In this document: positions 1 through 64,000 of the stretch, one piece after another | Numbering within the stretch: position 1 is the stretch's first letter | Layout of the letters: each line of letters starts with the position of its first letter | NCBI RefSeq assembly: GCF_900110485.1 | Contig: NZ_FODY01000011.1 | Location: 1-64,000, forward strand | Direction: 5' to 3' | From: Propionispora vibrioides | GTDB taxonomy: Bacteria > Bacillota > Negativicutes > Propionisporales > Propionisporaceae | DNA: 64,000 nt | Made by a program: the position numbers and the translations under genes | Notes under the pieces: model-generated | What the model saw: only the letters and a program-made list of their open reading frames with translations | What the model was told of the DNA's origin: nothing | Database searches by the model: none

Positions 1-1
1 C

Positions 2-226
2 AACCAAAATCATATGTCCAAACGTGGCTCCCCTTATTTGCGCAGAGCTATCTGGTTAGCTGCTAATGTTGCCAAAATACATAACCCCATTTTGAAAGAC
101 TTTTACACCCAAAAAATCGCTCAAGGCAAGCATTCTTTTTCCGCAACTGGTGCTGTTGCTAGGAAGCTCACATACATAATTCATGCAGTTCTTAGAAATC
201 AGAAACCCTATGTGCCTCTAGCTTAA
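2..226 (+). CDS. IS110-family transposase, C-terminal part (runs off left edge)
   Basis: The reading frame is open from the first bases of the window (Asn-Gln-Asn-His before the first Met), so this is the 3' end of a longer gene. The visible 70-odd residues carry the SKRGSPYLRRA block followed by a basic, helical tail, which is the conserved C-terminal (Transposase_20-type) part of IS110/IS116/IS902 transposases that recombine DNA by a DEDD-type mechanism. The end of the insertion sequence itself cannot be placed, because IS110 elements often lack inverted repeats. It abuts a decayed antiporter gene, consistent with an insertion-prone spot. Confidence 0.85.
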   Translation, partial: NQNHMSKRGSPYLRRAIWLAANVAKIHNPILKDFYTQKIAQGKHSFSATGAVARKLTYIIHAVLRNQKPYVPLA

Positions 227-420
227 CTTATTGAAATCCTTTGCCTATTATAGGCTTATTTCTTGTGCCCAAAAATAACCTCCTTTTAGATTTCTTAACT
301 TGTGGTACTTGACTTTTCATAGCTGGTCTTTAAGCTTGTGCTTTTAGTATAGACACTAATTGTGGCATAGGTTAGGCCAAACTGGGAACAAATCAGGAAC
401 TTTGCAACCTCCCCTCTTCT

Positions 421-695
421 CATAACCGGCAGTATTTAGATAATACGAAACTGCTGTCAGCAGCAATTCTGCTGGATTTTTACAGTATCATACCACTGTT
501 AATGGCCATTATCGGCGCGGTTTTAACTGACGGCTCCAGTGGCGACAACCTATCGCCTTAGGAGACTCCGGCTTTAACGTCAGCTGTTATGGATATTCCC
601 GTTGCCAGTCAGGTCAACTATGCCTGCCTTACGGTTGGCTGCCATGGGAACAACAACATTGCTGTATCTAACCGCAGGCTACATAATGCCGAAAA
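421..695 (+). pseudogene. Remnant of an NhaC-type Na+/H+ antiporter
   Basis: Reading frame 421-636 gives a hydrophobic stretch ending in GSSGDNLSP, then an in-frame TAG at 559, then ETPALTSAVMDIPVASQVNYA. The GDNLSP motif followed by a Ser/Thr-rich segment and a V..Q..YA segment is the signature region of NhaC antiporters (GDNLSPISDTT). After about 637 the similarity moves to the next frame (AAMGTTTLLYLTAGYI, a membrane helix). One in-frame stop plus a frameshift and no start codon mark it as a broken fragment. The family call rests on a short motif, so it is moderate. Confidence 0.5.
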
Positions 696-737
696 GACTA
701 TCCTTCTGTAGAGAGCTATCCCTATTCTATTTTTCCC

Positions 738-799
738 TTGACTTTTATATCAGGCCCCCATATATTATACATATGAAAATATATTCATATGTATAATAT
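738..799 (+). promoter_or_regulatory. cad promoter with ArsR/CadC-type operator
   Basis: TTGACT (738-743) and TATATT (761-766) are separated by 17 bp. A perfect 16-bp inverted repeat, 762-777 against 784-799 around a 6-bp centre, covers the -10 box and the start region. AT-rich palindromes of this form are the usual binding sites of ArsR/SmtB repressors. The gene that follows encodes such a repressor, so autoregulation of cadC-cadA by metal is the natural reading. Confidence 0.8.
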
Positions 800-820
800 T
801 ATAAGCAAAGGAGACGGCCT

Positions 821-1189
821 ATGCTGACGATTAAATACCCTAATGATGTGTGCGAGCAGTCTTGCGATCATCAAGACGTGGTTAACACTGCAAAACAAGA
901 AGTGCTTGCTGACCGCCAAGCGCAGCAAGTCGCTGAGATCTTTAGGCTGCTCGGAGATACTACCAGGGTAAAAATTTTACAAAGCTTATCTCGGCGCGAA
1001 CTATGCGTTTGTGATATTGCCACCATTGTGGAAATGAGTCAGTCGGCGGTATCTCATCAGCTGCGCTTGCTGCGTAATGCTCGTCTAGTTAAATATCACC
1101 GCGAAGGAAAACTAGCCTGGTATTCGTTGGACGACAACCATGTTGGCTCTTTACTGGCGCAAACGATTGCTCATATTAGTCATGAATAG
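821..1189 (+). CDS. cadC: CadC-type ArsR/SmtB metal-responsive repressor
   Basis: 122-residue winged-helix repressor. Residues from about 38 carry the ArsR core (EIFRLLGDTTRVKILQSL), then ELCVCDIA in the DNA-recognition region and SQSAVSHQLRLLRNARLVKY, the recognition helix. The pair of cysteines in ELCVCD together with N-terminal cysteines (CEQSC near residue 11) is the alpha3N metal site described for Staphylococcus CadC, which binds Cd, Pb or Zn and releases DNA. The start is set by AAGGAG about 7 nt upstream. It lies directly downstream of a perfect operator and 11 nt before cadA, so the two are almost certainly co-transcribed and derepressed by metal. Confidence 0.88.
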   Translation: MLTIKYPNDVCEQSCDHQDVVNTAKQEVLADRQAQQVAEIFRLLGDTTRVKILQSLSRRELCVCDIATIVEMSQSAVSHQLRLLRNARLVKYHREGKLAWYSLDDNHVGSLLAQTIAHISHE

Positions 1190-1200
1190 GAGTGAAAAAG

Positions 1201-3861
1201 ATGGCTTTAAAAAAACTATCAGGAAATAAAGCTCCCCGGAAAACCACCTGCCCAAGTGATTGCTGCTCATCAGGTTCCGGACAAGCAGTCAAGTTGGAGC
1301 CGGCTGCGACTTGCGGCTGCTGCCCGCCGCCAAGCTCTGTGTCTGTTACCGAGCCCGGTTGCAGTTGTTGCGAGGCTGAATCAGTCCCATCATTAGCCGA
1401 GTCTGCCTGCGATTGCTGCCATGACGGAGCGGCCATCGCCGCCCCGGCTGCCAAACCTTGTGAATGCTGTGTTCCTGCCGGCACAAAGCAGGAAAGCTCC
1501 CAAACTCCGGCAACGGTCACCGGGACCAGCACCTTTACGGTAGATGGCCTGGATTGCGCTGACTGCGCGGCTAAATTGGGAAAGGGCATTAGCAAACTAA
1601 CTGGTGTAATGGATGCCCATGTTAATTTCGCTACTGCCAAACTGAAAGTCACCTATGATCAAACGAAGCTCCAACCGTCCCAAATTGAAAAAGCGGTCAG
1701 CAGCTTTGGCTATCAGGCTGCTCTCCTTCCCGCCGCGGGTGGTCCGTCCGGCGCTCAGCAATCGGTCTTCCAGGTTTCCGGTCTGGACTGTGGCGATTGC
1801 GCCGTCAAACTGGAAAAACGCGTTGCTGCCCTGACCGGCGTAGTATCCGCTCGGGTAAATTTCGCCGCCGGCAAGCTAACGGTAGAGCATACCGCCCCGG
1901 TTGCCGACATCCTGCAGGCAGTTAAGCAGGCCGGTTATCAAGCCGAACGCCTGACGGCGGGCCCGCGCCGGCCGGAGACCAAAGCGGCATGGTGGACCAA
2001 CCGGCGGACCCAAGCGACGATAGTATCCGGCGTTATTCTGGGTTTGTCCACAGTGCTGGAATGGCTGAACTATGGCGACACCGTGCTCATCCCCCTGTAT
2101 GCTGCCGCCGCCGTAATTGGTGGGTACAACGCCGCCAAAAGCGGACTATACGGGCTACGCGCCTTTACCTTTGACATGAATTTTCTAATGACTGTAGCCG
2201 TGATTGGCGCCGCGGCCATCGGCGAGTGGAGTGAAGGCGCAACCGTTGCCTTTTTGTTCTCCTTTGGCAATACCCTGCAGGCCTATACGATGGATAAAAC
2301 CCGCCAATCCATCCGGGCGCTGATGGAACTGGCCCCGCCCGAGGCATTGGTACGGCGGAATGGCACAGAAGAACGGCTGCCGGTGGAAGAAATCGTGATT
2401 GGTGATATCATGATCGTCAAACCGGGCGATCGGATTGCTATGGACGGCATCGTAAAAAGCGGCCTGTCAGCTGTCAACCAGGCCACCATTACCGGCGAAT
2501 CACTGCCTGTGGAAAAAACGGCCGGCGATACGGTGTATGCCGGGACGGTCAATGCGCACGGCGCTTTGGAAATCGAGGTCACCCGGATTGCCGCTGATTC
2601 CACTTTGGCCAAAATCATGCATCTGGTGGAAGAAGCCCAGGCCCAGAAGGCACCGTCCCAACAATTTGTCGATATCTTCGCCAAATACTACACCCCGGCT
2701 GTTTTACTTGCCGCTGCCGGCATTATGATCCTTCCCTGGTTGTTCTTCAGTCAGCCCTTTGCACCTTGGTTTTACAAGGGGCTGGTGCTGCTGGTTATTT
2801 CCTGCCCATGCGCCCTGGTCATCTCTACCCCGGTGTCCATTGTATCGGCTATCGGCAACTCCTCCCGTAACGGCGTGCTGATTAAAGGTGGCGCTTATTT
2901 GGAACAAATGGGCGGCATTCAGGCTATTGCCTTTGATAAGACCGGCACTCTGACCCATGGCCGCCCGGTCGTCACTGATATCCTGCCAATGGGCGAAACT
3001 ACGGAAACCGAGCTTCTGTCGCTAGCCGCAGCGGTGGAGAAATGGTCCGAACATCCGCTGGCTGTGGCAATTGTCGACAAAGCCCGGTCGCTTCCCCTGC
3101 AGCCGGCGGCCAATTTCAAGGCCCTGGTGGGGCGCGGCGCGCAGGCCGACATCAACGGACAAACGGTCTATATCGGCAACCGCCGGTTGTTTGAAAAACT
3201 AGGCCTGAGTCTAGAACAAACACAAGCCGCCATGGTCCACTTGGAAGAGCAGGGAAAAACGGTTATGCTGATTGGCTCAGCTCAGACCATTTGGGGCTTG
3301 ATCGCCGTAGCGGACACCCTGCGGGACAACAGTAGAGCCGCCATCCGGCAATTGCGTCAGGCCGGCATGAAACACATTGCCATGCTGACCGGAGACAATA
3401 GCCGGGTTGCCGCCGCCATCGCCGAAACCCTTACCCTCGACGCCTATTACAGCGATTTATTGCCCCAGGACAAAGTGACCACCGTACAAAAACTGACCAA
3501 CGAGTACGGCACAGTCGTCATGGTCGGGGACGGCGTCAATGACGCCCCGGCGCTGGCCGCTGCCAAGGTTGGCGTAGCCATGGGCGTAGCCGGCTCGGAT
3601 ACGGCGCTGGAAACAGCCGATATCGCTTTGATGGCCGACGATCTGGGCAAGTTGGCCTACGTCATCAATTTGAGCCGTAAGACAGTTGCCGTCATCAAGC
3701 AAAATATCGGTTTCGCCGTATTGATTAAAGTAGTGTTCATCCTGCTTACCTTCCTCGGTTTCGTCGATCTGTGGCTGGCAGTGCTCGCCGACATGGGTTC
3801 TTCCATTCTGGTCACGCTGAACGGTATGCGGCTAATGCAAAAAATAAGTTATAAAGTGTAA
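1201..3861 (+). CDS. cadA: P1B-type heavy-metal ATPase (Cd/Zn/Pb efflux) with Cys-rich N-terminus
   Basis: 886-residue metal-exporting P-type ATPase of the inner membrane. Order: a Cys-rich head (residues 1-100) with CPSDCC and four CxCC motifs (CGCC, CSCC, CDCC, CECC), two heavy-metal-associated domains (GLDCADC near 116 and GLDCGDC near 196), membrane helices, the CPC metal-transport motif near 534, the phosphorylation site DKTGTLT near 578, the SEHPLA HP motif and GDGVNDAP near 777. CPC with HP locus and a CadC neighbour point to Cd/Zn/Pb rather than Cu. A GTG at 1192 is in frame, but AGGAG at 1188-1192 is correctly spaced for the ATG at 1201. The multi-CxCC head is unlike ordinary CadA proteins, which have one or two HMA domains only. 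Confidence 0.92.
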   Translation: MALKKLSGNKAPRKTTCPSDCCSSGSGQAVKLEPAATCGCCPPPSSVSVTEPGCSCCEAESVPSLAESACDCCHDGAAIAAPAAKPCECCVPAGTKQESSQTPATVTGTSTFTVDGLDCADCAAKLGKGISKLTGVMDAHVNFATAKLKVTYDQTKLQPSQIEKAVSSFGYQAALLPAAGGPSGAQQSVFQVSGLDCGDCAVKLEKRVAALTGVVSARVNFAAGKLTVEHTAPVADILQAVKQAGYQAERLTAGPRRPETKAAWWTNRRTQATIVSGVILGLSTVLEWLNYGDTVLIPLYAAAAVIGGYNAAKSGLYGLRAFTFDMNFLMTVAVIGAAAIGEWSEGATVAFLFSFGNTLQAYTMDKTRQSIRALMELAPPEALVRRNGTEERLPVEEIVIGDIMIVKPGDRIAMDGIVKSGLSAVNQATITGESLPVEKTAGDTVYAGTVNAHGALEIEVTRIAADSTLAKIMHLVEEAQAQKAPSQQFVDIFAKYYTPAVLLAAAGIMILPWLFFSQPFAPWFYKGLVLLVISCPCALVISTPVSIVSAIGNSSRNGVLIKGGAYLEQMGGIQAIAFDKTGTLTHGRPVVTDILPMGETTETELLSLAAAVEKWSEHPLAVAIVDKARSLPLQPAANFKALVGRGAQADINGQTVYIGNRRLFEKLGLSLEQTQAAMVHLEEQGKTVMLIGSAQTIWGLIAVADTLRDNSRAAIRQLRQAGMKHIAMLTGDNSRVAAAIAETLTLDAYYSDLLPQDKVTTVQKLTNEYGTVVMVGDGVNDAPALAAAKVGVAMGVAGSDTALETADIALMADDLGKLAYVINLSRKTVAVIKQNIGFAVLIKVVFILLTFLGFVDLWLAVLADMGSSILVTLNGMRLMQKISYKV

Positions 3862-3870
3862 TAGAATACA

Positions 3871-3908
3871 AGAAGGACTGACCTATATTGCGTCAGTCCT
3901 TCTCTTTA
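3871..3908 (+). terminator. Rho-independent terminator after cadA
   Basis: A perfect 12-bp stem, 3871-3882 with 3892-3903, with a 9-nt loop and a following CTTTATT tract. It sits 9 nt past the cadA stop. Confidence 0.85.
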
Positions 3909-3963
3909 TTAGCCGGCTTGCCCGATAAAACAATCTAAATTCACAGGGAAGCACCTAGCTTGT

Positions 3964-4341
3964 TCAGTCTCTCTCATTGTGCCGGATGTGATCCAACCCT
4001 TGCTGCAGCAACACGGCAATGTTATCGTCATTAAGCGAATACCACGCCAGCGTCCCTTCCTTACGATACTTAACCAAATGGGCCCCACGCAGTAAGCGAA
4101 GCTGCTGCGAAACGGCCGATTGCGCCATTTGCAGCACCGCTGCAATATCGCATACACACAACTCCCGTTTGGATAAAGCCTGTAGTATTTTAAACCGGGT
4201 CATATCGCCCAACAGCCGGAACATTTCCGTTATTTGCCGCGCTTCTCCTTCCGGCAGCATATCACTTTTGGCCAGACAAATATTCTGAGGGTGTTCACAT
4301 AATTGTTCACACAGATCGGAATCGCAGGAATACTTTTTCAT
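3964..4341 (-). CDS. Second CadC-type ArsR/SmtB repressor
   Basis: 125-residue paralogue of the cadC product at 821, with the same layout: N-terminal cysteines (CDSDLCEQLCEH), EMFRLLGDMTRFKILQAL, the metal-binding ELCVCDIA and recognition helix QSAVSQQLRLLRGAHLVKY. It reads towards cadA from the far side, so cadA is flanked by two related repressors. Its own promoter (4372-4400) is strong, and no further gene follows in its direction, so it probably acts in trans on the cad promoter or on itself. The two proteins differ at many positions, arguing for an old duplication or separate acquisition rather than a recent copy. Confidence 0.85.
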   Translation of the reverse strand: MKKYSCDSDLCEQLCEHPQNICLAKSDMLPEGEARQITEMFRLLGDMTRFKILQALSKRELCVCDIAAVLQMAQSAVSQQLRLLRGAHLVKYRKEGTLAWYSLNDDNIAVLLQQGLDHIRHNERD

Positions 4342-4371
4342 CGCACACCGCCTGAAGATGTAGTCATATCA

Positions 4372-4400
4372 AATATATCGGTTCTCATCCCTGCTGTCAA
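4372..4400 (-). promoter_or_regulatory. Promoter of the second cadC-type gene
   Basis: On the minus strand TTGACA (plus 4395-4400) and TATATT (plus 4372-4377) are exactly 17 bp apart. The -10 region lies in an AT-rich imperfect palindrome (ATATATTTGATAT), a plausible but weaker ArsR operator than the one at 762-799. Confidence 0.75.
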
Positions 4401-4521
4401 GAAACGGCTTTTCAAGCAATGCAGCGCTACAGACTACCGGCACAAACTCCCCTGGCAGCCGCCCGCAGGACTGGCCCAGGGATTAAAACTTACTAAGTAT
4501 CCGAGGAACGCGTGAAACCAC

Positions 4522-6495
4522 TTAATACCGGTAGTTTGCCTTTACCCAGATGGTACGACCCGGTTCGTTCACTCTAAAGGAAGAAGCGATGCCCAGCGCC
4601 GGAATCGAAGCACCCGAGCGGCTAATAAATTCGGCATAATTCTTGTCAAAAATATTATCCACACCGGCAGCAATCGTAATCTCCTTACTGGCTTTATAGC
4701 CCACATTGGCCGAAAGAAGGCCAAAACCGCTGCTGGCGCCCAAATCGTAACCGACTTCGCTGCCGCTATTTAAATCATAACGGGTTTGCGCCTGAACGCC
4801 GCGCCACAATAGGCCCGCTTCCAGCTTCTCATGACTGTATTTGAGGCCCAGCGTTCCTTCCAGCGGTGGGACTTGGGCCAAAGGCCGATGATCCGAATCA
4901 TTATTGCCCCGTACATAAGCCAGCGAAGCGGTGACCGTCCAATTTTTATTCAGCGAGTAGGCCGCATCAACCTCGCCGCCATACAGGGAAGCATCCACAT
5001 TCTCTGCCGTCTTGGTTGCCGAGTCATTGGCATTTTTAAACAAGATAAAGTCGTTAATATCGGCGTAAAACACCGACAGGCTGGTATTCAGTTTACCGGA
5101 CCGATAAAGGAGCCCCGTGTCAAGCTGGGTGTTCTTCTCCGGCTTCAGGTAAAAATTAGTGTTCCGTTCCCAGTAATCCGCCGGCCGCTGGGCATGACCA
5201 AGGCCGATATACGTGGTAACCGGTGCGTTGGCGTGATCATGTTCATAGCGCAGGAAAGCGCCGTAGGTGCGGTCATGATCTTCTGCCGCCGTTTTTTCAT
5301 TCCTTACGTCCAGGCTGTCGGTTCTCAGTCCGGCCAGCAGCCGGCTGTTATTGGCCAATTGGTGCTTAAACTCGCTGAATAAGCCATAATTGGTAAACGT
5401 CAAATCACGGACCATGCCGGTGGTATAAACCGGGGGATTTCCCATCATTCCCATGGCGCTCCGTCCAGCATGCTCATTTTTTTGATAATCCAGCCCTACT
5501 GTCGCCGTGGTGGTCCGACCTAAATTCAAATCTGCCGCCAGCCGTCCACCGTTGGTCGTCCGGTCAACTTCCATCGCCATTGGCATCATGGCACCAGGCC
5601 GCAGCGAATAGTTATCCATCACATGGTCCACATAGTTATGAAAGGCTTTGAATTCCAGGTTACGCACCACCGGTGATATGTTTTTCTTATTGAATTTAAA
5701 GCTGTAATCATTGCGGTCAAACTGGGGGCCGTCCATTGACCGGCCGCCGTAAGCCGCCTCGGCATCACTGGTCTCGGCGGTAAATTCGTACAGGGTATCG
5801 GCATCAGGCGTCCAGCCAAAGATACCGGTCAGGCTCTGCCTGGTATAGAACGAATGAACCTTATTGCCGTTACCGTCGGTATAATCATCGGCATTGGAGT
5901 GGGTTTTTATGATTCGCACATAGCCTTTGGTATCACCGGCCGTAATGTCCAACAGCTCATCATCACGACCGTTGCTGCCGAACAGTAGGCTGCTGTTGAC
6001 ACGAACGTCCGGTTTGTCAAACCGCTCCGTCTCCCGGTCAAACAATACCGTCCCAGAGACATTGCCGCCACCGTATTTGACCGTTTCCGGTCCTTTTAAA
6101 ACGGTGATCTTGCTGTACGATTCGGGGAAAACATACGAGGTAGTGGGGTCCATCCGGCCGGGGCAGGCGCCAAACTGATAAGTGCCATCCAATAAAACAT
6201 TAAGGCGCGTTCCTCCCAGCCCCCGGAAAACCGGATCACTGCCTGTCCCACCCTGACGGGCCACGGAAAACCCGGGAATATTTTTCAGATAGCCGCCGCC
6301 ATCAGCCGCCGGCACCGGCTGTTTGGGCGACTTGGGGTCGGTTTCCACCGTCAGGGGATCACTGACCGCTGGCGCGGTAACCACAATCTCATCCAGCGTA
6401 AAGGTGAACTTTTCCTCTTCTGCCGCCCCGGCCGGCTGCGCATTGGCGGACAGAAGCAACAGGGAAGACACCGCCAGTATCCGTACTTTTTTCAT
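4522..6495 (-). CDS. TonB-dependent outer-membrane receptor, OprC/NosA copper-receptor type
   Basis: 657-residue outer-membrane receptor: signal peptide (MKKVRILAVSSLLLLSANA), TonB box-like DEIVVTAP, a plug domain (about residues 60-180) and a beta-barrel ending in an aromatic strand (WVKANYRY). The plug contains GACPGRMDPTTSYVFPES, which matches the conserved GACPxRMDPPT region of the Pseudomonas OprC/NosA copper receptors; CxxxM is part of the OprC copper site. Met-rich loops (MMPMAM, MGMM) fit copper too. The ATG at 6495, with GGTGAT upstream, is preferred to the in-frame start at 6537. A Fur-like box lies upstream, so iron or another metal may control it. Presence of this gene implies an outer membrane. 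Confidence 0.85.
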   Translation of the reverse strand: MKKVRILAVSSLLLLSANAQPAGAAEEEKFTFTLDEIVVTAPAVSDPLTVETDPKSPKQPVPAADGGGYLKNIPGFSVARQGGTGSDPVFRGLGGTRLNVLLDGTYQFGACPGRMDPTTSYVFPESYSKITVLKGPETVKYGGGNVSGTVLFDRETERFDKPDVRVNSSLLFGSNGRDDELLDITAGDTKGYVRIIKTHSNADDYTDGNGNKVHSFYTRQSLTGIFGWTPDADTLYEFTAETSDAEAAYGGRSMDGPQFDRNDYSFKFNKKNISPVVRNLEFKAFHNYVDHVMDNYSLRPGAMMPMAMEVDRTTNGGRLAADLNLGRTTTATVGLDYQKNEHAGRSAMGMMGNPPVYTTGMVRDLTFTNYGLFSEFKHQLANNSRLLAGLRTDSLDVRNEKTAAEDHDRTYGAFLRYEHDHANAPVTTYIGLGHAQRPADYWERNTNFYLKPEKNTQLDTGLLYRSGKLNTSLSVFYADINDFILFKNANDSATKTAENVDASLYGGEVDAAYSLNKNWTVTASLAYVRGNNDSDHRPLAQVPPLEGTLGLKYSHEKLEAGLLWRGVQAQTRYDLNSGSEVGYDLGASSGFGLLSANVGYKASKEITIAAGVDNIFDKNYAEFISRSGASIPALGIASSFRVNEPGRTIWVKANYRY

Positions 6496-6557
6496 CCGAT
6501 CATCACCATTCTTATTTAATTTTCCAATCCACAGCATTGTACAAATTAGGGATTAGC

Positions 6558-6588
6558 GTTATAATTGATTATCATTATCAATTATAAC
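6558..6588. promoter_or_regulatory. Fur-family operator between receptor and two-component genes
   Basis: A perfect 12-bp inverted repeat (6558-6569 and 6577-6588) around TATCATT, containing TGATTATCATTATCA, close to the Fur consensus GATAATGATAATCATTATC. On the minus strand a TATAAT (plus 6581-6586) lies inside the repeat, so a bound repressor would block the receptor promoter. A TTGACA at 6599-6604 points the other way towards the kinase gene. Confidence 0.75.
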
Positions 6589-6704
6589 TGCTTAGGGCTT
6601 GACACAATACTATCTCTAAGCACTATCTTGTTGACCTAAAGTACTAAAAACAGCACTTCTCTTTCTATTACAAATATCAGGCTCGCCTGCCTGGGAGGTA
6701 TCCT

Positions 6705-7559
6705 ATGCCGATTACTCAAATGAAATGGATCGCAGCCATCGTACCGGCTATCTGCATCGGCCTGTTTGAATTCGCCAGACACGAATACCTACAGGTGATT
6801 TCGATGAATTGGGGCAATGTGTTGGTGGCAATCCTGACAGGAATCATCTTTTTCTTATTTTCCCACGGCATCTTCGCCTTAATGGAAAACCTGTACGGCA
6901 AGCTGCAGCAGGAAAAACAGGAAACGGCGGTATTGCAGGAGCGTTCCCGGATTGCCCGCAATTTGCATGACAGTATCGCCCAGTCGCTGTTTTTTATGAA
7001 CGTAAAAATAATGGACATCGAAAAGGCCTGCAAAAACGGCCAGCAGCCCTGGTCGGCAATTACCGACTTGCGGGAAGCCATCCGGTTTACCGATACCGAA
7101 CTGCGGCAGCATATTTTTGCCCTGCAAACCGTGGCCGCCGATGACAATATCAATCTCATCGCCGCCATGCAGAATCATCTGCACCAGTATGAAGTGCAGA
7201 CCGGGACCAAAGTCAATTTAGCCGTCACTTGCGCCACGCCAAATCCTTTTAACTCTTATGAACGCAAGCAGCTATTCCATATTTTTCAGGAGTTATTATT
7301 CAACATTCGCAAGCATGCCGCAGCAACGCAGGTGAATGTCAGCTTAAACGAAAACAGCGAAGCCTTTACCCTGACGATCGCCGACAACGGCAAGGGCTTT
7401 GTTGCGGCGGACAATCTCCGCAAAAAGAATTCCTTCGGTTATAAACTATTGGAACAGGATATAAAGTCCATTAAAGCCGACCTTAAACTGACCAGTAGTC
7501 CGGGTACCGGAACCACGGTAACGGTTACGAAAAACAAGAAAAAGGAGCTGTTCTCGTGA
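6705..7559 (+). CDS. NarL-family sensor histidine kinase
   Basis: 284-residue membrane kinase. Two predicted membrane helices occupy residues about 8-60 with almost no extracellular loop, followed by a short coiled coil, the HisKA_3 dimerisation block ERSRIARNLHDSIAQSLFF (His near 88 is the phosphate acceptor) and an HATPase_c domain with DNGKGF and SSPGTGTTV. Absence of a large sensor domain suggests sensing in or at the membrane. GGGAGG precedes the ATG. The GTG of the response regulator overlaps its stop codon by 4 nt, so the pair is translationally coupled. Confidence 0.9.
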   Translation: MPITQMKWIAAIVPAICIGLFEFARHEYLQVISMNWGNVLVAILTGIIFFLFSHGIFALMENLYGKLQQEKQETAVLQERSRIARNLHDSIAQSLFFMNVKIMDIEKACKNGQQPWSAITDLREAIRFTDTELRQHIFALQTVAADDNINLIAAMQNHLHQYEVQTGTKVNLAVTCATPNPFNSYERKQLFHIFQELLFNIRKHAAATQVNVSLNENSEAFTLTIADNGKGFVAADNLRKKNSFGYKLLEQDIKSIKADLKLTSSPGTGTTVTVTKNKKKELFS

Positions 7560-8194
7560 CCATTAAAGTCCTGATCGTTGACGACCACTTCCTGTCCCGC
7601 AAGGGAATCGCCAGCATCCTTGCCGCCAATCCCCTGTTTGAAATTGTCGGTGAGGCAACCAACGGGACCGAAGCACTGGAAAAGGCAGTACAACTGCAGC
7701 CTGATCTTATTTTGATGGATATCCGCATGCCGGACGGTGATGGACTGGAAGCGACCGGCCGGATTAAATCGGCTATGCCCCAGACAAAAATCATCATGCT
7801 GAGCGTATCGGACGATGTCCAGGACTTCTTCGAGGCCATTAAACGCGGCGCCCAGGGGTATCTACTCAAGAATATGGAACCGGAATACTGGCTGGACTAT
7901 ATTGTCAGTATCGCCCAGGGCGAAGCTCCCATCTCCCGGGTGCTGGCAGCCAAAATCCTTCAGGAATTTGCCGGACAGAAGCAGACGGTTGCCGATAGCC
8001 GCTTGTCGGAACGGGAACAGGAAGTGCTGCAGCTAATCAGCCAGGGGCTTAGCAATAAAGAGATCAGTGAAACGCTATATCTCAGTGAAAGCACGGTAAA
8101 AAATCACCTGCGCAATATCCTGGATAAACTCCATGTGCAAAACCGGATGCAGTTGATTGCCTTTGCTTATAAAAATGGCCTGGTGGAGCATTAG
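7556..8194 (+). CDS. NarL/LuxR-type response regulator
   Basis: 212 residues with a GTG start overlapping the kinase stop. The receiver domain has DDH near residue 8, phosphoacceptor Asp in LILMDIRMP near 54 and Lys in LLKNM. The C-terminal LuxR helix-turn-helix is complete (LSEREQEVLQLISQGLSNKE, then LSESTVKNHLRNILDKL). It should bind DNA as a dimer once phosphorylated by the upstream kinase. The divergent TonB receptor is a reasonable target but nothing in the sequence proves it. Confidence 0.92.
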   Translation: MTIKVLIVDDHFLSRKGIASILAANPLFEIVGEATNGTEALEKAVQLQPDLILMDIRMPDGDGLEATGRIKSAMPQTKIIMLSVSDDVQDFFEAIKRGAQGYLLKNMEPEYWLDYIVSIAQGEAPISRVLAAKILQEFAGQKQTVADSRLSEREQEVLQLISQGLSNKEISETLYLSESTVKNHLRNILDKLHVQNRMQLIAFAYKNGLVEH

Positions 8195-8207
8195 CCGGAG
8201 TAAAACT

Positions 8208-8262
8208 AACTAACCCAGGTTTTCCAGCCTTGATCCGCAAAGCTGGAGAACCTGGGTTAGTT
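8208..8262 (+). terminator. Strong hairpin after the response regulator gene
   Basis: A 21-bp stem, 8208-8228 with 8242-8262, with a single G-U pair and 13-nt loop. No long T run follows (GTTCGAGG), so it may act as an RNA 3' end or a weak terminator. Confidence 0.6.
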
Positions 8263-8327
8263 GTTCGAGGGATACTTCAACAATTCCGTTCCTTTGGCTC
8301 TGGGTACGCCGAAAAATAACGATAACC

Positions 8328-8645
8328 TTACATGGTCTGCTGCATCAAAGCGGCAAATTCCTGACGTAGACTACAGCTATCCCGAAATCCTTCCCGATAA
8401 ATAATCTCAGCGGCCAGACCGGCTTCAAGGGTTGTGACAGCCTCATACTCCATAATCAGAAGAAGTAATTCCGGCTGCTGCGCTTCCAAGCTGCGGGCCA
8501 ATTCCATAAGCTGCGATAGTACAGCGTCGGACTCTTTTACTGCTTTCTTGTATTTTGCATCAGTAACACTGGCCAGACTCAGGATATCACTTACTCTGTC
8601 AAAAACATACTGCTCAAATGCTTGCTTTAAAACACTATGTAACAC
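8328..8645 (-). CDS. Small conserved-looking protein of unknown function
   Basis: 105 residues, acidic and almost entirely alpha-helical (ending GFRDSCSLRQEFAALMQQTM), with no signal peptide or membrane helix. I do not recognise a named family with certainty; the size and the central VKESDAVLSQLMELARSLE helix resemble small DUF-class proteins found in Firmicute accessory regions (DUF6809-like is a guess). It stands alone between the two-component genes and a set of small RNAs. Confidence 0.55.
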   Translation of the reverse strand: MLHSVLKQAFEQYVFDRVSDILSLASVTDAKYKKAVKESDAVLSQLMELARSLEAQQPELLLLIMEYEAVTTLEAGLAAEIIYREGFRDSCSLRQEFAALMQQTM

Positions 8646-8705
8646 ACCAAAGCCCCCTACTCAGGCTGCGACATACACTGCCATCAGCTTTTTTATAGGG
8701 GGAAA

Positions 8706-8879
8706 TTAAAAAGCGCATGCGAGGCTTTTTACCCTACACATGCGCTTTGCTTCGTCGTTTGCTAAAGCCCAAACCCAATAAACCGGAACGAAACCGGCTG
8801 TCAACAGAAAAGCAGTCAGTAAAATATGTACGCGAACACTTGCCTTTCCGTTGCCGGGATCAGGAATAGGCTGAATCAT
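8706..8879 (-). CDS. Possible 57-aa single-pass membrane protein
   Basis: A 58-codon frame starting at the ATG at 8879 encodes a polar head (MIQPIPDPGNGKASVRVH), one hydrophobic helix (ILLTAFLLTAGFVPVYWVWAL) and a basic, cysteine-containing tail. The helix and charge pattern (positive before and after) look protein-like, but no good ribosome-binding site precedes the ATG, and a 10-bp inverted repeat (8710-8719/8739-8748) lies inside the 3' end. It may equally be chance. Confidence 0.3.
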   Translation of the reverse strand: MIQPIPDPGNGKASVRVHILLTAFLLTAGFVPVYWVWALANDEAKRMCRVKSLACAF

Positions 8880-8935
8880 CTGCTGCGTGAAGTCGCACAG
8901 TTGCTCCCCAACATCCCACTATACCCGCGCCTCGC

Positions 8936-9070
8936 TTGTACTTCCGCGGGCAGCATTGTATAATAGAAATGTCGTCGTGGACAGCTTAGCTGTTACGTGT
9001 AGGTGTTCTGGCACCTTGCGCGAGCCTGGAAGTGCTCTAACACTTTCAGGTCACGGCGACTCTTTAATTT
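8936..9070 (+). ncRNA. Candidate structured small RNA with its own promoter
   Basis: TTGTAC (8936-8941) and TATAAT (8959-8964) are 17 bp apart, placing a start near 8971. The transcript 8971-9060 closes into a multibranch fold: the outer stem pairs 8971-8980 with 9051-9060 (two G-U pairs), with inner hairpins AGGTG/CACCT (9001-9005/9012-9016) and a 10-bp stem 9025-9034/9041-9050 with loop CTCTAA. TCTTTAATTT follows. No ORF is convincing. The loop-bearing GTGCTCTAACAC hairpin recurs in the antitoxin RNA downstream. Confidence 0.5.
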
Positions 9071-9151
9071 CCACCTATTTCTAATTATAGCCCTTTCTGG
9101 GTGAATTGCAAGTCAAGCGGGACAGGCCGACCAGGATTTTTTATTGACTGA

Positions 9152-9305
9152 TTGCATATTTTACAAGCTATGGGTATAATATAAGAAAAGGACTGACGTG
9201 CTCTAACACGCCAGCCCAACAGACTGTCTAACCGAACGGTTAGCCCGGATTACGTTATTGAGAAATAACCGCAAACCATGGCGTGGGAGCGGTTATTTCT
9301 TTTTT
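9152..9305 (+). ncRNA. Antisense antitoxin RNA of a type I toxin-antitoxin pair
   Basis: Promoter TTGCAT (9152-9157) - 17 bp - TATAAT (9175-9180), so transcription starts near 9187. Hairpins: CGTG/CACG (9197-9200/9207-9210, loop CTCTAA), TAACCG/CGGTTA (9229-9234/9237-9242) and a 12-bp terminator 9261-9272/9289-9300 with a T run. The 3' end is convergent with, and overlaps, the 3' end of the toxin ORF (9293-9373), the txpA/ratA-like geometry. Its CTAACCG can also pair with CGGTTAG in the toxin mRNA leader. Confidence 0.7.
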
Positions 9306-9373
9306 ATGATCAAAACAACGAGTGTTGCAAATGCAATCATCAGATACATTGCCTCAAACATTGAAATCATCAT
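9293..9373 (-). CDS. Holin-like small membrane toxin (type I TA), 26 aa
   Basis: The minus-strand frame from 9373 reads MMISMFEAMYLMIAFATLVV then a short Leu-Ile-Ile and three lysines before the stop. A start-proximal [FY]EA, the block LMIAFATLVV and a short lysine tail are the hallmarks of the putative holin-like toxins (Hol_Tox) found across Bacilli, Clostridia and Negativicutes. GGGGGTGG lies immediately upstream of the first ATG, which makes the ATG at 9370 or 9361 also possible. It is expected to insert in the inner membrane and depolarise cells when not silenced by the convergent antisense RNA. Confidence 0.75.
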   Translation of the reverse strand: MMISMFEAMYLMIAFATLVVLIIKKK

Positions 9374-9429
9374 ACCACCCCCTTTGGAAAAGGGTGTGGC
9401 TAACCGTCCCTCGACAACCTGTTGTAATT

Positions 9430-9439
9430 ATTATAGCAT
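9430..9439 (-). promoter_or_regulatory. Extended -10 promoter of the toxin gene
   Basis: On the minus strand TGCTATAAT (plus 9430-9438) is a perfect extended -10 element; no good -35 is visible. The mRNA would begin about 50 nt upstream of the toxin start, with CGGTTAG in its leader. Confidence 0.6.
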
Positions 9440-9480
9440 AATCTTCCAGCTTGGAAAGATTATCACAGTTGTTCTCGATT

Positions 9481-9609
9481 TCCGTTTTTATAGAGTTGAA
9501 GCATCTGTTTCTTGAATTCGCTTGTAAACGTGCGTCGTTTGCTTCTGCCGACTCCTCCTATGTAACTGGCGGTGAAATTACCGTTGACGGGGGACTGAGC
9601 CAAGTTTAA
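9481..9609 (+). pseudogene. 3' remnant of a short-chain dehydrogenase gene
   Basis: The frame ending at the TAA 9607-9609 reads FASADSSYVTGGEITVDGGL then SQV. This is the C-terminal signature of classical short-chain dehydrogenases (S.YVTG..I.VDGG). Nothing of the Rossmann fold or the YxxxK active site is present upstream, where the toxin locus now lies, so the gene was truncated to its last 25-40 codons. It keeps its terminator (9650-9686). The adjacent NTF2-like gene may be a former partner. Confidence 0.75.
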
Positions 9610-9649
9610 ATGTATATCTGCTCACTTTATAAATTTTCAGCAAATAGCA

Positions 9650-9686
9650 AAGCAATCCCGGCAGCTTACTACGGGATTGCTTTTTT
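9650..9686 (+). terminator. Terminator of the lost dehydrogenase gene
   Basis: An 11-bp perfect stem, 9650-9660 with 9672-9682, followed by TTTTTT. Confidence 0.85.
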
Positions 9687-9740
9687 GAATCATCTGCTCA
9701 CACGCTTAAATAGATAATCGAATAGCGATAAAAAAATTAG

Positions 9741-10094
9741 CTAGACGTTTTCTTTCCCCGGAACTATTTCGATATTTGTTATCAGGCCATCCTCTACTGA
9801 AAAATGATAATAAAATATTTGCGGACTTCCCGGAAAGTTACCCCTAGTTATGGATGTTACTGCGGTTATCCCATGGTTTTCTTCGACAGCTGTCACTTCC
9901 GATTTCAACTGAAACTCGTTATTGCTGCCACCGCGCCATTTTTTCACTGCTTCTATACCATTGATGTGCTTTTTCTCGCCAATATCGTGAACATGAACGT
10001 CCACTGCCATACACCTGTCAATTGCTGTAAGGTCGTTTCCATTGATTGAGTCCATGTAAGTTTGGATAGGGGCCGTTAGTTTCACTGTCATCAT
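9741..10094 (-). CDS. SnoaL-like / NTF2-like protein
   Basis: 117 residues with the alpha-plus-beta cone pattern of SnoaL-like proteins: an N-terminal helix (IQTYMDSINGNDLTAIDRCM), the DVHVHDIGEKKHINGIEAVKKW segment typical of polyketide-cyclase-like members, then alternating strands. Members are either small isomerases/hydrolases or ligand-binding proteins; no specific reaction can be assigned. AAGGAG 6 nt before the ATG at 10094 fixes the start. It neighbours a broken dehydrogenase gene, which suggests a decayed catabolic cassette. Confidence 0.7.
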   Translation of the reverse strand: MMTVKLTAPIQTYMDSINGNDLTAIDRCMAVDVHVHDIGEKKHINGIEAVKKWRGGSNNEFQLKSEVTAVEENHGITAVTSITRGNFPGSPQIFYYHFSVEDGLITNIEIVPGKENV

Positions 10095-10132
10095 GATCGC
10101 TCCTTATCTATTTAGAATAGTAACTGCACTAT

Positions 10133-10240
10133 TTACCCGGGGTCCACTATCCTCCAGGCCAAGGATTTCCTCACAAGCTGTAACAAGAATACCATGTCGC
10201 GTACATTTTCCCTGATCGACTGGACCCACTTATTATTCAT
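10133..10240 (-). CDS. Possible 35-aa peptide
   Basis: An ATG at 10240 follows AGGAGG at a spacing of only two bases and opens a 35-codon frame (MNNKWVQSIRENVRDMVFLL, then QLVRKSLAWRIVDPG). The amphipathic, basic sequence has no recognisable family. The tight spacing of the Shine-Dalgarno makes translation uncertain. Confidence 0.25.
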   Translation of the reverse strand: MNNKWVQSIRENVRDMVFLLQLVRKSLAWRIVDPG

Positions 10241-10325
10241 CACCTCCTGTTTTTTTATTGTACAGGAAGCAATAAGACAATAGTATGTCATATTCAATCC
10301 ACGATATAAACTACTTTTGGTAACC

Positions 10326-10400
10326 GGGGCATCCGGTGCCGCCGCTGTCTGATTACCTCCGGCTAGTGAAGGGGCTCTGCCGCGGCCGCGTACAAATCCC
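10326..10400 (+). repeat. Diverged direct repeat, copy A
   Basis: About 75 bp that align with 11077-11151 in the same orientation, sharing CTCC(T)GGCTAGTGAA and GCCGCGTAC with roughly three-quarters identity. The segment is GC-rich, unlike the AT-rich gene between the copies. Confidence 0.6.
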
Positions 10401-10496
10401 TCCATTCTGGTTTATCGCCAGGGTGGGGGGATTTTTTTATTTTGCATGGATTGGATAAAAGGTGAAATACTAATAAAAATTATAAGGAGATTACAT

Positions 10497-11009
10497 ATGG
10501 ATAAAAGCTATATTTATTTGATTTTTACCGCCGTGGCGGGAATTGCATTTTTATTCTTAGTGCCCAAGAATCAATACAAACGGTGTCTTCTCTATGGCCT
10601 TGTTTTTGGTGGAATTATAGATGTTCTTACTATAGCTGCATTTGTTCCCATAAATCAGATACAATTTATGAATATGGGAAACTTTAGTGTGTTGGGATTC
10701 ATCCCCATATTTGTTCCGATTACATGGACTTTTGATTTTGCAATATTCTTTTATCTAATGCCGAGAAGAAAAGGCTTTTTAGCTCTTTATGTCCTTACCT
10801 TTACTGCCTTGAGCTATGTTATAGGAGAATTGATGAATGCTTATGATTTATTTGAATATACAGGAATGCCCAAATATGTGGCCGTTTTAATCTTTTTAGC
10901 CTGGTATTCCTTTTCGGCTTGGTTTTACTTGCGAGATACACAAAGTACTTCAGTAATTCAACCTGTAGTATCTAAACCGCTTAAAAATGAGGATGATGAA
11001 AGAGAATGA
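10497..11009 (+). CDS. Multi-pass membrane protein of unknown function
   Basis: 170 residues from the ATG at 10497, which has AAGGAG seven nt upstream; an earlier in-frame ATG at 10446 lacks one. Five hydrophobic segments are visible (YIYLIFTAVAGIAFLFLV; LYGLVFGGIIDVLTIAAFV; FSVLGFIPIFVPITWTFDFA; FLALYVLTFTALSYVIGEL; YVAVLIFLAWYSFSAWFYL) with a charged tail EDDERE. I do not recognise the family. It is AT-rich and lies between two diverged GC-rich direct repeats, so it may be an acquired cassette. Confidence 0.7.
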   Translation: MDKSYIYLIFTAVAGIAFLFLVPKNQYKRCLLYGLVFGGIIDVLTIAAFVPINQIQFMNMGNFSVLGFIPIFVPITWTFDFAIFFYLMPRRKGFLALYVLTFTALSYVIGELMNAYDLFEYTGMPKYVAVLIFLAWYSFSAWFYLRDTQSTSVIQPVVSKPLKNEDDERE

Positions 11010-11076
11010 AGAAATAGCCCGGTGGCCTAGGCTGCCGGGCTTATTTTTATTTGGGAGGGGTCCCCTTAGCGGAGCC

Positions 11077-11151
11077 GGGCCGTATGGTATCGCCGCCGTC
11101 TAATTGCCTCCTGGCTAGTGAAGGGTCCTGCCGTAGCCGCGTACCCCCAAA
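11077..11151 (+). repeat. Diverged direct repeat, copy B
   Basis: Partner of 10326-10400 in the same orientation; see that entry. The aligned cores are CTCCTGGCTAGTGAAGGG here and CTCCGGCTAGTGAAGGGG there. Confidence 0.6.
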
Positions 11152-11202
11152 TTGTTCGGCCACCTTACGGCTTAACTCTTCCTTTTGCTATAAAAACGAA
11201 AA

Positions 11203-11233
11203 AAAGGCTTTACGAGAATCCCGTAAAGCCTTT
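11203..11233 (-). terminator. Terminator of tRNA-Arg
   Basis: A 12-bp perfect stem, 11203-11214 with 11222-11233, followed on the minus strand by a T-rich run, 14 nt past the tRNA end. Confidence 0.85.
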
Positions 11234-11246
11234 CTACTATTCAAAA

Positions 11247-11323
11247 TGGCGACCCCGGCAGGATTCGAACCTGCGACCTTTTGATTCGTAGTCAAACGCT
11301 CTATCCAGCTGAGCTACGGAGTC
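11247..11323 (-). tRNA. tRNA-Arg (anticodon ACG)
   Basis: A complete cloverleaf on the minus strand, 77 nt including an encoded CCA. Acceptor GACTCCG pairs with CGGGGTC, the anticodon loop is CTACGAA (ACG), and the T loop is GGTTCGAATCC. The ACG anticodon is read as inosine after TadA editing and decodes CGN codons. Confidence 0.97.
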
Positions 11324-11433
11324 ATTTCGCCAGCCATTTACCGGCCAACGAAAATTATTATATCACTTTTTAATAAGCATTGTCAACAAATATTATTATA
11401 TTTCCTTAAAATACCTCAGCGACCCTGTTCAAT

Positions 11434-11666
11434 TTATTCACAGGCCGTGGATATCTTGGGTGGAAATGTCCTGTTTATTGTAGATAACTGCTGTGCATAA
11501 TGGGAGGGTAAAACAGTTATTCAGCAAGTTGTCCACCTTTTGCACAGGGTTATCCACAGAAACAATGGAGATTTTATGCGAAAATCAGGTTTTTTCCACA
11601 ATTGTCATAGAAGCGTTTTCCACTTATCCACATTTACATAGAATTTGTGAATAAAAATGTGGATAA
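11434..11666. promoter_or_regulatory. Cluster of six DnaA boxes next to purL
   Basis: Six exact matches to TTATNCACA: 11434-11442 (+), 11492-11500 (-), 11550-11558 (+), 11624-11632 (+), 11646-11654 (-), 11658-11666 (-). Three are the strong TTATCCACA form. Starts of the first three are 58 bp apart. An AT-rich tract (about 11350-11415) adjoins. No dnaA, dnaN or rpmH gene is in the window, so this is more likely a DnaA-binding or titration site than oriC itself, but it has the make-up of an origin-like region. Confidence 0.75.
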
Positions 11667-11681
11667 GTTGTTATTGCCCTG

Positions 11682-14600
11682 TTAGTTAAAATAATTGATA
11701 CCGGCCTGGAAGATTTGTTGGTCTTTATTGCCGGGGACATTTTTGGCAATTTGCTCGCCAGTCCGTTCGGAATGACCCATTTTACCAAGCACTCTGCCGT
11801 CCGGGCTGGTAATTCCTTCAACAGCTTCAACCGAACCGTTCGGGTTGTGGATAATATCCATGGACGGCTTACCGTCAAAATCCACATACTGAGTGGCAAT
11901 CTGGCCTTGCTGAATCAGTTGACTGATCATTGCCGGGCTGGCGACAAACCGGCCTTCACCATGCGACATGGCCACAGTGTGGATATCGCCCACTTCCACC
12001 CGGCTGAACCAGGGCGACAGGTTGGAGACCACTTTGGTCTTCGACAGGCAGGATATATGGCGCCCCAGCGTGTTATAGGTCAATGTCGGGCAGTCCGGAG
12101 TAAGGTCACGAATTTCGCCGTAGGGGACCAGTCCCAATTTGATGAGTGCCTGAAAACCGTTGCAGATGCCCAGCATCAGGCCGTCCCGCTTTTGCAGTAG
12201 TTCGGTTACCGCTTCCTTGACGCGGGGATTTCTAAACAACGTAGCGATAAACTTGCCGGAGCCGTCCGGTTCGTCACCGGCGCTAAAGCCTCCCGGCAGC
12301 ATAACAATCTGCGACTGACGGATGGCAGCTACCGTGGCGGCAATAGCCTCTTCCACAGCGGCCGATGTCAGATTGCGGATAACGAGCGTCTGCGGCAGGC
12401 CGCCGGCTTGCGCAAAGGCCCGGGCCGAGTCGTATTCGCAGTTGGTGCCGGGGAATACGGGGATAAACACCCGCGGCTTAGCGATCCGTACAGCCGGTTT
12501 GCGGCTATTCCTTCCGGAAAAGGCAACGTTCTGGGGTTGTCCTGTTGCCATGCCGGCCTGGGTCGGGAAGATTCTTTCCAGAGGCTTTTCCCAGGCGGCC
12601 TGGGCATCGCGTAAAGCAATGTCCTGTCCGTTCACGGTAAGAACAGGGTTTGCCTGTGTATAACCCAGGCAGCGGAACGGTACTTCACCAAAGGCGGCCT
12701 TTAGCTCTACGCCGGGCGCCATTTCCAATAGAATGGAACCGTAATCGGAAGCAAACAGTTCCTCTGAGGTAAACGTACCGTCAAAGCAAACGCCAATCCT
12801 GTTACCAAAGGCCATTTTGCTGATGGCTGCCGCCACCCCGCCGTAACGTACGGTATGTGTTGCCAGGACTTTTTCCTGGCGGATAAGATCATGAATCTTG
12901 CTGTAATTAGTTTCCAGCGCAGCAAAGTCAGGCAGTTGCCGTTCGTCCCGCGGCAGGGAAACCAACACTACCGGATTGCCGGCAGCTTTAAATTCCTGGG
13001 AGACAATGTTCTGGGCCTTAGCCACATCCACGGCAAAAGCAACCAGGGTAGGCGGCACCTGCAGGTCCTTGAAGGTGCCCGACATGCTGTCCTTGCCGCC
13101 GATGGCCGGAATGCCCAGCCGCTTTTGGGCGTAATAGGCACCCAGCAGGGCGCTGAACGGCTTGCCCCATTTGGCAGGGTCGTTGCCGAGCTTCTCAAAA
13201 TACTCCTGCAGCGTCAGGCGGATAGCCCGGTAATCACCGCCCAGAGCAACCACCTTCGCCACCGCTTCGATGACGGCGTACAGCGCGCCATGGAAGGGGC
13301 TCCAACTGGAAAGCTGCGGGTTATAGCCATAAGTCATGAGGGTGGCCGTACTGGTTTCGCCGTCCAACACGGGAATTTTGGCCGCCATGCCTTCAGCCGG
13401 CGTAGCCTGATAGGTACCGCCAAAGGGCATCAGGACAGTGCCGGCACCGATGGTGCTGTCAAAGCGTTCAACCAGACCTTTTTGGCTGCAGACATTCAGA
13501 TCGGCCAGCATAGCCAACCAGGCCTGCCGCAAATCACCTTTTTGCGCAAGCACAGGCTGCGGCAATTGTTTGAAGTAGTCCGAGCCGCTATCCGGTGCGG
13601 CTACCTTCACCTGGGTATATTGGGTTACCCCATTGGTATTTAAGAAGTCCCGGCTGAGGTCAACAATGGTTTTGCCACGCCAGGCCATTTGCAGGCGGTG
13701 TTTGTCGGTAACAATGGCTACCACGCTGGCTTCCAAATTCTCTGCGTCAGCATACTGGCAGAAGGTGTCTACCTGTTCGGCTGCCACGACCACGGCCATC
13801 CGTTCCTGTGACTCGGAAATAGCCAGTTCGGTGCCGTCCAATCCTTCGTATTTCTTGGGAACAGCGTCGAGATTGACGGCAAGGCCGTCGGCCAGCTCGC
13901 CGATAGCCACCGAAACACCGCCGGCGCCAAAGTCGTTGCAGCGTTTGATCAACGTGCTGACTTCGGGGTTTCTAAACAGTCGTTGCAGTTTTCGTTCAGT
14001 CGGGGCATTCCCCTTTTGCACTTCGGCGCCGCAACTGGCCAGCGATTCCTCGGTGTGCTCCTTGGAGGAACCGGTGGCGCCGCCGCAGCCGTCCCGGCCG
14101 GTCCGGCCGCCCAGCAGGATAATGACATCGCCGGGCTGCGGCTGTTCCCGGACGACGTTGCGTTTCGGCGCGGCCGCAATGACGGCGCCAATTTCCATCC
14201 GTTTGGCAATAAAGCCTTCGTCGTAGACTTCCGCTACCTGGCCGGTTGCCAGGCCGATCTGATTACCATAGGAGCTATAGCCGGCCGCCGCGCCAAGGGT
14301 AATCTTGCGCTGCGGCAGTTTGCCCGGCAGCGTGTCGGCAATGCCGGAGCGGGGATCGCCGCTGCCGGTAACCCGCATGGCCTGGTACACATAGGAACGG
14401 CCCGACAGCGGATCACGAATAGCACCGCCCAAACAGGTAGCCGCGCCGCCAAAGGGTTCGATTTCCGTCGGATGGTTATGGGTTTCGTTTTTAAACATCA
14501 CCAGCCAGTCTTCTGTCCGGCCATCTACATCGACCGGTACGACAATACTGCAGGCGTTGATTTCGTCCGATTCGTCCAAATCGGTCAACTTGCCGCTCCG

Positions 14601-15461
14601 TTTCAGCTCGCGCATGCCCATCAGCGCGATATCCATCAGTGACATTGCCCGCGGGGCGTCACCGTAGACATCTTGCCGGGCGTGGCGGTATTCGGCAAAG
14701 GCGTCCGCCACCGGCTGACTGTAAGGGCCGTATTCCATTTCGACCTGTTCAATATTGGTCAAGAAGGTGGTATGGCGGCAATGATCGGACCAGTAGGTAT
14801 CAATGACTTTCAGTTCGGTAATGGTCGGGTCCCGGTGTTCGTTATCGCGGAAGTAGCTTTGGCAAAAAGTCAGATCAGCCAAGCTCATGGCCAGTCCCAT
14901 ATCGGCCATCATCGCCTTCAGCTCATCCTCCGTTTTAGCGATGAAGCCGGTCAGAACAGCCACATCGTCCGGTATGGTTGCAGGCACATCCAGACTGTCC
15001 GGTTTAGTAAGCTGCGCTTCCCGTGATTCAACCGGATTGATGCAATAGGCTTTGATGCGCGCCAACTCGTCCGGCGAAACAGCCTCCTGCAGAATGACCA
15101 CCTTGGCTGAAGCTACCGCCGGCCGCTCCTTCTGGGTAAGCATCTGAACACACTGCGCCGCCGAGTCAGCCCGCTGGTCGTACTGACCAGGTAAAAATTC
15201 CATGGCAAACAAACTGTCACCGGCTGTAGAGGGCAGTTCCTCATCGTATACATCATCTACCGTCGGTTCGGAGAAGATAGTATTGCGGGCCAGGATATAT
15301 TCTTGTTCGGTCAGGCCGGCCAAATCATAACGGTGGACCAGTCTGACCCCGGTCAGGCCGCCAATTCCCAGGTTTTCCTTCAAATCCTGATATAAACTCT
15401 GCGCTTCCACCGCAAAGGGTTTTCGCTTTTCCACATACATTCGTTTGACAGCTTGCGTCAT
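11682..15461 (-). CDS. purL: Phosphoribosylformylglycinamidine synthase, single-chain
   Basis: 1259 residues, the fourth step of purine synthesis: FGAR plus glutamine and ATP to FGAM. The long single-chain type (about 1250 aa, common in Clostridia and Negativicutes) is supported by the ATP-binding half with SDHCRHTTF, NETHNHPTEIEPFGGAATC and GGRTGRDGCGG, a second ADP-binding half with GGKDSM, and a C-terminal glutaminase from about 985 with FPGTNCEYDSA, catalytic Cys in GICNGFQ and His in MSHGEGRF. GGAGG precedes the ATG. It stands alone, without the other pur genes. No purine riboswitch or PurR box was seen upstream. Confidence 0.97.
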   Translation of the reverse strand: MTQAVKRMYVEKRKPFAVEAQSLYQDLKENLGIGGLTGVRLVHRYDLAGLTEQEYILARNTIFSEPTVDDVYDEELPSTAGDSLFAMEFLPGQYDQRADSAAQCVQMLTQKERPAVASAKVVILQEAVSPDELARIKAYCINPVESREAQLTKPDSLDVPATIPDDVAVLTGFIAKTEDELKAMMADMGLAMSLADLTFCQSYFRDNEHRDPTITELKVIDTYWSDHCRHTTFLTNIEQVEMEYGPYSQPVADAFAEYRHARQDVYGDAPRAMSLMDIALMGMRELKRSGKLTDLDESDEINACSIVVPVDVDGRTEDWLVMFKNETHNHPTEIEPFGGAATCLGGAIRDPLSGRSYVYQAMRVTGSGDPRSGIADTLPGKLPQRKITLGAAAGYSSYGNQIGLATGQVAEVYDEGFIAKRMEIGAVIAAAPKRNVVREQPQPGDVIILLGGRTGRDGCGGATGSSKEHTEESLASCGAEVQKGNAPTERKLQRLFRNPEVSTLIKRCNDFGAGGVSVAIGELADGLAVNLDAVPKKYEGLDGTELAISESQERMAVVVAAEQVDTFCQYADAENLEASVVAIVTDKHRLQMAWRGKTIVDLSRDFLNTNGVTQYTQVKVAAPDSGSDYFKQLPQPVLAQKGDLRQAWLAMLADLNVCSQKGLVERFDSTIGAGTVLMPFGGTYQATPAEGMAAKIPVLDGETSTATLMTYGYNPQLSSWSPFHGALYAVIEAVAKVVALGGDYRAIRLTLQEYFEKLGNDPAKWGKPFSALLGAYYAQKRLGIPAIGGKDSMSGTFKDLQVPPTLVAFAVDVAKAQNIVSQEFKAAGNPVVLVSLPRDERQLPDFAALETNYSKIHDLIRQEKVLATHTVRYGGVAAAISKMAFGNRIGVCFDGTFTSEELFASDYGSILLEMAPGVELKAAFGEVPFRCLGYTQANPVLTVNGQDIALRDAQAAWEKPLERIFPTQAGMATGQPQNVAFSGRNSRKPAVRIAKPRVFIPVFPGTNCEYDSARAFAQAGGLPQTLVIRNLTSAAVEEAIAATVAAIRQSQIVMLPGGFSAGDEPDGSGKFIATLFRNPRVKEAVTELLQKRDGLMLGICNGFQALIKLGLVPYGEIRDLTPDCPTLTYNTLGRHISCLSKTKVVSNLSPWFSRVEVGDIHTVAMSHGEGRFVASPAMISQLIQQGQIATQYVDFDGKPSMDIIHNPNGSVEAVEGITSPDGRVLGKMGHSERTGEQIAKNVPGNKDQQIFQAGINYFN

Positions 15462-15767
15462 TGGTTCGCCTCCATTTTATTTAAGTATGGAACACGTTGT
15501 TTATTGCTTTTAGTATGTTAACCAAAGAGTGGCATAAGCATAAGAAAAGACGGCAGCGTTCCCTCGATAACCGACATAGTCGGTCCTACAAAAAAATAAC
15601 CATAGGTATAAATTTTTATAATTATTCTGCAGAAGACGGGATTATCCTGCAAGAAATGCCGCATTTCACCCCGTCCGGCAACAGTGTTCCGCCAGCTTTG
15701 GACAAACTATCCGAAACGTCTACTGGCGGCGGCTTTTGTGAAGTATTCCGTTAGCTTGGAGATATAA
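15462..15767. other. Non-coding stretch upstream of purL
   Basis: About 300 bp without a convincing gene. It holds two hairpins: CCGACATAGTCGG (15571-15583) and a stem CCGCCAG/CTGGCGG (15689-15695/15723-15729) whose loop region carries CAAACTATCCGA, the same 12-mer found at the 18471 repeat in reverse complement. No clear purL promoter could be chosen. Confidence 0.5.
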
Positions 15768-15811
15768 AAATAAACATGCGCCTTAAAGAAGCCTAAGGCG
15801 CATGTTTATTT
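15768..15811 (-). terminator. Terminator after cheX-like gene
   Basis: A perfect 18-bp stem, 15768-15785 with 15794-15811, 8-nt loop, AT-rich base that gives a T-rich 3' end on either strand. It ends 5 nt before the stop codon of the leftward cheX-like gene. Confidence 0.85.
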
Positions 15812-15815
15812 TATA

Positions 15816-16706
15816 TTAAGCAGGCGAAACGATGCCGACCAGCAGTTCCACAGTACCGAACCGAACGGTGAGCGGAATCCGATATCCCTTGATATTGGCG
15901 GTATCCGCCCCTTGTATGACGGACGGGAAATGCAGATCCAGCTCCACCCCTTTATCGGAGGCATTTACACAGAAAATTCCGTTAACCAGGTTCACGAATT
16001 CGGCAATGCTGTCCCGGGCCAGTTCATCCACGCTGCTGAGCGGTTCCTGACTGTAGCGGCGGGCAATTTCCAACAGGCAGTCTTCTTTTAAAATCAAGCC
16101 GGTCACCATATCGCTTTGGCAGCGAATGACCTGGGTGGCAACCCAGTCGGACGGGGCCACCTCACCCAGTACGGCTTCCGCGCCGGCAATGGGCACTTCG
16201 TCGAGAAAGCGGATGATATTACGCATAAATAAGGCCGTATAATCCAGGAAAAGAGCTTTGTTGTCCCCGGCTCCGGCAAGTTGCAGGATGCCTTCCAGCA
16301 TCGTACTGTCCACCTGGGCACCGTCTTTGTCCGAGGTCAGCTTATTTTCCTGATTGTAGTTGACCATGGCGCTTTCCAGTTCGGCCAGGCTCAAATAGCC
16401 TTGATCGATAATGGCCTGGCTCAGGTTCAGCTGCTTGGAGCTTTGCTTGCTTAGCAGTTCATCGAGCTGCTCTACCGTAAGATATTGTTTTTCGATGGCG
16501 ATTTCACCAAACCGCTTGTCCCTGCTGCGCTGCAATTCGTGAATCTCTTCCACCTGATCAGCGGTAAGCATGCCCGCATTCATTGCCAAGACGCCCAGTT
16601 TGACCCGCACCGACTGTTCCAGTGTCAGGCACTCCGATAATTGAGCAGTAGTCAGTAAGCCTTTGTTGAGTAAATATTGACCAAAAAATTGACTAAACAT
16701 CGTCAT
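15816..16706 (-). CDS. CheX-like protein with N-terminal GspE-N/MshEN-like repeats
   Basis: 296 residues. The C-terminal half (about 145-296) looks like a CheX/CheC-type CheY-P phosphatase fold (SIAEFVNLVNGIFCVNAS carries the E..N..NG pattern; ends RFGTVELLVGIVSPA). The N-terminal 115 residues are four tandem units of about 30 residues of the form LG..L...G.LT..QL...L..Q (FGQYLLNKGLLTTAQL; LGVLAMNAGMLTADQV; FGEIAIEKQYLTVEQL; LSQAIIDQGYLSLAEL), resembling the GspE-N/MshEN module, some members of which bind c-di-GMP. AGGGG fixes the start. It follows a cheY by 12 nt, so it probably acts on that receiver. Confidence 0.75.
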   Translation of the reverse strand: MTMFSQFFGQYLLNKGLLTTAQLSECLTLEQSVRVKLGVLAMNAGMLTADQVEEIHELQRSRDKRFGEIAIEKQYLTVEQLDELLSKQSSKQLNLSQAIIDQGYLSLAELESAMVNYNQENKLTSDKDGAQVDSTMLEGILQLAGAGDNKALFLDYTALFMRNIIRFLDEVPIAGAEAVLGEVAPSDWVATQVIRCQSDMVTGLILKEDCLLEIARRYSQEPLSSVDELARDSIAEFVNLVNGIFCVNASDKGVELDLHFPSVIQGADTANIKGYRIPLTVRFGTVELLVGIVSPA

Positions 16707-16718
16707 TCAGTCCCCTCT

Positions 16719-17090
16719 TTATTTCGATATCTTGGCAATAGCCTTGGCAATTTGCTCAACGCTATAAGGTTTTTGTATGAAGTCCATGGCACCGCCCTTA
16801 AGCGCCTCAATCAGCTTACTTGAGGTTCCTGCCGAAGACAGCATAATCACCTTAGCTTCCGGATCCTGTTCCCGCAGACGCTGCAAAGCCGTCAAGCCGT
16901 CCGCTTCGGGCATGACGATATCCAGGAAAACCAGATCGGGCTTGTTGTATTTATACACATCGACAACCATTTTCCCGTCTGAAGCTTCTATCACCTCGCA
17001 ATCCATCTCTGCCAGGATATCCCGCAGTTTTTTTCGAACCAGAAGGGAGTCATCACAAATTAACACTTTGACTTTGTTTGTTGCTGCCAT
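16719..17090 (-). CDS. CheY-like single-domain response regulator
   Basis: 123 residues, receiver domain only. The acidic pocket is CDD at 12-14, phosphoacceptor Asp57 in VFLDIVMPEADG, Ser in MLSSAGT and Lys in FIQKPYS. It is the first gene of a two-gene leftward operon with the CheX-like protein, an arrangement that pairs a receiver with its phosphatase. It is separate from the large che operon at 21-31 kb. Confidence 0.9.
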   Translation of the reverse strand: MAATNKVKVLICDDSLLVRKKLRDILAEMDCEVIEASDGKMVVDVYKYNKPDLVFLDIVMPEADGLTALQRLREQDPEAKVIMLSSAGTSSKLIEALKGGAMDFIQKPYSVEQIAKAIAKISK

Positions 17091-17230
17091 AGAAAGAGCC
17101 CTCCTCCTCCCGCCCGCCAGGCGGCTTCCTTTTTCATTTAATGATTTAGTTACTTGCCAATATGTATGCTGTTTCTACACATTCTTCATGAATCCTGTCG
17201 AGGCAATAGAAAATTAACAAAATCCTAGAA

Positions 17231-17258
17231 AAAAGAGACCGCCTGCAGGCAGCCTCTT
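17231..17258 (-). terminator. Terminator of mdh
   Basis: Imperfect stem on the minus strand (AAGAGGCTGCC paired with GGCGGTCTCTT around TGCA) followed by TTTT, 22 nt past the mdh stop. Confidence 0.7.
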
Positions 17259-17280
17259 CTTTACCGGTATCACCGGGAAG

Positions 17281-18219
17281 TTAGATCAGTTTCATATCCT
17301 TTAATACATTGTTCATATTGTGAACGGCTTCGGCGCTCTTATTGAAGGCAGCCTGTTCTTCGGCGTTCAGTTTGTAATCCACAATGGATTCCCAGCCGTC
17401 TTTACCCAGAACAACCGGTACGCCCATGCAAATATCGCTTTGGCCGTATTCGCCGTCCAAAGCTACGCAGCAAGGGAAAATTTTCTTTTCGTCAAGCACG
17501 ATGGCTTTAACCAAAGCGCCGCAGGATGCGCCGGGAGCATACCAGGCGGAAGTGCCTAACAGCTTAGTCAGCGTAGCGCCGCCTACCATGGTGTCGGCAG
17601 CCACTTTCTGCAAGGTTTCGGCGTCCAGCAAAGTGGAGATCGGAATACCCTGATAAGTAGCGAAACGGGTCAACGGGATCATCGTAGTGTCGCCGTGTCC
17701 GCCGATAACAAAACCTTGGATATCGGTAGCCGGACGGTCAAGTGCCTGGCTCAGATAATATTTGAAACGGGAGCTGTCGAGAATGCCGCCCATGCCAATT
17801 ACGCGGTTTTTCGGCAGGCCCAGTGCTTTATACGCCAAATAGGTCATGGTATCCATCGGATTGCTGATTACGATGATAATAGCGTCAGGCGAATATTTCA
17901 GAATATTGTCGGCTACACCTTTTACAATACCGGCGTTAGTACCGATCAGGTCTTCACGGGTCATGCCGGGTTTACGGGGAATACCGGAAGTAATTACCAC
18001 TACGCCCGACCCAGCAGTTTTGCTGTAATCGCCAGTACTGCCAATTACTCTGGTGTTGAAGCCCAGGGTGGTAGCCGTTTGCATAATATCCATGGCTTTG
18101 CCTTCAGCTACGCCTTCTTTGATGTCCAATAGAACAAGCTCGCTTGCTAATCCCTGCTGTACAATGACGTTTGCACATGTTGCGCCTACGTTACCTGCAC
18201 CAACTACAGTAATTTTCAT
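17281..18219 (-). CDS. mdh: Malate dehydrogenase (NAD-dependent, LDH-like type)
   Basis: 312 residues, interconverting malate and oxaloacetate. The NAD site is GAGNVGA at residues 7-13 with an Asp (LLDI) ending strand 2. The substrate loop is IPRKPGMTRED; Arg at this position selects malate dehydrogenase, whereas lactate dehydrogenases have Gln. Also present are SNPMDTMTYL, the catalytic His in GGHGDTTM and LGTSAWYAPGAS. GGAGGA lies ahead of the ATG at 18219. It is a single-gene unit with a terminator. A link to the reductive or partial TCA pathway, or to propionate-type metabolism, is inference. Confidence 0.95.
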   Translation of the reverse strand: MKITVVGAGNVGATCANVIVQQGLASELVLLDIKEGVAEGKAMDIMQTATTLGFNTRVIGSTGDYSKTAGSGVVVITSGIPRKPGMTREDLIGTNAGIVKGVADNILKYSPDAIIIVISNPMDTMTYLAYKALGLPKNRVIGMGGILDSSRFKYYLSQALDRPATDIQGFVIGGHGDTTMIPLTRFATYQGIPISTLLDAETLQKVAADTMVGGATLTKLLGTSAWYAPGASCGALVKAIVLDEKKIFPCCVALDGEYGQSDICMGVPVVLGKDGWESIVDYKLNAEEQAAFNKSAEAVHNMNNVLKDMKLI

Positions 18220-18470
18220 GTTGTCATCATCCTCCTAAAGTTTGTACCCTAAGGGTTGTACCTTTTACATGTAAATTATACATCGTTTTCTAGTATTTAT
18301 CATCATATTTATCGCAAAGAATGTGAAAAAAATTACATGTGCTAATGTTCCACAAACTCTGAAACTACCATTTCTTCACAGGTCTTTTCCCGTAAGGCTC
18401 CATTGCCGTCGACTTACCTATAGCCGTATTTCAAAAAATTTTAATGAAGTATGGCACAGAAAACACCGTC
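18220..18470. other. Intergenic region between mdh and the acyltransferase-like gene
   Basis: Divergent promoters are expected here. On the minus strand a TATAAT (within GTATAATTTACATG, plus about 18270-18283) is a plausible -10 for mdh; nearby TTTACATGTAAA (plus about 18264-18275) is a short palindrome. On the plus strand TGCTATAAT near 18533 is an extended -10 for the next gene. Otherwise nothing recognised. Confidence 0.4.
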
Positions 18471-18505
18471 AGGGAGTGTCTCGGATAGTTTGAAGACACA
18501 CTAGG
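18471..18505. repeat. Short form of the CTAG-bounded palindromic repeat
   Basis: Inverted arms AGGGAGTGTCT (18471-18481) and AGACACACTAGG (18494-18505). On the minus strand it reads TAGTGTGTCTTCAAACTATC, close to the terminus of the full-length copy at 55711 (AGGGCGTATCTTCAAATTAT). It looks like the two ends of a long element with the middle missing. Confidence 0.6.
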
Positions 18506-18577
18506 TTTTAAAATGACGCCACCCGGGCATCATGCTATAATAAAGAGAGTTCATTCTTTTTGTCTACGAGGTTTCTT

Positions 18578-19276
18578 ATGGTTACACCTTCTGCTCGGAT
18601 TCGTGAGATCGATCTTCTACGGGCCTTGGCTATTGTGCTGATGACCCTGTTTCACGCCATATTTGATGCGGCGGAATTTTACGATGCCAATATAAGCTAC
18701 ACCAGCGGCATTTGGTACTACACCGGCAAGCTGTCGGCCATTCTGTTCCTGCTGACCTCGGGCATCAGCGTCACCTTAGGATCCCATAGTTTGAAACGGG
18801 GTCTGACCGTACTGGCAGCCGGCCTGCTGGTCATTGCCGCCACCTATTGGTTTAGCCCTGCCAGCTTTGTCATTTTCGGCATCCTGCAGCTTATCGGGAC
18901 AAGCATGCTGACCTATCCTCTGTTGCGGCGGCTTTCCTGCCCGCTCCTTGCGCTGCTGGCCATCGCTGCCTGGCTGGCCGGCCTCAGCCTGCAGGGCGTA
19001 ACCACCGGCAGTCTTTATCTGCTGCCGTTTGGTGTCACACCGCCGTTCTTTGCCTCGCTGGACTATTATCCCCTGCTGCCCTGGTATGGCTTTTTTGTGG
19101 CCGGCTTGCTGCTGGGCAAAGTCTGTTATCCGGCGCGGCAACCGTTGTTTCCCCACTTGCCGGATCAACGCCTGCTGACCGGTCTGGAGTGGCTGGGACG
19201 TCACTCGCTCCTCACCTACTTGATCCACCAACCGGTTCTGTTACTCCTCTTTGCCGTCTTTATGCCGCTCCTGTAA
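18578..19276 (+). CDS. DUF1624/HGSNAT-type membrane acyltransferase-like protein
   Basis: 232 residues, about seven membrane helices. The start region RIREIDLLRALAIVLMTLFHAIFDAAEF is the conserved opening of the heparan-alpha-glucosaminide N-acetyltransferase catalytic domain family (R..E.D.LR...I..M...H), and the C-terminal LGRHSLLTYLIHQPVLLL is likewise typical, with its conserved Tyr/His. ATG at 18578 is used because GAGG lies seven nt before it; an in-frame TTG at 18560 is less likely. A GH26-like enzyme gene follows 60 nt downstream, so a role in acylating or moving surface sugars is plausible. The substrate is unknown. Confidence 0.8.
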   Translation: MVTPSARIREIDLLRALAIVLMTLFHAIFDAAEFYDANISYTSGIWYYTGKLSAILFLLTSGISVTLGSHSLKRGLTVLAAGLLVIAATYWFSPASFVIFGILQLIGTSMLTYPLLRRLSCPLLALLAIAAWLAGLSLQGVTTGSLYLLPFGVTPPFFASLDYYPLLPWYGFFVAGLLLGKVCYPARQPLFPHLPDQRLLTGLEWLGRHSLLTYLIHQPVLLLLFAVFMPLL

Positions 19277-19336
19277 GCCGGTAGGTTAATAGCCTTCCCC
19301 GCCTTACCGACCTTTATGTAATGAGGTGACCGCTTG

Positions 19337-21007
19337 ATGTATACACTGTTTTTCCGGTCCCGTTTCCTGCTGCTTTACGCCTGCTGTTTACTGCTTGGGC
19401 TGTTTACGCCGCTCCCCGCCCTGGCTGAGCCGGCCGGAACTCTTTACGTGATCAATGGTCTGACCAGCGGCGAAGACACCCGCCAACCCGGCGACGATGT
19501 GAAAAAGATCGAGCCTTTCAGCGACAGCCTCTATCAATATACCGACTTTGCCAACGGCTTCAGCCTGCGCTATCCCTCCGGCATGATCGCCGACGCATCC
19601 CTGTCGGCTGTCCGCACCCTCTTTACCGACGGCCAGACCGACATCCTGGTGTTTTATGATTCACTGGCCGATAAACAGTCCTCAGCCGCCGAACTGATCG
19701 AATACGGCAACCGCTTCCGTTACAATACGGCCGATCACCGGATCGAAACCGATAAAACCCTGTACATAAACGGGCGCCAGGTTCATCTTCTCAAATGGAC
19801 CCGCCGCCAGCTATCCCGCGTCGCCGGTGACAAGAACCATTATGTTTCGGCGGAAATCGTAAAAAATCCTTACGAAGTATACACCCTGCTCATCAAGTCG
19901 GCCAAGCCGATTGAAAATGAGCTGGAACTCATCCAAAGCGTCTCGCTGTTCCCGCCTCAGGGGCACCCCGGCATCTATAAGCGGCAAAGCGCCTCCACCA
20001 CGCCTCTGAATGAGGAAACCCGTGCCTTCCTGCACACCTATTTCGGCCCGGACAGTTCCTTTCATTGGGGCGTGTTTGAACCCAGCGCCCCTTACAACAT
20101 GACCAATCTGCTCCGGCTGGAAGATTCCTTTGGTTACCGCTTCCCCTTTGTCATCCGCTATCAGTCACTGGACGAGAACATGCCCCTGCAGGGCTTACAA
20201 AACGCCTACCAGCACCAGACCTATGTGGAGCTGACGCTGCAGACACTGCTGCAGGAGGCCGGGGTGAACGCGCTCAAGCTCGGCGCGTCCGGTCAGGTTA
20301 ACGCCGGCATTGTCTATGATATGCTGGACGGCCAATATGACGACTACCTGGCGGAATATGCCCGGCGGCTAAAAGAGTTCAACCACCCGGTGCTGTTTAG
20401 ACTGAACAATGAAATGAACGGCGACTGGTGCTGGTATTCGGCCTACTACACCGGGAAGGACGCCGATCTCTACATCGCGCTCTGGCGCTACATCCAAACG
20501 GTATTTGCCAATCACGGCGTGGACAATGTCATCTGGGTCTGGAATCCGCACGACCTGTCACGGCCGGATTTTAAGTGGAACCATTATCTCATGTATTATC
20601 CCGGCGACGAATATGTCGACCTGATCGGCCTGACCGGCTATAACACCGGTACCTATTTTCCGGGTGAACGGTGGCGGGAATTCAAAGACATCTATACGCC
20701 ACTCTACAGCGAATATGCCTCCCTATTCAACAAGCCTTTCCTGATCACCGAATTTGGCTCCAATTCCGTCGGCGGCGACAAAGCGGCCTGGATCCGCGGC
20801 ATGTTTGACCATATGGCCGATTTCCCCCGCATCAAGGCGGCCATTTGGTGGAGCGGCATTGATTACGATCAATTGGGACAGCCGGGGCGCATTTATCTGA
20901 TTAATGAAACGGAAGAGATTATCCAGGTGTTCCGTGAGCGGCTGAAAGAGTATGAACCCAAGCGGCAGCCACCGGACCAAAACCCGGATCATAAAGAAAG
21001 CGGTTGA
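19337..21007 (+). CDS. Secreted GH26-like glycoside hydrolase (beta-mannanase type)
   Basis: 556 residues with a signal peptide (LLLYACCLLLGLFTPLPALA). Residues about 30-220 form an N-terminal domain of unknown type; the C-terminal 320 residues resemble GH26: FHWGVFEPSAP at the entry strand, acid/base Glu in LFRLNNEMNGDWCWYSA near 359, WVWNPHD, and nucleophile Glu in FLITEFGSNS near 471, then AAIWWSGIDYD. Both catalytic glutamates are present, so activity on a beta-mannan or related surface glycan is likely. Start chosen at ATG 19337 (GAGGTGA eight nt upstream). It ends in a strong bidirectional terminator. Confidence 0.85.
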   Translation: MYTLFFRSRFLLLYACCLLLGLFTPLPALAEPAGTLYVINGLTSGEDTRQPGDDVKKIEPFSDSLYQYTDFANGFSLRYPSGMIADASLSAVRTLFTDGQTDILVFYDSLADKQSSAAELIEYGNRFRYNTADHRIETDKTLYINGRQVHLLKWTRRQLSRVAGDKNHYVSAEIVKNPYEVYTLLIKSAKPIENELELIQSVSLFPPQGHPGIYKRQSASTTPLNEETRAFLHTYFGPDSSFHWGVFEPSAPYNMTNLLRLEDSFGYRFPFVIRYQSLDENMPLQGLQNAYQHQTYVELTLQTLLQEAGVNALKLGASGQVNAGIVYDMLDGQYDDYLAEYARRLKEFNHPVLFRLNNEMNGDWCWYSAYYTGKDADLYIALWRYIQTVFANHGVDNVIWVWNPHDLSRPDFKWNHYLMYYPGDEYVDLIGLTGYNTGTYFPGERWREFKDIYTPLYSEYASLFNKPFLITEFGSNSVGGDKAAWIRGMFDHMADFPRIKAAIWWSGIDYDQLGQPGRIYLINETEEIIQVFRERLKEYEPKRQPPDQNPDHKESG

Positions 21008-21035
21008 CAGTATCTTGCTGTCAACCGCTTTCTTT
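20993..21035. terminator. Bidirectional terminator between convergent genes
   Basis: A perfect 18-bp stem, 20993-21010 with 21018-21035, 7-nt loop, A-rich and T-rich flanks on either side. It overlaps the stop codons of both the GH26-like gene and the leftward receiver gene. Confidence 0.92.
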
Positions 21036-21429
21036 ATACCTGCAGTCCCAGTTGCCTCATGACTTCAATCAGCTTCTCCGTATTTACCGGTTTTGCCGCA
21101 TACGCCTCACAGCCTTTTTGGAAGGAATTACGGACGTACTCGGTGTCGTGCAAGGCTGTGATCATAATAATTTTGGTCTGATCCGCCTCGGCTACGCCTT
21201 TTTGCTTTTCTAAATCACGGATAGCTTGCAGGGCTCTCATGCCATCCACCTTGGGCATCATAATATCCAGGCAGATTAAGTCATAGGGATCTCCCACATC
21301 CCAGGCCATCAGGAAGGCTTCCACCGCCTCCATGCCATTTACCGTCAGATCACATTCACCATACTGCGATAATATTTTGTCCAAATATTTGCGGCTGGCC
21401 AAATCGTCTTCAGCAATCAAGATTTTCAT
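21034..21429 (-). CDS. Stand-alone receiver protein, last gene of the chemosensory operon
   Basis: 131 residues: acidic pair EDD at 7-9, phosphoacceptor Asp55 in LICLDIMMPKVDG, Thr in MITALHD, Lys in AAKPVNTEK. No output domain. ATG at 21429 with GGGGTGG upstream is preferred over GTG 21438. It follows the hybrid kinase, and is the natural receiver for the Hpt domain at that kinase's C-terminus, which would make a phosphorelay ending in a protein-protein interaction rather than DNA binding. Confidence 0.9.
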   Translation of the reverse strand: MKILIAEDDLASRKYLDKILSQYGECDLTVNGMEAVEAFLMAWDVGDPYDLICLDIMMPKVDGMRALQAIRDLEKQKGVAEADQTKIIMITALHDTEYVRNSFQKGCEAYAAKPVNTEKLIEVMRQLGLQV

Positions 21430-21490
21430 AACATCCACCCCGTTTCACATCATATTTTATCTACATCCTTCAGCAGGCTTGACAAACCGC

Positions 21491-24160
21491 TTAAATCCAT
21501 CTATGTATCCTCCGAAACTCCATATATCCCTTTTCCAGCTCGGCAATTCCCTCGTTTACCTCTTGCTGCTTCTCCTTCCGGCAAAGCAGCTCCAGCCGAA
21601 AGGCAGTCATTTTTAACCCGTGGGCATCAAGACTGGCGGCACTGTTCTTGACCTGATGCGCCAATTCGCCGATGGCGGAGAAATTACATTCCGCCGCGGC
21701 CCGCTCCTGGCGCAGCCGCTCAATACATTTGCCCATAATCTCCCGGATTTGCTCCGGGTTGTGGTAATCCGCCCCCTCGCTGGAGCCATGCTGCAGAGCG
21801 GCCACCACTTCCCGTTCCCGCTGCCTTAGAATGACCGATTCGATCGCCTGAAACAAATTTTCCATCTGGATGGGCTTAGCGACATAACCGTCCATTCCCG
21901 CCGCCAGAAACCGCTCCCGGTCCCCGACCAGCGCATGGGCCGTCACTGCAATGATCGGGATATGCTTTCCTGCCGGTTTTTCCATCTGGCGGATTCTTGC
22001 CGTTGCTTCCAGTCCGTCCATGCCCGGCATTTGCACATCCATCAGAATGAGATCCGGTTGTACCCAGGACAATTGTCGCAAAGCCTCCAAGCCGTTATTG
22101 GCGACATGCACTTGATAGTCCCTGCCGCGGAGCATCCGGGTAATGACCGACTGATTAACCGCTTCATCTTCCACCAGCAAGATACGGACTACATCCTGCG
22201 CGGTTACGGCAATAGCCGCTGGCGGCAGCTCTGCCGGACCGGCCGCTACAGCAAAAGGCAACACAATATAAAAGGTGCTGCCTGCCCCGCGTTCACTTTC
22301 CACACCAATCCGGCCGCCCATAATCTCAGTCAATTGCTTGGAGATAGCCAGGCCCAAGCCACTGCCGCCGTATTTGCGGGTAAAGGACCCGTCAATCTGG
22401 CTGAACTTTTGAAACAGAGCGGGAACATCCTCCCGGGCAATCCCAATGCCCGTATCGGTCACCCGGAACTCCAGTTCAATATGTCCGTCTGTCGCCGGCC
22501 GTTGCTGGACACAAAAGGTTACTTGACCGTTGTCGGTAAATTTGACGGCATTGCTTAAAAGATTATTTAAAATCTGCTGCAACCGGTGCGGGTCACCCTT
22601 AACAAAAGGCGGAATGGTCTCCGGGATATGATAATCCATCATCAAACCCTTATTTCGGGCATGGGAATAATGAATGGGTATCGTCTTGCGCAAGAGTTCC
22701 TTCAGATCGAAAGCAATGGTTTCCACCGTCAGACGGCCGGCTTCCATCTTGGAGATATCCAGTACGTCATTGATGACATGAAGCAGGGAGTTGGCGCATT
22801 CTTTGGCAATGTTCATATTGTCCCGCTGTTCGGGCTGTAGCGGCGTCATCAACGTTAGATCAATCATCCCCAGAATGCCGTTGAGCGGCGTCCGGATCTC
22901 ATGGCTCATATTGGCCAGAAACTGGCTTTTGGTGCGATTGGCTCTTTCGGCCGCCTCCTTGGCTTCCTGCATGTCCCGCTCCGCCGCTTTACGCTCGGTG
23001 ATATCCAAAATAGAGCCAATATAGCCGGAAAAACTGCCATCCAGACCATAAAAGGGTTTACCCATTTCCAACACCCAGCGATATTCTCCGTCATAGCGCT
23101 TCAGCCGGTACTCCAGGGAAAAGGGCCGTTGCACAGCAAAGGCGCTGTCAAATTCCTGGCAGCGATGCAAATAGTCCTCGCTATGCACCAGGTCCTGCCA
23201 CTCACAGTCTGTTCTCCCGCCGCTATGGCCGCCGGTAAACTGCAGCCAGCTCCGGTTAAAGTAGTCGCAGGTTTTATTGATACCGGCCCGCCAAATGAGC
23301 ACCGGAAAATTTTCAAACAGGGTCAGATAAAAATCACGCGATTTGGACAGGTTCTCCTGCAGCAGCTTATATTGGGTAATATCCTCAACGATCAGCAGCA
23401 CACACCGCCGGTTGCCCAAAAACAGCGGTACGGCGCTTACCCGCCACCAGACTCGGGTGGGAACGTCGTCCACCTTGATCATTTTGGGAAACTCTTCCCC
23501 ATAACTGCTTTCGCCTGACAGCAAGGCTTTATTCAGCATGCGGGTCATCGGACAGATGGGGCAACTCTCACCTTCGCCGCAACCCCTGGGCGAATGAGAG
23601 TTGTTGACACATTGAAAAAATTCCCCCACCGGCTGGTCGTAGATCTCGGCAAAGTCCTGGCGGCTTTTTTTCATAGCCTCCCAGTTAATCTGCTCGATGC
23701 GCCGTTCTTCGTTCAGAATTAGCATGCCCACCGGCACGGTATTAAAAATGGTCTCCAGCTTTCGCTGTTTGCTGATCACCTCTTTTTCCGTCCGTCTAAT
23801 CCTGTCGATGTCCCGGAGCAGCATCACTACCCCGTACTGATTATAGCCTGCATCCTTGACCAGCGAGGCGGTAGCGGAAATATATCCCCTTGTTCCGTTG
23901 CGGCGGATGATGACCGAATCCCGCGGCAGACCAATGCCAGAGGACCCTCGGGCAGCCTCAGCCACCGGGCTGGGCACCGGCAAGCCCGTTTCGGCATGAA
24001 CAATTTGCAGAATTTCATCCACATGCCGCCCCATGGCCGCTTGCGCCGACCAGCCGGTAATCAGTTCCCCGGCCGGATTTAAAAAAGTAATCTGACCGTG
24101 CTGATCGGTAATAATCACCCCGTCACCCATGCTGGCCAGTACAGCCTCCATATTTTTCAT
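21491..24160 (-). CDS. Hybrid histidine kinase, PAS x3 - HisKA - HATPase - REC - Hpt
   Basis: 889 residues, no membrane helix, so cytosolic. PAS1 opens at [20 protein letters not shown]2 (from [18 protein letters not shown]) carries a Cys-rich insert, [14 protein letters not shown], which could hold a metal or haem; PAS3/PAC follows ([13 protein letters not shown]). Then HisKA with [19 protein letters not shown], HATPase ([31 protein letters not shown]), receiver ([16 protein letters not shown]) and an Hpt domain (His in [18 protein letters not shown]). The start at ATG 24160 has AAGGCGG eight nt upstream. Its place at the end of a che operon suggests cross-talk between a soluble redox or ligand sensor and the chemosensory array. 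Confidence 0.92.
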
Positions 24161-24254
24161 ATTTTCACCGCCTTGCGTCTTCGCGGGGCGAACAGCCCGG
24201 CCGCGGATTCGATGCATATCCCTCACCACCTTTAGCAAAATTAATCATAGCGGT

Positions 24255-25295
24255 TTATTTCATCTGCCCCAACAGGGTATAAATCAACCGGGGAATATCC
24301 TCCAGGGACGCCTGCTTCTCAACGGCGCCGATTTCATGAGCCGCCTTGGGCATACCGTATACTACGCTGGATTGCTCGTTTTGCCCGATGGTCCTGGCCC
24401 CCTGCCGGCGCATAGTCAGCAAACCCCGGGCGCCATCATAGCCCATACCGGTCAAAATGACCCCTACCGCTTTCTCCTTAACCACCTGGGCCATACTCTC
24501 AAAAAGCACGTCCACCGAGGGGCAATGCCCATTGACCCGTTCTTCCTGGCGGCATTCTACCGTATATAACGTTCCTGTCTTTTTAATGCGCATGTGATAA
24601 TCGCCGGGAGCAATCAGCGCCAGTCCCGGATAAATCCGGTCGCCGTTTTTCGCCTCTCTCACTTCCATAGGACAGGAATTGTTCAGCCTGTCGGCATACA
24701 TGGCCGTAAACCGCGGCGGCATATGCTGCACCACCAAAATACCTGGGGCGTCGGCCGGCATGGTCTGCAAAATACTATAGACCGCTTCTGTCCCGCCGGT
24801 GGATGAGCCAATGGCAATGAACACGCCGCGGCAGTCCGCTCCATTCCGGCTGTCTATGGCAGCACCGGCCGCCCGTTGTTTCCAGTGGCCCACCTTTGCC
24901 ACCGAGGCAATTTTCACCTTTACAACCAGCTCGTTAACCAGAGCTTCCAGGCCCCGCATATTCTGCATGTCCGGTTTCGTCACAAAATCAACCGCTCCGG
25001 CATTGAGTGCCTCAAACACGTTATCGCTGACGGCGCTGATGACGACAACAGGTAGGGGATATTGCGGCATCAGCCGCCGCAAGAAATCAATGCCGCTCAT
25101 TTTGGGCATTTCCACATCCAGCGTTACCACGTCAGGATCAAACTCGATGATTTTATCCCGGGCTTCATAGGCATCGGCCGCCGTAGCCACCACCTCAATG
25201 ACACTGTCCAGCGCCAGGCCTCTGGCAATCAGCTCGCGAAAAACCAAAGAATCATCTACTACCAGCACTCTTATTTTCTTGCGCAAGATCGACAT
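24255..25295 (-). CDS. cheB: CheB protein-glutamate methylesterase
   Basis: 346 residues: receiver domain (VVDDS at 12-16, phospho-Asp60 in VVTLDVEMPKMSG) joined to the methylesterase domain with the catalytic triad Ser in IGSSTGG, His in VVQHMPP and Asp in TGMGYDGARG. It removes methyl groups from the chemoreceptor at 26250 and may deamidate it. Five nt separate it from cheR, so they are co-translated. Confidence 0.96.
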   Translation of the reverse strand: MSILRKKIRVLVVDDSLVFRELIARGLALDSVIEVVATAADAYEARDKIIEFDPDVVTLDVEMPKMSGIDFLRRLMPQYPLPVVVISAVSDNVFEALNAGAVDFVTKPDMQNMRGLEALVNELVVKVKIASVAKVGHWKQRAAGAAIDSRNGADCRGVFIAIGSSTGGTEAVYSILQTMPADAPGILVVQHMPPRFTAMYADRLNNSCPMEVREAKNGDRIYPGLALIAPGDYHMRIKKTGTLYTVECRQEERVNGHCPSVDVLFESMAQVVKEKAVGVILTGMGYDGARGLLTMRRQGARTIGQNEQSSVVYGMPKAAHEIGAVEKQASLEDIPRLIYTLLGQMK

Positions 25296-25300
25296 GCTAT

Positions 25301-26113
25301 CTATTCCTTTCTGTAGACTGCCGGCATAATGTACCTGTACTTTGTCTGGCTACGGTTGATGGATTCCGAATGCCCGATAAATAAATAGCCTCCCGGTTCG
25401 GTATACTCATAAAACTTGTCAAGTAAGGCCGCTCGCTCGGCAGCCCCAAAGTAGATCATCACATTGCGGCAGAAGATAGTATGAAACTTTTTCTTAAACG
25501 GGAAGGCTTCTTTCAGATTGAAAACCCGGTAAATCACGGCGTTTTTTATCGTATCCGCCACCACACGCCGCTCGTCGTCGAGACGGCGGAAATAGGCGGA
25601 TTGCCAGCTTGGCGGCAAAGCGGCGATGCTTTCCGTGGGATATATCCCCTGCACGGCCTTTTCCAGAACCTCGGTGGAAATATCCGTGGCCAGCAGCTTG
25701 GTATCCCACGGTTGACCGCTGCCCCGGAAGTAATCGTTCAGAATCATGGCCAGCGTATACGGTTCCTCGCCGCTGGAACAACCGGCACTCCAAATTCTCA
25801 GGTCCCGGTCGGCGACGGCAGCAGCCAGATAGGGCAGCACGGTGGCCTTAAAAAATTCAAAATGCCTGACCTCCCGCATAAAATAGGTATGGTTTGTCGT
25901 GAGCCGGTTCAACAGCATGGCCAGGGCTTGGCCGCTTTTATCGGAAATCACTTCCCGGTACAGTTCGGAAAAACTGTTTAAATTTCTTTGTTTCAACACA
26001 TTTTCCAGTCTTCCTACCACCAGGGCCCGTTTTTCCTGGCCCAAATGAATCCCGTAATGGGTTTTCAGAAAATCAGCGATCAATTGAAACTCTTGATCGG
26101 ATATATCCGTCAT
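25301..26113 (-). CDS. cheR: CheR chemoreceptor methyltransferase
   Basis: 270 residues. N-terminal helical domain (FQLIADFLKTHYGIHLGQEK) then the SAM-dependent methyltransferase fold with IWSAGCSSGEEPYTLAMIL (SAM loop), LLATDIS, and FCRNVMIYF. It adds methyl groups to receptor glutamates. ATG 26113 with GGGGGAAGG upstream is chosen over the longer frame. The receptor of this operon lacks an NWETF-type C-terminal tether, so methylation would be tether-independent. Confidence 0.95.
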   Translation of the reverse strand: MTDISDQEFQLIADFLKTHYGIHLGQEKRALVVGRLENVLKQRNLNSFSELYREVISDKSGQALAMLLNRLTTNHTYFMREVRHFEFFKATVLPYLAAAVADRDLRIWSAGCSSGEEPYTLAMILNDYFRGSGQPWDTKLLATDISTEVLEKAVQGIYPTESIAALPPSWQSAYFRRLDDERRVVADTIKNAVIYRVFNLKEAFPFKKKFHTIFCRNVMIYFGAAERAALLDKFYEYTEPGGYLFIGHSESINRSQTKYRYIMPAVYRKE

Positions 26114-26228
26114 AAGCCTTCCCCCAAAAAACATCTGTGCCGGACTGCTGCCGGATATGGCAAAGAGCCTTTTCGCCGGCTGGGCCGGCTATCGCCCGAC
26201 TATTGCCTGCTAAAGACTCTGTGCCTTG

Positions 26229-26253
26229 GGGCGTGTTTGCAAACACACCCTAG
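26229..26253. repeat. Short palindromic repeat unit that supplies the MCP stop codon
   Basis: Arms GGGCGTGTTTG (26229-26239) and CAAACACACCC (26240-26250) are directly joined and followed by TAG. On the minus strand the gene ends in TAG and runs straight into GGTGTGTTTG, so the repeat's terminal TAG is the stop codon of the chemoreceptor. It can fold as a terminator-like hairpin. Confidence 0.65.
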
Positions 26254-27977
26254 TACTTGCCGAAATCGTTACTGCCCAAGGATATTTTAATTTTACTGTT
26301 TGCCGGCTTATCTGCCGGGGCTCCTGGCTCGCTTCCGGTTGGTGAGGGATTTGCTCCGGCCATGGTTTCCAGCATTTTTATGATATCCGGCCGCAGATTT
26401 TCCAGTGAATCCTGACTGTAGCCAACCTTTTTAAGCTTGAATTTATTGACCAGGTTACGCAGTAGTTCAGCCTGACTGGACAGTTCTTCACTGGCCGAGG
26501 CGCTTTCTTCGGCAGTAGCCGAGTTGGTTTGCGTAACCTGCGACACCTGCATAATTCCCTGGTTGACCTGGGCAATGGCCGTGGCCTGCTCATTGGAGGC
26601 GCCGGCAATATCGGCCACCAGGTCTGCTGCATGCGATACCTTTTCAACAATCTGTTTCAGGGCTTCCGCCGTTTCACTGGCAATTTTCGTCCCGGCATCC
26701 ACCTTTTTGATTGAACCTTCAATCATCGTTGTCGTTTCTTTAGCCGCATTAGCGCTGCGGGCCGCCAGGTTGCGCACTTCCTCCGCCACGACGGCAAAAC
26801 CTTTGCCGTGCTGCCCTGCCCGGGCCGCCTCTACGGCGGCATTCAAGGCCAGGATATTGGTTTGGAAGGCAATCTCATCGATCACTTTAATAATCTTGGA
26901 AATGTTGGCCGACGATTCATTAATATCCTCCATCGCCCGTAGCATGCCGCCCATCTGATTTTCGCCCCGGCCGGCATTTTCTTTCGCCTCAACCGCCAGT
27001 TCATTGGCCCGGGTGGCGCTAATTGCGTTCTGTTTAGTCTGGGTGGCAATTTCCTCCATTGAAGCCGACAGTTCTTCCACCGAGCTTGCCTGTTCCGTGG
27101 ACCCCTGCGACAGGGCCTGACTGGAATCGGATACCTGACGGGACGCGGCGGCTACCTGTTCGGCCGAGGAATTAATATTGGTCAGTACATGATTAATGTT
27201 GTCGGTCATTTTCCGGAAGGCACCGGCTAGTACGCCTACCTCATCCTTAGAATCAATGTCAATGGCCACATTCAGATCACCGCCGGCAATCTTCTCCGAA
27301 GCCGCCACCAATGTATTCAGCGGCCGGCTGATCATCCGGGAAATGGCGATCCCCAGCCCAATAGCCACAGCAATCCCGATCGCAATAACGAGCAGCATGA
27401 TCTTGATAGTAGCACTTGTCTGCGCTCCATTGGCCTCGGAACGTTCCCTGCCTGTCGTCACTTTCAGCTCCGCCAGTTTATTAATTGTCTCGTTAATCTC
27501 TTTAGCTAGCTGTATCCCCTCACCATTCATAACCTGCAGCGCCCTATCGGTCTGACCGCTTAACGCCAATTCAAGGATTCTATCATAAATCGGTTTATAG
27601 CGAACCTGCTCCGCTTCCAACTGTTTAAATAACTCCTGACCGGCTTCTGTCCGCAGGCTTTTCTTAAACTTCAGTTTGCTTTCTTCCATTTGCTTTTCCT
27701 GTTCCCGAATACCGGCGACCAACTGATCCCTGACGGACGGATTTTTCTCTAACATAAGATCGCGTAATGCAACCCGGTTAAGCTGATAAGCGTATTGTAC
27801 ATCATCAATATCGCCCAGACCTACGCCAAAATCCTCATAAGCTTCACTATAAGCTTTATCTATGGAGTTGATATTCCAGATACCAATAATTCCGACAAGC
27901 CCGGCAATCAGCGCCACCACGATAAATCCCGTCAACAGCTTTACGGAAATCTTTAGATCGGTAAACCATTTCATCAT
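26250..27977 (-). CDS. Methyl-accepting chemotaxis protein, four-helix-bundle sensor
   Basis: 575 residues: helix ([21 protein letters not shown]), a periplasmic four-helix bundle of the 4HB_MCP type (about 35-185), second helix ([20 protein letters not shown]), HAMP, then the signalling coiled coil with hairpin tip [20 protein letters not shown]. Small polar molecules or energy state are the usual cues for 4HB receptors; none can be named here. GGGAGG supports ATG 27977. It is the only receptor in the operon and so the likely dedicated input for CheA. Confidence 0.94.
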
Positions 27978-28022
27978 TTCGTTCCTCCCTGATCATAGTT
28001 TTACAGAGTCTCCCTCTGGCCG

Positions 28023-28514
28023 CTACATGTCGCTTAAAACGGCCGTCTCTTCATCACTGATCAGCCGTTCACAATTTAAAAGCAACTTGACCGCATTGCC
28101 GACCTTGCCGATTCCCTTGATATATTTATTGTGAAATGCTTTACCAACTTCCGGCGGCGGAATAATATTCTCATCCTGGATAACCAGGACTTCCAGCACC
28201 GTATCGACAATCAGGCCGATAGCCACCTCGTTGATTTCAATAACCACCACACAGGTCCGGTCATTGTATTCGCGCGGTTCTTTTTTAAACCGCAGCCGGA
28301 CATCCATCACCGGAATAATCTTGCCCCGCAGATTGATAATTCCTTTTATGTAGGCCGGAAGCTCGGGGACTTCCGTAATCACCTGCATGCCAATAATTTC
28401 GATAACATGGCGTATTTCAATGCCATACTCTTCCTGCCCCAATGAGAAGGTAAGAAATTTCCCCTTCTGGGTGTCCTCTTCCGCTATGATCATTTCCTCT
28501 GCGACCTGGGTCAT
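28023..28514 (-). CDS. cheW: CheW coupling protein
   Basis: 163 residues with the two SH3-like subdomains of CheW: FLTFSLGQEEYGIEIRHVIEI, then AYIKGIINLRGKIIPVMDVR, GLIVDTVLEV and YIKGIGKV. It links receptor and CheA. Short spacers place it between cheA (upstream) and the receptor gene in one transcript. Confidence 0.95.
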   Translation of the reverse strand: MTQVAEEMIIAEEDTQKGKFLTFSLGQEEYGIEIRHVIEIIGMQVITEVPELPAYIKGIINLRGKIIPVMDVRLRFKKEPREYNDRTCVVVIEINEVAIGLIVDTVLEVLVIQDENIIPPPEVGKAFHNKYIKGIGKVGNAVKLLLNCERLISDEETAVLSDM

Positions 28515-28551
28515 AGCTCTCCCCCTTTTCTTTCGCTTGCCGGAGCACTGC

Positions 28552-30603
28552 CTAGTATTGATGATGGATGATACTCTCCATATCCAGAATCAGACTGATA
28601 TGTCCGTCACCCAGCAAGGCACAGCCGGCTAAGCCCTCTACTTTTTTGATATACCGGGGCAGGGCTTTAATGACTACCTGCTGCTGCCCCAACAGCTCAT
28701 CGGCAAAAAGGCAGGCCCCCTTGCCATTATGTTCCACCAAAACGATAATTCCCTGATAAATGTCCGTTACTTCCGTCGCTACCTGATAGCGTTCATGGAG
28801 ACGCAGTACCGGATAACAGATCCCGCGGATGATCATCATCTCGTTGCCGTCAGGATCGACAATCAGTTCACCGGGTTGCGGCCGGAAGGACTGCTGAATG
28901 GCAACGGTCGGCACCGTATAGCGTGACCGTCCCACCCGGATGGTCATTCCGTCAATGATGGCCAGCGTCAGCGGAATCCGGATGGCAATCGTCGTCCCTT
29001 CACCCCGCGTACTGTCAATCTGGACCATGCCGCCGATTTTTTCAATATTTTTTGTGACCACATCCATGCCGACACCGCGGCCGGAAAGCTCGGTAACCGC
29101 TTCCTTCGTCGAAAATCCGGGGAGAAAAATAAACGAATAAATCTCCTTGTCCGTCAGTTCGCTGTCTGTTTTTAAGGTCAGACCGTTGGCCCTGGCCTTC
29201 TTGATAATTTTATCCCGGTCCAGCCCCCGGCCGTCGTCCTTGACAAGGATCCAGACCTCGCCGCCGGCATTTTTTGCCTCCAGTGTAATCGTCCCCTGCC
29301 GGGGCTTGCCGGCAGCTTCCCGTTCCGCCGCCGGTTCAATGCCGTGATCCAGTGAATTGCGGATTAAATGCATCAGCGGATCGGAAATGTGTTCAATAAT
29401 ATTCTTGTCCACCTCGGTCTCTTCCCCGACAATGTTCAACTTTACTTCCTTCTGCAGCGACTTGCCGGTATCCCGGACAATGCGGTTCATCTTGTGAAAG
29501 GTCGGCGACAGGGGCACCATCCGGATCGCCATCACCGTGTCCTGCAGTTCATGGGTCAATTTTTGCAGTTGCCGGGCCGATTTATAAAAGCTGTCCAGCG
29601 GCAATCCGGCTAATTCGCGGTTCTGCGTTACCATCGCCTGGGTAATCACCAACTCGCCGACCACGTCCATCAGCTTGTCCAGCTTGTCCACGCTGACACT
29701 GATCATACTTTGACAAGTAAAACCCGTTGTATTCGTCTTGTCAATCCGGCAGACAGCACTCTCCAGCGGGGCCTCCGGCTCATCCAGCAGAATCTGCCGC
29801 GGCGGTCCCGGCCGCCGCGACTGCTCCGGCATGCCGTCCCACTCGCTTAGCTCCAGGCGGCTGATAAAGGCCGTCTGCATCAAAGTCGTCTGCAGGTCCT
29901 TCTTATCCTGGTCGGACGCAAACATCATCGTAAAACCGCTCTGCCTGATCACCTCGGCACTGGCTTCATTAGCGATGATATCCTCCGGATCGTAGACCAG
30001 ATCTTCCGTTACTCCTTTTAAGCCATGTACGATAGCAAAAGCCCGGACGTTTTCCATCTCACAGCCGTCTTCAAAAAAGATAACGGCTTTATAATATTGC
30101 TTGGCAGAAACCTCCTGCCGGTTCGACGGAATATAATATTGCTGCTTCTGGGAAGCTTCCCTCGGTCCAACCGGCAAACCGCCACCGGGCTGACTGGTCT
30201 TCAGTTGTTCCAGAAATACCCTCACGGTATCCAGCAGCGCCGTCGCCTCCCGGTCACTCAGCCTGCCCTTCTGGATCTCGTCCATTTCCCCTTTTATGTA
30301 GTCAACGCATTCCAAAACAATGTCAGTCAGGCCGGAGTGGTCAATCGTATCCGGCTTATTCTCCCGGATAAAATAAAACAGATCTTCGGTCGCATGAGCC
30401 AGAGAAGAAATGTTTTTAAACAACATCATGGCAGCAGAGCTTTTAATCGTGTGCATAATACGAAAAATCTGGTTGATGGCCGCAATCGAGAATCCCTGAT
30501 CCCGCTCACTGCTTAGCACTGCCTGTTCAAGCTGCTCCACTAACTGGACCGTTTCAAAAATAAACATTTCCAACATGGGCTCACGATTTATACCGTCTGA
30601 CAT
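28552..30603 (-). CDS. cheA: CheA chemotaxis histidine kinase
   Basis: 683 residues. P1 domain with phosphoacceptor His51 (RIMHTIKSSAAM), a linker and P2-like region (about 165-265), the P3 dimerisation helices (VDKLDKLMDVVGELVI), P4 ATPase (DPLMHLIRNSLDHGIE, DDGRGLD, GFSTKEAVTELSGRGVGMDV) and the P5 CheW-like domain to the end. All catalytic motifs are intact. It should phosphorylate the CheY encoded just upstream and the CheB receiver. Confidence 0.96.
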   Translation of the reverse strand: MSDGINREPMLEMFIFETVQLVEQLEQAVLSSERDQGFSIAAINQIFRIMHTIKSSAAMMLFKNISSLAHATEDLFYFIRENKPDTIDHSGLTDIVLECVDYIKGEMDEIQKGRLSDREATALLDTVRVFLEQLKTSQPGGGLPVGPREASQKQQYYIPSNRQEVSAKQYYKAVIFFEDGCEMENVRAFAIVHGLKGVTEDLVYDPEDIIANEASAEVIRQSGFTMMFASDQDKKDLQTTLMQTAFISRLELSEWDGMPEQSRRPGPPRQILLDEPEAPLESAVCRIDKTNTTGFTCQSMISVSVDKLDKLMDVVGELVITQAMVTQNRELAGLPLDSFYKSARQLQKLTHELQDTVMAIRMVPLSPTFHKMNRIVRDTGKSLQKEVKLNIVGEETEVDKNIIEHISDPLMHLIRNSLDHGIEPAAEREAAGKPRQGTITLEAKNAGGEVWILVKDDGRGLDRDKIIKKARANGLTLKTDSELTDKEIYSFIFLPGFSTKEAVTELSGRGVGMDVVTKNIEKIGGMVQIDSTRGEGTTIAIRIPLTLAIIDGMTIRVGRSRYTVPTVAIQQSFRPQPGELIVDPDGNEMMIIRGICYPVLRLHERYQVATEVTDIYQGIIVLVEHNGKGACLFADELLGQQQVVIKALPRYIKKVEGLAGCALLGDGHISLILDMESIIHHQY

Positions 30604-30640
30604 CCAACCACCTCTCTGCTTTTCATCATCACGCGAACTT

Positions 30641-30994
30641 TTACAGGCTGCTCATGGTTTTAAGTACATGATCTTCCTTGAACGGTTTTACGATAAACCC
30701 CTTGGCACCGCAGCCAATGGCCTCCATCACACAACTTTGCTGGCTCATTGCCGTGATAACGATAATGGTTGCCGCGGCATCAATAGCCTTGATCTTCTTG
30801 ATCGCCGTAATCCCATCCATTTCCGGCATGGTAATATCCATCGTCACAATGTCCGGGCGCAGCTCTTCATACTTTTGTATGCCAACCAACCCGTTTTCCG
30901 CTTCGCCCACCACCTGATAACCGTTGTTTTCCAGCATCAGCTTCAACGCATGCCTCATAAACAGCGCATCGTCTATAATTAGTACACTCTTCAC
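30641..30994 (-). CDS. cheY: CheY response regulator
   Basis: 117 residues, receiver only: DD at 8-9, phospho-Asp53 in IVTMDITMPEMDG, Thr in VITAMSQ, Lys near 103 in FIVKPFKED. Closest in style to Bacillus/Thermotoga CheY. GTG start at 30994 preceded by GAGGTGA. It lies 47 nt after the tetR gene and 37 nt before cheA, in the same direction. Confidence 0.94.
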   Translation of the reverse strand: MKSVLIIDDALFMRHALKLMLENNGYQVVGEAENGLVGIQKYEELRPDIVTMDITMPEMDGITAIKKIKAIDAAATIIVITAMSQQSCVMEAIGCGAKGFIVKPFKEDHVLKTMSSL

Positions 30995-31041
30995 AATTTC
31001 ACCTCATCAGCTCATAATTTGTTACTGTCCCCAATTACTTG

Positions 31042-31626
31042 TCAACACCGGGCAAGCAGTTTTTCAAGGACGGTCAGCACCCGCGCTTTTAAAGAATAGC
31101 TGTACCGTTTCATTCGCCAGGCAACTACACTGGCCTGGAAATAACCGTAAAGCACCTCGCCGAGCTCCTCACTGGTAAAATAATCGCTTATTTCGCCGCG
31201 CGCCTGCGCCAGCTCGATCAGTTCAACAAAACAGGCCGCCCGCCGGTTGTAAATAGCCTGGCCAACTTCAGCTGTCGCCGGATTACTTAAGAACGAAGTG
31301 TAATAATAATTGACTGCCGTAATGGCCGGATAATTCTCGTAGTATTCGGCATACATTTTAACAAAAAACAAGATATTCTCTTTTGCCCCGGCCTGATTCT
31401 CCCGAATACTCGTGTGTATCAACTTGTCAAACTTGGCAAAGTATTTTAGAATCTCCAGAAGAATGTCATCTTTACTTTTGAAATGACGGTATAGCGCTGA
31501 TTCGGCAATTTCCTGGCGTACTGCCAGTTCCTTGGTGGATAAGCCTGCTATCCCTAACTCATCTATAATATCAATCGCACTTACAATAATTTTATCCCTA
31601 CGCGAAGGAAATTGTTTTGCTGCCAT
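31042..31626 (-). CDS. TetR-family repressor heading the chemosensory operon
   Basis: 194 residues. N-terminal DNA-binding domain: RRDKIIVSAIDIIDELGIAG, LSTKELAVRQEIAESALYRHFKSKDDILLEIL, the TetR helix-turn-helix. The C-terminal ligand/dimer domain is alpha-helical with an aromatic NYYYTSFL stretch, resembling FadR-like fatty-acid-responsive members only loosely. GGAGG before ATG 31626. A palindromic operator overlaps its own promoter, so it represses itself and, since no terminator lies before cheY, probably the che genes too. Confidence 0.85.
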   Translation of the reverse strand: MAAKQFPSRRDKIIVSAIDIIDELGIAGLSTKELAVRQEIAESALYRHFKSKDDILLEILKYFAKFDKLIHTSIRENQAGAKENILFFVKMYAEYYENYPAITAVNYYYTSFLSNPATAEVGQAIYNRRAACFVELIELAQARGEISDYFTSEELGEVLYGYFQASVVAWRMKRYSYSLKARVLTVLEKLLARC

Positions 31627-31640
31627 CTTTACCTCCATTT

Positions 31641-31695
31641 TTAGTTAGTGAACACTCACTAACTAAAGTCTACTCCAAAATATTCCACTAGACAA
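31641..31695 (-). promoter_or_regulatory. Promoter and TetR operator of the tetR-che operon
   Basis: On the minus strand TTGTCT (plus 31690-31695) and TAGACT (plus 31667-31672) are 17 bp apart. Immediately downstream a perfect 11-bp inverted repeat TTAGTTAGTGA / TCACTAACTAA (31641-31651 / 31656-31666, 4-bp centre) covers the transcription start, a standard TetR autoregulatory site. Confidence 0.8.
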
Positions 31696-31784
31696 GGCTA
31701 TTATGTAAATTCTCCTATATTTTCCTAAAATTTTTGCCTCATAAAAACAGCTCTTCTGCATCATCTAACCCATGGATCAGTTTG

Positions 31785-31865
31785 CCGTCTTTTTTCGCCC
31801 TGCTTCGTTGTTGCATACCTATATCCTATATAAATACGGCTTCGCCGCCTCGCAGGCAAAAGGTC
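31785..31865. repeat. Possible degenerate copy of the palindromic repeat
   Basis: TTTTTCGCCCTGC (31791-31803) and GCAGGCAAAA (31852-31861) are inverted around a centre with CATACC and TATATAAATACGG, similar to the inner part of the copies at 38170 and 63786. Outer ends are not recognisable. Confidence 0.3.
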
Positions 31866-31949
31866 CCTGTACTTTAGCTGGTGCTTTACGGGCAGGACAT
31901 ATCTATGGAAGAAAAATATATCTTCCAATAGATAATAAAAAAACAAAAA

Positions 31950-31977
31950 ACCCGCCGGTCATAACGACCAGCAGGCA
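31950..31977 (-). terminator. Terminator of the tRNA-Ser pair
   Basis: Stem GCCTGCTGGTC / GACCGGCGGG on the minus strand followed by TTTTTTGTTTTTTT, 14 nt beyond tRNA-Ser(GCT). Confidence 0.85.
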
Positions 31978-31990
31978 TTTTCCGATTATA

Positions 31991-32081
31991 TGGCGGAGCG
32001 ACAGGGATTTGAACCCTGGCGGGCCTTACGACCCCTAACGATTTAGCAAACCGTCCTCTTCAGCCACTTGAGTATCGCTCC
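31991..32081 (-). tRNA. tRNA-Ser (anticodon GCT)
   Basis: A 91-nt type II tRNA with CCA encoded: acceptor GGAGCGA/TCGCTCC, anticodon loop with GCT (TTGCTAA), long variable arm, T arm GGGTTCAAATCCC. Reads AGC and AGU. Confidence 0.96.
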
Positions 32082-32154
32082 GTAATGCTGATAAAACTAC
32101 TTTTCAGTATAAAGTACCACCACAAACCTTGTCAATCATCATTTGTTGGCAATA

Positions 32155-32243
32155 TGGCGGAGGGGGTGGGATTCGAACCCACGGTCCCTTGCGGGATCAC
32201 TGGTTTTCAAGACCAGCTCCATAAACCACTCGGACACCCCTCC
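32155..32243 (-). tRNA. tRNA-Ser (anticodon TGA)
   Basis: An 89-nt type II tRNA with CCA encoded: acceptor GGAGGGG/CCCCTCC, anticodon loop CTTGAAA (TGA), variable stem GATCCCGCAAGGGACC, T arm GGGTTCGAATCCC. It lies 73 bp upstream of tRNA-Ser(GCT) in the same direction, so the two are probably co-transcribed. Confidence 0.97.
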
Positions 32244-32393
32244 GTGTAGATACACAGGATATTATATCAATCGGCACCCTCCCTGTCAAGCCGCGGCCAC
32301 AGGTAAATAACACCACTCTGCGCTTCCTGACGGAGAGCAATTCCGGTTACCACGAATTAATGCAAAATTAATCGAACTTTGCTTTCTATCAAC

Positions 32394-32422
32394 TTGACTA
32401 TCGGCTATAGTAAGAGTATATT
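32394..32422 (+). promoter_or_regulatory. Promoter of the corA leader
   Basis: TTGACT (32394-32399), 17 bp, TATATT (32417-32422). Transcription would begin near 32430, leaving a leader of about 170 nt before corA. Confidence 0.7.
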
Positions 32423-32429
32423 TTAAAGT

Positions 32430-32580
32430 AAATTAAGGCTTTCGTTTAGGCAGGTGAGTAATATGGATGTAGACCGACCTAGATCGCATACGTTCGCAAA
32501 TTTATTCTATAATGGGGAAATATTCTGTTTTTTGCTGTTTAATCCTTCTTGATTCAACCAGCAGAATGGGTGTCTCCCCG
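32430..32580 (+). promoter_or_regulatory. Structured 5' leader of corA, possible cation-responsive element
   Basis: The leader opens with TTTCGTTTAGGCAGGTGAG, loosely like the CGTTAGGTGAGG start of the M-box Mg2+ riboswitch, and later forms a long hairpin: GGGG (32514-32517), ATTCTG (32522-32527) and GCTG (32534-32537) pair with CAGC (32559-32562), CAGAAT (32562-32567) and CCCC (32576-32579). CAGC and CAGAAT share a base, so the two inner pairings compete at that point. No M-box core could be confirmed, so the ligand is open. Confidence 0.4.
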
Positions 32581-32600
32581 GCAGAAAGAGGGACATTCCG

Positions 32601-33551
32601 ATGCTGACAATCTATAAAAGCAATTATACATCCATTCGCGAGTTAACCCAGGATACCATCGAAAAAGGCGCCTGGATTAATCTGGTCAACCCGACTACCG
32701 ATGAATTACATCTGGTGACCGCCTTGGCCAATATACCCAACGACTTTCTCCGGGCGGCGCTGGACGAAGAAGAACGCTCCCGTACTGAGATTGAAGATAA
32801 CGCGCTGCTGATTATCACCAATATTCCCATTATGCGCAACAATGATAGCTATGATACACTGCCGCTTGGCATCATTCTAACAACCGAATATATCATTACC
32901 GTCTGCCTGGAACAAAATGATGTCCTGTCAGACTTTAATCCGGCTAACTGCCGGTTGTTCAGCACCTTCAAAAAAACCCGCTTTTTATTCCAGATTCTTT
33001 ATAAATCGGCCACCCTATACCTCAAATACGTTAAGCAGATCAACCGCCGGACCGACGAGATTGAACGGCATCTGCGGAAATCGGCCAAAAACCAGGATAT
33101 TTTTGAACTGCTGGATTTGCAAAAGGCTTTCACCTATTTTACCGCTTCCCTGCGCTCCAACGGCATTGTTTTGGAAAAATTGCTGCGACTGCGCTCCAAT
33201 ATCCAGCTACAGCACCTGATTACCATTTATGAAGAAGATGAGGATTTGCTGGAGGATGTTATCATCGAAAATAAGCAGGCTATTGAAATGGTGGAAATGT
33301 ACAGTAACATCCTGAACGGCATGATGGACACCTTCGCTTCCATCATTTCCAACAATCTCAATATGATCATGAAATTTTTGACCTCTGTCACCATATTGCT
33401 GGCCATTCCGACGATGATTTCCAGCTTTTTCGGTATGAATGTCGATATTCCCTGGGGCGGCGAGCTGAACGGGTTTGTCAACGTGACCGTGCTGGCCATC
33501 CTGGCCACCTGCGTGACCGCCTTCAGCCTCTGGAAAAAAAGATTTTTCTAG
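32601..33551 (+). CDS. corA: CorA-family divalent cation transporter
   Basis: 316 residues: soluble N-terminal alpha/beta domain, a long helix (about 150-250) rich in acidic residues (YEEDEDLLEDVIIENKQAIE), then two C-terminal membrane helices with the GMN signature (SSFFGMNVDIPW) in the pore loop between them and a basic tail WKKRFF. A homopentameric Mg2+ (or Co2+/Ni2+) channel. The stop codon TAG is the first triplet of a short palindromic repeat. The structured leader suggests control by metal. Confidence 0.93.
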   Translation: MLTIYKSNYTSIRELTQDTIEKGAWINLVNPTTDELHLVTALANIPNDFLRAALDEEERSRTEIEDNALLIITNIPIMRNNDSYDTLPLGIILTTEYIITVCLEQNDVLSDFNPANCRLFSTFKKTRFLFQILYKSATLYLKYVKQINRRTDEIERHLRKSAKNQDIFELLDLQKAFTYFTASLRSNGIVLEKLLRLRSNIQLQHLITIYEEDEDLLEDVIIENKQAIEMVEMYSNILNGMMDTFASIISNNLNMIMKFLTSVTILLAIPTMISSFFGMNVDIPWGGELNGFVNVTVLAILATCVTAFSLWKKRFF

Positions 33552-33611
33552 GGAGCCGCTGATTTAATGAGCCTGCCAGCCTGGCAGTGTGAATAAATCA
33601 GTGATCCCCTA
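33549..33611. repeat. Short palindromic repeat whose TAG is the corA stop codon
   Basis: TAGGGAGCCGCTGATTTAAT at 33549 and, in reverse complement, TAGGGGATCACTGATTTATT at the right end (33592-33611), joined by a short GC-rich centre CCAGCCTGGCAG. These are the termini seen on the full-length copy 35126-35291, so this is an internally deleted form of 63 bp. Confidence 0.75.
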
Positions 33612-33622
33612 ACCATCAAACA

Positions 33623-33664
33623 AAAAACACGGACAAGACGGTTATGCCGCCTGGCCGTGTTTTT
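33623..33664. terminator. Bidirectional terminator between corA and the NrdD-like gene
   Basis: Stem AAAAACACGG / CCGTGTTTTT (33623-33632 / 33655-33664) with an inner stem and T7 on the plus strand; the A run gives a T run on the minus strand. Confidence 0.8.
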
Positions 33665-33674
33665 TTATTGTCTT

Positions 33675-33953
33675 CTATAAATGGGTGACCCTGTCGGCCA
33701 ATTCAGCCTGCTTGGCATCGTTGAAACGGTCGTCAGTGCTCAAGTAGCCGGTGATCCTTCTAATCCGTCTGATCGGCGACTTTTCCAGGGACCGGATGAT
33801 CAGTTCATCCCCCTCAATGGTGATCTGTATTTCGCCCAGCAGCTTGTGCTGCGCCGCCCAGTATTCTTTTTCCGCCGCTACTGCGCTCATCAGTTCTTCT
33901 TCCGTAACGGCTTCGTCAGCCATGACCCGGATACCGTCAATGATTTGTACCAT
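33675..33953 (-). CDS. Small protein resembling the glycyl-radical tail of class III RNR (NrdD)
   Basis: 92 residues from ATG 33953 (GGAGGAG upstream; TTG 33968 also possible). The C-terminus IRRIRRITGYLSTDDRFNDA then KQAELADRVTHL aligns with the end of anaerobic ribonucleotide reductase NrdD (recalled E. coli tail: RRVCGYLGSPDARPFNAGKQ, then EEVKRRVKHL). The Gly of RITGYL (residue 69) falls on the glycyl-radical position. The zinc-binding cysteines of NrdD are absent, as is the catalytic barrel. The first 60 residues form an acidic helix and a small strand pair (EIQITIEGDELIIRSLE). It might be a spare radical-domain or a regulator of NrdD; function is unproven. Confidence 0.7.
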   Translation of the reverse strand: MVQIIDGIRVMADEAVTEEELMSAVAAEKEYWAAQHKLLGEIQITIEGDELIIRSLEKSPIRRIRRITGYLSTDDRFNDAKQAELADRVTHL

Positions 33954-34001
33954 TTCATTCTCCTCCAAGCTGCATCAATATGATTTTATATTCTAATAAT
34001 A

Positions 34002-34023
34002 ACTATTATTTAAAAATAGTCAA
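34002..34023 (-). promoter_or_regulatory. Promoter and AT-rich palindrome upstream of the NrdD-like gene
   Basis: The plus segment 34002-34020 (ACTATTATTTAAAAATAGT) is a near-perfect palindrome. It overlaps a minus-strand TTGACT (plus 34018-34023) with a TTATTA/TATTAT -10 about 17-18 bp on, so the palindrome fills the spacer and could be an operator. Confidence 0.5.
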
Positions 34024-34161
34024 TAGGAATATGGTCTTGCTTTTTTACCGTTATACCGGACCTGCACCGATTGGCGGCTTGGCGCGGCGCTTATCTTTCC
34101 GCCAGGAATAACATATACTATGCTTATTGCTTACATCCTGCCCGCAAAGGAGCTGACCATT

Positions 34162-34245
34162 TTGTTGCTTGCTCTCATTTTGTTGTTAGTGCTGATCGGC
34201 CTCGGCATCGCCTATTGGGACCGGATTACCTCGTTTTGGCGCTAA
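34162..34245 (+). CDS. 27-aa single-helix membrane peptide, first of a pair
   Basis: AAAGGAG (34146-34152) is nine nt before a TTG that opens MLLALILLLVLIGLGIAYWD then RITSFWR. One membrane helix with a short basic-aromatic tail. The Shine-Dalgarno and the helix-then-charge pattern support translation. No family recognised; size is like KdpF/CydX-type accessory peptides but no transporter or oxidase gene is adjacent. Confidence 0.5.
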   Translation: MLLALILLLVLIGLGIAYWDRITSFWR

Positions 34246-34320
34246 ACTTTTGTCCTATTTTTGTCACAAAAACCTGCTACACTAACCTACAGATATATTA
34301 TATAGAAGGAAGGAATCGTC

Positions 34321-34404
34321 ATGAGTGTTCACGTCTTGACCTTACTGACCGGTTTTGCCGGCTTCGGGCTGGCCTTACTCCTGCTCGACTATCGTCACTT
34401 ATAA
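34321..34404 (+). CDS. 27-aa single-helix membrane peptide, second of a pair
   Basis: GAAGGAAGGA precedes ATG 34321, which opens MSVHVLTLLTGFAGFGLALL then LLDYRHL. Exactly the same length as the peptide 75 nt upstream and with the same helix-plus-aromatic/basic tail design, although the sequences differ. Likely a second small inner-membrane peptide. Function unknown. Confidence 0.55.
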   Translation: MSVHVLTLLTGFAGFGLALLLLDYRHL

Positions 34405-34479
34405 CGGACTAATAAAAAACTTCCGCCTTATTATTCTTTGCCAGCCATAAATTCCCTTTAGGAAAAAAACACTGTATGT

Positions 34480-34645
34480 TAGGGAAGCGCTACTTTAATA
34501 AGCCTGTCGACATGGCGAGAGATTGTTTCTCCGGTAAGGCAGCAAAACCTTGGAATAGCAGGAATCTTCCAGCGTTTTACCGTTGCAGCCAGCCAGAAAA
34601 AAACTCCGCCGCAACGCACAGTGCGAATAAAGCAACGGTTCCCTA
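34480..34645. repeat. Full-length CTAG-bounded palindromic repeat (166 bp)
   Basis: Left end TAGGGAAGCGCTACTTTAAT and, in reverse complement, right end TAGGGAACCGTTGCTTTATT. Inside, GGCGAGAGATTGTTTC and CAGCAAAACCTTGGAATAGC recur in opposite orientation in the copy at 35126-35291. Right flank is CTAG. It occupies most of the gap between the small peptides and the EVE gene. Confidence 0.8.
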
Positions 34646-34731
34646 GAATACATGCCCTTTTCTTGCAGCATACTTTTGATATACTAAAGTTAATTGTTTA
34701 TCAGAACATAAACAGAGAGGGGTATTGATTT

Positions 34732-35139
34732 ATGGCCTACTGGTTGCTTAAAACCGAACCGGAAACCTTCAGCTACGGTGATTTAGAACGCCTGCGGCGC
34801 GACCGCTGGAACGGAGTGAAAAATTTTGCCGCCCTGAAACACCTGCGGCAGATGCACCCCGGCGACTTAGCCTTTATTTATCATACCGGCAAGGAAAAAG
34901 CCATCGTCGGCGTGGCCGAGATCGTTACCGAGGCGTATCCTGATCCGGCAGAAAGCGATGAACGCTTTATCGTAGCCGATGTTATACCACGCTACAGTCT
35001 GAAACGTCCGGTGACACTAAAAGAAATAAAAGCAGATCCTCTGTTTCAGGCTTGGGAGCTTGTCCGCCTGTCCCGTCTGTCGGTCATGCCTGTGCCCGAA
35101 ACACTTTGGAACGCCATTCTCTCCCTAGGTAGCCACTGA
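34732..35139 (+). CDS. EVE-domain protein
   Basis: 135 residues, a single PUA-like EVE domain: MAYWLLKTEPETFSYGDLER at the start, WNGVKNFAALKHLRQMHPGD, FIYHTGKEKAIVGVAEI and FQAWELVRLSRLSVMPVP. The family binds modified bases or RNA ends and is often linked to quality control or restriction; no such neighbour is present. GAGAGGGG precedes the ATG. Its last three codons and stop (GSH then TGA) lie within the repeat that starts at 35126, so the C-terminus has been altered by that repeat. Confidence 0.92.
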   Translation: MAYWLLKTEPETFSYGDLERLRRDRWNGVKNFAALKHLRQMHPGDLAFIYHTGKEKAIVGVAEIVTEAYPDPAESDERFIVADVIPRYSLKRPVTLKEIKADPLFQAWELVRLSRLSVMPVPETLWNAILSLGSH

Positions 35140-35291
35140 TTAATTCACACTGCGCGTCCTGACGGATCTTTTTCCGCCTGGCTGCGTCAGCAAAACCTTG
35201 CAATAGGGACCGCTATTCCTGCGGTTTTACTTCCTTGCCGATCGAAAAAATCTCTCGCCAGCCCGACAGGTTCATTTAATCAGTGGTTACC
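35126..35291. repeat. Full-length palindromic repeat (about 165 bp) at the EVE gene 3' end
   Basis: Left end TAGGTAGCCACTGATTAATT; right end in reverse complement GGTAACCACTGATTAAATGA. The inner arms hold CAGCAAAACCTTGCAATAG and TATTCCTGCGGTTTTAC around the centre. Relative to 34480-34645 the internal part is inverted (GCGAGAGATT there, AATCTCTCGC here). Left flank is CTAG. Confidence 0.85.
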
Positions 35292-35445
35292 TTGCGGACA
35301 AGCCTTATTAACATACCGTTAATTTATCGTAAACAGTCTTCTCCTTTGGCAAAAAACACAGGAAAATGTCAGTTTATGGCGAATTCCTTCTTATCATAAG
35401 CAGTTTATCTGCCCATTATATGAGGCCAAAGGAGGAGTTGACTGT

Positions 35446-37500
35446 ATGCGCAAGACGACGATCCGTACCAAAACCTTATTGACCTTCATGCCTTTAGTAA
35501 TTATCTCCTTATTAATCCTTTCATGGATTGGCTATCATTATTCCGCCCAGCTGATTGAAGAGGAAATCAATCAAAAAATGGAGGTACAGCTGGACAAAAC
35601 CTTAACGCAATTTTACACACAATTAAATGCCCACAAAGCAATCGGCCAAACCATTGCCCGGTTTACCGAAACAGGCGGCAATGCGCTCAGTAAGGAACAG
35701 TATGCAGCCTTCCTGCAAAACGCCATTACCTCAAACGATCTCATCTTGGGAGCCGGCGTCTGGTTTGAGCCCTTCCAGTACAAAGCAGAGGTGCATTATT
35801 TTGGTCCCTACGCCTATAAAGACCACGGAAATATCGTATTTACCACCGACTATGAAAAGCCGGATTACGATTACCCCAGTCAGGACTGGTATAAGATGGC
35901 GACCAATACCACCCGGCCTGTGGTCTGGAGTGATCCCTACTACGACGCGACCACCAACATAACCATGGTCACCGCCTCTTTCCCTTTTTATGATGGCAAC
36001 AAAAAATTAAAAGGGATGGCTACAGCCGATATGGATTTGGCCCAACTGCAAAAAATAGTGTCCGACATCACGGTCAGTCAAACGGGCTGGGCCTTCCTGC
36101 TGGACAAAAACGGCACCTATATTTCCGATCGCGACAATGGCAAGGTCATGAAAACCAAAATCACCGAAGATGCTGACAGCGGCCTGGCTGAAGCAGGCAA
36201 AGCGCTTCTGGCGGACCAGGGTAAATCGGGTCACATCACTGCCACGCTAAGCGGCGCCAAACACCTGATCTATTACACCGCCATGCCGGAAACCGGCTGG
36301 ACACTTGCTTTAGTCGTGCCGGAAGCCGAATTGTTCGCTCCGTTGAAAAATCTGTTGCTGGGACAAGTCTTAGCGGTTCTGATCGCTATTCTGGTCATCT
36401 CCGCCGTCATTGTCCGCTATACCGGTATGATCACCCGTAATATAAACGAAGTGAAACGCCTCTCCGACAGCATGTCTCAGGGCAACCTGACCCAGGCGGT
36501 CACCGTTACCTCCCAGGATGAGTTTGGCGAGATGGGCACCAATTTCAACCGGATGACCCGGGATCTCCGGCAACTGATCAATAAACTGATGGAGACCTCG
36601 GTACAGGTGGCCTCCCACTCCGATATACTAACCCAAACGGCACGGCAAACCGCCGAAGCTACCGAACACATCACCATCGCGGTACAGGATATCGCCTCCA
36701 CGGTGGAAACACAAATCGCTAACACGGAAGGTACCACCCAGACCTTGACCGACATGTCCGATCGTATTTCAGCCATTAGTCAGGATATGCAGCAAGTGAC
36801 CGACATCACCCTGGATACGTCTAACAAAGCGCAGGACGGCACCGCTGTGGTGGATAACGCCATCAATCAAATGCAAAAAATCAATAAAAATGTCAATACA
36901 GCAGCAACCGTTGTTCATACATTGGGTGAAAAGTCCCGCGAAATTGACAGCATCCTTTCTCTTATCACCGCCATTGCCGGCCAGACCAACCTGCTGGCCC
37001 TCAACGCCGCCATTGAAGCAGCCCGGGCCGGTGAACAGGGTAAAGGCTTTGCCGTGGTGGCCGATGAAGTACGCAAACTGGCTGAACAGTCAGAAACCGC
37101 CGCGAAACAGATCGGTTCCATCATTAGCGAAATCCAGTTGCAAACAGGCCATGCCATACAGATCATGGATGAAAGCACCCATTCCGTCCAGGAGGGTATT
37201 CATCTGGTCAATCAGGCTCAACACTCATTCACAGCCATTCATGACGCTATTGGCCACTCTTCGGCCCAAACCCAGCACATTGCCGCCGCCATTGCCGATA
37301 TTGCCGATAACGCCGCCCAGATTGCCGCGGCAGTTGAAGCATTAGCGGCAGCCGATAAGCAAACAGGCTCGCATATCGAAAGCGTAGCCGCCGCCACTGA
37401 AGAGCAGCATGCTTCCATGGAAGAACTGCAGGCTACCGCTACGCTGCTGGCTAAGGTGGCCAGCGAGCTGGATAGCTCCATTCACACCTTTAAAGTGTAG
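35446..37500 (+). CDS. Methyl-accepting chemotaxis protein with dCache sensor
   Basis: 684 residues: membrane helix ([20 protein letters not shown]), a large periplasmic double-Cache domain (about 35-295; [20 protein letters not shown] and [20 protein letters not shown] are the first-Cache binding-site strands), second helix ([20 protein letters not shown]), HAMP, and the signalling domain with tip [20 protein letters not shown]. dCache receptors usually bind amino acids or organic acids. AAGGAGG supports ATG 35446. It stands alone with its own terminator and would report to a CheA elsewhere. Confidence 0.94.
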
Positions 37501-37535
37501 CCTTCGTTTCCGTTTTCTACCGTGTATCGCTTCTT

Positions 37536-37568
37536 TGCCATACCGTCCACCGGTATGGCATTTTTTTT
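37536..37568 (+). terminator. Terminator of the dCache receptor gene
   Basis: Perfect 10-bp stem TGCCATACCG / CGGTATGGCA (37536-37545 / 37551-37560) followed by eight T. Confidence 0.93.
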
Positions 37569-37626
37569 CCGGTCAAGATGTTTTATAATAATAGGACAGG
37601 CATTATCATACAAGGAGGATTCACTT

Positions 37627-38172
37627 ATGCTTATCGGTGAAAAGGTAATCTTACGGACGGTGAAAGAAAGTGATTTGCCACTGCTTTATGACCTGCTCAG
37701 CACGGTATATGATAAAGGCGATTACTGGCTGATTGATATTCCTGACGAACCCGGGTTCCGGCGGGCCTTTGAAAAAACCGGCTTCTGGCAGGAGGACTTC
37801 GGCCGGATGATCCTTACCGACCATGACGACAACCTGCTGGGCGAAATTTTCTACTCCCGTGTGTCCGACTACCGCACAGGCTATGAAATCGGCTACCAGC
37901 TCTTCCGCCCCCTGTCACGGGGCAACGGCATCATGTCGGAAGCACTGCGGCTGTTTACCAATTATCTCTTTATGGTCCTGCCCATCCCCCGTCTGCAAAT
38001 CACAGTCATTCAGGGTAACCTGCCTAGCCGCCGGGTGGCGGAAAAGTGCGGCTACGTCTATCGCGGCACACTGCGCAACGCCGTATTCCATACCGGCAGC
38101 TACCACGACCTGGAGCTGTTCGACCTGCTGCGGGAAGAATGGCAGACCTTTCGTTTAATTACTTCTAACTAG
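37627..38172 (+). CDS. GNAT-family N-acetyltransferase (RimJ/RimL type)
   Basis: 181 residues: MLIGEKVILRTVKESDLPLL at the start, then GEIFYSRVSDYRTGYEIGYQ and the acetyl-CoA region LSRGNGIMSEALRLFTNYLF, LQITVIQGNLPSRRVAEKCG and a C-terminal strand. Its acceptor (protein N-terminus, antibiotic or small amine) cannot be told. AAGGAGG before ATG 37627; the longer in-frame start at 37522 is upstream of the receptor terminator and is rejected. Its TAG stop is the first triplet of a palindromic repeat. Confidence 0.9.
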   Translation: MLIGEKVILRTVKESDLPLLYDLLSTVYDKGDYWLIDIPDEPGFRRAFEKTGFWQEDFGRMILTDHDDNLLGEIFYSRVSDYRTGYEIGYQLFRPLSRGNGIMSEALRLFTNYLFMVLPIPRLQITVIQGNLPSRRVAEKCGYVYRGTLRNAVFHTGSYHDLELFDLLREEWQTFRLITSN

Positions 38173-38330
38173 TACCTTGTCAATCCTAAAACTGTAGAAT
38201 AATGGCGAGGCTATTTTTCGCAAGACAGGGCGAAGGAAGGAGGCATACCGGAAGTATGCTGACTGACGACAACAAAGGCTTGTGGAAAATAGACCGTCAG
38301 TATTCACGGAATTAGGGTTGATAAGGTACT
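38170..38330. repeat. Full-length palindromic repeat (161 bp) whose TAG is the GNAT stop codon
   Basis: Left end AGTACCTTGTCAATCCTAA (38171-38189) and right end, in reverse complement, AGTACCTTATCAACCCTAA (2 mismatches in 19). Second-level arms GGCTATTTTTCGCAAG and CTTGTGGAAAATAGACC, and a central mini-palindrome CATACCGGAAGTATG. Left flank is CTAG. Confidence 0.85.
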
Positions 38331-38346
38331 CGACAACATTTTAGAG

Positions 38347-38394
38347 CATAAAACAGCCGGCAGGCGTCCGAGGGCGCCTGCCGGCTGTTTTATG
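38347..38394. terminator. Strong bidirectional terminator between GNAT and addA
   Basis: A 20-bp stem, 38347-38366 with 38375-38394, loop of 8 nt, flanked by A/T-rich base pairs that serve as T tracts in both directions. Confidence 0.85.
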
Positions 38395-38472
38395 CTTAGT
38401 ACTCCACCAATTTTTAAAACAGAAATTACTGACGGTCAACATGTCGCCATCATCCTTCCACCGAATGAGACA

Positions 38473-41400
38473 CTAGTCCACCAAAATAATATCTTCCAGA
38501 TAGAACGAATAAATATATTTTTCCTTGACTGGCAGCTTCAAAATACCGGTCATCGCCCTGGCATACAGTTCCAACTGAATTCTGTACTGAGTGGCCAGCG
38601 CTTCCCGATCCTTGCCCCGGTCAGTTTTATAATCGACGAGCACCAATCCGTCCGGCTCGTCAAACAGCATATCCACTACACCCTGGACAAAGATGCCTTC
38701 CTCCTGCCCCGCCAGTTCGGGATAAAACTCGCCCGCCGGCAGCACCATGCTAAAAGGCAGTTCACGCCGGACCCTGGCGGCGTGGCGCAGCCGCAGCCCC
38801 AGTTCGCCGCTAAAGAAGCCGGCAATGGCGGCTGACGGCACGGCAACCGCCTGCTCAGCCAGCAATAACTGACGATGCACCATGGCTTCCACCTGAGCGG
38901 CAATACCGGCCGGGCTGACATCGCCCTGGTAATCGATGTGCTGCATCACCAGATGAAGCAGCGTCCCCGCTTCGGCGGCTGTCAGTTTTTTCCCGGTCTG
39001 AATGAAACCGGGCCGGACAAAGGCCGGTTTCAGCCCCAGCAGCCGCTGCTGCCCTTCGCCACCGTCTTCGGGTGAGTCAAAGCGCCGTTTAATCTCCGTT
39101 ACTGACAGCTTGGCCGCTTTACCGACCACTGTTGCCTGCGGATAGCGCCATTCCAAACGGCGGGCCACCGCCGCCGGATCATCGCCGGCCGGCACAGGGG
39201 CCAGCTGCCGGACCTGTTGCATAAACGGCCAGGCGGCCGGATCAGTGGCCGTTGGATCAGTCAAAACCGCCGCCGGATACAACTCCAGCTGCCAGTCGGA
39301 CAGATACTCCGACCAATCGACCGCCAGAACTCCCTCCCAACCGGCCAAGTCCCGCAGTTTCTCGCCCGCCGCGTGGCGAACCAGCGCCGGGCCGAGCCAG
39401 TCCAGATAGGTTTTGGCCCCGGCCAGCAGACCGTCCGGCAATTGCCGCACAGCACTGCCGGCAGCCTGGCACCAAGCCTTGGCGCGCTCTGCCAGCTTAT
39501 TGACCGTACCGACCAGCACCAGTTTCTCCCTGGCGCGGGTCAGGGCCACATACAAAATGCGCATTTCCTCCGCCTTGGTTTCCATATTGAGTTGATGGGC
39601 AATAGCGTGTCTGGCCAGTGTTGGGTACCGGTAGCGCAGTTCAGGATTAGTCACAAACGGCCCGATCCCTAACGTCTTGTGGCAGAGCATCAGGCCCCGG
39701 CTGTCCTGCAGATTAATCTGCTTGCCCAGATCGGCCACAAACACCAGGGGAAATTCCAGTCCCTTGCTTTTGTGGATACTCATAATTCGCACGACATCCT
39801 CACCTTCGCCCAGCGCCCGGGCCACCGCCAGATCGGTCCCTTTATCCTGCATCCGCTCAATAAACCGCAGGAAGCGGAACAACCCGCGAAAGTTAGTGGT
39901 TTCATATTGGCGGGCCCGGTCATACAGCGCCCGCAAATTGGCCTGGCGCAGCAAGCCGCCCGGCATGCCGCCGACATAGTCGTAATAGCCGGTGTCGCGG
40001 TAAATTTGCCAGATCAGCTCTGGCACCCCTTTACGGCGCGACAGATTGCGCCAGCCCGCCAGGCGCTCTAAGAAGGCCGCCAGTTTTTGCTGCAAAGCCG
40101 GATCGTCGCCGCCGGCCGTTTCGGCATAAGCGGTTACGGCTTCCCACAATTCACCCGGCCGGGCCAGACGTATCCTGGCCAGTTCGGCGGCACCCAGTCC
40201 GACCAGCGGCGAACGCAGTACGCCGGCCAGATGGATATCCTGCCGGGGATTATCAATGACCGACAGCAGGGACAGTAATACCTGCACCTCTATTTCCCGG
40301 AAATAACCACCCTCTACTTCGGCATATACCGGAATATCGGCCTTCTTCAACGTGTCCTGCAACACGGCCGCCTTTCCCTTGACCGACCGGAGCAAGACGA
40401 CAATATCCCGCCAGGCCAGTGGCCGGTAAGCTTGCAGTTCTTTATCGTATACCTGGTAGCCGCCCTTCATGTACGAGGTAATCTGCCGGGCAATCAGACG
40501 GGCCTCCAGTTCAAAACCGCTGACCTCATCCGGGCCGGCAGCCTCCTCCCCGGCCGGGTCGGCTTCATCCGCTTCCGGCCGGCTGTCATCGTCAGGCAGA
40601 GGCTGACTCTCCCGGTCAATCAGACAGACTTCCACCGGACCGTCCAGCACCGGACCGTCGGCCGGCGGATAGCCGGGACCGGGATTGAGCCGTTCGGCCT
40701 CGCCATATTCCAGTTCAGCCACCCGGGGGGCCATGATCTGACAGAACAAAAAATTAATCGCCGCCAGCACACCGGGCCGGCTGCGGAAATTGCGGGACAG
40801 ATCGATGCGGCAGTAGCCTTCGCCCCGGGTCGGATAAGTCCGGTATTTTTCCAGAAACAAGCCCGGTTCGGCCAACCGGAAGCGGTAAATGCTCTGCTTG
40901 ACATCACCGACCAAAAAGAGTCCGGCCCCCTCGTCCCGCACCAGCAAACGCAGGATGGTTTCCTGTACACCATTGGTATCCTGGTACTCATCCACCATGA
41001 TCTCGGCAAACTTTTCCCGCAGAGCCTTAGCCGCCGGCGACGGCAGCACTTCATCGGGCGCGGCACCGTCAGCCAGCAGCACCTGCAGGCATAGATGCTC
41101 CAGATCGTTAAAGTCCACCAGAGCCCGCTGCCGTTTAGCCTGGCTGTAGGCTTCGCCAAACTGTGTTACCAGCCCGGTCAAGGCCGTCACCAGCGGCGCC
41201 ACACGGCGCAGGTCGGCCATAAATTCTTCGTCCTGCCGGGAAAAGTAAAGACCCTGGATTTGCTGCACTGCGTCTTTCGCTTTCTGCCGTCCCTTTTGAT
41301 AATAATCCCGGACCGCCTTATCCAGCCCCTTGACCGACGGCAGTTTGCCGAAATCAGCGGTTGTCAGGCACTCGCGCAGAGCTGTCCAGGATTGCTTCGC

Positions 41401-42186
41401 CGCCCGGATGATATGGTCCAACAGTTTTTGATCGGCCTCGAAGGTGTCTACATAGGTGTCCGGCTGGCCTGGCTGTTCGGCTTCCCGGCTGAGCATTACC
41501 AGAGATTGCCGGGCCTGCTCCAGTTCCAGAGCAATCTTTTCCCGCAAAATCGCCGGCCAGGGCGTATCCTCCAGCCCGGCAGCGCCGGGGAGGCAAAAAG
41601 CCTGCTCCAAAGAACGCAGCCAGTACTCCGGCCAGGGATGGCTGCGGGAAAACTCATACAAAGCAAGCACCAGTTGATATAGTCCGCTGTCGTCATGGCC
41701 ATCGCCGTAATGCTCCACAAATTGAAAGAACTCAGGATCATCGGCATTATAGCGCTGCTCAAACACCGCTTCCAATACATCGGCTTTGAGCAGCCGGACT
41801 TCGGCCTCACCGGCCACCCGGAACTTGGGGTCCAGCTCCAGCAGATGAAAATTCTGCCGGACAATGCTCTGGCAAAAAGCATGAATGGTAGAAATAGTGG
41901 CGGCATTTAAGAGCACCAACTGCCGCTGCAAGTGACTTGACTGAGGCCGTTCGGCCAGAGCCTTGGTTAGCGCCGCGCCAATGCGACCGCGCATTTCGGC
42001 CGCCGCCGCATTGGTAAAGGTCACGACCAGCAGACGGTCCAAGTCCAAAGGCGCCGCCTCGTCCAGAACACGGCTGATAATCCGTTCAACCAGGACCGAT
42101 GTCTTGCCCGATCCGGCCGCCGCGGCTACCAGAATCTGTTTGTCTCTGGTGTTGATGGCCGCCAACTGTTCCTTTGACCAGCTCAT
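38473..42186 (-). CDS. addA: ATP-dependent helicase/nuclease subunit A
   Basis: 1237 residues, UvrD-like helicase with a C-terminal nuclease, half of the AddAB (RecBCD-equivalent) end-processing enzyme. Walker A is VAAAAGSGKTSVLVERI near 25; further helicase motifs VVTFTNAAAAEMRGRI, IMVDEYQDTN, GDVKQSIYRFR, MSIHKSKGLEFP and YVALTRAREKLVLVG. The RecB-type nuclease motif is LVLVDYKTDRG near the end. Its ATG overlaps the addB TGA by 2 bases (ATGA), with GGGGG upstream. Ends in a strong terminator. Confidence 0.97.
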   Translation of the reverse strand: MSWSKEQLAAINTRDKQILVAAAAGSGKTSVLVERIISRVLDEAAPLDLDRLLVVTFTNAAAAEMRGRIGAALTKALAERPQSSHLQRQLVLLNAATISTIHAFCQSIVRQNFHLLELDPKFRVAGEAEVRLLKADVLEAVFEQRYNADDPEFFQFVEHYGDGHDDSGLYQLVLALYEFSRSHPWPEYWLRSLEQAFCLPGAAGLEDTPWPAILREKIALELEQARQSLVMLSREAEQPGQPDTYVDTFEADQKLLDHIIRAAKQSWTALRECLTTADFGKLPSVKGLDKAVRDYYQKGRQKAKDAVQQIQGLYFSRQDEEFMADLRRVAPLVTALTGLVTQFGEAYSQAKRQRALVDFNDLEHLCLQVLLADGAAPDEVLPSPAAKALREKFAEIMVDEYQDTNGVQETILRLLVRDEGAGLFLVGDVKQSIYRFRLAEPGLFLEKYRTYPTRGEGYCRIDLSRNFRSRPGVLAAINFLFCQIMAPRVAELEYGEAERLNPGPGYPPADGPVLDGPVEVCLIDRESQPLPDDDSRPEADEADPAGEEAAGPDEVSGFELEARLIARQITSYMKGGYQVYDKELQAYRPLAWRDIVVLLRSVKGKAAVLQDTLKKADIPVYAEVEGGYFREIEVQVLLSLLSVIDNPRQDIHLAGVLRSPLVGLGAAELARIRLARPGELWEAVTAYAETAGGDDPALQQKLAAFLERLAGWRNLSRRKGVPELIWQIYRDTGYYDYVGGMPGGLLRQANLRALYDRARQYETTNFRGLFRFLRFIERMQDKGTDLAVARALGEGEDVVRIMSIHKSKGLEFPLVFVADLGKQINLQDSRGLMLCHKTLGIGPFVTNPELRYRYPTLARHAIAHQLNMETKAEEMRILYVALTRAREKLVLVGTVNKLAERAKAWCQAAGSAVRQLPDGLLAGAKTYLDWLGPALVRHAAGEKLRDLAGWEGVLAVDWSEYLSDWQLELYPAAVLTDPTATDPAAWPFMQQVRQLAPVPAGDDPAAVARRLEWRYPQATVVGKAAKLSVTEIKRRFDSPEDGGEGQQRLLGLKPAFVRPGFIQTGKKLTAAEAGTLLHLVMQHIDYQGDVSPAGIAAQVEAMVHRQLLLAEQAVAVPSAAIAGFFSGELGLRLRHAARVRRELPFSMVLPAGEFYPELAGQEEGIFVQGVVDMLFDEPDGLVLVDYKTDRGKDREALATQYRIQLELYARAMTGILKLPVKEKYIYSFYLEDIILVD

Positions 42187-45100
42187 GATGGATCCCCCTT
42201 TCCGCCTAAATCGCGCCAAATGATTTCGTCGGTCACTGCCGGCAGCTTCCGGTACTGGTTTTCCGGCAGGCTTTCATCAAACTGGCAAACCGGCCGGTAG
42301 CGGCAATAACCGCAGGGCGACTGCTGCTGAAGCTGATACGGTTCAATGCCGACCTGCCCGTCCATAATCGCCTCGCCGGTACGGATCAGCACCTGCTCCA
42401 TATGTTGCAGCAGCAGGGTGAATTCGTCCTCGCTCCGTACATAGGCCAGACAGTTGCTGTAAACAGTGCCGTCTTTTTTCAGCGCCAGCTTTAAAAAGTC
42501 CGACCGGCTGTCCATCTGCCGGTCCAGCAGCCGGATGATCTCCAGGTCGTCGACCACCCAGCCCGGCATTTTAAGCTGCTGATTAAGCGCCTTTTGAATC
42601 TGCTCGGGCGACAGCGCCGTCTGACCCGCCAGGCTGGGATTTTTCAGGAAGTAATACAATACTCCGGCCGGCCGGCAGTCCTTACCGGCAAACAAAAGCT
42701 GTCCGGCGCCCCGCGCCGCCAGCAGATAGGTCAAAAGCTGCAGCTTCAGACCGTAGTACACCTCGGGCAGGGTCAGCCAGGCGCCGCCCGATTTATAGTC
42801 AATGACCAGAATATAATAACTGTTGTTGTGAAGCACGCAGTCCAGGCGGTCAATCTGCCCTACCAGCTCGAGCTCCAATCCGCCGGACAGGGAATAAACC
42901 AGTGCCGGCAAGTCGGCCTGGCCCTGGCCGAAGGATTGCTCCAGCGCCACCGGCTTAAAACCGCTGGCCCGGTCGAATTCCACCAGCCGCTGCACGGCCC
43001 GCTTGACCGTACCCTCCAGTCGACGGGTAATATGGCGGTATTGGCCGGTGCTTAACAAAATCTCATTTTGCAGCTTAGGAATCAGTTCCCCCACAATCTG
43101 GCCACAGATGGTCCGGCATTCGTCATCACCGATCTCACCCCAGCCACGGCCGCTTTGCACCGCCTGTTCGCCAAAGGCCTTTAACGCCGCATGCAAAAAC
43201 TGTCCTAAGTCGAGCGGCTGCAGGCGAAAAACGGCCCGTTCCTTAAGGGTAAGCCCATACTGGGCGAAATGGCGGAACGGACAGGCCCGGAAGCTTTCCA
43301 GGCGGGTTACGCTGCCCCGCAGTTTCTTGTTATGGGGATACAATTGCCCGGCCAGTTCCCGGCTGAGCGGCAACGCCTGATTGTTATGAAACAGCCCGGC
43401 CACCGCCAGCTCCAGATAAGAACGCAGTTCAGGCCGGCCCAGCGCCCAGTTGTAGACATCCCAGTACACCGGCTGAATGACCTCACCGGTTTTGAAGCGG
43501 CGAATGGCGGCAACCAGGGCCGCCACGCTGCGCTGTGGCTGGGCGATATACTCGCTGGCCCGCTTCTCCGGCGGCTCAGCCGGCAGCGTCGTAAGCGGCA
43601 GGCGGGGAAAAAGCTGGCGCAGGCGCTTGATTAAGAGTGACGGCGTCAGACCCTTGCCCTCTTCGTCAGCCAGTGGATAGCTCACCCACAAGCGCTGCCG
43701 GCTCCGGGTCAGCGCGGTATAGACGGTATAGCGTTCGGCGAAATTATCGGCCGCCGCCCCCGGTGCCAGTTCAACCCCGGAGGACGCCATCAGCGCCCTG
43801 TCCTGGTCGCTTAAGAGCCCTTCGCCACGACCCCGGCGCGGTAAAACGCCGTCATTGACACCAAGTACATAGACCGCCCGGACATTGTCCACCGTATTCT
43901 GTTCCAGATCGGCAATGGTCACATGATCGAGCCCCGGCGGAATAAGCTGCAGGCGCAGGCTGTCCAAGCCGTCCTGCAGCAGCGCCAGAAAGTCTTCCGC
44001 CGTCATCGTCAAGTCACCGCAGGTTTCCACCACCTGCTCCAGGAGTTCCACTACAGCCGCCCAAATCTGACGGTGTTCCCGGGCACTGTCAAGTTCGCCG
44101 GCCTGTTCATCTCTGGCAGCCCAGTTCTCCACTTGCTCGGGAACCTGCAGCTCCTCCAGAAAATAGTATACTGCCGCCGCCAGTTCACGCACCTGTCCGG
44201 CCTGCTTTAACCGGTCGGACAACGCCAGCAGCGGCGCCGACACCGCCAGCCGGCTGGCATGGATAGCGTCCAGGTAATCAAGCTGACTGTCGTTCAGCTC
44301 AGCTTCCTCGCCCAGTGAGAAGCGCCGGACAAAACGCCATGGCTCCGGCTTGGTCCACAGAGAACCGCCGATGCCAAATTCCAGCACGTAGTTTTCCAAC
44401 TGGTCAATCGCCTCGCGGGGCAGCGGAAAGAAATCGGTTTTCAGGCAGCGGAACACCGCCTCGTAGTTCCAGCGTCCGGTGACCGTCTCCAAAGCCGAAC
44501 GGATAAGCTCGGCCAGCGGATGATGCACCGCCTGGCGATGCCGGTCGCTGAAAAAAGGAATCTGATAATCGGTCAGCACCGTTTCCACCAGTTCGGAGTA
44601 ACTTTCCATATCCCGCAGCAGCACGGCCATCTCCCGCCAGCGGTAACCGTCCTCGCGGCACCGGGCGATCATATCCCGGGCCATGCCTTCCACCTCCACC
44701 CGGCGGTTGGCCGCTTCCGCCAGCAGCAAAACCGGTGCCGCCTGCTGCCAGACTGGCGCCGGAAAGCGAAACAAGTGCTGCTCCAGATGAGCCAGCTCCG
44801 GCTGCGCCACAAAGCGCCGTCCCGGCGGCAGCACCACTTCCCGGATGGGAATCCCGCATTCAGCGGCCAGCAGCCGCAGCTTATTCAACGTATTCCACTG
44901 ACGATGAAAGATGCCTGTCTCTTCTTGATGAACGGCGGCATCAGGTTCCGGTAAGCAAAGCGTCACCGTCACCGCGGCAGCCGTACGGCACAGCCGGGCC
45001 AGCACGGTCATTTCCCGGGGATTAAACCAGGAAAATCCGTCAAGCCAAACCTCTGCCCCCTGAGTCAGCGAAGACTGCTCCAGATTGTCCGCCAAAAGCT

Positions 45101-45644
45101 GGAGAAAATCCTCCGGATCGGTATATTTCGATTGCATAAATACTTCAAAATCATGATAAAGCAAATATAAGTCCCGTAGCTTATCCGTCAGGGGAGACGG
45201 CTGCAGCCCCTGCTGCGCCGCCAAGAGCGCCTCCGGTTCGACGGCATAAGCCTTGAATTCTTTGATCATGCCGGCCAGCGTTTCGGCAAAAGACCGCTGA
45301 CCGGCGGCCTGCCGGAAAACAGTCAGTTCATCCCGGTGCTCTCGCAGCAGCCGGCTCAGCACCAGTTTCTTACCCAGTTCGGTAATATGCGGCCGTACCG
45401 CACCGCCGGTCTCCAAAAGTACCCGGTGCGCGAACCGGCGGAAACCCAGGACATGAGCCCTGGCAAAGCCGAATAGGCCGGGGGTTTTGGCCAGTTCCCA
45501 CTCGGCCTGGAAGGTGGCATGTTCCGGCAACAAGAGCAGCAACGGCTGTCCCTCGGCCGACTGCCGCAATCGCTGGCGAATGGCTTCCCGGCACCAGTGG
45601 CTTTTCCCCGTGCCGGCACCGCCCAGCACAATTGTCATACCCAT
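42183..45644 (-). CDS. addB: ATP-dependent helicase/nuclease subunit B
   Basis: 1153 residues. Opens with a Walker A motif, VLGGAGTGKSHW, and a degenerate helicase body used for Chi recognition and translocation; C-terminal nuclease motif ILVIDYKSGG. Iron-sulphur cluster cysteines are visible as one in FRACPFRHFAQYGL and three in SPCGYCRYRPVCQF. ATG 45644 is six nt after GGAGGAG; a GTG at 45662 is upstream of that site and unlikely. It follows sbcC by about two dozen nt. Confidence 0.96.
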   Translation of the reverse strand: MGMTIVLGGAGTGKSHWCREAIRQRLRQSAEGQPLLLLLPEHATFQAEWELAKTPGLFGFARAHVLGFRRFAHRVLLETGGAVRPHITELGKKLVLSRLLREHRDELTVFRQAAGQRSFAETLAGMIKEFKAYAVEPEALLAAQQGLQPSPLTDKLRDLYLLYHDFEVFMQSKYTDPEDFLQLLADNLEQSSLTQGAEVWLDGFSWFNPREMTVLARLCRTAAAVTVTLCLPEPDAAVHQEETGIFHRQWNTLNKLRLLAAECGIPIREVVLPPGRRFVAQPELAHLEQHLFRFPAPVWQQAAPVLLLAEAANRRVEVEGMARDMIARCREDGYRWREMAVLLRDMESYSELVETVLTDYQIPFFSDRHRQAVHHPLAELIRSALETVTGRWNYEAVFRCLKTDFFPLPREAIDQLENYVLEFGIGGSLWTKPEPWRFVRRFSLGEEAELNDSQLDYLDAIHASRLAVSAPLLALSDRLKQAGQVRELAAAVYYFLEELQVPEQVENWAARDEQAGELDSAREHRQIWAAVVELLEQVVETCGDLTMTAEDFLALLQDGLDSLRLQLIPPGLDHVTIADLEQNTVDNVRAVYVLGVNDGVLPRRGRGEGLLSDQDRALMASSGVELAPGAAADNFAERYTVYTALTRSRQRLWVSYPLADEEGKGLTPSLLIKRLRQLFPRLPLTTLPAEPPEKRASEYIAQPQRSVAALVAAIRRFKTGEVIQPVYWDVYNWALGRPELRSYLELAVAGLFHNNQALPLSRELAGQLYPHNKKLRGSVTRLESFRACPFRHFAQYGLTLKERAVFRLQPLDLGQFLHAALKAFGEQAVQSGRGWGEIGDDECRTICGQIVGELIPKLQNEILLSTGQYRHITRRLEGTVKRAVQRLVEFDRASGFKPVALEQSFGQGQADLPALVYSLSGGLELELVGQIDRLDCVLHNNSYYILVIDYKSGGAWLTLPEVYYGLKLQLLTYLLAARGAGQLLFAGKDCRPAGVLYYFLKNPSLAGQTALSPEQIQKALNQQLKMPGWVVDDLEIIRLLDRQMDSRSDFLKLALKKDGTVYSNCLAYVRSEDEFTLLLQHMEQVLIRTGEAIMDGQVGIEPYQLQQQSPCGYCRYRPVCQFDESLPENQYRKLPAVTDEIIWRDLGGKGDPS

Positions 45645-45667
45645 ACATGGCTCCTCCTTCACCTGTC

Positions 45668-48600
45668 CTATCCTATGTTAAACTCTGCCCGGCTTCCCCT
45701 GGCAGCGCGGCTGATTTCCAGCCTGGCGTCAATCCGCTCCTTCAATTCGGGAACATGAGAGATAATGCCGACCAGCCGGCCGCCCTGCTGCAAATCCAAC
45801 AAGGCTTTAATGGCAAAATCCAGCGTTTCCGGGTCCAGTGTCCCAAAGCCCTCATCGACTAGAATAGTATCCAGCCGGACGCCGCCGGCATAAGACTGGA
45901 CCACATCGGCCAGCCCCAGAGCCAATGACAGCGAGGCTAAAAAAGTCTCACCGCCTGACAGGGTGCCGACCGGCCGGGCATGGCCGGTATGGTTGTCAAA
46001 TACCTCCAGCTCCAGGCCGCCGGCAGCGTTTTTCCGGGCCCGTTCCATCGTCCGCTGCAAAAGATACCGTCCCCGGCTCATCATTTTCAGCCGTTCGTTG
46101 GCGGCTTCGGCCACATCATCCAGCAGCGCCCCCAACACGAACCGCTGGAAAGTCAACTTGTAATCGTTATTGCCATTGGCCACTTCCGCCAGCCGGCCGA
46201 TTAGTCCATAGCTTGCATTTAGTTCGGCCATGTCCGTCTCCCGTTTTGTCAGTTCCTGCAGCCACCGTTCTTCCCGCTCGGTCTGCAGGGCAACAGTCGT
46301 TCTTTTTGCCAGTAATTCCTGCTGGGCGGCCTGCGCCGCCGCCGCTTCACCGGCCAAAACCTCCAGAGCAGGAACAGTCAGCCCGGCTACGGCGGCCGCC
46401 GTCTGTTCAGCCCGTTCACAGGCAATAAGATATTCTTTATCAAAGGCTTCCAGCCTTTGCTGCAATTTCGTCAGATACTCGGACGGCTTCTTGGCCTGCC
46501 GGTATACCTCGGAGGAGGTAAATCCGGCCTGGCGCAGCCGCTCGTCAAACGCTGCCTGGCCGGTTGCCAGCCGGGTTTCCGCCTGGCTCAGACTGTCCTG
46601 CACATAGGCCAGCGAGGTTTCCGCCTTAGCCAGCGCCGCTGCCAGCCGCGCCTTATCCTGCTGCGCCTGCTGCAGGCGCTCCGACAACGCCCTGGCTGTC
46701 CTTTCCGCTGTGAGCCGGGCCGTCTGCAGCGCCTCATCGGCCCGGTAAGCCGCCGGCACCGCCGCTTCCCGTTCCTGCAGGATAGCCCCGGCCGCCTGCA
46801 GCGCCTGTCCGGCCTGACGCCAGGCTGCTTCCGCCGCTTCCAGCGCCTCTGCCGCTTTACCTCGTGCTGTTTCCCGCTGCTCCAGTTCCTGCCGCTCTAC
46901 CGGCAGCCGGCGGCCAGCCGCCAGCGTCTCTTCATACTGCCGCTGCAGGTCCCGCTGCCGGACCTTAAGCTTGTCCGGATCGGCTTCCACCAGGTCTCCT
47001 AACTGCGTTCCCGCCTCCTGCTGCCGCTCCGCCAGCGACCGGCACTCAGCCTGGCAGGCCGCCAGCGCTTCCCGGGCGGCGGTTAGCTCCTTTTCCAGGG
47101 CGTTTGCCGCCATTTGCTGACGCTTTACAACAGTTTCATCCGGTATAGTCTGCGCCGCCACAGCCGGCCGGGGATGCCGGCACGAACCGCAAACGGGACA
47201 GGGAGAACCCTGCTCCAGTTTAGCCGCCAGCAAAGCAGCCTGTCCGTTTATCCAGTTCTCCTGCAACTCGGCCAGCAGGCTTTTGGCTGCTTCGTAAGAC
47301 TCGGCCAGCCGGACGGCACCATGCTCTGTCGCGACCTGCCGCTGTTTAGCCTGTGCGGCGGCAAGCCGGATTTCATCCCAGGCCAGCCGTCTGTCCAACA
47401 GGTATTTCACTTCCCGCAGGGCAGCTTCCAGTCCGGCAGTCTGCGCTGCCAGAGCAGCTTTTTCCTGACAAACAGCCTGCTGCTCTTCCACAAGCCCGGT
47501 CAAAGCGGTCGCTTGGCTCTGGCATGCTTCCCGCCAGGCAGTTGCTTTTTGTTCTGCCTGCTGGCGCTGCGTCATAAGCTGCCGCGCTTCGTTCAGCCCG
47601 TTCAGTTTCTCTTCCATCTGCTGCAGCAGCAGTACCTGCTGCGCCGCCTGGCTGCGCTCCTGCTCCCGGCCTTCTTCGGCTGCCAGCGCCAGCTCAGCCC
47701 GGCGATATTCCTGGCGCACTGCCGTGAGTGCCTGTTCCTGCTGCTTTTGTGCCGTCTGCAAGGCCAAGCAGTCCTCGCTGCCCTGACGCAGAGCGGCTTC
47801 CGCGTCCAACAGTTCGGCCGCCTTCTGTGCCTGGGCCAGCTCTTGCCGCTTTTCCTCCACCACAGGCACCTTGGCCGCCAGCTCGACTTTTTTTCGGTCG
47901 ACTGCTTCTTGCTCGGCAAACTTCTGGGCTACAAGCTGTGCCGCTGTGAGCCGTTCCTGAGTCTGCCGGACCAGCCCGGCCGCCGCCTCACCGGCCACGT
48001 TTATGACTGCCAGTTCCTCCCGGTGTGCCGCCAGCCGGTCAGTCAGTGCCTCCCGGTCGTTCAGACCCGCTTCCTGTAAAATCCAGCGCCATTCGGCATC
48101 CTGTCGGTCAAACTGTTTTTTTATCTCCTGGGCCTTTTGTTTCAGCTTTTCTTCAATGGCCCGGTACAAATCGGTTTTAAACAGGGTCTGCAAAATCTCC
48201 TGCCGTTCGGCGGAATTAGCTGTCAGTAATTTACGGAACTCTCCCTGCGGCAGCAGCACCACCTGACGAAATTGACTGCTTTTAAACCCCAGCAAATCCT
48301 CCACCTTCTGGGTAACATCACTCCAGCCGGCCGCCAGCAGGCACTCCGGTTCGGCGTTTTCCTGCCATAGCTCGGCACCGGCATCCATGCGTGTCGTGCC
48401 GTCACCCCGCTTTTTAGGCCGCAGTTGTTCAGGATGGCGCCGGATGCGGTAGCGGTTTTCCCCTAGCGCAAAGGAAAAGCTCACTTCGGTGACCAATTCG
48501 GGCAGCGCGTAGTCGCTGCGCAGTGATTTCCCCTCCCGCTGGCTACCGCTGGCCGTCCCGTACAAGGCAAAGCAAATGCCGTCAAGAATGGTTGTTTTAC

Positions 48601-48718
48601 CGGCGCCGGTAGGCCCGTGAATTAGGAAAAACGACCGCCCCTTTAGATCGGCAAAATCAATCGTCTGGCTATCGGCATAGGGTCCAAAGGCCTGCATGAT
48701 CAACGCCAACGGTCTCAT
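45668..48718 (-). CDS. sbcC: Exonuclease subunit SbcC (Rad50-like SMC ATPase)
   Basis: 1016 residues. N-terminal ATPase half with MQAFGPYADSQTIDFADLKG and Walker A HGPTGAGKTTILD; about 700 residues of coiled coil rich in Glu, Gln and Ala; the zinc hook CPVCGSC in the middle; C-terminal half with signature TLSGGETFLASLSLALGLAD and Walker B ILVDEGFGTLD. Forms the Mre11-Rad50-like complex with SbcD that opens hairpins and protein-blocked ends. ATG overlaps the sbcD stop (ATGA). This is a cell that carries many long palindromes, a substrate class cut by SbcCD. Confidence 0.96.
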   Translation of the reverse strand: MRPLALIMQAFGPYADSQTIDFADLKGRSFFLIHGPTGAGKTTILDGICFALYGTASGSQREGKSLRSDYALPELVTEVSFSFALGENRYRIRRHPEQLRPKKRGDGTTRMDAGAELWQENAEPECLLAAGWSDVTQKVEDLLGFKSSQFRQVVLLPQGEFRKLLTANSAERQEILQTLFKTDLYRAIEEKLKQKAQEIKKQFDRQDAEWRWILQEAGLNDREALTDRLAAHREELAVINVAGEAAAGLVRQTQERLTAAQLVAQKFAEQEAVDRKKVELAAKVPVVEEKRQELAQAQKAAELLDAEAALRQGSEDCLALQTAQKQQEQALTAVRQEYRRAELALAAEEGREQERSQAAQQVLLLQQMEEKLNGLNEARQLMTQRQQAEQKATAWREACQSQATALTGLVEEQQAVCQEKAALAAQTAGLEAALREVKYLLDRRLAWDEIRLAAAQAKQRQVATEHGAVRLAESYEAAKSLLAELQENWINGQAALLAAKLEQGSPCPVCGSCRHPRPAVAAQTIPDETVVKRQQMAANALEKELTAAREALAACQAECRSLAERQQEAGTQLGDLVEADPDKLKVRQRDLQRQYEETLAAGRRLPVERQELEQRETARGKAAEALEAAEAAWRQAGQALQAAGAILQEREAAVPAAYRADEALQTARLTAERTARALSERLQQAQQDKARLAAALAKAETSLAYVQDSLSQAETRLATGQAAFDERLRQAGFTSSEVYRQAKKPSEYLTKLQQRLEAFDKEYLIACERAEQTAAAVAGLTVPALEVLAGEAAAAQAAQQELLAKRTTVALQTEREERWLQELTKRETDMAELNASYGLIGRLAEVANGNNDYKLTFQRFVLGALLDDVAEAANERLKMMSRGRYLLQRTMERARKNAAGGLELEVFDNHTGHARPVGTLSGGETFLASLSLALGLADVVQSYAGGVRLDTILVDEGFGTLDPETLDFAIKALLDLQQGGRLVGIISHVPELKERIDARLEISRAARGSRAEFNIG

Positions 48719-49866
48719 GACTTCACCTCCCGCAGTTCCCGGTACAGTTCATCCAGCACCGTCCGGAAGCTGTGTTCCTGCTCTGCCGCCAGCCCTTCCC
48801 CCGTCATCTGTTCAAAAAAGGCTGCGAATAAATCACCTTCGTTCAGACGGCGATGGTCCGCAGCCGGACCCTTCAATTCGCCGCTGCGGTTTAATCGGCT
48901 ATAATCAAAGTCCAGCAGGTTTGGATAGACCGCATTGAGCCGGCTGCGGGCGTCCAATACCGGCTGCCCGTCAGTCAGGGTAACCATCAGATAATCCTCC
49001 CGTTCCGCACTGTCGGGCGCGGCCGCCAGGAGCTGGGCAAAAGTTCCCTGCAGGCAGCGCACATCCCGGCGGGGCCGCAAGGACAGCCGCTCAACTTTTA
49101 CGGCGCCGGCGGCATCCAGTTCTACCAGATTGATGCCCTTTTGCTGGCTGGCCTCGCCAAAGGAATACTTCAGCAACGAACCGGAATATAAAACACGGTC
49201 ACCGCCGGCCGGCTGGGAGTTATGCAAATGTCCCAGCGCGGTATAGTGGAACGCGTCGAACAAGGCGGCGCTTACAGCACCGCTGCCGCCGACCGACAAC
49301 GGCCGTTCGGACTCACTTTCCAGACCGCCGGCCACAAAGGCATGGGCAACGGCTACCTTGCGCGCCCCGGCTGGCACGGTTGCCAGGACATGACTGATCA
49401 TCGTTTGCAGGGCCGCCTCATGGGAAACCGCATCGCCTTGCCACACCGAGCGAACCATTGCCGGTTCGGCGTAGGGCAGCGGCGCAATATACACCGGCCC
49501 GTGCTCGTCGGCCAGGATGACCGGTGACAGATTTTCTGGCAAACTGCCTACCACATGCAGTCCCTGCTGCGCCAGCAGCCGGTTGCCGAAGCCCAGCCGT
49601 TCCGGGCTGTCGTGATTGCCGGCAATCATAATGACCGGTATCTTTAGCCCCAGCAGCAGCTCGGCCAGCGTATCGTCCAGCAGCCGCACGGCCTCGGTGG
49701 GCGGCACCGCCCGGTCGTATATATCACCGGCCAGCAGGATTGCATCGGGCTTTACCTCTTTGACCAATTGTAAAAACTGCTGCAGCACATAGGCCTGGTC
49801 CTCCACAAGCTGCACCCCGTGGAAAATACGCCCCAAATGCCAGTCTGCCGTATGTAAAAACCGCAT
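48715..49866 (-). CDS. sbcD: Exonuclease subunit SbcD (Mre11-like nuclease)
   Basis: 383 residues. Metallophosphatase motifs in order: LHTADWHLGR, AGDIYDRAVP, AGNHDSPERLG, VAHAFVAGG, ALGHLHNSQ; then a capping domain. Start ATG 49866 with AAGGAG upstream; the longer frame to 49947 overlaps the terminator of the neighbouring gene and is rejected. First gene of the leftward sbcD-sbcC-addB-addA block, in which every junction is an overlap or a short gap. Confidence 0.96.
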   Translation of the reverse strand: MRFLHTADWHLGRIFHGVQLVEDQAYVLQQFLQLVKEVKPDAILLAGDIYDRAVPPTEAVRLLDDTLAELLLGLKIPVIMIAGNHDSPERLGFGNRLLAQQGLHVVGSLPENLSPVILADEHGPVYIAPLPYAEPAMVRSVWQGDAVSHEAALQTMISHVLATVPAGARKVAVAHAFVAGGLESESERPLSVGGSGAVSAALFDAFHYTALGHLHNSQPAGGDRVLYSGSLLKYSFGEASQQKGINLVELDAAGAVKVERLSLRPRRDVRCLQGTFAQLLAAAPDSAEREDYLMVTLTDGQPVLDARSRLNAVYPNLLDFDYSRLNRSGELKGPAADHRRLNEGDLFAAFFEQMTGEGLAAEQEHSFRTVLDELYRELREVKS

Positions 49867-49912
49867 TGTTCCTCGCTCCTTGTCTTTTCTCTCATCGCCG
49901 GCCACTAAAACA

Positions 49913-49943
49913 ACAGGCCGGCGAGAATGTCCCGCCGGCCTGT
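49913..49943 (-). terminator. Terminator of the EamA transporter gene
   Basis: Perfect 11-bp stem ACAGGCCGGCG / CGCCGGCCTGT (49913-49923 / 49933-49943) with TGTTTTAG following on the minus strand. Confidence 0.85.
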
Positions 49944-49966
49944 CCATCCTGCGGCCTGATACCCTA

Positions 49967-50884
49967 TTAAGTCGAACTCTGCTTTATGATCGGCACGGTA
50001 CTGGTCGTCAGATACACGCCGCCGATAATGACACCGGCACTGACGAGCTGCAGCCAGGTAACCGTCTCGCCCAGAATCAATTGGGCCTGCAGCATGGTAA
50101 ACACCGGCACAAGATTGATAAAAATGGCCGTTTTCGGCGCACCAATTTTTTGTATGGCGATAAGTTGAAATAAATACCCCAGCACCGAAGCAAACACGGC
50201 CATGTATAAGATCGCCAGCCAGCCGCCCCAAGTGGTAAAAGGCAGATAAGCCGCCGGCCTTTCCCAAAGAACGAACGGCACCGACACCAGCGTGCACACC
50301 AGAAAGGTGTAGGCCGTCACCATCAGCGGCGTAAGCTCGTACTGCTTCATGTAGCCGCGGCTGAGCACTGAATAAACGGCCCAGCTCCAGACAGCGGCAA
50401 ACATAAAAATATCGCCGGTATTAAACTGCAAAGTGGCGGCCACCTGCCAGTCGCCACGGGTAATAGTCAGAAACACGCCACCAAAGGATAGAAAAATCCC
50501 CGCCGTCCGGCGCCAGCCGAGCCTGTCGTGGAAAAAGGCGGCCGCCAGCAGGGCTGTCACCATCGGATTGGTCGCACCAATCAGCGACGAGTTGATCGCC
50601 GTCGTATAATGAAGGCTGGAAAAAAACAGCCCATGATACAAAAAAGTTCCCACTGTGCCCAGCACCAGCAGCGGTCTCCACTGCCGCCGGCTGGGCAGCC
50701 AGGCCTGGCGCTGTTTTACATATAAAATGGCAAAAATAAAGGGTAAGGCAAATAAAAAACGAAAAAAAGTCAAAGCAAAGGCCGGAAATTGCTGCACCGC
50801 CATTTTACCGGTAATAAAAGCGCCCGACCAGAATAATGCGGTACAAACCATCAGCCCGTATACGGCTTGTTCAGAAAGTCTCAT
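49967..50884 (-). CDS. EamA/DMT-family transporter
   Basis: 305 residues, ten membrane helices in two EamA repeats: VYGLMVCTALFWSGAFITGK to about 140, and IFMFAAVWSWAVYSVLSRGY to the end, with the second-repeat signature LAILYMAVFASVLGYLFQLI and INLVPVFTMLQAQLILGE. Drug/metabolite transporter superfamily, usually exporters of amino acids or metabolites; substrate unknown. Single gene with its own terminator. Confidence 0.92.
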   Translation of the reverse strand: MRLSEQAVYGLMVCTALFWSGAFITGKMAVQQFPAFALTFFRFLFALPFIFAILYVKQRQAWLPSRRQWRPLLVLGTVGTFLYHGLFFSSLHYTTAINSSLIGATNPMVTALLAAAFFHDRLGWRRTAGIFLSFGGVFLTITRGDWQVAATLQFNTGDIFMFAAVWSWAVYSVLSRGYMKQYELTPLMVTAYTFLVCTLVSVPFVLWERPAAYLPFTTWGGWLAILYMAVFASVLGYLFQLIAIQKIGAPKTAIFINLVPVFTMLQAQLILGETVTWLQLVSAGVIIGGVYLTTSTVPIIKQSST

Positions 50885-50899
50885 TTCCTGTCTCCTGTT

Positions 50900-51721
50900 C
50901 TACATCTCCTTGCCATAGCGCATCCCCTGCGCGCCATAGCGCTGTAATAATTCACCGGCAGGCATAATCCGGTAACCCTGCCAGAGGATACGGGGCAGCA
51001 GCTTGTCCAGCGCATCGGCGGACTGGGCGTCGTCCACCCGCATCCGAATCACCGCGCCCGGCTTAAGCTGCTGGAGTACCCGGCCAACAATGGCATCCCC
51101 CTGCTGACCGCCATGATCAATGGCATCGATTTCCCAGGCCAGTGACCGGTACCCCAGTTCAGCCGCCGCCTGCAAGCCGGCCGGGGTAAACTGTCCACCG
51201 GCCGGCCGGTACAGCCGGACCGTCACCCCGGCAACTTTTTGAATAGCTGCCGCACTTTGTGCCAAATCCTGTTTCATGCCTTCCACCGTGCCACTTCGTT
51301 CCGGTTGATAAGCATAGCCATGGTTCCCGATTTCATGGCCGCCGGACACCAGTCGCATCGTCTCTTCCGGATAGGCTTCCGCCCACGGTCCGGAAATGAA
51401 GAAGGTGGCGTGGACGCCGTGTTTTTCCAACAGATCGAGTACCAACGGCACTCCGGAATTGCCCAGGTTACTGTCAAACGTCAGGGCAACGGCCGGCTCT
51501 GCCGCGGCCACGCCGGTAACCGGCAACGCCGTCGGCGCCAGCTTGATCGGGGCAGTTGGCGGCTCCGGCGCTGCCGTCACCTCTTTTTTCAACGGCTGGA
51601 CCGCTGTTTCCGCCGCCGGATTGGCCGGCCCCGTCTGGCGGTATACCCAAAACATCGTCCCCACCACACAGGTGGCAAGAAACAACACGCTGAGCAGAAA
51701 AACCGGATACTTGTTATTCAT
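50900..51721 (-). CDS. Polysaccharide deacetylase, PdaB/YlxY-like
   Basis: 273 residues. N-terminal membrane anchor (YPVFLLSVLFLATCVVGTMF), a proline-rich linker, then a NodB deacetylase domain: VALTFDSNLGN as motif 1, HEIGNHGYAY as motif 2 (His-x4-His), YRPAGGQFTPAGL as motif 3. Motif 1 has TFDS where active deacetylases have TFDD; PdaB-type sporulation proteins also depart here (TFDISWG), so it may work with an altered metal site or be structural. ATG 51721 after GGGGGATGG is preferred to a frame running through the GH18 gene end. Likely spore cortex or envelope. Confidence 0.82.
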   Translation of the reverse strand: MNNKYPVFLLSVLFLATCVVGTMFWVYRQTGPANPAAETAVQPLKKEVTAAPEPPTAPIKLAPTALPVTGVAAAEPAVALTFDSNLGNSGVPLVLDLLEKHGVHATFFISGPWAEAYPEETMRLVSGGHEIGNHGYAYQPERSGTVEGMKQDLAQSAAAIQKVAGVTVRLYRPAGGQFTPAGLQAAAELGYRSLAWEIDAIDHGGQQGDAIVGRVLQQLKPGAVIRMRVDDAQSADALDKLLPRILWQGYRIMPAGELLQRYGAQGMRYGKEM

Positions 51722-51763
51722 ATGACCATCCCCCGTTTCCGAAGCTTTTGTCACCGATAAGAA

Positions 51764-51805
51764 AAGCGGCTTACCAAACTGACGGCGCAGGCTGGTAAGC
51801 CGCTT
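51764..51805 (-). terminator. Terminator of the GH18 gene
   Basis: Perfect 13-bp stem AAGCGGCTTACCA / TGGTAAGCCGCTT (51764-51776 / 51793-51805) followed by TTTCTTATC on the minus strand. Confidence 0.85.
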
Positions 51806-51812
51806 GGCGTGT

Positions 51813-53279
51813 TCACTTGGCCTTGGCTGCCCCATGGGTCGCCGGCTGCAGCCCTGCCTGGATGACAGGCCAGATGGTTTCCCGTTCAAACCCCTTGCGC
51901 CAAGAGGCAACACCGGCCAGGCGATAGGGGCCGACCAAAGCGACCTTGGCGGCAATCGACCGCTCATCTTCCAGCCAAATTCGATAGCGTTTATCCTGTT
52001 CGTAATACTCGGTATAATACTGACCCTTATCCTCCAGCCACTGAAGCGTCAGGTTCTTTTCCCTAATCTTGCGTTCAGCGTCCACCATCGACAGGGTTGT
52101 TGCCTTGGCAGGCCCTTGGCCGTCGGCCGGTTCCTCCCACTCACGCATATAAAAAGGCAAACCCAATAGCAGTTTTTCCGCCGGTACTTCGGCCAGCGTG
52201 GCCTGAATCCCCCGTTCCACCCAGTTCAGCGAGGCCACCGAACCACTTCGGGGACTGGAACGCCAGGTTTCGTCATAAGTCATGACCATCACATAGTCGA
52301 CGACAGCGGTCAGACCCTTCCGGTCATAGCACTGGGACCAGGTATCCGATCCCTGCGGTACGGTCATGTCCAGCGATACCACTACACCCTGCTCCCGGAG
52401 CGCGGTGGCGATACGGCTGACAAACCGGGTCAGCTTATCCTTGTCCTCGCGGTATATATTCTCAAAATCCAGATTGATGCCATCAAGATGGTAGAGGCTG
52501 CTATATACCAGCAGTTGCCTGATCACCCGCTCCTGGGCATCCTCACTCTGCAAAATCTGCCTGGTCAGATCCTTGTCAAAGCTGTTACTAATCAGTGCCC
52601 ACACCTTATAGCCCTTCCGGTGCGCCTCTTCCACATACGCCGCGTCAGCCTTGCTGCTTACCAGTCCGCCTTCACTGCTAATGGAAAACCAGGTTGGGGA
52701 CACAATCTCCAGGCCCGCTATTTTTTCCCCTTTCCCGTCGGCCGGCACTGCCGTGCCAAGCGCATCCCATACCAGATTAAGCTTCCCGGCCGGCCGCCAG
52801 ACAGGGCGTTTTTCCGCCAAACGGCGCTTTTTCTGCGGCTCCGGCACCAGGACAAGCGTCCCGTCGTCCTGCGCCTCCACACGAATCCCCAGCAGAGCTT
52901 GCAGCCCTTGCAAATTCAGGTAGTCAATCCCGTCAAGGCGCCGGGTCGGAAAATTCAAGGTAAGGCCCTCAAACAGCCGGCCGTCCAGCGCCGGCGTTTC
53001 CAGCCTGAACTCCGGATGGGGCAGATAAAGATACAGTTTCTTTTCGTCACTGTCAAAATACAGCCGTTGATCTATGTAGCTTGCCGCAAACTGCACCGGG
53101 ACCAATAGCTCCGGCCCCCGGCTCAGCACCGTCTCCTTAGCCGGAACGGCACCGTTATATACAATCAGTTGTTTCTTTTCCCATTGTTCCGGTTTATTGT
53201 CCTGGCCCCAGGCGACAGGCAACAAAAAGCCGGTCAGCAGGCACAGCCATACCGTTACTTTTACCGCCAATGACTTCAC
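51813..53279 (-). CDS. Secreted GH18-family protein with copper-amine-oxidase-like N-domain
   Basis: 488 residues, GTG start at 53279 (AAGGAG six nt before it) and a signal peptide (VTVWLCLLTGFLLPVAWG). Residues about 30-165 hold two stalk-type repeats (VPVQFAASYIDQRLYFDSDE, LNLQGLQALLGIRV) like the Cu_amine_oxidN1 modules common in Negativicutes envelope proteins. The C-terminal GH18 barrel has LDGINLDFENI, the DxxDxDxE active-site motif with Glu intact, and MVMTYDE. YdhD/YaaH-type spore peptidoglycan hydrolases have this domain. Next gene downstream is the deacetylase, also envelope-acting. Confidence 0.88.
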   Translation of the reverse strand: MKSLAVKVTVWLCLLTGFLLPVAWGQDNKPEQWEKKQLIVYNGAVPAKETVLSRGPELLVPVQFAASYIDQRLYFDSDEKKLYLYLPHPEFRLETPALDGRLFEGLTLNFPTRRLDGIDYLNLQGLQALLGIRVEAQDDGTLVLVPEPQKKRRLAEKRPVWRPAGKLNLVWDALGTAVPADGKGEKIAGLEIVSPTWFSISSEGGLVSSKADAAYVEEAHRKGYKVWALISNSFDKDLTRQILQSEDAQERVIRQLLVYSSLYHLDGINLDFENIYREDKDKLTRFVSRIATALREQGVVVSLDMTVPQGSDTWSQCYDRKGLTAVVDYVMVMTYDETWRSSPRSGSVASLNWVERGIQATLAEVPAEKLLLGLPFYMREWEEPADGQGPAKATTLSMVDAERKIREKNLTLQWLEDKGQYYTEYYEQDKRYRIWLEDERSIAAKVALVGPYRLAGVASWRKGFERETIWPVIQAGLQPATHGAAKAK

Positions 53280-53357
53280 ATAGGTCTCCTTTTTTCGAAA
53301 ACAAATATTCTTTTTATATTTCGCCGGTAACGGCGGCAAATCCTTTATTATTCCCGC

Positions 53358-55388
53358 TCATCCTTTTACTTCCAGACATACGGCGGTCACATCATCCCGC
53401 TGAACACCGGCTTCGGCCAGCTCCCGGAAATGGCCGCAAAAAACTTCGAACGGCTCTCCCGCGGGCAGCAGAAAATTTTCCGGCAGCACTTCGGCTATCC
53501 CGTCGGTGTAAAAACAGAAGCGATCGCCCGGTTGTACCGGCTGGCTTTTTACTTCAAAATCAGGCTGTTCGCTAATCCCGAGAAACATGCCTTCCGTGAT
53601 GATGCGGCCATGACCGGAGGCAGCCGCCAAATAGAATTCAGTAATGCCGGCCGCGGCATAACGCAGCTCCCGCGCCGCAAAATCCAGTTCGAAGAAGAAG
53701 GCCGCCACCAAAAGATCTTCGTCGAGATAACGTCCCACCCGCTGGTTTAGCGTGCGAATTCCCTCTTCCAACGACATGCCGGCAGCCGTGATTTCCCGGA
53801 TCATAACCTGAATAGCCGCCGTCTGCAGCGCGGTAGCCGCCCCATGGCCCATCACATCAATCAGATAACCCCGCAGCACCTCTTCGCCGCGCCACTGATA
53901 GTCGTAAGCGTCACCGCTCACCAGCATGCAGGGCTCATAAATGGACTGTATCGACAGACGATTCTCTTCAATAGGCGCCGGCAACAGGCCTCTTTGCACC
54001 TTGCCCGCTTTGCTGAGCTCGGCAAACAGCCGCTGGCGCATAGCCTGTTCGGTCTCGGTCCGCAGTTCCAGGTCATGGGTCCGCTCCGCCACCCGGGCCT
54101 CAAGCTGGCCGACCAGATCGGTCAGTTGCCGGGCCGTCCGGTTAAAAGACCGGCTGAGCTGTCCCAGTTCATCCTGGCGGTCATCATCGGGCACCGGTTG
54201 ATAACGGCCGGCCGCCAATTCCCGGGAGGCATCATTCAGCCGCAGAATCGGCCGGGTAATCCAGCGCGAGGTCCAGGCCGACAGCGCCAGAAAAAGCAGC
54301 ATCGCCAGAAAAATGATCAGCACCGTGTACCCCAGCGCCTGTTTGATGCCCCCGAGAAAAACGCCGCTGTCCAGCACCACGTAGGTTTTCCAGTTCAATC
54401 CATATTCCTGAAAAGGAGCCATATTCACCAGATAATGACGGCCATCCAGATCAAACTCAACCGCCGCAGCCTCCTGGCGGGCGGCCAGGAAACGGGCCGC
54501 CGTCCGCAGCACCAGATTATCCGCATTGATCGCCTGTATCCGTTCGATCTTGCCATGCTGCACAAAAAAGGTCTCCGCCATGACCGACGCGGCAACCAGC
54601 CGCCCGTCTTCATCCGTCACGAATACCTGCCCGGCCGGACCGATCGCCAGTTTGTCCAGCAGCACTTCCAGCCAGGATAAGGTATAATTGGCGCCGAAAA
54701 CCGCCTGCAGCGCCCCGGTTTCATTATAGAGCGGATATACGGCGGCAATGATCGGTTCACGGGAAAGCACCCCCCGGTAGATTCCGCTGAAAACAGGATG
54801 TCCGGCCCCGGCCGCCGCCTCAAACCAGGGGCGGGTCCGGACGTCCAACTGCACATACTGTTCTTTCCACTCCACGGCATCGCCCTGTCCGTTAACCGAG
54901 TAGAACCAGGAGCTGCCGCCGGTCGTCCGATCGCTGCTGACCGCCTGAATCTGGCCGTCGTCGATGCGCCGGGCGCCATAAAACGAACCGTCCGGCAAGC
55001 CGACAAAGGTCATATTCACTTCAGGGAAGGCCCGGAGCAGACTGACGAAATACCGGTTCCGGACGGACGGTTGCCGTAAGTCCAACTGCCCGCTATGCCA
55101 GGCTTCAGCCTGAAGCCGGTTAAGGCTCATCGGTTCCCGCATGCGGCTGTCCAGTTGCTCGTGCACCCGCTCCAGCGTCTGCCGGCGCAGCTCGTCCACA
55201 ACAAAATTGACCGATAGCTGCCCGCCATGAAGCAGTACAAAACTGATAATGGCAGTGGCGATAACAAACTGTACCGCAAAGGGCAGAAAAAACACCTGCC
55301 TCAGCGACAGCCGCCGCCAACCGCGCACTAACACCTGCCTTAGCGCAAACTGATTATTCTCAGACTGCCGGACCTTCGGATTGCTCAT
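53358..55388 (-). CDS. Membrane SpoIIE-type PP2C phosphatase with Cache and HAMP domains
   Basis: 676 residues: membrane helix (FFLPFAVQFVIATAIISFVL), extracytoplasmic dCache-like domain (about 55-340), second helix (YTVLIIFLAMLLFLALSAWT), HAMP, short coiled coil, then the SpoIIE phosphatase domain from about 450 (GKVQRGLLPAP, LVSGDAYDY, GYLIDVMGHGAATAL, FYTDGIAE, RDDVTAVCLEV). The usual SGDFYD is SGDAYD here but the metal-binding aspartates remain. Such proteins set anti-anti-sigma factor switches in response to external signals; no STAS/anti-sigma partner is adjacent. Confidence 0.92.
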   Translation of the reverse strand: MSNPKVRQSENNQFALRQVLVRGWRRLSLRQVFFLPFAVQFVIATAIISFVLLHGGQLSVNFVVDELRRQTLERVHEQLDSRMREPMSLNRLQAEAWHSGQLDLRQPSVRNRYFVSLLRAFPEVNMTFVGLPDGSFYGARRIDDGQIQAVSSDRTTGGSSWFYSVNGQGDAVEWKEQYVQLDVRTRPWFEAAAGAGHPVFSGIYRGVLSREPIIAAVYPLYNETGALQAVFGANYTLSWLEVLLDKLAIGPAGQVFVTDEDGRLVAASVMAETFFVQHGKIERIQAINADNLVLRTAARFLAARQEAAAVEFDLDGRHYLVNMAPFQEYGLNWKTYVVLDSGVFLGGIKQALGYTVLIIFLAMLLFLALSAWTSRWITRPILRLNDASRELAAGRYQPVPDDDRQDELGQLSRSFNRTARQLTDLVGQLEARVAERTHDLELRTETEQAMRQRLFAELSKAGKVQRGLLPAPIEENRLSIQSIYEPCMLVSGDAYDYQWRGEEVLRGYLIDVMGHGAATALQTAAIQVMIREITAAGMSLEEGIRTLNQRVGRYLDEDLLVAAFFFELDFAARELRYAAAGITEFYLAAASGHGRIITEGMFLGISEQPDFEVKSQPVQPGDRFCFYTDGIAEVLPENFLLPAGEPFEVFCGHFRELAEAGVQRDDVTAVCLEVKG

Positions 55389-55710
55389 GCCGCTCCCTCA
55401 TCTTCATAGCATACTGTCCATTTATACTTTTGCCAACAGCCGGGCCGTCACGTCAGCACAAAAAGGCGGTATTATTACCCGGCAATATTTTACAAATATT
55501 ATACCATGAACCTAACGGGTACTTAGTTAAAAATTTTACAAATTTTATGACCGCCAATACCATTATCCCTCTGCTCGCTACTTATTAAAAAAGTGCAGAT
55601 TTTTTTACCAATTTATAGGATAAAGCAGGATTTATTTGAATATTGTTGAATGTAGGAATTAATTAATGTATTTTCTGGATATTCTGCTTTTTCATATTAT
55701 TTAGCGACCC
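55389..55710. other. Non-coding stretch upstream of the phosphatase gene
   Basis: AT-rich in its right half (55540-55705), no ORF of note. It should hold the leftward promoter of the phosphatase gene; no clear -35/-10 pair was chosen. The palindromic repeat follows at 55711. Confidence 0.4.
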
Positions 55711-55875
55711 AGGGCGTATCTTCAAATTATCCAAACATCCACTGACGGTGATCTTTACGCTATACTTCGTTGCAATCGCGGGAAATAAGCTTCATTAATT
55801 CCGGCGGAATTTTGCCTCGTCTGTCACGGAAATCACTCGCCATTGACTATTTCGCTAATTTTGAGGACACACCCT
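55711..55875. repeat. Full-length palindromic repeat (165 bp)
   Basis: Left end AGGGCGTATCTTCAAATTAT; right end in reverse complement AGGGTGTGTCCTCAAAATTA. Centre ATTCCGGCGGAAT. Right flank is CCCTAT rather than CTAG. The short unit at 18471 matches these termini. Confidence 0.8.
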
Positions 55876-55952
55876 ATTTCCTGTCTATTTTATCTATTTT
55901 CTACTTGTACTTTAGTCCTGATTATGTACGAATCCCAGAAGGAGTTGCTGCT

Positions 55953-56159
55953 ATGTATAAAGAAAAGCACTCGCCTGCTTGGACGCCTCAGGCTGCTCTA
56001 GTGTCCAACGCTGTTTTTTGCGTCTATTTATCCAGTCGTATATCAAGACTTTACCGTCTGGCCGGCTATTCCGGCTCAGCTTTCTTTGCTCCGCCGACAG
56101 GGCTGTCGGGCTTACTTTTCCCGGCGGAGAGGGAGGTAGCTTATGCCCAGGCATGCTAG
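55953..56159 (+). CDS. Possible 68-aa leader ORF overlapping the GGDEF-EAL gene
   Basis: AAGGAG lies nine nt before ATG 55953, and the frame runs to 56159, past the ATG of the next gene at 56143. The peptide (MYKEKHSPAWTPQAALVSNA, ...) is basic, has one moderately hydrophobic stretch and matches nothing I know. A stem CTCCGCCG / CGGCGGAG near 56091-56125 lies in it. It could be a regulatory leader peptide or merely the open region of a structured 5' UTR. Confidence 0.3.
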   Translation: MYKEKHSPAWTPQAALVSNAVFCVYLSSRISRLYRLAGYSGSAFFAPPTGLSGLLFPAEREVAYAQAC

Positions 56160-58104
56160 CTTCTATTCCCGTCTTCCGGCCTCGCCGCACCGTAAAGAGA
56201 CACGCCGCTACACGGAGAACACACTGCCGCCGGCCATAGAATTCCCCAAACAGGCACCGGCTTTGCCCGATGATCCGCTGTCAATTACCCGGGACCAGTT
56301 GCACCGCAGCTACATGGAGTTGGAAGAACTGTACGGCCAGCTCGCCGCTACCGAGGAAGTACTGCGCAACAAGGTGAGTGAGCTGGAGGAGAGTCAAAAG
56401 GCCTTGGCCGAAAGCGAAGCAAAATACCGCCTGGCCATCGAAGGCTCCAACGATGCCATCTGGGATTGGGACTTAAAGCGAAACACCCGGACACTCTCTC
56501 CCCACTGGGAGGAAAAAGTCAAATTAGCCACGATGGACCCCAACTTTTCCAGCCTGTGGGAGGAACGCATCCATCCTGAGGATAGAGACTTGCGCAAAAA
56601 AGCGATCAAGGAACATCTCCTGGGCGTTACCTCTTCTTATGATGCGGAATACCGCTTCCTGGTGCCGCCGAATCAATGGATCTGGATTCATGCCCGCGGC
56701 AAGGCGCTGTTCGACAAAGACAGAACCCCGCTGCGCATGTCCGGCTCGTATACCGATATTACGTCGCGCAAGATTCAGGAAGAATATATTTGTCACCTGG
56801 CCTATCATGACCCGCTTACCAGCCTGCCTAACCGCTTTGGTTTCCGGGAAAAGCTGTCTGCCGCTATGGCCAAGGCGGCAGACAATCACCATAACGGCTG
56901 TGTTTTTCTGATTGATTTGGATAATTTCAAGCTAATCAATGCCTCCTGGGGCAATTCCCTGGGTGACAGCGTACTGCTCGATGTAGCCAACCGCCTGCGC
57001 CATTGTCTGCCGCCGCAAAGCGAAATCGCCCGGATCGGCGGTGACGAGTTCGGTGTTATTATCAGTCCACTCGGCCACTTCCCGATCGGTGAATGGGCCA
57101 AATGCATCCTGGCGAATTTTCAAAAACCCTTTGCCATCCGCGACAGCAGCTTTAATTTATCCTGCAGCCTCGGCGCGGCTGTATTCAGTGACGGGGCAAC
57201 GGCCGAACAGCTTATGCTTAACGCCAACAGCGCGTTATACCGCGCCAAGTCCTCGGGCCGCAAGACCTGGCGGCTGTATACCAAGGAAATGCAGCAAGCC
57301 CTGCGGGGCCGCGTGCAGATGGAAACCGACCTCTACTCCGCCTTGACCGCCAATCAGTTTTGTCTTCACTATCAGCCGCAGATCGAATTATCCTCCGGCC
57401 GGGCTATCGCGTTTGAAGCGCTTATCCGCTGGAACCACCCCGATAAGGGAATGATTTCGCCGCTGTCATTTATTCCGATTGCCGAAGAAACCGGGTTAAT
57501 CCTGCCCATCGGTGACTGGGTGCTCCGTTCAGCCTGCCAGTTCGGACGGTTGATCAGCAGCCGCTGCCGGGAACCGGTCCGCATTGCTGCAAACATATCG
57601 GCTCAGCAGCTTATGCAGACCGACTTTGCCCAACGGGTAGAACGGATTCTGGCGGAAGAAAATTATCCTGCCGACAACCTGGAGCTGGAAATCACCGAAT
57701 CCGTATTAATTGAGTCTTTCGATTTCTGCGTGCAACAATTAAAACGGCTGCGCCAGTTGGGGCTGCGCATTGCTCTGGACGATTTCGGCACAGGCTACTC
57801 CTCGCTGACCTATCTCAGCCAATTGCCGATCGACACACTGAAGATAGACAAGTCCTTCCTTCATCAGGCCTCCAACAGCCTGGCTTCGGCGGCCATTATC
57901 AGCACCATCATTCACCTGGCCCACCAGATGAACATCGCCGTAGTCGCTGAAGGAGTGGAAACACCGGAGCAGCTTTATGCCCTGATCAACTTGAACTGTG
58001 ACCATATCCAGGGCTATTTGGTCAGCCGTCCACTGCCGGAGCAGAACGCACTGGATTTGAATTTTAAGAATACCCCGCTTCCCTCGACCAACACCCTCTC
58101 GTGA
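56143..58104 (+). CDS. PAS-GGDEF-EAL cyclic-di-GMP protein
   Basis: 653 residues, cytosolic. A basic N-terminus, a coiled coil (about 50-95), a PAS/PAC domain (YRLAIEGSNDAIWDWDLKRN to ARGKALFDKDRTPLRMSGSY), GGDEF domain (DPLTSLPNRFGFREKL, LDNFKLINASWGNSLGD, active site RIGGDEFGVI intact) and EAL domain (FEALIRW, AANISAQQL, LEITESVL, DDFGTGYSSL, IAVVAEGVET) with all recognised catalytic residues. Both synthesis and breakdown of c-di-GMP are possible, with the PAS domain as switch. GGGAGG precedes ATG 56143. No GEMM riboswitch was seen upstream. Confidence 0.94.
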   Translation: MPRHASFYSRLPASPHRKETRRYTENTLPPAIEFPKQAPALPDDPLSITRDQLHRSYMELEELYGQLAATEEVLRNKVSELEESQKALAESEAKYRLAIEGSNDAIWDWDLKRNTRTLSPHWEEKVKLATMDPNFSSLWEERIHPEDRDLRKKAIKEHLLGVTSSYDAEYRFLVPPNQWIWIHARGKALFDKDRTPLRMSGSYTDITSRKIQEEYICHLAYHDPLTSLPNRFGFREKLSAAMAKAADNHHNGCVFLIDLDNFKLINASWGNSLGDSVLLDVANRLRHCLPPQSEIARIGGDEFGVIISPLGHFPIGEWAKCILANFQKPFAIRDSSFNLSCSLGAAVFSDGATAEQLMLNANSALYRAKSSGRKTWRLYTKEMQQALRGRVQMETDLYSALTANQFCLHYQPQIELSSGRAIAFEALIRWNHPDKGMISPLSFIPIAEETGLILPIGDWVLRSACQFGRLISSRCREPVRIAANISAQQLMQTDFAQRVERILAEENYPADNLELEITESVLIESFDFCVQQLKRLRQLGLRIALDDFGTGYSSLTYLSQLPIDTLKIDKSFLHQASNSLASAAIISTIIHLAHQMNIAVVAEGVETPEQLYALINLNCDHIQGYLVSRPLPEQNALDLNFKNTPLPSTNTLS

Positions 58105-58277
58105 AACAGGGGCTGCCGCAGGAAATGCCTTTTTACCGCAGACTTACATGCTGCGAAAAAAAGCTCTCCCGCGACAGCCCCTTACCTGTTTTGCCGGCTA
58201 GCGCCGCAATCAGGATAGCACCTTACCCACTCTATCCGGTAAATGCTGTCTATATTCCGTGTGCCCCGGCATTACCG

Positions 58278-58772
58278 TCACAGCAGCCTTTTCAAGGCAC
58301 CTAACGAAATAAGCTCGTTGACGTTTTCCACAAAGGGAATATTCTGCGGATTCCGGCTGGCAATCGCCCCACGCAGCAAAATAGGCGTCAGATCAAGATC
58401 CAAGGCACCGCGATAGGTGGACAACACGCAAAACTCGGCACAATAACCGGTCAGGATCACCGTGTCTACCCCCAGGGCGGCAATCTCGCCGGCCAAACCG
58501 GTCTTGGTAAAGGCATTGCCATAGGTCTTGACAATATGGAGATCATCGGGCCGGATGTTCAGATGCTCCGGCAGAAGAAATCCATCGGTACCGGGCACCA
58601 CCCCGCTGGCTTCATTGTGGTGCTGCACGCAAATGACCGGCAACTGCCGGGACCGGAACAGGGCAATCGCTTCATTGGTGACCATAATGGCCTCCTCGAG
58701 CGATCTGGCCGTTTCGGGACTTCTTTTGAAAAACGCTTTTTGAATATCAATCACGATGAGCGCCGCTTTCAT
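58278..58772 (-). CDS. Isochorismatase-family cysteine hydrolase
   Basis: 164 residues with the catalytic triad of the family: Asp9 (ALIVIDIQKAFF), Lys in HIVKTYGNAF and the nucleophile Cys in GYCAEFCVLSTYRGALD, together with the cis-peptide region VDTVILTG. The family includes nicotinamidases and isochorismatases; the small size and AEFCVLST motif lean to nicotinamidase-like amidases, substrate undetermined. ATG 58772 after GAGGTGA is used. Single gene. Confidence 0.9.
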   Translation of the reverse strand: MKAALIVIDIQKAFFKRSPETARSLEEAIMVTNEAIALFRSRQLPVICVQHHNEASGVVPGTDGFLLPEHLNIRPDDLHIVKTYGNAFTKTGLAGEIAALGVDTVILTGYCAEFCVLSTYRGALDLDLTPILLRGAIASRNPQNIPFVENVNELISLGALKRLL

Positions 58773-58802
58773 ACTTATCACCTCTTGATGTAATATGATT
58801 CA

Positions 58803-58935
58803 CCTAGGGAACTTTAATACGACAGACCACCGGCAAATCCTGCCGCGACCTGAGTGCTCCGCCAACTTTGAAATTGCAGTTTCAGCGTTGGCGGAACAAC
58901 ACTAGAATTAATGCCTGCCGTTATACCGGCAGGCA
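58803..58935. other. Non-coding hairpin-rich stretch
   Basis: CTAGGGAACTTTAATA (58804-58819) matches the end of the repeat at 34480, suggesting a fragment of that family. Then an inverted repeat TCCGCCAAC / GTTGGCGGA (58858-58866 / 58887-58895) and a stem TGCCTGCCG / CGGCAGGCA (58912-58920 / 58927-58935) that may end transcription of the leftward gene at 58968. Confidence 0.45.
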
Positions 58936-58967
58936 TCATCAAATCATCTTGTATTCATTTCGGCACC

Positions 58968-59210
58968 CTAACCAAGTTCTCCTCTAAGGCGAGCCAATTC
59001 CGCCTGTGTTTCTGAATAATACCAGCGAACCGATTTACCAAAAACACAGCGCATGGCATCCACTTTACCTGCTTCGGCTAATTTGCGCATCTTTTTCACA
59101 TCAAAACCATTAGAAGAAAAATAACCTGCCGCAATGAATCCTCGATTGTGCAGCCATTTTCGGTAGTAATCGTAATCCCTACTCTCCAACTCGACTCGCC
59201 AAATCGCCAT
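58968..59210 (-). CDS. Small conserved-looking protein of unknown function
   Basis: 80 residues from ATG 59210: MAIWRVELESRDYDYYRKWL, HNRGFIAAGYFSSNGFDVKK, then a helical tail ending ETQAELARLRGELG. Mixed alpha/beta, soluble, no cysteine motif. I do not recognise the family. A good promoter lies upstream (59244-59272), and AAAGG precedes the ATG at a long spacing, so expression is likely; a longer frame from 59252 is less likely because it overlaps the -10 box. Confidence 0.6.
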   Translation of the reverse strand: MAIWRVELESRDYDYYRKWLHNRGFIAAGYFSSNGFDVKKMRKLAEAGKVDAMRCVFGKSVRWYYSETQAELARLRGELG

Positions 59211-59243
59211 GTGCGTCACGGCCTTTCTCTTAAGTTTGCCTCT

Positions 59244-59272
59244 ATTATACACTATAAATGTACAATTGTAAA
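59244..59272 (-). promoter_or_regulatory. Promoter of the 80-aa protein gene
   Basis: On the minus strand TTTACA (plus 59267-59272), 17 bp, TATAAT (plus 59244-59249). Confidence 0.75.
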
Positions 59273-59357
59273 TTTATATGGTGCATTTTTAACAATATCT
59301 TCTCCAAAACTTTACTTTAGGTAAACATTGTAAAGGTGTTATGAAAATTAGATGGCG

Positions 59358-59527
59358 TCCGAACCCTTGCCTGGGGCGAGAATTAAGGTTAGGCTGCAAG
59401 GATTTTTTTATCCTGCACGGCGGAGGAGCCGCACCTACCGGACCTATGTAAAGTGACATAACGAAGCCGGGCAGAAAAAGATTCGTAAGAAAACCAAAGC
59501 TTTGATCCAGTCAAGGTACTGGTACTA
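59358..59527. repeat. Diverged full-length palindromic repeat whose TAG is the ABC gene stop codon
   Basis: Right end, read on the minus strand, TAGTACCAGTACCTTGACTG shares AGTACCTTG with the copy at 38170; left end CCTTGCCTGGGGCG pairs with it imperfectly. Inner arms (ATTTTTTTATCCTGCACGGC and GCCGGGCAGAAAAAGATTC) flank the centre CCTACCGGACCTATG. The ABC exporter gene ends in the TAG at 59525-59527. Confidence 0.65.
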
Positions 59528-61258
59528 TGCCCCGGCCGACAGCATCGTCCAGCCACCCCGGCCATCCAGTTCCAGCTTGGCTTGATGATATTGGAGCAAG
59601 GTGCTGCGATGCCCGACGCTGATTAATATGGCCTGCGGCAACTGCTCCTTGATCAGGCGGTACAGTTGCTGCTCGGTCGGTTCATCCAGCGCGGTAGTTG
59701 CCTCATCCAGGATGAGAATGTCCGGCTGCTGCAGCAGCACCCTGGCAAAAGCCAGTCGCTGCTGTTCGCCCAGCGACAGCACCTGGGCCCAGTCTTCCAT
59801 GTCGTCCAGGCGCCCCGCCAGAAATGACAGGCGGCACTCTTCCAGAACCAGCCGGAGCTGGTCATCCTCCACCGGACGGGTCAGTCCCGGATAGCCGATC
59901 GCCTGCCGCAGTGTGGCAATCGGAATATAAGACTTCTGCGGTAAAAAGAGGGCCTGTTTATCGGCCGGAAAGTTGATCGTTCCCCGCCCAAACGGCCAAA
60001 TACCGGCCAGGGCGCGCAGCAGCGTGCTCTTGCCGCAGCCCGAAGGGCCGCTCACCAACAGCGAGTCTCCCGGCAATAAACGAAGGCTAAAGTCGGTCAA
60101 CAGACGATGCCCGTCAGGCCGCAATACGTCCAGTTCTTCCACAGCCAGTTCCGGCTGCGCCTGGCGGCGGATTTCCGGTTCGGTCACCTCGCTGCGCAGG
60201 GCTTGCACCTTCTCCATATTGGTCGAAAACTGCCCCAACCGGTCGATAACCGCTTTCCATTCGGCAAGCTGGGTAAAGCTGTCGATAAAGAAGGAAAGCG
60301 ACGACTGCACCGTACCATAGGCATCGGCAATCTGAAACATTTCACCCAGGCTGATTTTATTGGCAAAATAGCGCGGCGCGGCCACTAAAATGCCAAAGAT
60401 GATCGAAAGCTGTCCATAACCGGAGGTAAACCAGGTTAGACGCTTATTGAGGTTCATCAACTGCCAGTAATTCCCGAACACCCGTTGGAATCGAGCCAAA
60501 AAGTTCTTTTCCTCTTCTTTCTGCCCCTTATAGAGAGCCACGCTTTCGCTATTTTCCCGCAGTCGCATCAGACTGAAACGAAAATCGGCCTCATAGCGCT
60601 GTTGAATGAAATTAAGGCTGACCAGCGGCTTGCCCAGCTTTACGGTAAGCCAGGTTCCCAGACCGGCGTAGGCAATAGCGGCCCATACCAGATAACCGCC
60701 GACCACAAATACCGTCTGTCCCAGCGGAATTTCCAGCGTTCCCGACATGTGCCACAGAATGACAATGAAGGAAATCAGCGTTACCCCTTCCCGCAGCAGT
60801 CCCAGTGACAACGTCAGCGCATGGGAAACAAAAAGATTGATATCTTCACTGATCCGCTGGTCAGGGTTATCGGTGTTCTCGCGGTCCACCAGCTTCATCC
60901 GGTAGAAGGTTTGATTGGACAGCCAGTCACCCAGGTACTGCTCAGTCAGCCATTTGCGCCAGCGAATGGTCAGCATCATCCGCAAATAGAGCTGATAACC
61001 GGCAATAACAATAAAGATGCCGGCCAGCAGGCTGAAATCACCCAGGGCACTGATAAAACCATCCCTGTTGCGCTCGTTTAATACATTGTAAAATGTGTTG
61101 CGCCATGCGTTGATTAAAACATTGATATAAACAATCCCCAGATTGAGCGCCACAATCGCGGCCAGCAGCCCTCTGGCCCGCCAGCGTTCCTCCGACACCC
61201 AGTAGCCCTTGGCCAGCTTCCAGGCGTTTTTTAAGGTGGCAAGCTTTTCTATTCTCAT
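59525..61258 (-). CDS. ABC exporter, YddA/SbmA-BacA type (fused permease and ATPase)
   Basis: 577 residues: an ABC_membrane_2-type membrane domain (about 1-330, with helices GLLAAIVALNLGIVYINVLI, FSLLAGIFIVIAGYQLYLRM and the conserved WRKWLTEQYLGDWL and DNPDQRISEDI blocks) followed by an ATPase domain with Walker A VSGPSGCGKST, signature LSLGEQQRLAFARV and Walker B ILILDEATTALDE. The NPDQR-I-ED motif is typical of the YddA/peroxisomal ABCD and BacA group, whose members move peptides, B12 or acyl compounds. Substrate unknown. The TAG stop belongs to a palindromic repeat. Confidence 0.92.
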   Translation of the reverse strand: MRIEKLATLKNAWKLAKGYWVSEERWRARGLLAAIVALNLGIVYINVLINAWRNTFYNVLNERNRDGFISALGDFSLLAGIFIVIAGYQLYLRMMLTIRWRKWLTEQYLGDWLSNQTFYRMKLVDRENTDNPDQRISEDINLFVSHALTLSLGLLREGVTLISFIVILWHMSGTLEIPLGQTVFVVGGYLVWAAIAYAGLGTWLTVKLGKPLVSLNFIQQRYEADFRFSLMRLRENSESVALYKGQKEEEKNFLARFQRVFGNYWQLMNLNKRLTWFTSGYGQLSIIFGILVAAPRYFANKISLGEMFQIADAYGTVQSSLSFFIDSFTQLAEWKAVIDRLGQFSTNMEKVQALRSEVTEPEIRRQAQPELAVEELDVLRPDGHRLLTDFSLRLLPGDSLLVSGPSGCGKSTLLRALAGIWPFGRGTINFPADKQALFLPQKSYIPIATLRQAIGYPGLTRPVEDDQLRLVLEECRLSFLAGRLDDMEDWAQVLSLGEQQRLAFARVLLQQPDILILDEATTALDEPTEQQLYRLIKEQLPQAILISVGHRSTLLQYHQAKLELDGRGGWTMLSAGA

Positions 61259-61395
61259 CCTATCTCTCCTTGCGCGTTATCCCCTTACGATTTCACCACA
61301 GTCTTAGGACCCTTCGGTCAGTTTGCAGACAGCCCTGGCGGGCAGTGAATGGTTTTCTTTATTCTCCGTCTTTTTTATAATTCCTGTTGCGGCAA

Positions 61396-61441
61396 AAATA
61401 ACAAAAGACAGCCGGCTCCGCCCGGCTGTCTTTTGTTATTT
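61396..61441 (-). terminator. Terminator of hemL, overlapping its stop codon
   Basis: Perfect 20-bp stem, 61396-61415 with 61422-61441, 6-nt loop. The hemL TAA (61436-61438) lies in the stem base; the minus-strand 3' arm ends in an A/T-rich tract. Confidence 0.88.
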
Positions 61442-62749
61442 GGTTCGGTTGCGTTCGGCCACCTTGGCAAACGCTTTGGCACTGGCGGCAATCGTGGCGG
61501 CAATGTCCGCCTCGCTGTGGGCAGCCGACATGAATCCTGCCTCAAACTGGGAGGGAGCCAGGTAGATGCCATTTTCCAGCATGGTGTGAAAATAGATAGC
61601 AAAGGCTTCCGTATCAGCCGTAGTGGCGCTGTCATAATCATATACCGGTTGGTCGGTAAAGAACAGGCCGAACATAGAACCAAGCTGATGAAACTGCAGG
61701 GAAAGGCCGTACCGTTCCGCCTGATTGCGCAGTCCGACTGCCAAGGCGGCCGTCTTTCCAGTCAGCTTGCGGTACATGTCCGGATCGGCGGTCAGCGTCC
61801 GCAAGGTGGCAATCCCCGCCGACATAGCCAGCGGATTGCCGCTCAGCGTCCCCGCCTGGTATACCGGACCGGCCGGCGCAATATGCTCCATAATATCCCG
61901 GCGGCCGCCATAAGCACCTACCGGTAAGCCACCGCCGATTACTTTGCCCAGGCAGGTCAGGTCGGGTTTAATGCCGAACAAAGCCTGCGCACCGCCGTAA
62001 GCGACGCGGAAACCGCACATGACTTCGTCGAAGATCAGCAAGGAACCATAGGAACCGGTAATATCCCGGACCTGCTGCAGGTAGCCTTCACGGGGCGGCA
62101 CCAGTCCCATATTACCGGCCACCGGTTCAATAATCACGGCAGCGATATCGTCTCCGTATTGAGCAAACACCTGAGCCAGCGCATCGGCATCGTTATAGGG
62201 CACACTGATGGTGCCGCCGGCCACGCTGGCCGGCACGCCGGGGCTGTCGGGAACGCCCAGTGTGGCGGCACCGGAACCGGCCTTGACCAGCAGGCTGTCA
62301 TGGTGTCCATGGTAGCAGCCGACAAATTTCACGATCCGGCTCCGCTTGGTATAGGCCCGGGCCAGGCGCAAAACACTCATGGTCGCCTCGGTGCCCGAAT
62401 TTACCATCCGCACCAGCTCCATCGACGGAAAGGCAAGGCGAATCAACTGAGCCAGCTCTGTCTCCAGCAGGGTCGGCGCCCCATAGCTGGTCCCCTGCAG
62501 GACAGCCTTCTGCAGCGCCGCGGTCACAGCCGGATGGGCATGGCCGAGAATCATCGGTCCCCAGGAACCGACATAATCAATATATTCATTGCCGTCTATA
62601 TCATAGAGACGGCTGCCGGCCGCCCGGGCGATGAACGGCGGCGTGCCGCCCACACCGCGAAAGGACCGCACCGGACTGTTGACACCGCCCGGAATATATT
62701 CTTTCGCTTCAGCAAAGGCAGCCGCTGATTTCACAAACTGATATCCCAT
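61436..62749 (-). CDS. hemL: Glutamate-1-semialdehyde 2,1-aminomutase
   Basis: 437 residues, PLP enzyme making 5-aminolevulinate in the C5 route to haem and corrinoids. Motifs: [20 protein letters not shown] at the N-terminus, [66 protein letters not shown] and the PLP lysine in [23 protein letters not shown] before ATG 62749. It follows hemB by 16 nt. A cobamide-using anaerobe would need this pathway. Confidence 0.97.
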
Positions 62750-62765
62750 TGCTTTTTCCTCCCAA

Positions 62766-63746
62766 CTAAGCTTCTTCGCGCAGCCACCGGGCCGCATCCA
62801 GCGCATGGTAGGTAATAATGATATCGGCACCGCTCCGTTTCATGCTAAGCAGCGTTTCCAGCACAATCCGCCGTTCATCGACCCAGCCGTTGGCAGTGGC
62901 CGCCTTGACCATCGCGTACTCGCCGCTCACATTATATGCGGCCACAGGCAGATCAAAATTATCCTTCACCTGCCGGACAATATCCAAATAGACAAGCGCC
63001 GGCTTAACCATCAGAATATCGGCGCCTTCCTCCACATCCAGCGCCGCTTCGCGCAGCGCCTCGCGGGCATTGGCGGGATCCATCTGGTAGCTTTTGCGGT
63101 CACCGGTCTGCGGCGCCGAATCAGCGGCATCGCGGAAGGGGCCGTAAAAAGCCGAGGCGTATTTGACGGCATAGGACATGATGGACACATCGGTATACCC
63201 TTGCTGATCGAGTGCCTGACGGATGGCCAGCACCCGGCCGTCCATCATATCCGACGGGGCGACCATATCGGCGCCGGCCCGCGCGTGACTGACAGCGGTT
63301 TTGGCCAGCAGCTCCAGCGTGCTATCGTTGTCTACCGTCTGCCCTACCAAATGACCGCAATGACCGTGACTGGTATATTGGCACAAACAGACGTCGGTAA
63401 TTACCGTAAGCTCCGGCAAGGCCGCTTTGATCCGGCGCACCGCCTCCTGTACGGGACTGGCGTCATCCCAGGCGCTGGAGCCCTGCTCGTCTTTATAGGC
63501 AGGCAAACCGAACACCAGCACGGCCGGAATCCCCAGTTCATAGGCTTCCCGGGCCACAACCACTGCTTTATCCGGAGAGTAATGGCATACTCCCGGCATG
63601 GAACCAATTTCTTCTTCCAGATTATCTCCCGGCACCACAAACAGGGGATAGACAAAATCGCCTGCTTGCAGCTCGGTTTCCCTGACCAGTTTTCTGATCC
63701 CCGCCGAAACTCTGAGGCGCCGGGGACGAATAAACGGCATAGTCAT
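62766..63746 (-). CDS. hemB: Delta-aminolevulinic acid dehydratase (porphobilinogen synthase)
   Basis: 326 residues; condenses two 5-aminolevulinate to porphobilinogen. Schiff-base lysines in [17 protein letters not shown] and [12 protein letters not shown], zinc-type cysteine cluster [13 protein letters not shown], and the allosteric N-terminal [25 protein letters not shown] before ATG 63746; a frame to 63773 is rejected. With hemL it forms the end of a hem operon whose earlier genes would normally lie upstream, but here a palindromic repeat intervenes at 63786. Confidence 0.97.
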
Positions 63747-63785
63747 TCGTGCTCCTCCTTCACTGTCTGTCATATGGTGACAGTC

Positions 63786-63948
63786 AGGGCGTGTGGGAAC
63801 GCGTTGAATTGCTCAGATTTCGAGCCGATTTTTCGCCGGACAAGGCAAATTTCCGCAGGAATACCGGACGTATTTCAAGGAAATTTAACGCAGTACGGCG
63901 GAAAATACGCCGGAAGATGGACAATGAACACCCGTGTCCACACGCCCT
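63786..63948. repeat. Full-length palindromic repeat (163 bp) upstream of hemB
   Basis: Left end AGGGCGTGTGGGAACGCG; right end in reverse complement AGGGCGTGTGGACACGGG. Inner arms TTTTTCGCCGGACAAGGC and GTACGGCGGAAAATACGCCG, second arms AAATTTCCGC/AAGGAAATTT, centre AATACCGGACGTATT. Right flank is CTAG. The remaining 50 bases to the window edge hold nothing recognised. Confidence 0.85.
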
Positions 63949-64000
63949 AGGTCGAAGAACCGGCAAAAGCCACTGCTCCGAACCATGTGACTGTTAATTA

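Follow-up and report, generated by a model that had tools for sequence, protein, structure and literature searches.

A conserved DnaA-box cluster near the chromosome origin of Negativicutes, a candidate control element for replication initiation

The window analyzed here is a 64,000-nucleotide stretch of the draft genome of Propionispora vibrioides (RefSeq assembly GCF_900110485.1, contig NZ_FODY01000011.1, positions 1 to 64,000 of the forward strand; contig C11 below). A cluster of DnaA boxes lies between the 3′ end of purL and a tRNA-Arg(ACG) gene that is transcribed away from it. The features of this interval are given below; genomes, contigs, loci and families carry our own G, C, L and f numbers throughout.

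11524..11668, no strand: conserved element block (core boxes I, II and III, box IV and the weak boxes between), delimited by alignment to G003
11624..11632, + strand: DnaA box I, TTATCCACA, opposed to boxes II and III; the start-to-start distance of 34 bp to box III defines the fixed core
11646..11654, − strand: DnaA box II, TTATTCACA, 13 bp from box I
11658..11666, − strand: DnaA box III, TTATCCACA, 3 bp from box II
11550..11558, + strand: DnaA box IV, TTATCCACA, 74 bp from box I; kept in 3/3 Propionispora
11592..11600, + strand: weak box TTTTCCACA, 32 bp from box I; at 31-32 bp in G001, G002, G003, G016 and G031
11616..11624, + strand: weak box TTTTCCACT, its last base shared with box I; conserved in the three-species alignment
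11538..11546, + strand: weak box TTTTGCACA, adjoining box IV; all three Propionispora have it 85-86 bp from box I
11529..11537, + strand: very weak box TTGTCCACC (two mismatches), from sequence scan and alignment
11492..11500, − strand: box TTATGCACA, in the two closest species only (G000 and G002); absent from G003
11434..11442, + strand: box TTATTCACA, in the two closest species only (G000 and G002); the G003 region holds a one-mismatch relative
11357..11386, − strand: tRNA-Arg promoter, TTGACA-N18-TATAAT with TG before the −10 (12/12 match)
11247..11323, − strand: tRNA-Arg(ACG), called by ARAGORN; transcription directed away from the element
11682..15461, − strand: purL (FGAM synthase; NCBIfam TIGR01857, 1862 bits), its 3′ end abutting the element and outside it

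The original prediction of six exact TTATNCACA matches was borne out, at 11434(+), 11492(−), 11550(+), 11624(+), 11646(−) and 11658(−), with the TTATCCACA form in three of them (11550, 11624 and 11658). The accompanying chance figure of about 0.01 match per 233 bp is also correct, the genome-wide rate of 214 TTATNCACA sites in 4.43 Mb giving an expectation of ∼0.011. Across the whole window, TTATNCACA occurs 12 times, compared with a mean of 1.73 and a largest value of 5 in 100 shuffles, and weaker boxes beyond the six exact ones were found at 11529, 11538, 11592 and 11616. The form TTATCCACA occurs 57 times in the draft genome (complete list), and at least three copies fall within 500 bp at only two places, the purL/tRNA-Arg cluster and C25:60662-60976 beside dnaA; this statement on clustering is complete for TTATCCACA alone, because 100 of the 214 TTATNCACA sites were listed. 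A further exact TTATCCACA at 11846-11854, inside the purL coding region, is present in G000 and absent from G002 and G003.

The cluster lies between purL and tRNA-Arg(ACG) in all three Propionispora genomes, so that the boxes are conserved in relatives, conservation in none having been named beforehand as the outcome that would tell against their significance. An order-level search gave the same four genomes as a family-level one. When the interval was aligned to Propionispora sp. 2/2-37 (G003), 124 of 144 aligned positions were identical in block 11524-11668 (86.1%), compared with 51 of 122 in 11401-11523, which holds the first two boxes (41.8%), 46 of 77 in the promoter zone (59.7%) and 90 of 123 at the adjoining 3′ end of purL (73.2%); for 13 columns beside the purL stop the alignment was too poor to allow a verdict. 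Boxes 3-6 (11550-11666) form the conserved unit, and these alignments indicate selection on block 11524-11668, not on boxes 1-2. The regular 58-bp steps first remarked on hold for the starts at 11434, 11492 and 11550, yet the second of these boxes has the opposite strand and the series is not conserved: boxes 1 and 2 are present in G002 and absent from Propionispora sp. 2/2-37, and the 58-bp period is thus incidental. The AT-rich tract described alongside the boxes does adjoin them, and was further identified as the tRNA-Arg promoter, a 12/12 sigma-70 match.

The core has the layout box I(+), 13 bp, box II(−), 3 bp, box III(−), and the distance to box IV, 53-79 bp, varies in approximately helical steps. 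When the fixed 43-bp core was searched with at most two mismatches allowed, 100 of 380 Negativicutes genomes (47 of 102 genera) matched, and the reversed-pattern control gave no match. Most positive genomes carry one or two copies, and many families have the core in nearly every genome tested. Among the 380 genomes it was either absent or diverged beyond detection in f4, f25, f28, f35 and most of f15; with several families lacking a detectable element, it is not essential to the class. The III-to-I distance of 34 bp is invariant by construction in this search, whereas an open-gap search (box I, then 4-30 bp to a first inverted box and 0-24 bp to a second) is independent with respect to the gaps. 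It gave matches in 82 of the 380 genomes (reversed-pattern control, 0), and among 38 parsed rows, hand-picked to illustrate the spacer classes, 21 sites in 20 genomes had gaps of precisely 13 and 3 bp.

Some relatives have I-II gaps of 4, 12 or 24 bp. The 24-bp variant was seen ∼9.5 kb from dnaA in G120 (L230 4980-5033) and G084 (L231 5021-5074), and gaps of 4 and 12 bp in related f11 genomes. Gaps of 13 and 4 bp characterize the tRNA-Arg elements of G009 and G027 (L280 and L281), which are reversed relative to the tRNA when compared with other elements; the fixed-core scan found no core in either.

Fifty genomes were searched via named records, resulting in four matches: Propionispora, Propionispira, Megamonas and a MAG titled “Bacillota bacterium”, whose contig number and coordinates equal those of Negativicutes genome G068. 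The core was found in none of the 46 others searched, which by title are outside the Negativicutes. A blastn comparison with E. coli gave a single match of 26 bp, on a plasmid, with an E value of 0.4.

The position of box IV was assessed in the 28 genera with an exact fourth box 40-100 bp from box I; those with no exact fourth box in this range (e.g. G073, G242, G331, G014, G086, G053, G015 and most f11 genera) were left out. Distances to box I fell at 53-56, 63-67 or 74-79 bp, in steps of ∼11 bp, with a phasing statistic R of 0.69 at a period of 10.5 bp. The best R over periods of 9.5-12 was reached by none of 5000 random sets, and likewise when one value per family was used (21 families).

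In the window genome the element (C11) and dnaA (C25) are on separate contigs. dnaA is located at C25:62428, with a box cluster just upstream (C25:60662-60976), and GC skew on C25 is negative before dnaA and positive after it; on C11 the skew is negative throughout the 110 kb examined, and weakest near 10-15 kb and 100-105 kb. Since dnaA, the second box cluster and the skew switch are all on C25, the C11 cluster is off-origin. Element and dnaA share a contig in Propionispora sp. 2/2-37 (NZ_CYSP01000007.1), where they are 77 kb apart, and on other long contigs the distance is 158 kb (G022), 315 kb (G038), 348 kb (G126), 177 kb (G187) and 207 kb (G039). For 14 cores in 13 long-contig genomes, five of them from one family and the genomes therefore not independent, the main copy lies 2.0-11.4% of the contig from dnaA. 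It is mostly on the side upstream of dnaA, and on the other side in f1, f10 and one f11 genus. In all five genomes compared (G007, G008, G026, G029 and G082), the tRNA-Arg copy that bears the element is the copy nearest dnaA. Second, weaker cores, which are outside the distance list, were found in G008 (at 3,821,358, 932 kb from dnaA) and G007 (at 1,731,879, 339 kb). A second exact core in G019 (C1:210648; L216 5049-5091), at 210 kb, is on the opposite side of oriC from the tRNA-linked copy and has no tRNA nearby. A position near the origin is also expected from shared ancestry.

Judged from sequence comparisons, the cluster is on balance probably an autonomous candidate DnaA-binding control element near, not at, the chromosome origin. 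Its most likely role would be that of a restraining control site for replication initiation, acting through an ordered DnaA complex. DnaA would bind the boxes as one such complex, with II and III side by side and I facing them, and box IV is predicted to join on the same helix face. Early copying after initiation would double the element, so that DnaA is taken up or inactivated and the next initiation delayed, a delay modeled on datA and the B. subtilis DnaA-box clusters; the action on DnaA could be sequestration alone or a change of the bound nucleotide as well. A titration or reactivation site resembling datA or the B. subtilis clusters was among the roles originally proposed, and of these it fits best with a cluster that is off-origin, strongly conserved in relatives and origin-proximal. 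That the internal geometry is fixed while the distance to the promoter is loose argues for a DnaA complex that is autonomous, and against a regulator bound to the promoter.

In B. subtilis, six off-origin DnaA-box clusters are described, the joint loss of which leads to early initiation (Okumura et al. 2012, through PMC5295017 and PMC13220808). The same species is said to lack datA and DARS (PMC5295017 and PMC13220808, the latter a 2026 review), and the existence of regulators that switch the nucleotide state of DnaA there is stated to be unknown (PMC13220808). The Negativicutes element is similar in being an intergenic DnaA-box cluster outside oriC and origin-proximal, on distances taken from 13 other genomes, in a Firmicutes lineage, and a lowering of free DnaA would be a likely common effect. 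It differs in number, with six clusters there and usually one or two cores here, and in its link to tRNA-Arg; the fixed core geometry may be a further difference.

The E. coli datA locus, ∼10% of the chromosome from oriC, is downstream of glyVXY, requires IHF and promotes hydrolysis of DnaA-bound ATP, and its deletion causes extra initiations. Both datA and the present element are non-coding DnaA-box loci tied to tRNA genes, an operon in the case of datA; the Negativicutes element, however, is upstream of tRNA-Arg and has another box layout. datA has one IHF site between boxes, but the 87 bp that follow box I contained no IHF-like site in any of 26 elements, and the known mechanism of datA is thus not simply transferable. 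According to one report, datA lies near its tRNA operon and is controlled by read-through transcription from it (PMC10950094). In its origin-proximal position the element is closer to datA and the B. subtilis clusters than to DARS.

DARS sites stimulate ADP release from DnaA and lie mid-replichore, DARS2 needs IHF and Fis, and high-affinity consensus DnaA boxes bind ADP-DnaA too, as the consensus boxes of the element would. In a DARS-like element, boxes I and II, together with III, would assemble ADP-DnaA head-to-head; the ADP would be lost and DnaA released to rebind ATP, so that initiation is promoted. DARS1 and DARS2 of E. coli MG1655, as read from the bioD-uvrB and rppH-mutH gaps, both have boxes II and III facing opposite to box I, and their gaps measure 5 and 3 bp, in agreement with the common layout given in a review (PMC5742627). 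The boxes at 11624(+), 11646(−) and 11658(−) form a three-box core of the same topology, with I opposite II and III and the same 3 bp between II and III. The I-II gap, however, is 13 bp (4, 12 or 24 in some relatives) rather than 5, so that the facing boxes would be differently placed on the helix than in DARS. The element is also 2-11% from dnaA, whereas DARS1 and DARS2 are mid-replichore, and the IHF and Fis sites beside the DARS2 core contrast with the lack of any IHF-like site in the 87-bp stretch past box I (0 of 26 elements). We regard a DARS-like function as unlikely.

The autonomous control element that we favor has a close association with tRNA-Arg genes, which is also a point in favor of a second alternative, in which upstream DnaA tunes transcription of the arginine tRNA and couples translation capacity to replication. 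Among the first 20 contexts inspected, tRNA-Arg(ACG) stood beside the core and was transcribed away from it in 11, and tRNA-Arg(CCT) in one more. At least three exact boxes occurred within 600 bp upstream (or the contig's share of it) at 28 of 93 tRNA-Arg(ACG) loci from 52 genomes, in never more than one examined copy per genome (28 genomes); exactly one copy had the cluster in the 22 genomes with at least two examined loci, and 24 of the 52 genomes had no positive locus among the copies examined. Half of the 28 positive loci had entered the set because they already carried the module, and the remaining 14 were found among 79 loci retrieved irrespective of the module (80 with one that was not tRNA-Arg(ACG)), two of these 14 (G009 and G027) being already among the open-gap matches. 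Three boxes appeared in 0 of 5600 mononucleotide shuffles of the 28 positive regions, and one exact box was found in the 54,221 bp summed downstream of tRNA-Arg(ACG). tRNA-Arg(CCT) is downstream of the element in several other genomes. This strong link in many families is not needed by a purely autonomous element.

Regulation of the tRNA would accord with this upstream placement (tRNA-Arg(ACG) transcribed outward in 28 genomes, tRNA-Arg(CCT) in several others), with the perfect promoter that adjoins the element, and with the published account of datA as likewise tied to a tRNA operon (PMC10950094). The distance from core to tRNA, however, ranges from 159 to 509 bp (26 loci), a variation of 350 bp, the core and promoter do not overlap, and other copies of the same tRNA in a genome lack the element. 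Furthermore, while the element is usually beside tRNA-Arg, it is also present without it: in f23, none of 10 contexts of at most 3 kb had an adjoining tRNA, and the single f23 exception is the element of G082. A polyphosphate kinase gene adjoins two examined f23 elements as well as the tRNA-linked element of G022, which suggests common descent. We consider a regulatory region for tRNA-Arg to be quite improbable.

An unordered sink of high-affinity sites that titrates DnaA with no ordered complex would be compatible with the consensus boxes and the origin-proximal position, yet for such a sink fixed spacing, fixed orientation and helical phasing would be superfluous, and we give this explanation very little credence. 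A secondary or former replication origin is likewise highly improbable, despite the number of boxes packed into so short an interval. The true oriC of the window genome (C25:60662-60976) has the same boxes and the same topology, with one box opposed to two that stand 3 bp apart (L036 5945-5976), but there the I-II gap is 2 bp, compared with 13 in the element, and oriC is beside dnaA and near the skew switch. The C11 element has neither the GC-skew switch nor the neighboring dnaA that usually mark an origin, dnaA with its own cluster being on C25, and the replichore on which the element lies differs among genera; the location of dnaA and the GC skew both contradict the earlier suggestion of an origin-like element.

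In other genera the gene on the far side of the element encodes NiFe hydrogenase, an ABC transporter ATPase, a GGDEF protein, an amino-acid permease, lactate racemase, polyphosphate kinase or a cation ATPase; as this gene varies, and usually ends at the element where inspected, it is not the target. The initial suggestion of a regulatory site for purL can practically be dismissed, for although the element adjoins purL in 3/3 Propionispora, purL runs toward it and ends at 11682, which places the element at the 3′ end and not at the promoter, the far-side genes of other genera are different and unrelated, and a box cluster was found at none of 27 purL loci scanned in other genera (at most two scattered boxes).

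Based on a search of the open literature, with subscription papers beyond its reach, no published description of the element was found. As a compact element with exact geometry, usually present in one or two copies and spread over many families, it is amenable to deletion, box-wise mutation and in vitro tests. After datA, it would be the second, apparently independent, case in which a DnaA control site is linked to a tRNA gene, and it could be used to study why DnaA control sites stay near the origin. The restraint of DnaA is less understood in Gram-positive-type bacteria than in E. coli. More speculatively, and doubtful as matters stand, Negativicutes may possess a dedicated element that acts through an ordered complex, in the manner of DARS or datA, to alter the availability of DnaA or its nucleotide state; the phased box IV and the location upstream of a strong tRNA-Arg promoter would allow tRNA transcription, by way of supercoiling, to signal growth rate to the replication clock. 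If such a DARS- or datA-like reading were true, a class of element reported absent from B. subtilis (PMC13220808) would exist in Negativicutes.

Follow-up and report, generated by a model that had tools for sequence, protein, structure and literature searches.

Miniature inverted-repeat transposable elements (MITEs) are usually thought of as decayed insertion sequences (ISs) whose interior does not matter, and their transcripts commonly form stable stem-loops (PMC10969869). Within the IS5 family, IS427-group elements mostly make 2-bp target duplications (PMC3281130), and IS630/Tc1-mariner-mobilised MITEs (Nezha- or RUP-like) also use TA. Correia elements of Neisseria are TA-associated, gene-less, palindromic and intergenic (PMC10969869), a description that probably also fits Nezha (cyanobacteria), RUP (pneumococcus) and YPAL (Yersinia). 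To our knowledge, and without a sequence comparison, none of these has been described with a core conserved across phyla under exchanged ends. Here, we analyzed a repeat family in a 64,000-nucleotide stretch of Propionispora vibrioides (GCF_900110485.1, contig NZ_FODY01000011.1, positions 1 to 64,000; hereafter the window), for which an earlier note had proposed a non-autonomous, MITE-like mobile family or a cruciform-forming element of about 160 bp with a nested, conserved centre and several end subgroups. Our results support a MITE-like family whose conserved part is the interior and whose ends differ, matching those of IS5-family transposons in the cases that could be checked.

We first confirmed that the repeats are real. 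The six full-length copies that the note placed at 34480, 35126, 38170, 55711, 59358 and 63786 were all hit by a covariance model of the central ~100 nt (R1), which was built from A-type, B-type and E-type copies and from relatives outside the genus. The 63786 copy was a training sequence of R1, while the other five were not, although 35126 belongs to a subfamily (A2) that was represented. In 285 kb of control virus contigs, R1 gave one hit, which is itself a true copy of the element. One A-type query found 69 matches and one C-type query 49 matches in the 4.43-Mb genome, and the A-type end pattern occurred 232 times with none for the reversed control pattern, giving at least about 115 A-type copies alone. 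A de novo scan of 550 kb revealed 94 palindromes of 145-180 bp against 1 in a 3-mer-shuffled control, although this sample was taken around known copies and is therefore enriched.

The nested centre and the subgroups with different ends were likewise confirmed. Copies are mostly 158-168 bp and fall into subfamilies with the ends TA/GGGAACC(A/G)CTGATT (A1), TA/GGTAACC (A2), TA/GGGCGTGT(C/T)TTCAAACT (B), TA/GTACCTTGTCA (C), TA/GTGCTCC(A/G)CCAAC (D) and CA/GGGCGTGTGG (E), plus singletons. R1 also found untrained C-type, D-type and unclassified elements, though some detections were weak (E 1e-3 to 1e-5 for D and singletons). Of the minor copies listed in the note, those at 33549 and 18471 were identified as partial copies, whereas 26229 is at most a 24-bp end-only palindrome and was not detected, and a degenerate copy proposed near 31785 was not detected by any profile. 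Core-less short copies had mostly unique junctions, suggesting one-off deletions rather than amplifying families. Elements of different subfamilies were found inserted next to or inside one another, often sharing a CTAG, in the stretches L028, L070 (16091-16425) and L072 (13142-13464) and at window position 58852.

Copies of the repeat family in the window. G002 is a sister genome, about 94% identical over this region; E values are those of the R1 covariance model.
Positions	Strand	Element	Flanks	E value	In G002
34480..34645	+	A1-type, full-length (GGGAAGC...GGTTCCC, 162 bp)	TA/TA	0.007	shared, old copy
35126..35293	-	A2-type, full-length (164 bp); overlaps the end of the preceding EVE-domain-like ORF	left TA, right TT	5e-20	imprecisely deleted (TAGGTAACCA remnant); not an empty site
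38170..38331	+	C-type, full-length (158 bp)	left TA, right TC	4e-7	clean empty site (AACTA/GATAAC)
55710..55876	-	B-type, full-length (163 bp)	CA/TA	4e-6	shared
59359..59521	+	C-type, degenerate full-length (about 159 bp)		0.003	shared, diverging faster than its flanks
63785..63949	+	E-type, full-length (161 bp)	CA/TA	8e-23	empty site (GTCA/TAAGTC)
33549..33611	+	A-type, 63 bp, internally deleted (ends only)			present
18418..18503	+	right part of a B-type copy; D-type fragment adjoins at 18341-18434			
15695..15777	-	B-type fragment			
38395..38470	-	D-type fragment			
58852..58901	.	D-type short form, 50 bp			79-bp A-type short copy inserted at a CTAG beside it

To investigate whether the repeats are mobile, we examined their flanks and the corresponding sites in G002. 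TA stands on both sides in 17/28 A1, 11/17 A2, 15/21 C and 7/7 D copies, but only in 3/10 B copies, with mostly Y before the left and R after the right TA (target YTAR, with a preference for CTAG), and longer duplications were not seen. In addition to the two empty sites in the window, a search with the joined flanks of about 20 elements elsewhere, in which two C-type sites (L025, L028) were lost, gave five further sites contiguous in G002 (three A, one C, one D), which were re-aligned independently. One A1 site was perfectly clean (TTTACTAGGAGG vs TTTACTA[GGGAACC..GGTTCCC]TAGGAGG), while some of the other joins were blurred by divergence, and the site at 63785 fits the absence of a duplication as well as the loss of the left TA. 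Collectively, the copy number, inverted ends, TA flanks, intergenic location and empty sites support mobile insertions.

We next sought a transposase with matching ends. None was found in the host genome: it has no IS630 (DDE_3) or DUF4096 transposase, its DDE_Tnp_1 and DUF772 hits are IS1182-like with unrelated ends, and a pair of C-type copies 983 bp apart in the stretch L041 holds no transposase. Insertions are recent, and the partner may be lost or in an assembly gap. A multi-copy IS1182-like element with ends TCAGCTTGTTGAAAAAGTAT sits at contig ends and breaks both assemblies (contigs C4, C12 and C45 of G000, and G002 contig ends; L125-L127, L233-L245). By contrast, matching ends recur in other organisms. 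The end of the Rhodobacteraceae members, TAGGGTCAGGACCCATTAATC, starts an IS5-family-like ORF in all six virus contigs with AGGGTCAGGACCC(A/G)TT(A/G)ATC, and the one long enough to be tested gave Pfam DUF4096 (2e-21), DDE_Tnp_1 (2e-11) and NCBIfam IS5_3. The B end, CTAGGGCGTGTCTTCAAA, bounds a 915-bp Streptomyces IS with DUF4096 and DDE_Tnp_1, as well as a 167-bp palindromic element on an Embleya plasmid (L271, 1502-1668) and a ~160-bp one on a plasmid of the cyanobacterium Allocoleopsis (L272, 1502-1663), the interiors of which were not recognised by R1. For the A type the match is partial: the A end precedes truncated IS5-like ORFs in contigs L134 and L192, the latter cut at the contig end, and L176 shows the same arrangement up to its cut-off, but this assignment rests on N-terminal motifs and not on a profile hit. 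Several other virus-contig A-end hits were chance matches in coding sequence, the IS-specific A end gave one hit in 380 genomes of the class, a chance terminator-like palindrome, and plasmid and phage searches with the A-type element and IS pieces gave nothing. No informative hit was obtained for the C and D ends, and no IS is known for the C, D or E ends, of which E was not searched. Between IS and repeat, only the terminal ~18-21 bp are shared; the interior is not a deleted IS but a conserved hairpin found under several different ends and in several phyla.

The unexpected finding was the breadth of conservation of this interior. An exact pattern from the core found Rhodobacteraceae, Hyphomicrobiales, a gammaproteobacterial MAG, a Gemmatimonadota MAG and a Negativicutes MAG, and R1 found a Clostridia plasmid copy (92.9 bits, E 3e-22) and Pseudosulfitobacter plasmid copies. 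The pattern itself fixes the centre of the copies it finds, so that their conservation there is by selection of the search, whereas the flanking loops and stems are not fixed by it. Many hits are MAG contigs, where binning errors are possible, but isolate genomes or plasmids (Thalassovita, Thiosulfatihalobacter, Phaeobacter, Pseudosulfitobacter, Subdoligranulum) agree. In several Rhodobacteraceae stretches (L145, L150, L154, L156, L163, L258, L270) we observed longer versions of ~265-290 bp in which the end stem encloses two hairpins, and in L258 and L270 the second is a weaker R1 match on the opposite strand. A complete C-type element lies at 72-172 of L138 (IMG/VR contig 3300042934_001169), a contig classed as viral and a possible vehicle for spread.

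In nearly all families the consensus is predicted to fold end to end into one stem. On 27 core sequences from several phyla, 93.3% of pair cells were standard, 22 of 28 pairs had changes on both sides and 123 cells showed double changes; sliding the partner dropped pairing to 36-58%, and none of 500 shuffles reached the values, although relatedness inflates the shuffle test, so that the slid control and the number of pairs matter most. The small internal loops (CAAGG opposite ACGCAG; GCAGG opposite TCAAG) are nearly invariant. One strand folded 5-31 kcal/mol better in all nine families compared, as in A1 (-91.5 vs -74.3), C (-74.6 vs -49.0), D (-86.4 vs -60.9), the gammaproteobacterial type (-82.0 vs -50.8) and the Rhodobacteraceae member L157 (-102.3 vs -97.8), and 80 of 86 copies showed the same direction. 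In the outer arms, which differ between families, G.U pairs number 44 on that strand and 9 on the other, although A1, A2 and the f10 type are related and these are therefore not nine independent counts; the new-mutation G.U excess within copies was modest and uneven between families (254 vs 175). This asymmetry is not expected of a symmetric DNA palindrome and points to a single-stranded form (RNA or ssDNA) rather than a symmetric cruciform.

To determine the level at which selection may act, we compared older and younger copies. The copies at 34480, 55711 and 59358, which are shared with G002 and hence older, have lost fold and R1 score (21-34 bits, and 14 bits for the G002 orthologue of 55711), in comparison to 88-96 bits for three A-type sites that are empty in G002. 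This compares partly different subfamilies, and C- and D-type copies score low with R1 even when young. Decay also explains why R1 with default filters found nothing in the syntenic contig of G002 although copies are there. Copies lie between genes (4 of about 74 mostly inside called ORFs, at a coding fraction of 82%), in contexts like background and without orientation bias relative to the host strand (31 same, 23 opposite), giving no direct sign of a role in host transcripts. These observations suggest that selection acts on the active element and not on the host locus.

We consider it likely, with reasonable confidence, that the repeats are a superfamily of MITEs, each a gene-less ~160-bp unit inserted at a TA that is normally present on both sides, and most likely moved by an IS5-family transposase acting in trans; the identity of the ends supports this for the B and Rhodobacteraceae types and partly for the A type. 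We infer that the strand-specific fold, more likely in RNA than in ssDNA given the wobble pairs and purine-rich loops, although only by a narrow margin, is needed in cis for the element to multiply or be tolerated, and that ends are exchanged over time to match whatever IS5-family transposase is available, perhaps because a hairpin lets one arm template the other. The conserved interior suggests that small palindromic repeats could be persistent replicators with a functional fold, and R1 could be used to annotate many unlabelled intergenic repeats. A bolder and doubtful reading, which remains compatible with the evidence, is that the module is a trans-phylum selfish RNA (or ssDNA) hairpin and the true persistent replicator, surviving by repeatedly re-ending itself with the terminal repeats of whichever IS5-family transposase is present, with its fold acting in its own mobilisation.

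Among the alternatives, the least unlikely is that these are ordinary MITEs whose palindrome is kept only by mutational correction (template switching between arms) and shared descent, the conserved core having no function. The perfecting of quasi-palindromes by mutation would give double changes, and copies do decay after insertion. However, correction should erase internal loops and G.U pairs, yet the loops are nearly invariant across phyla and G.U pairs are concentrated on one strand, and the Embleya element, despite its different interior, also folds much better on one strand (-156.5 vs -123.8). It is also unlikely that one DNA strand folds and is processed as a hairpin, as in IS200/IS605 or attC-like systems, with TA as cleavage context rather than a duplication; the strand-specific fold, the 63785 site, which looks like an insertion without duplication, and some CA/TA flanks fit this reading, whereas the TA on both sides of most A, C and D copies and the ends equal to those of IS5-family DDE elements do not, although the genome was not searched for Y1 (HUH) transposases.

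Mobilisation by an IS630/Tc1-mariner transposase would fit the TA target with its CTAG preference but appears very unlikely, given that the genome has no DDE_3 domain and that the ends that could be matched are those of IS5-family elements. Least likely of all are dispersed regulatory or terminator RNA modules selected by the host, since the intergenic location and very stable folds are offset by the absence of orientation bias, the background-like gene context, the polymorphism between sister species and the loss of the fold in resident copies. ERIC (126-127 bp) looks similar in plan, but an ERIC model found no window element and no other member searched, and R1 gave only marginal hits on 2 of 9 ERIC copies, so that homology is not shown. 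The element had no match above the gathering score in Rfam, and its core string occurred in none of the papers searched, which says little.

Other features were noted. A 25-bp near-perfect hairpin directly after the 38170 element (38345-38396), conserved in G002, is probably a transcription terminator, and a stretch at ~36965-37110 matches dozens of places in two relatives at 72-83% identity, probably reflecting a conserved domain of a multigene family. At ~62764, G002 carries 92 extra bases (TCGCAGCACTCTGTGTCACTATAACC...) not evidently related to this family. A cobalamin riboswitch (Rfam RF00174, 100 bits) was found at 12143-12316 of the stretch L062.
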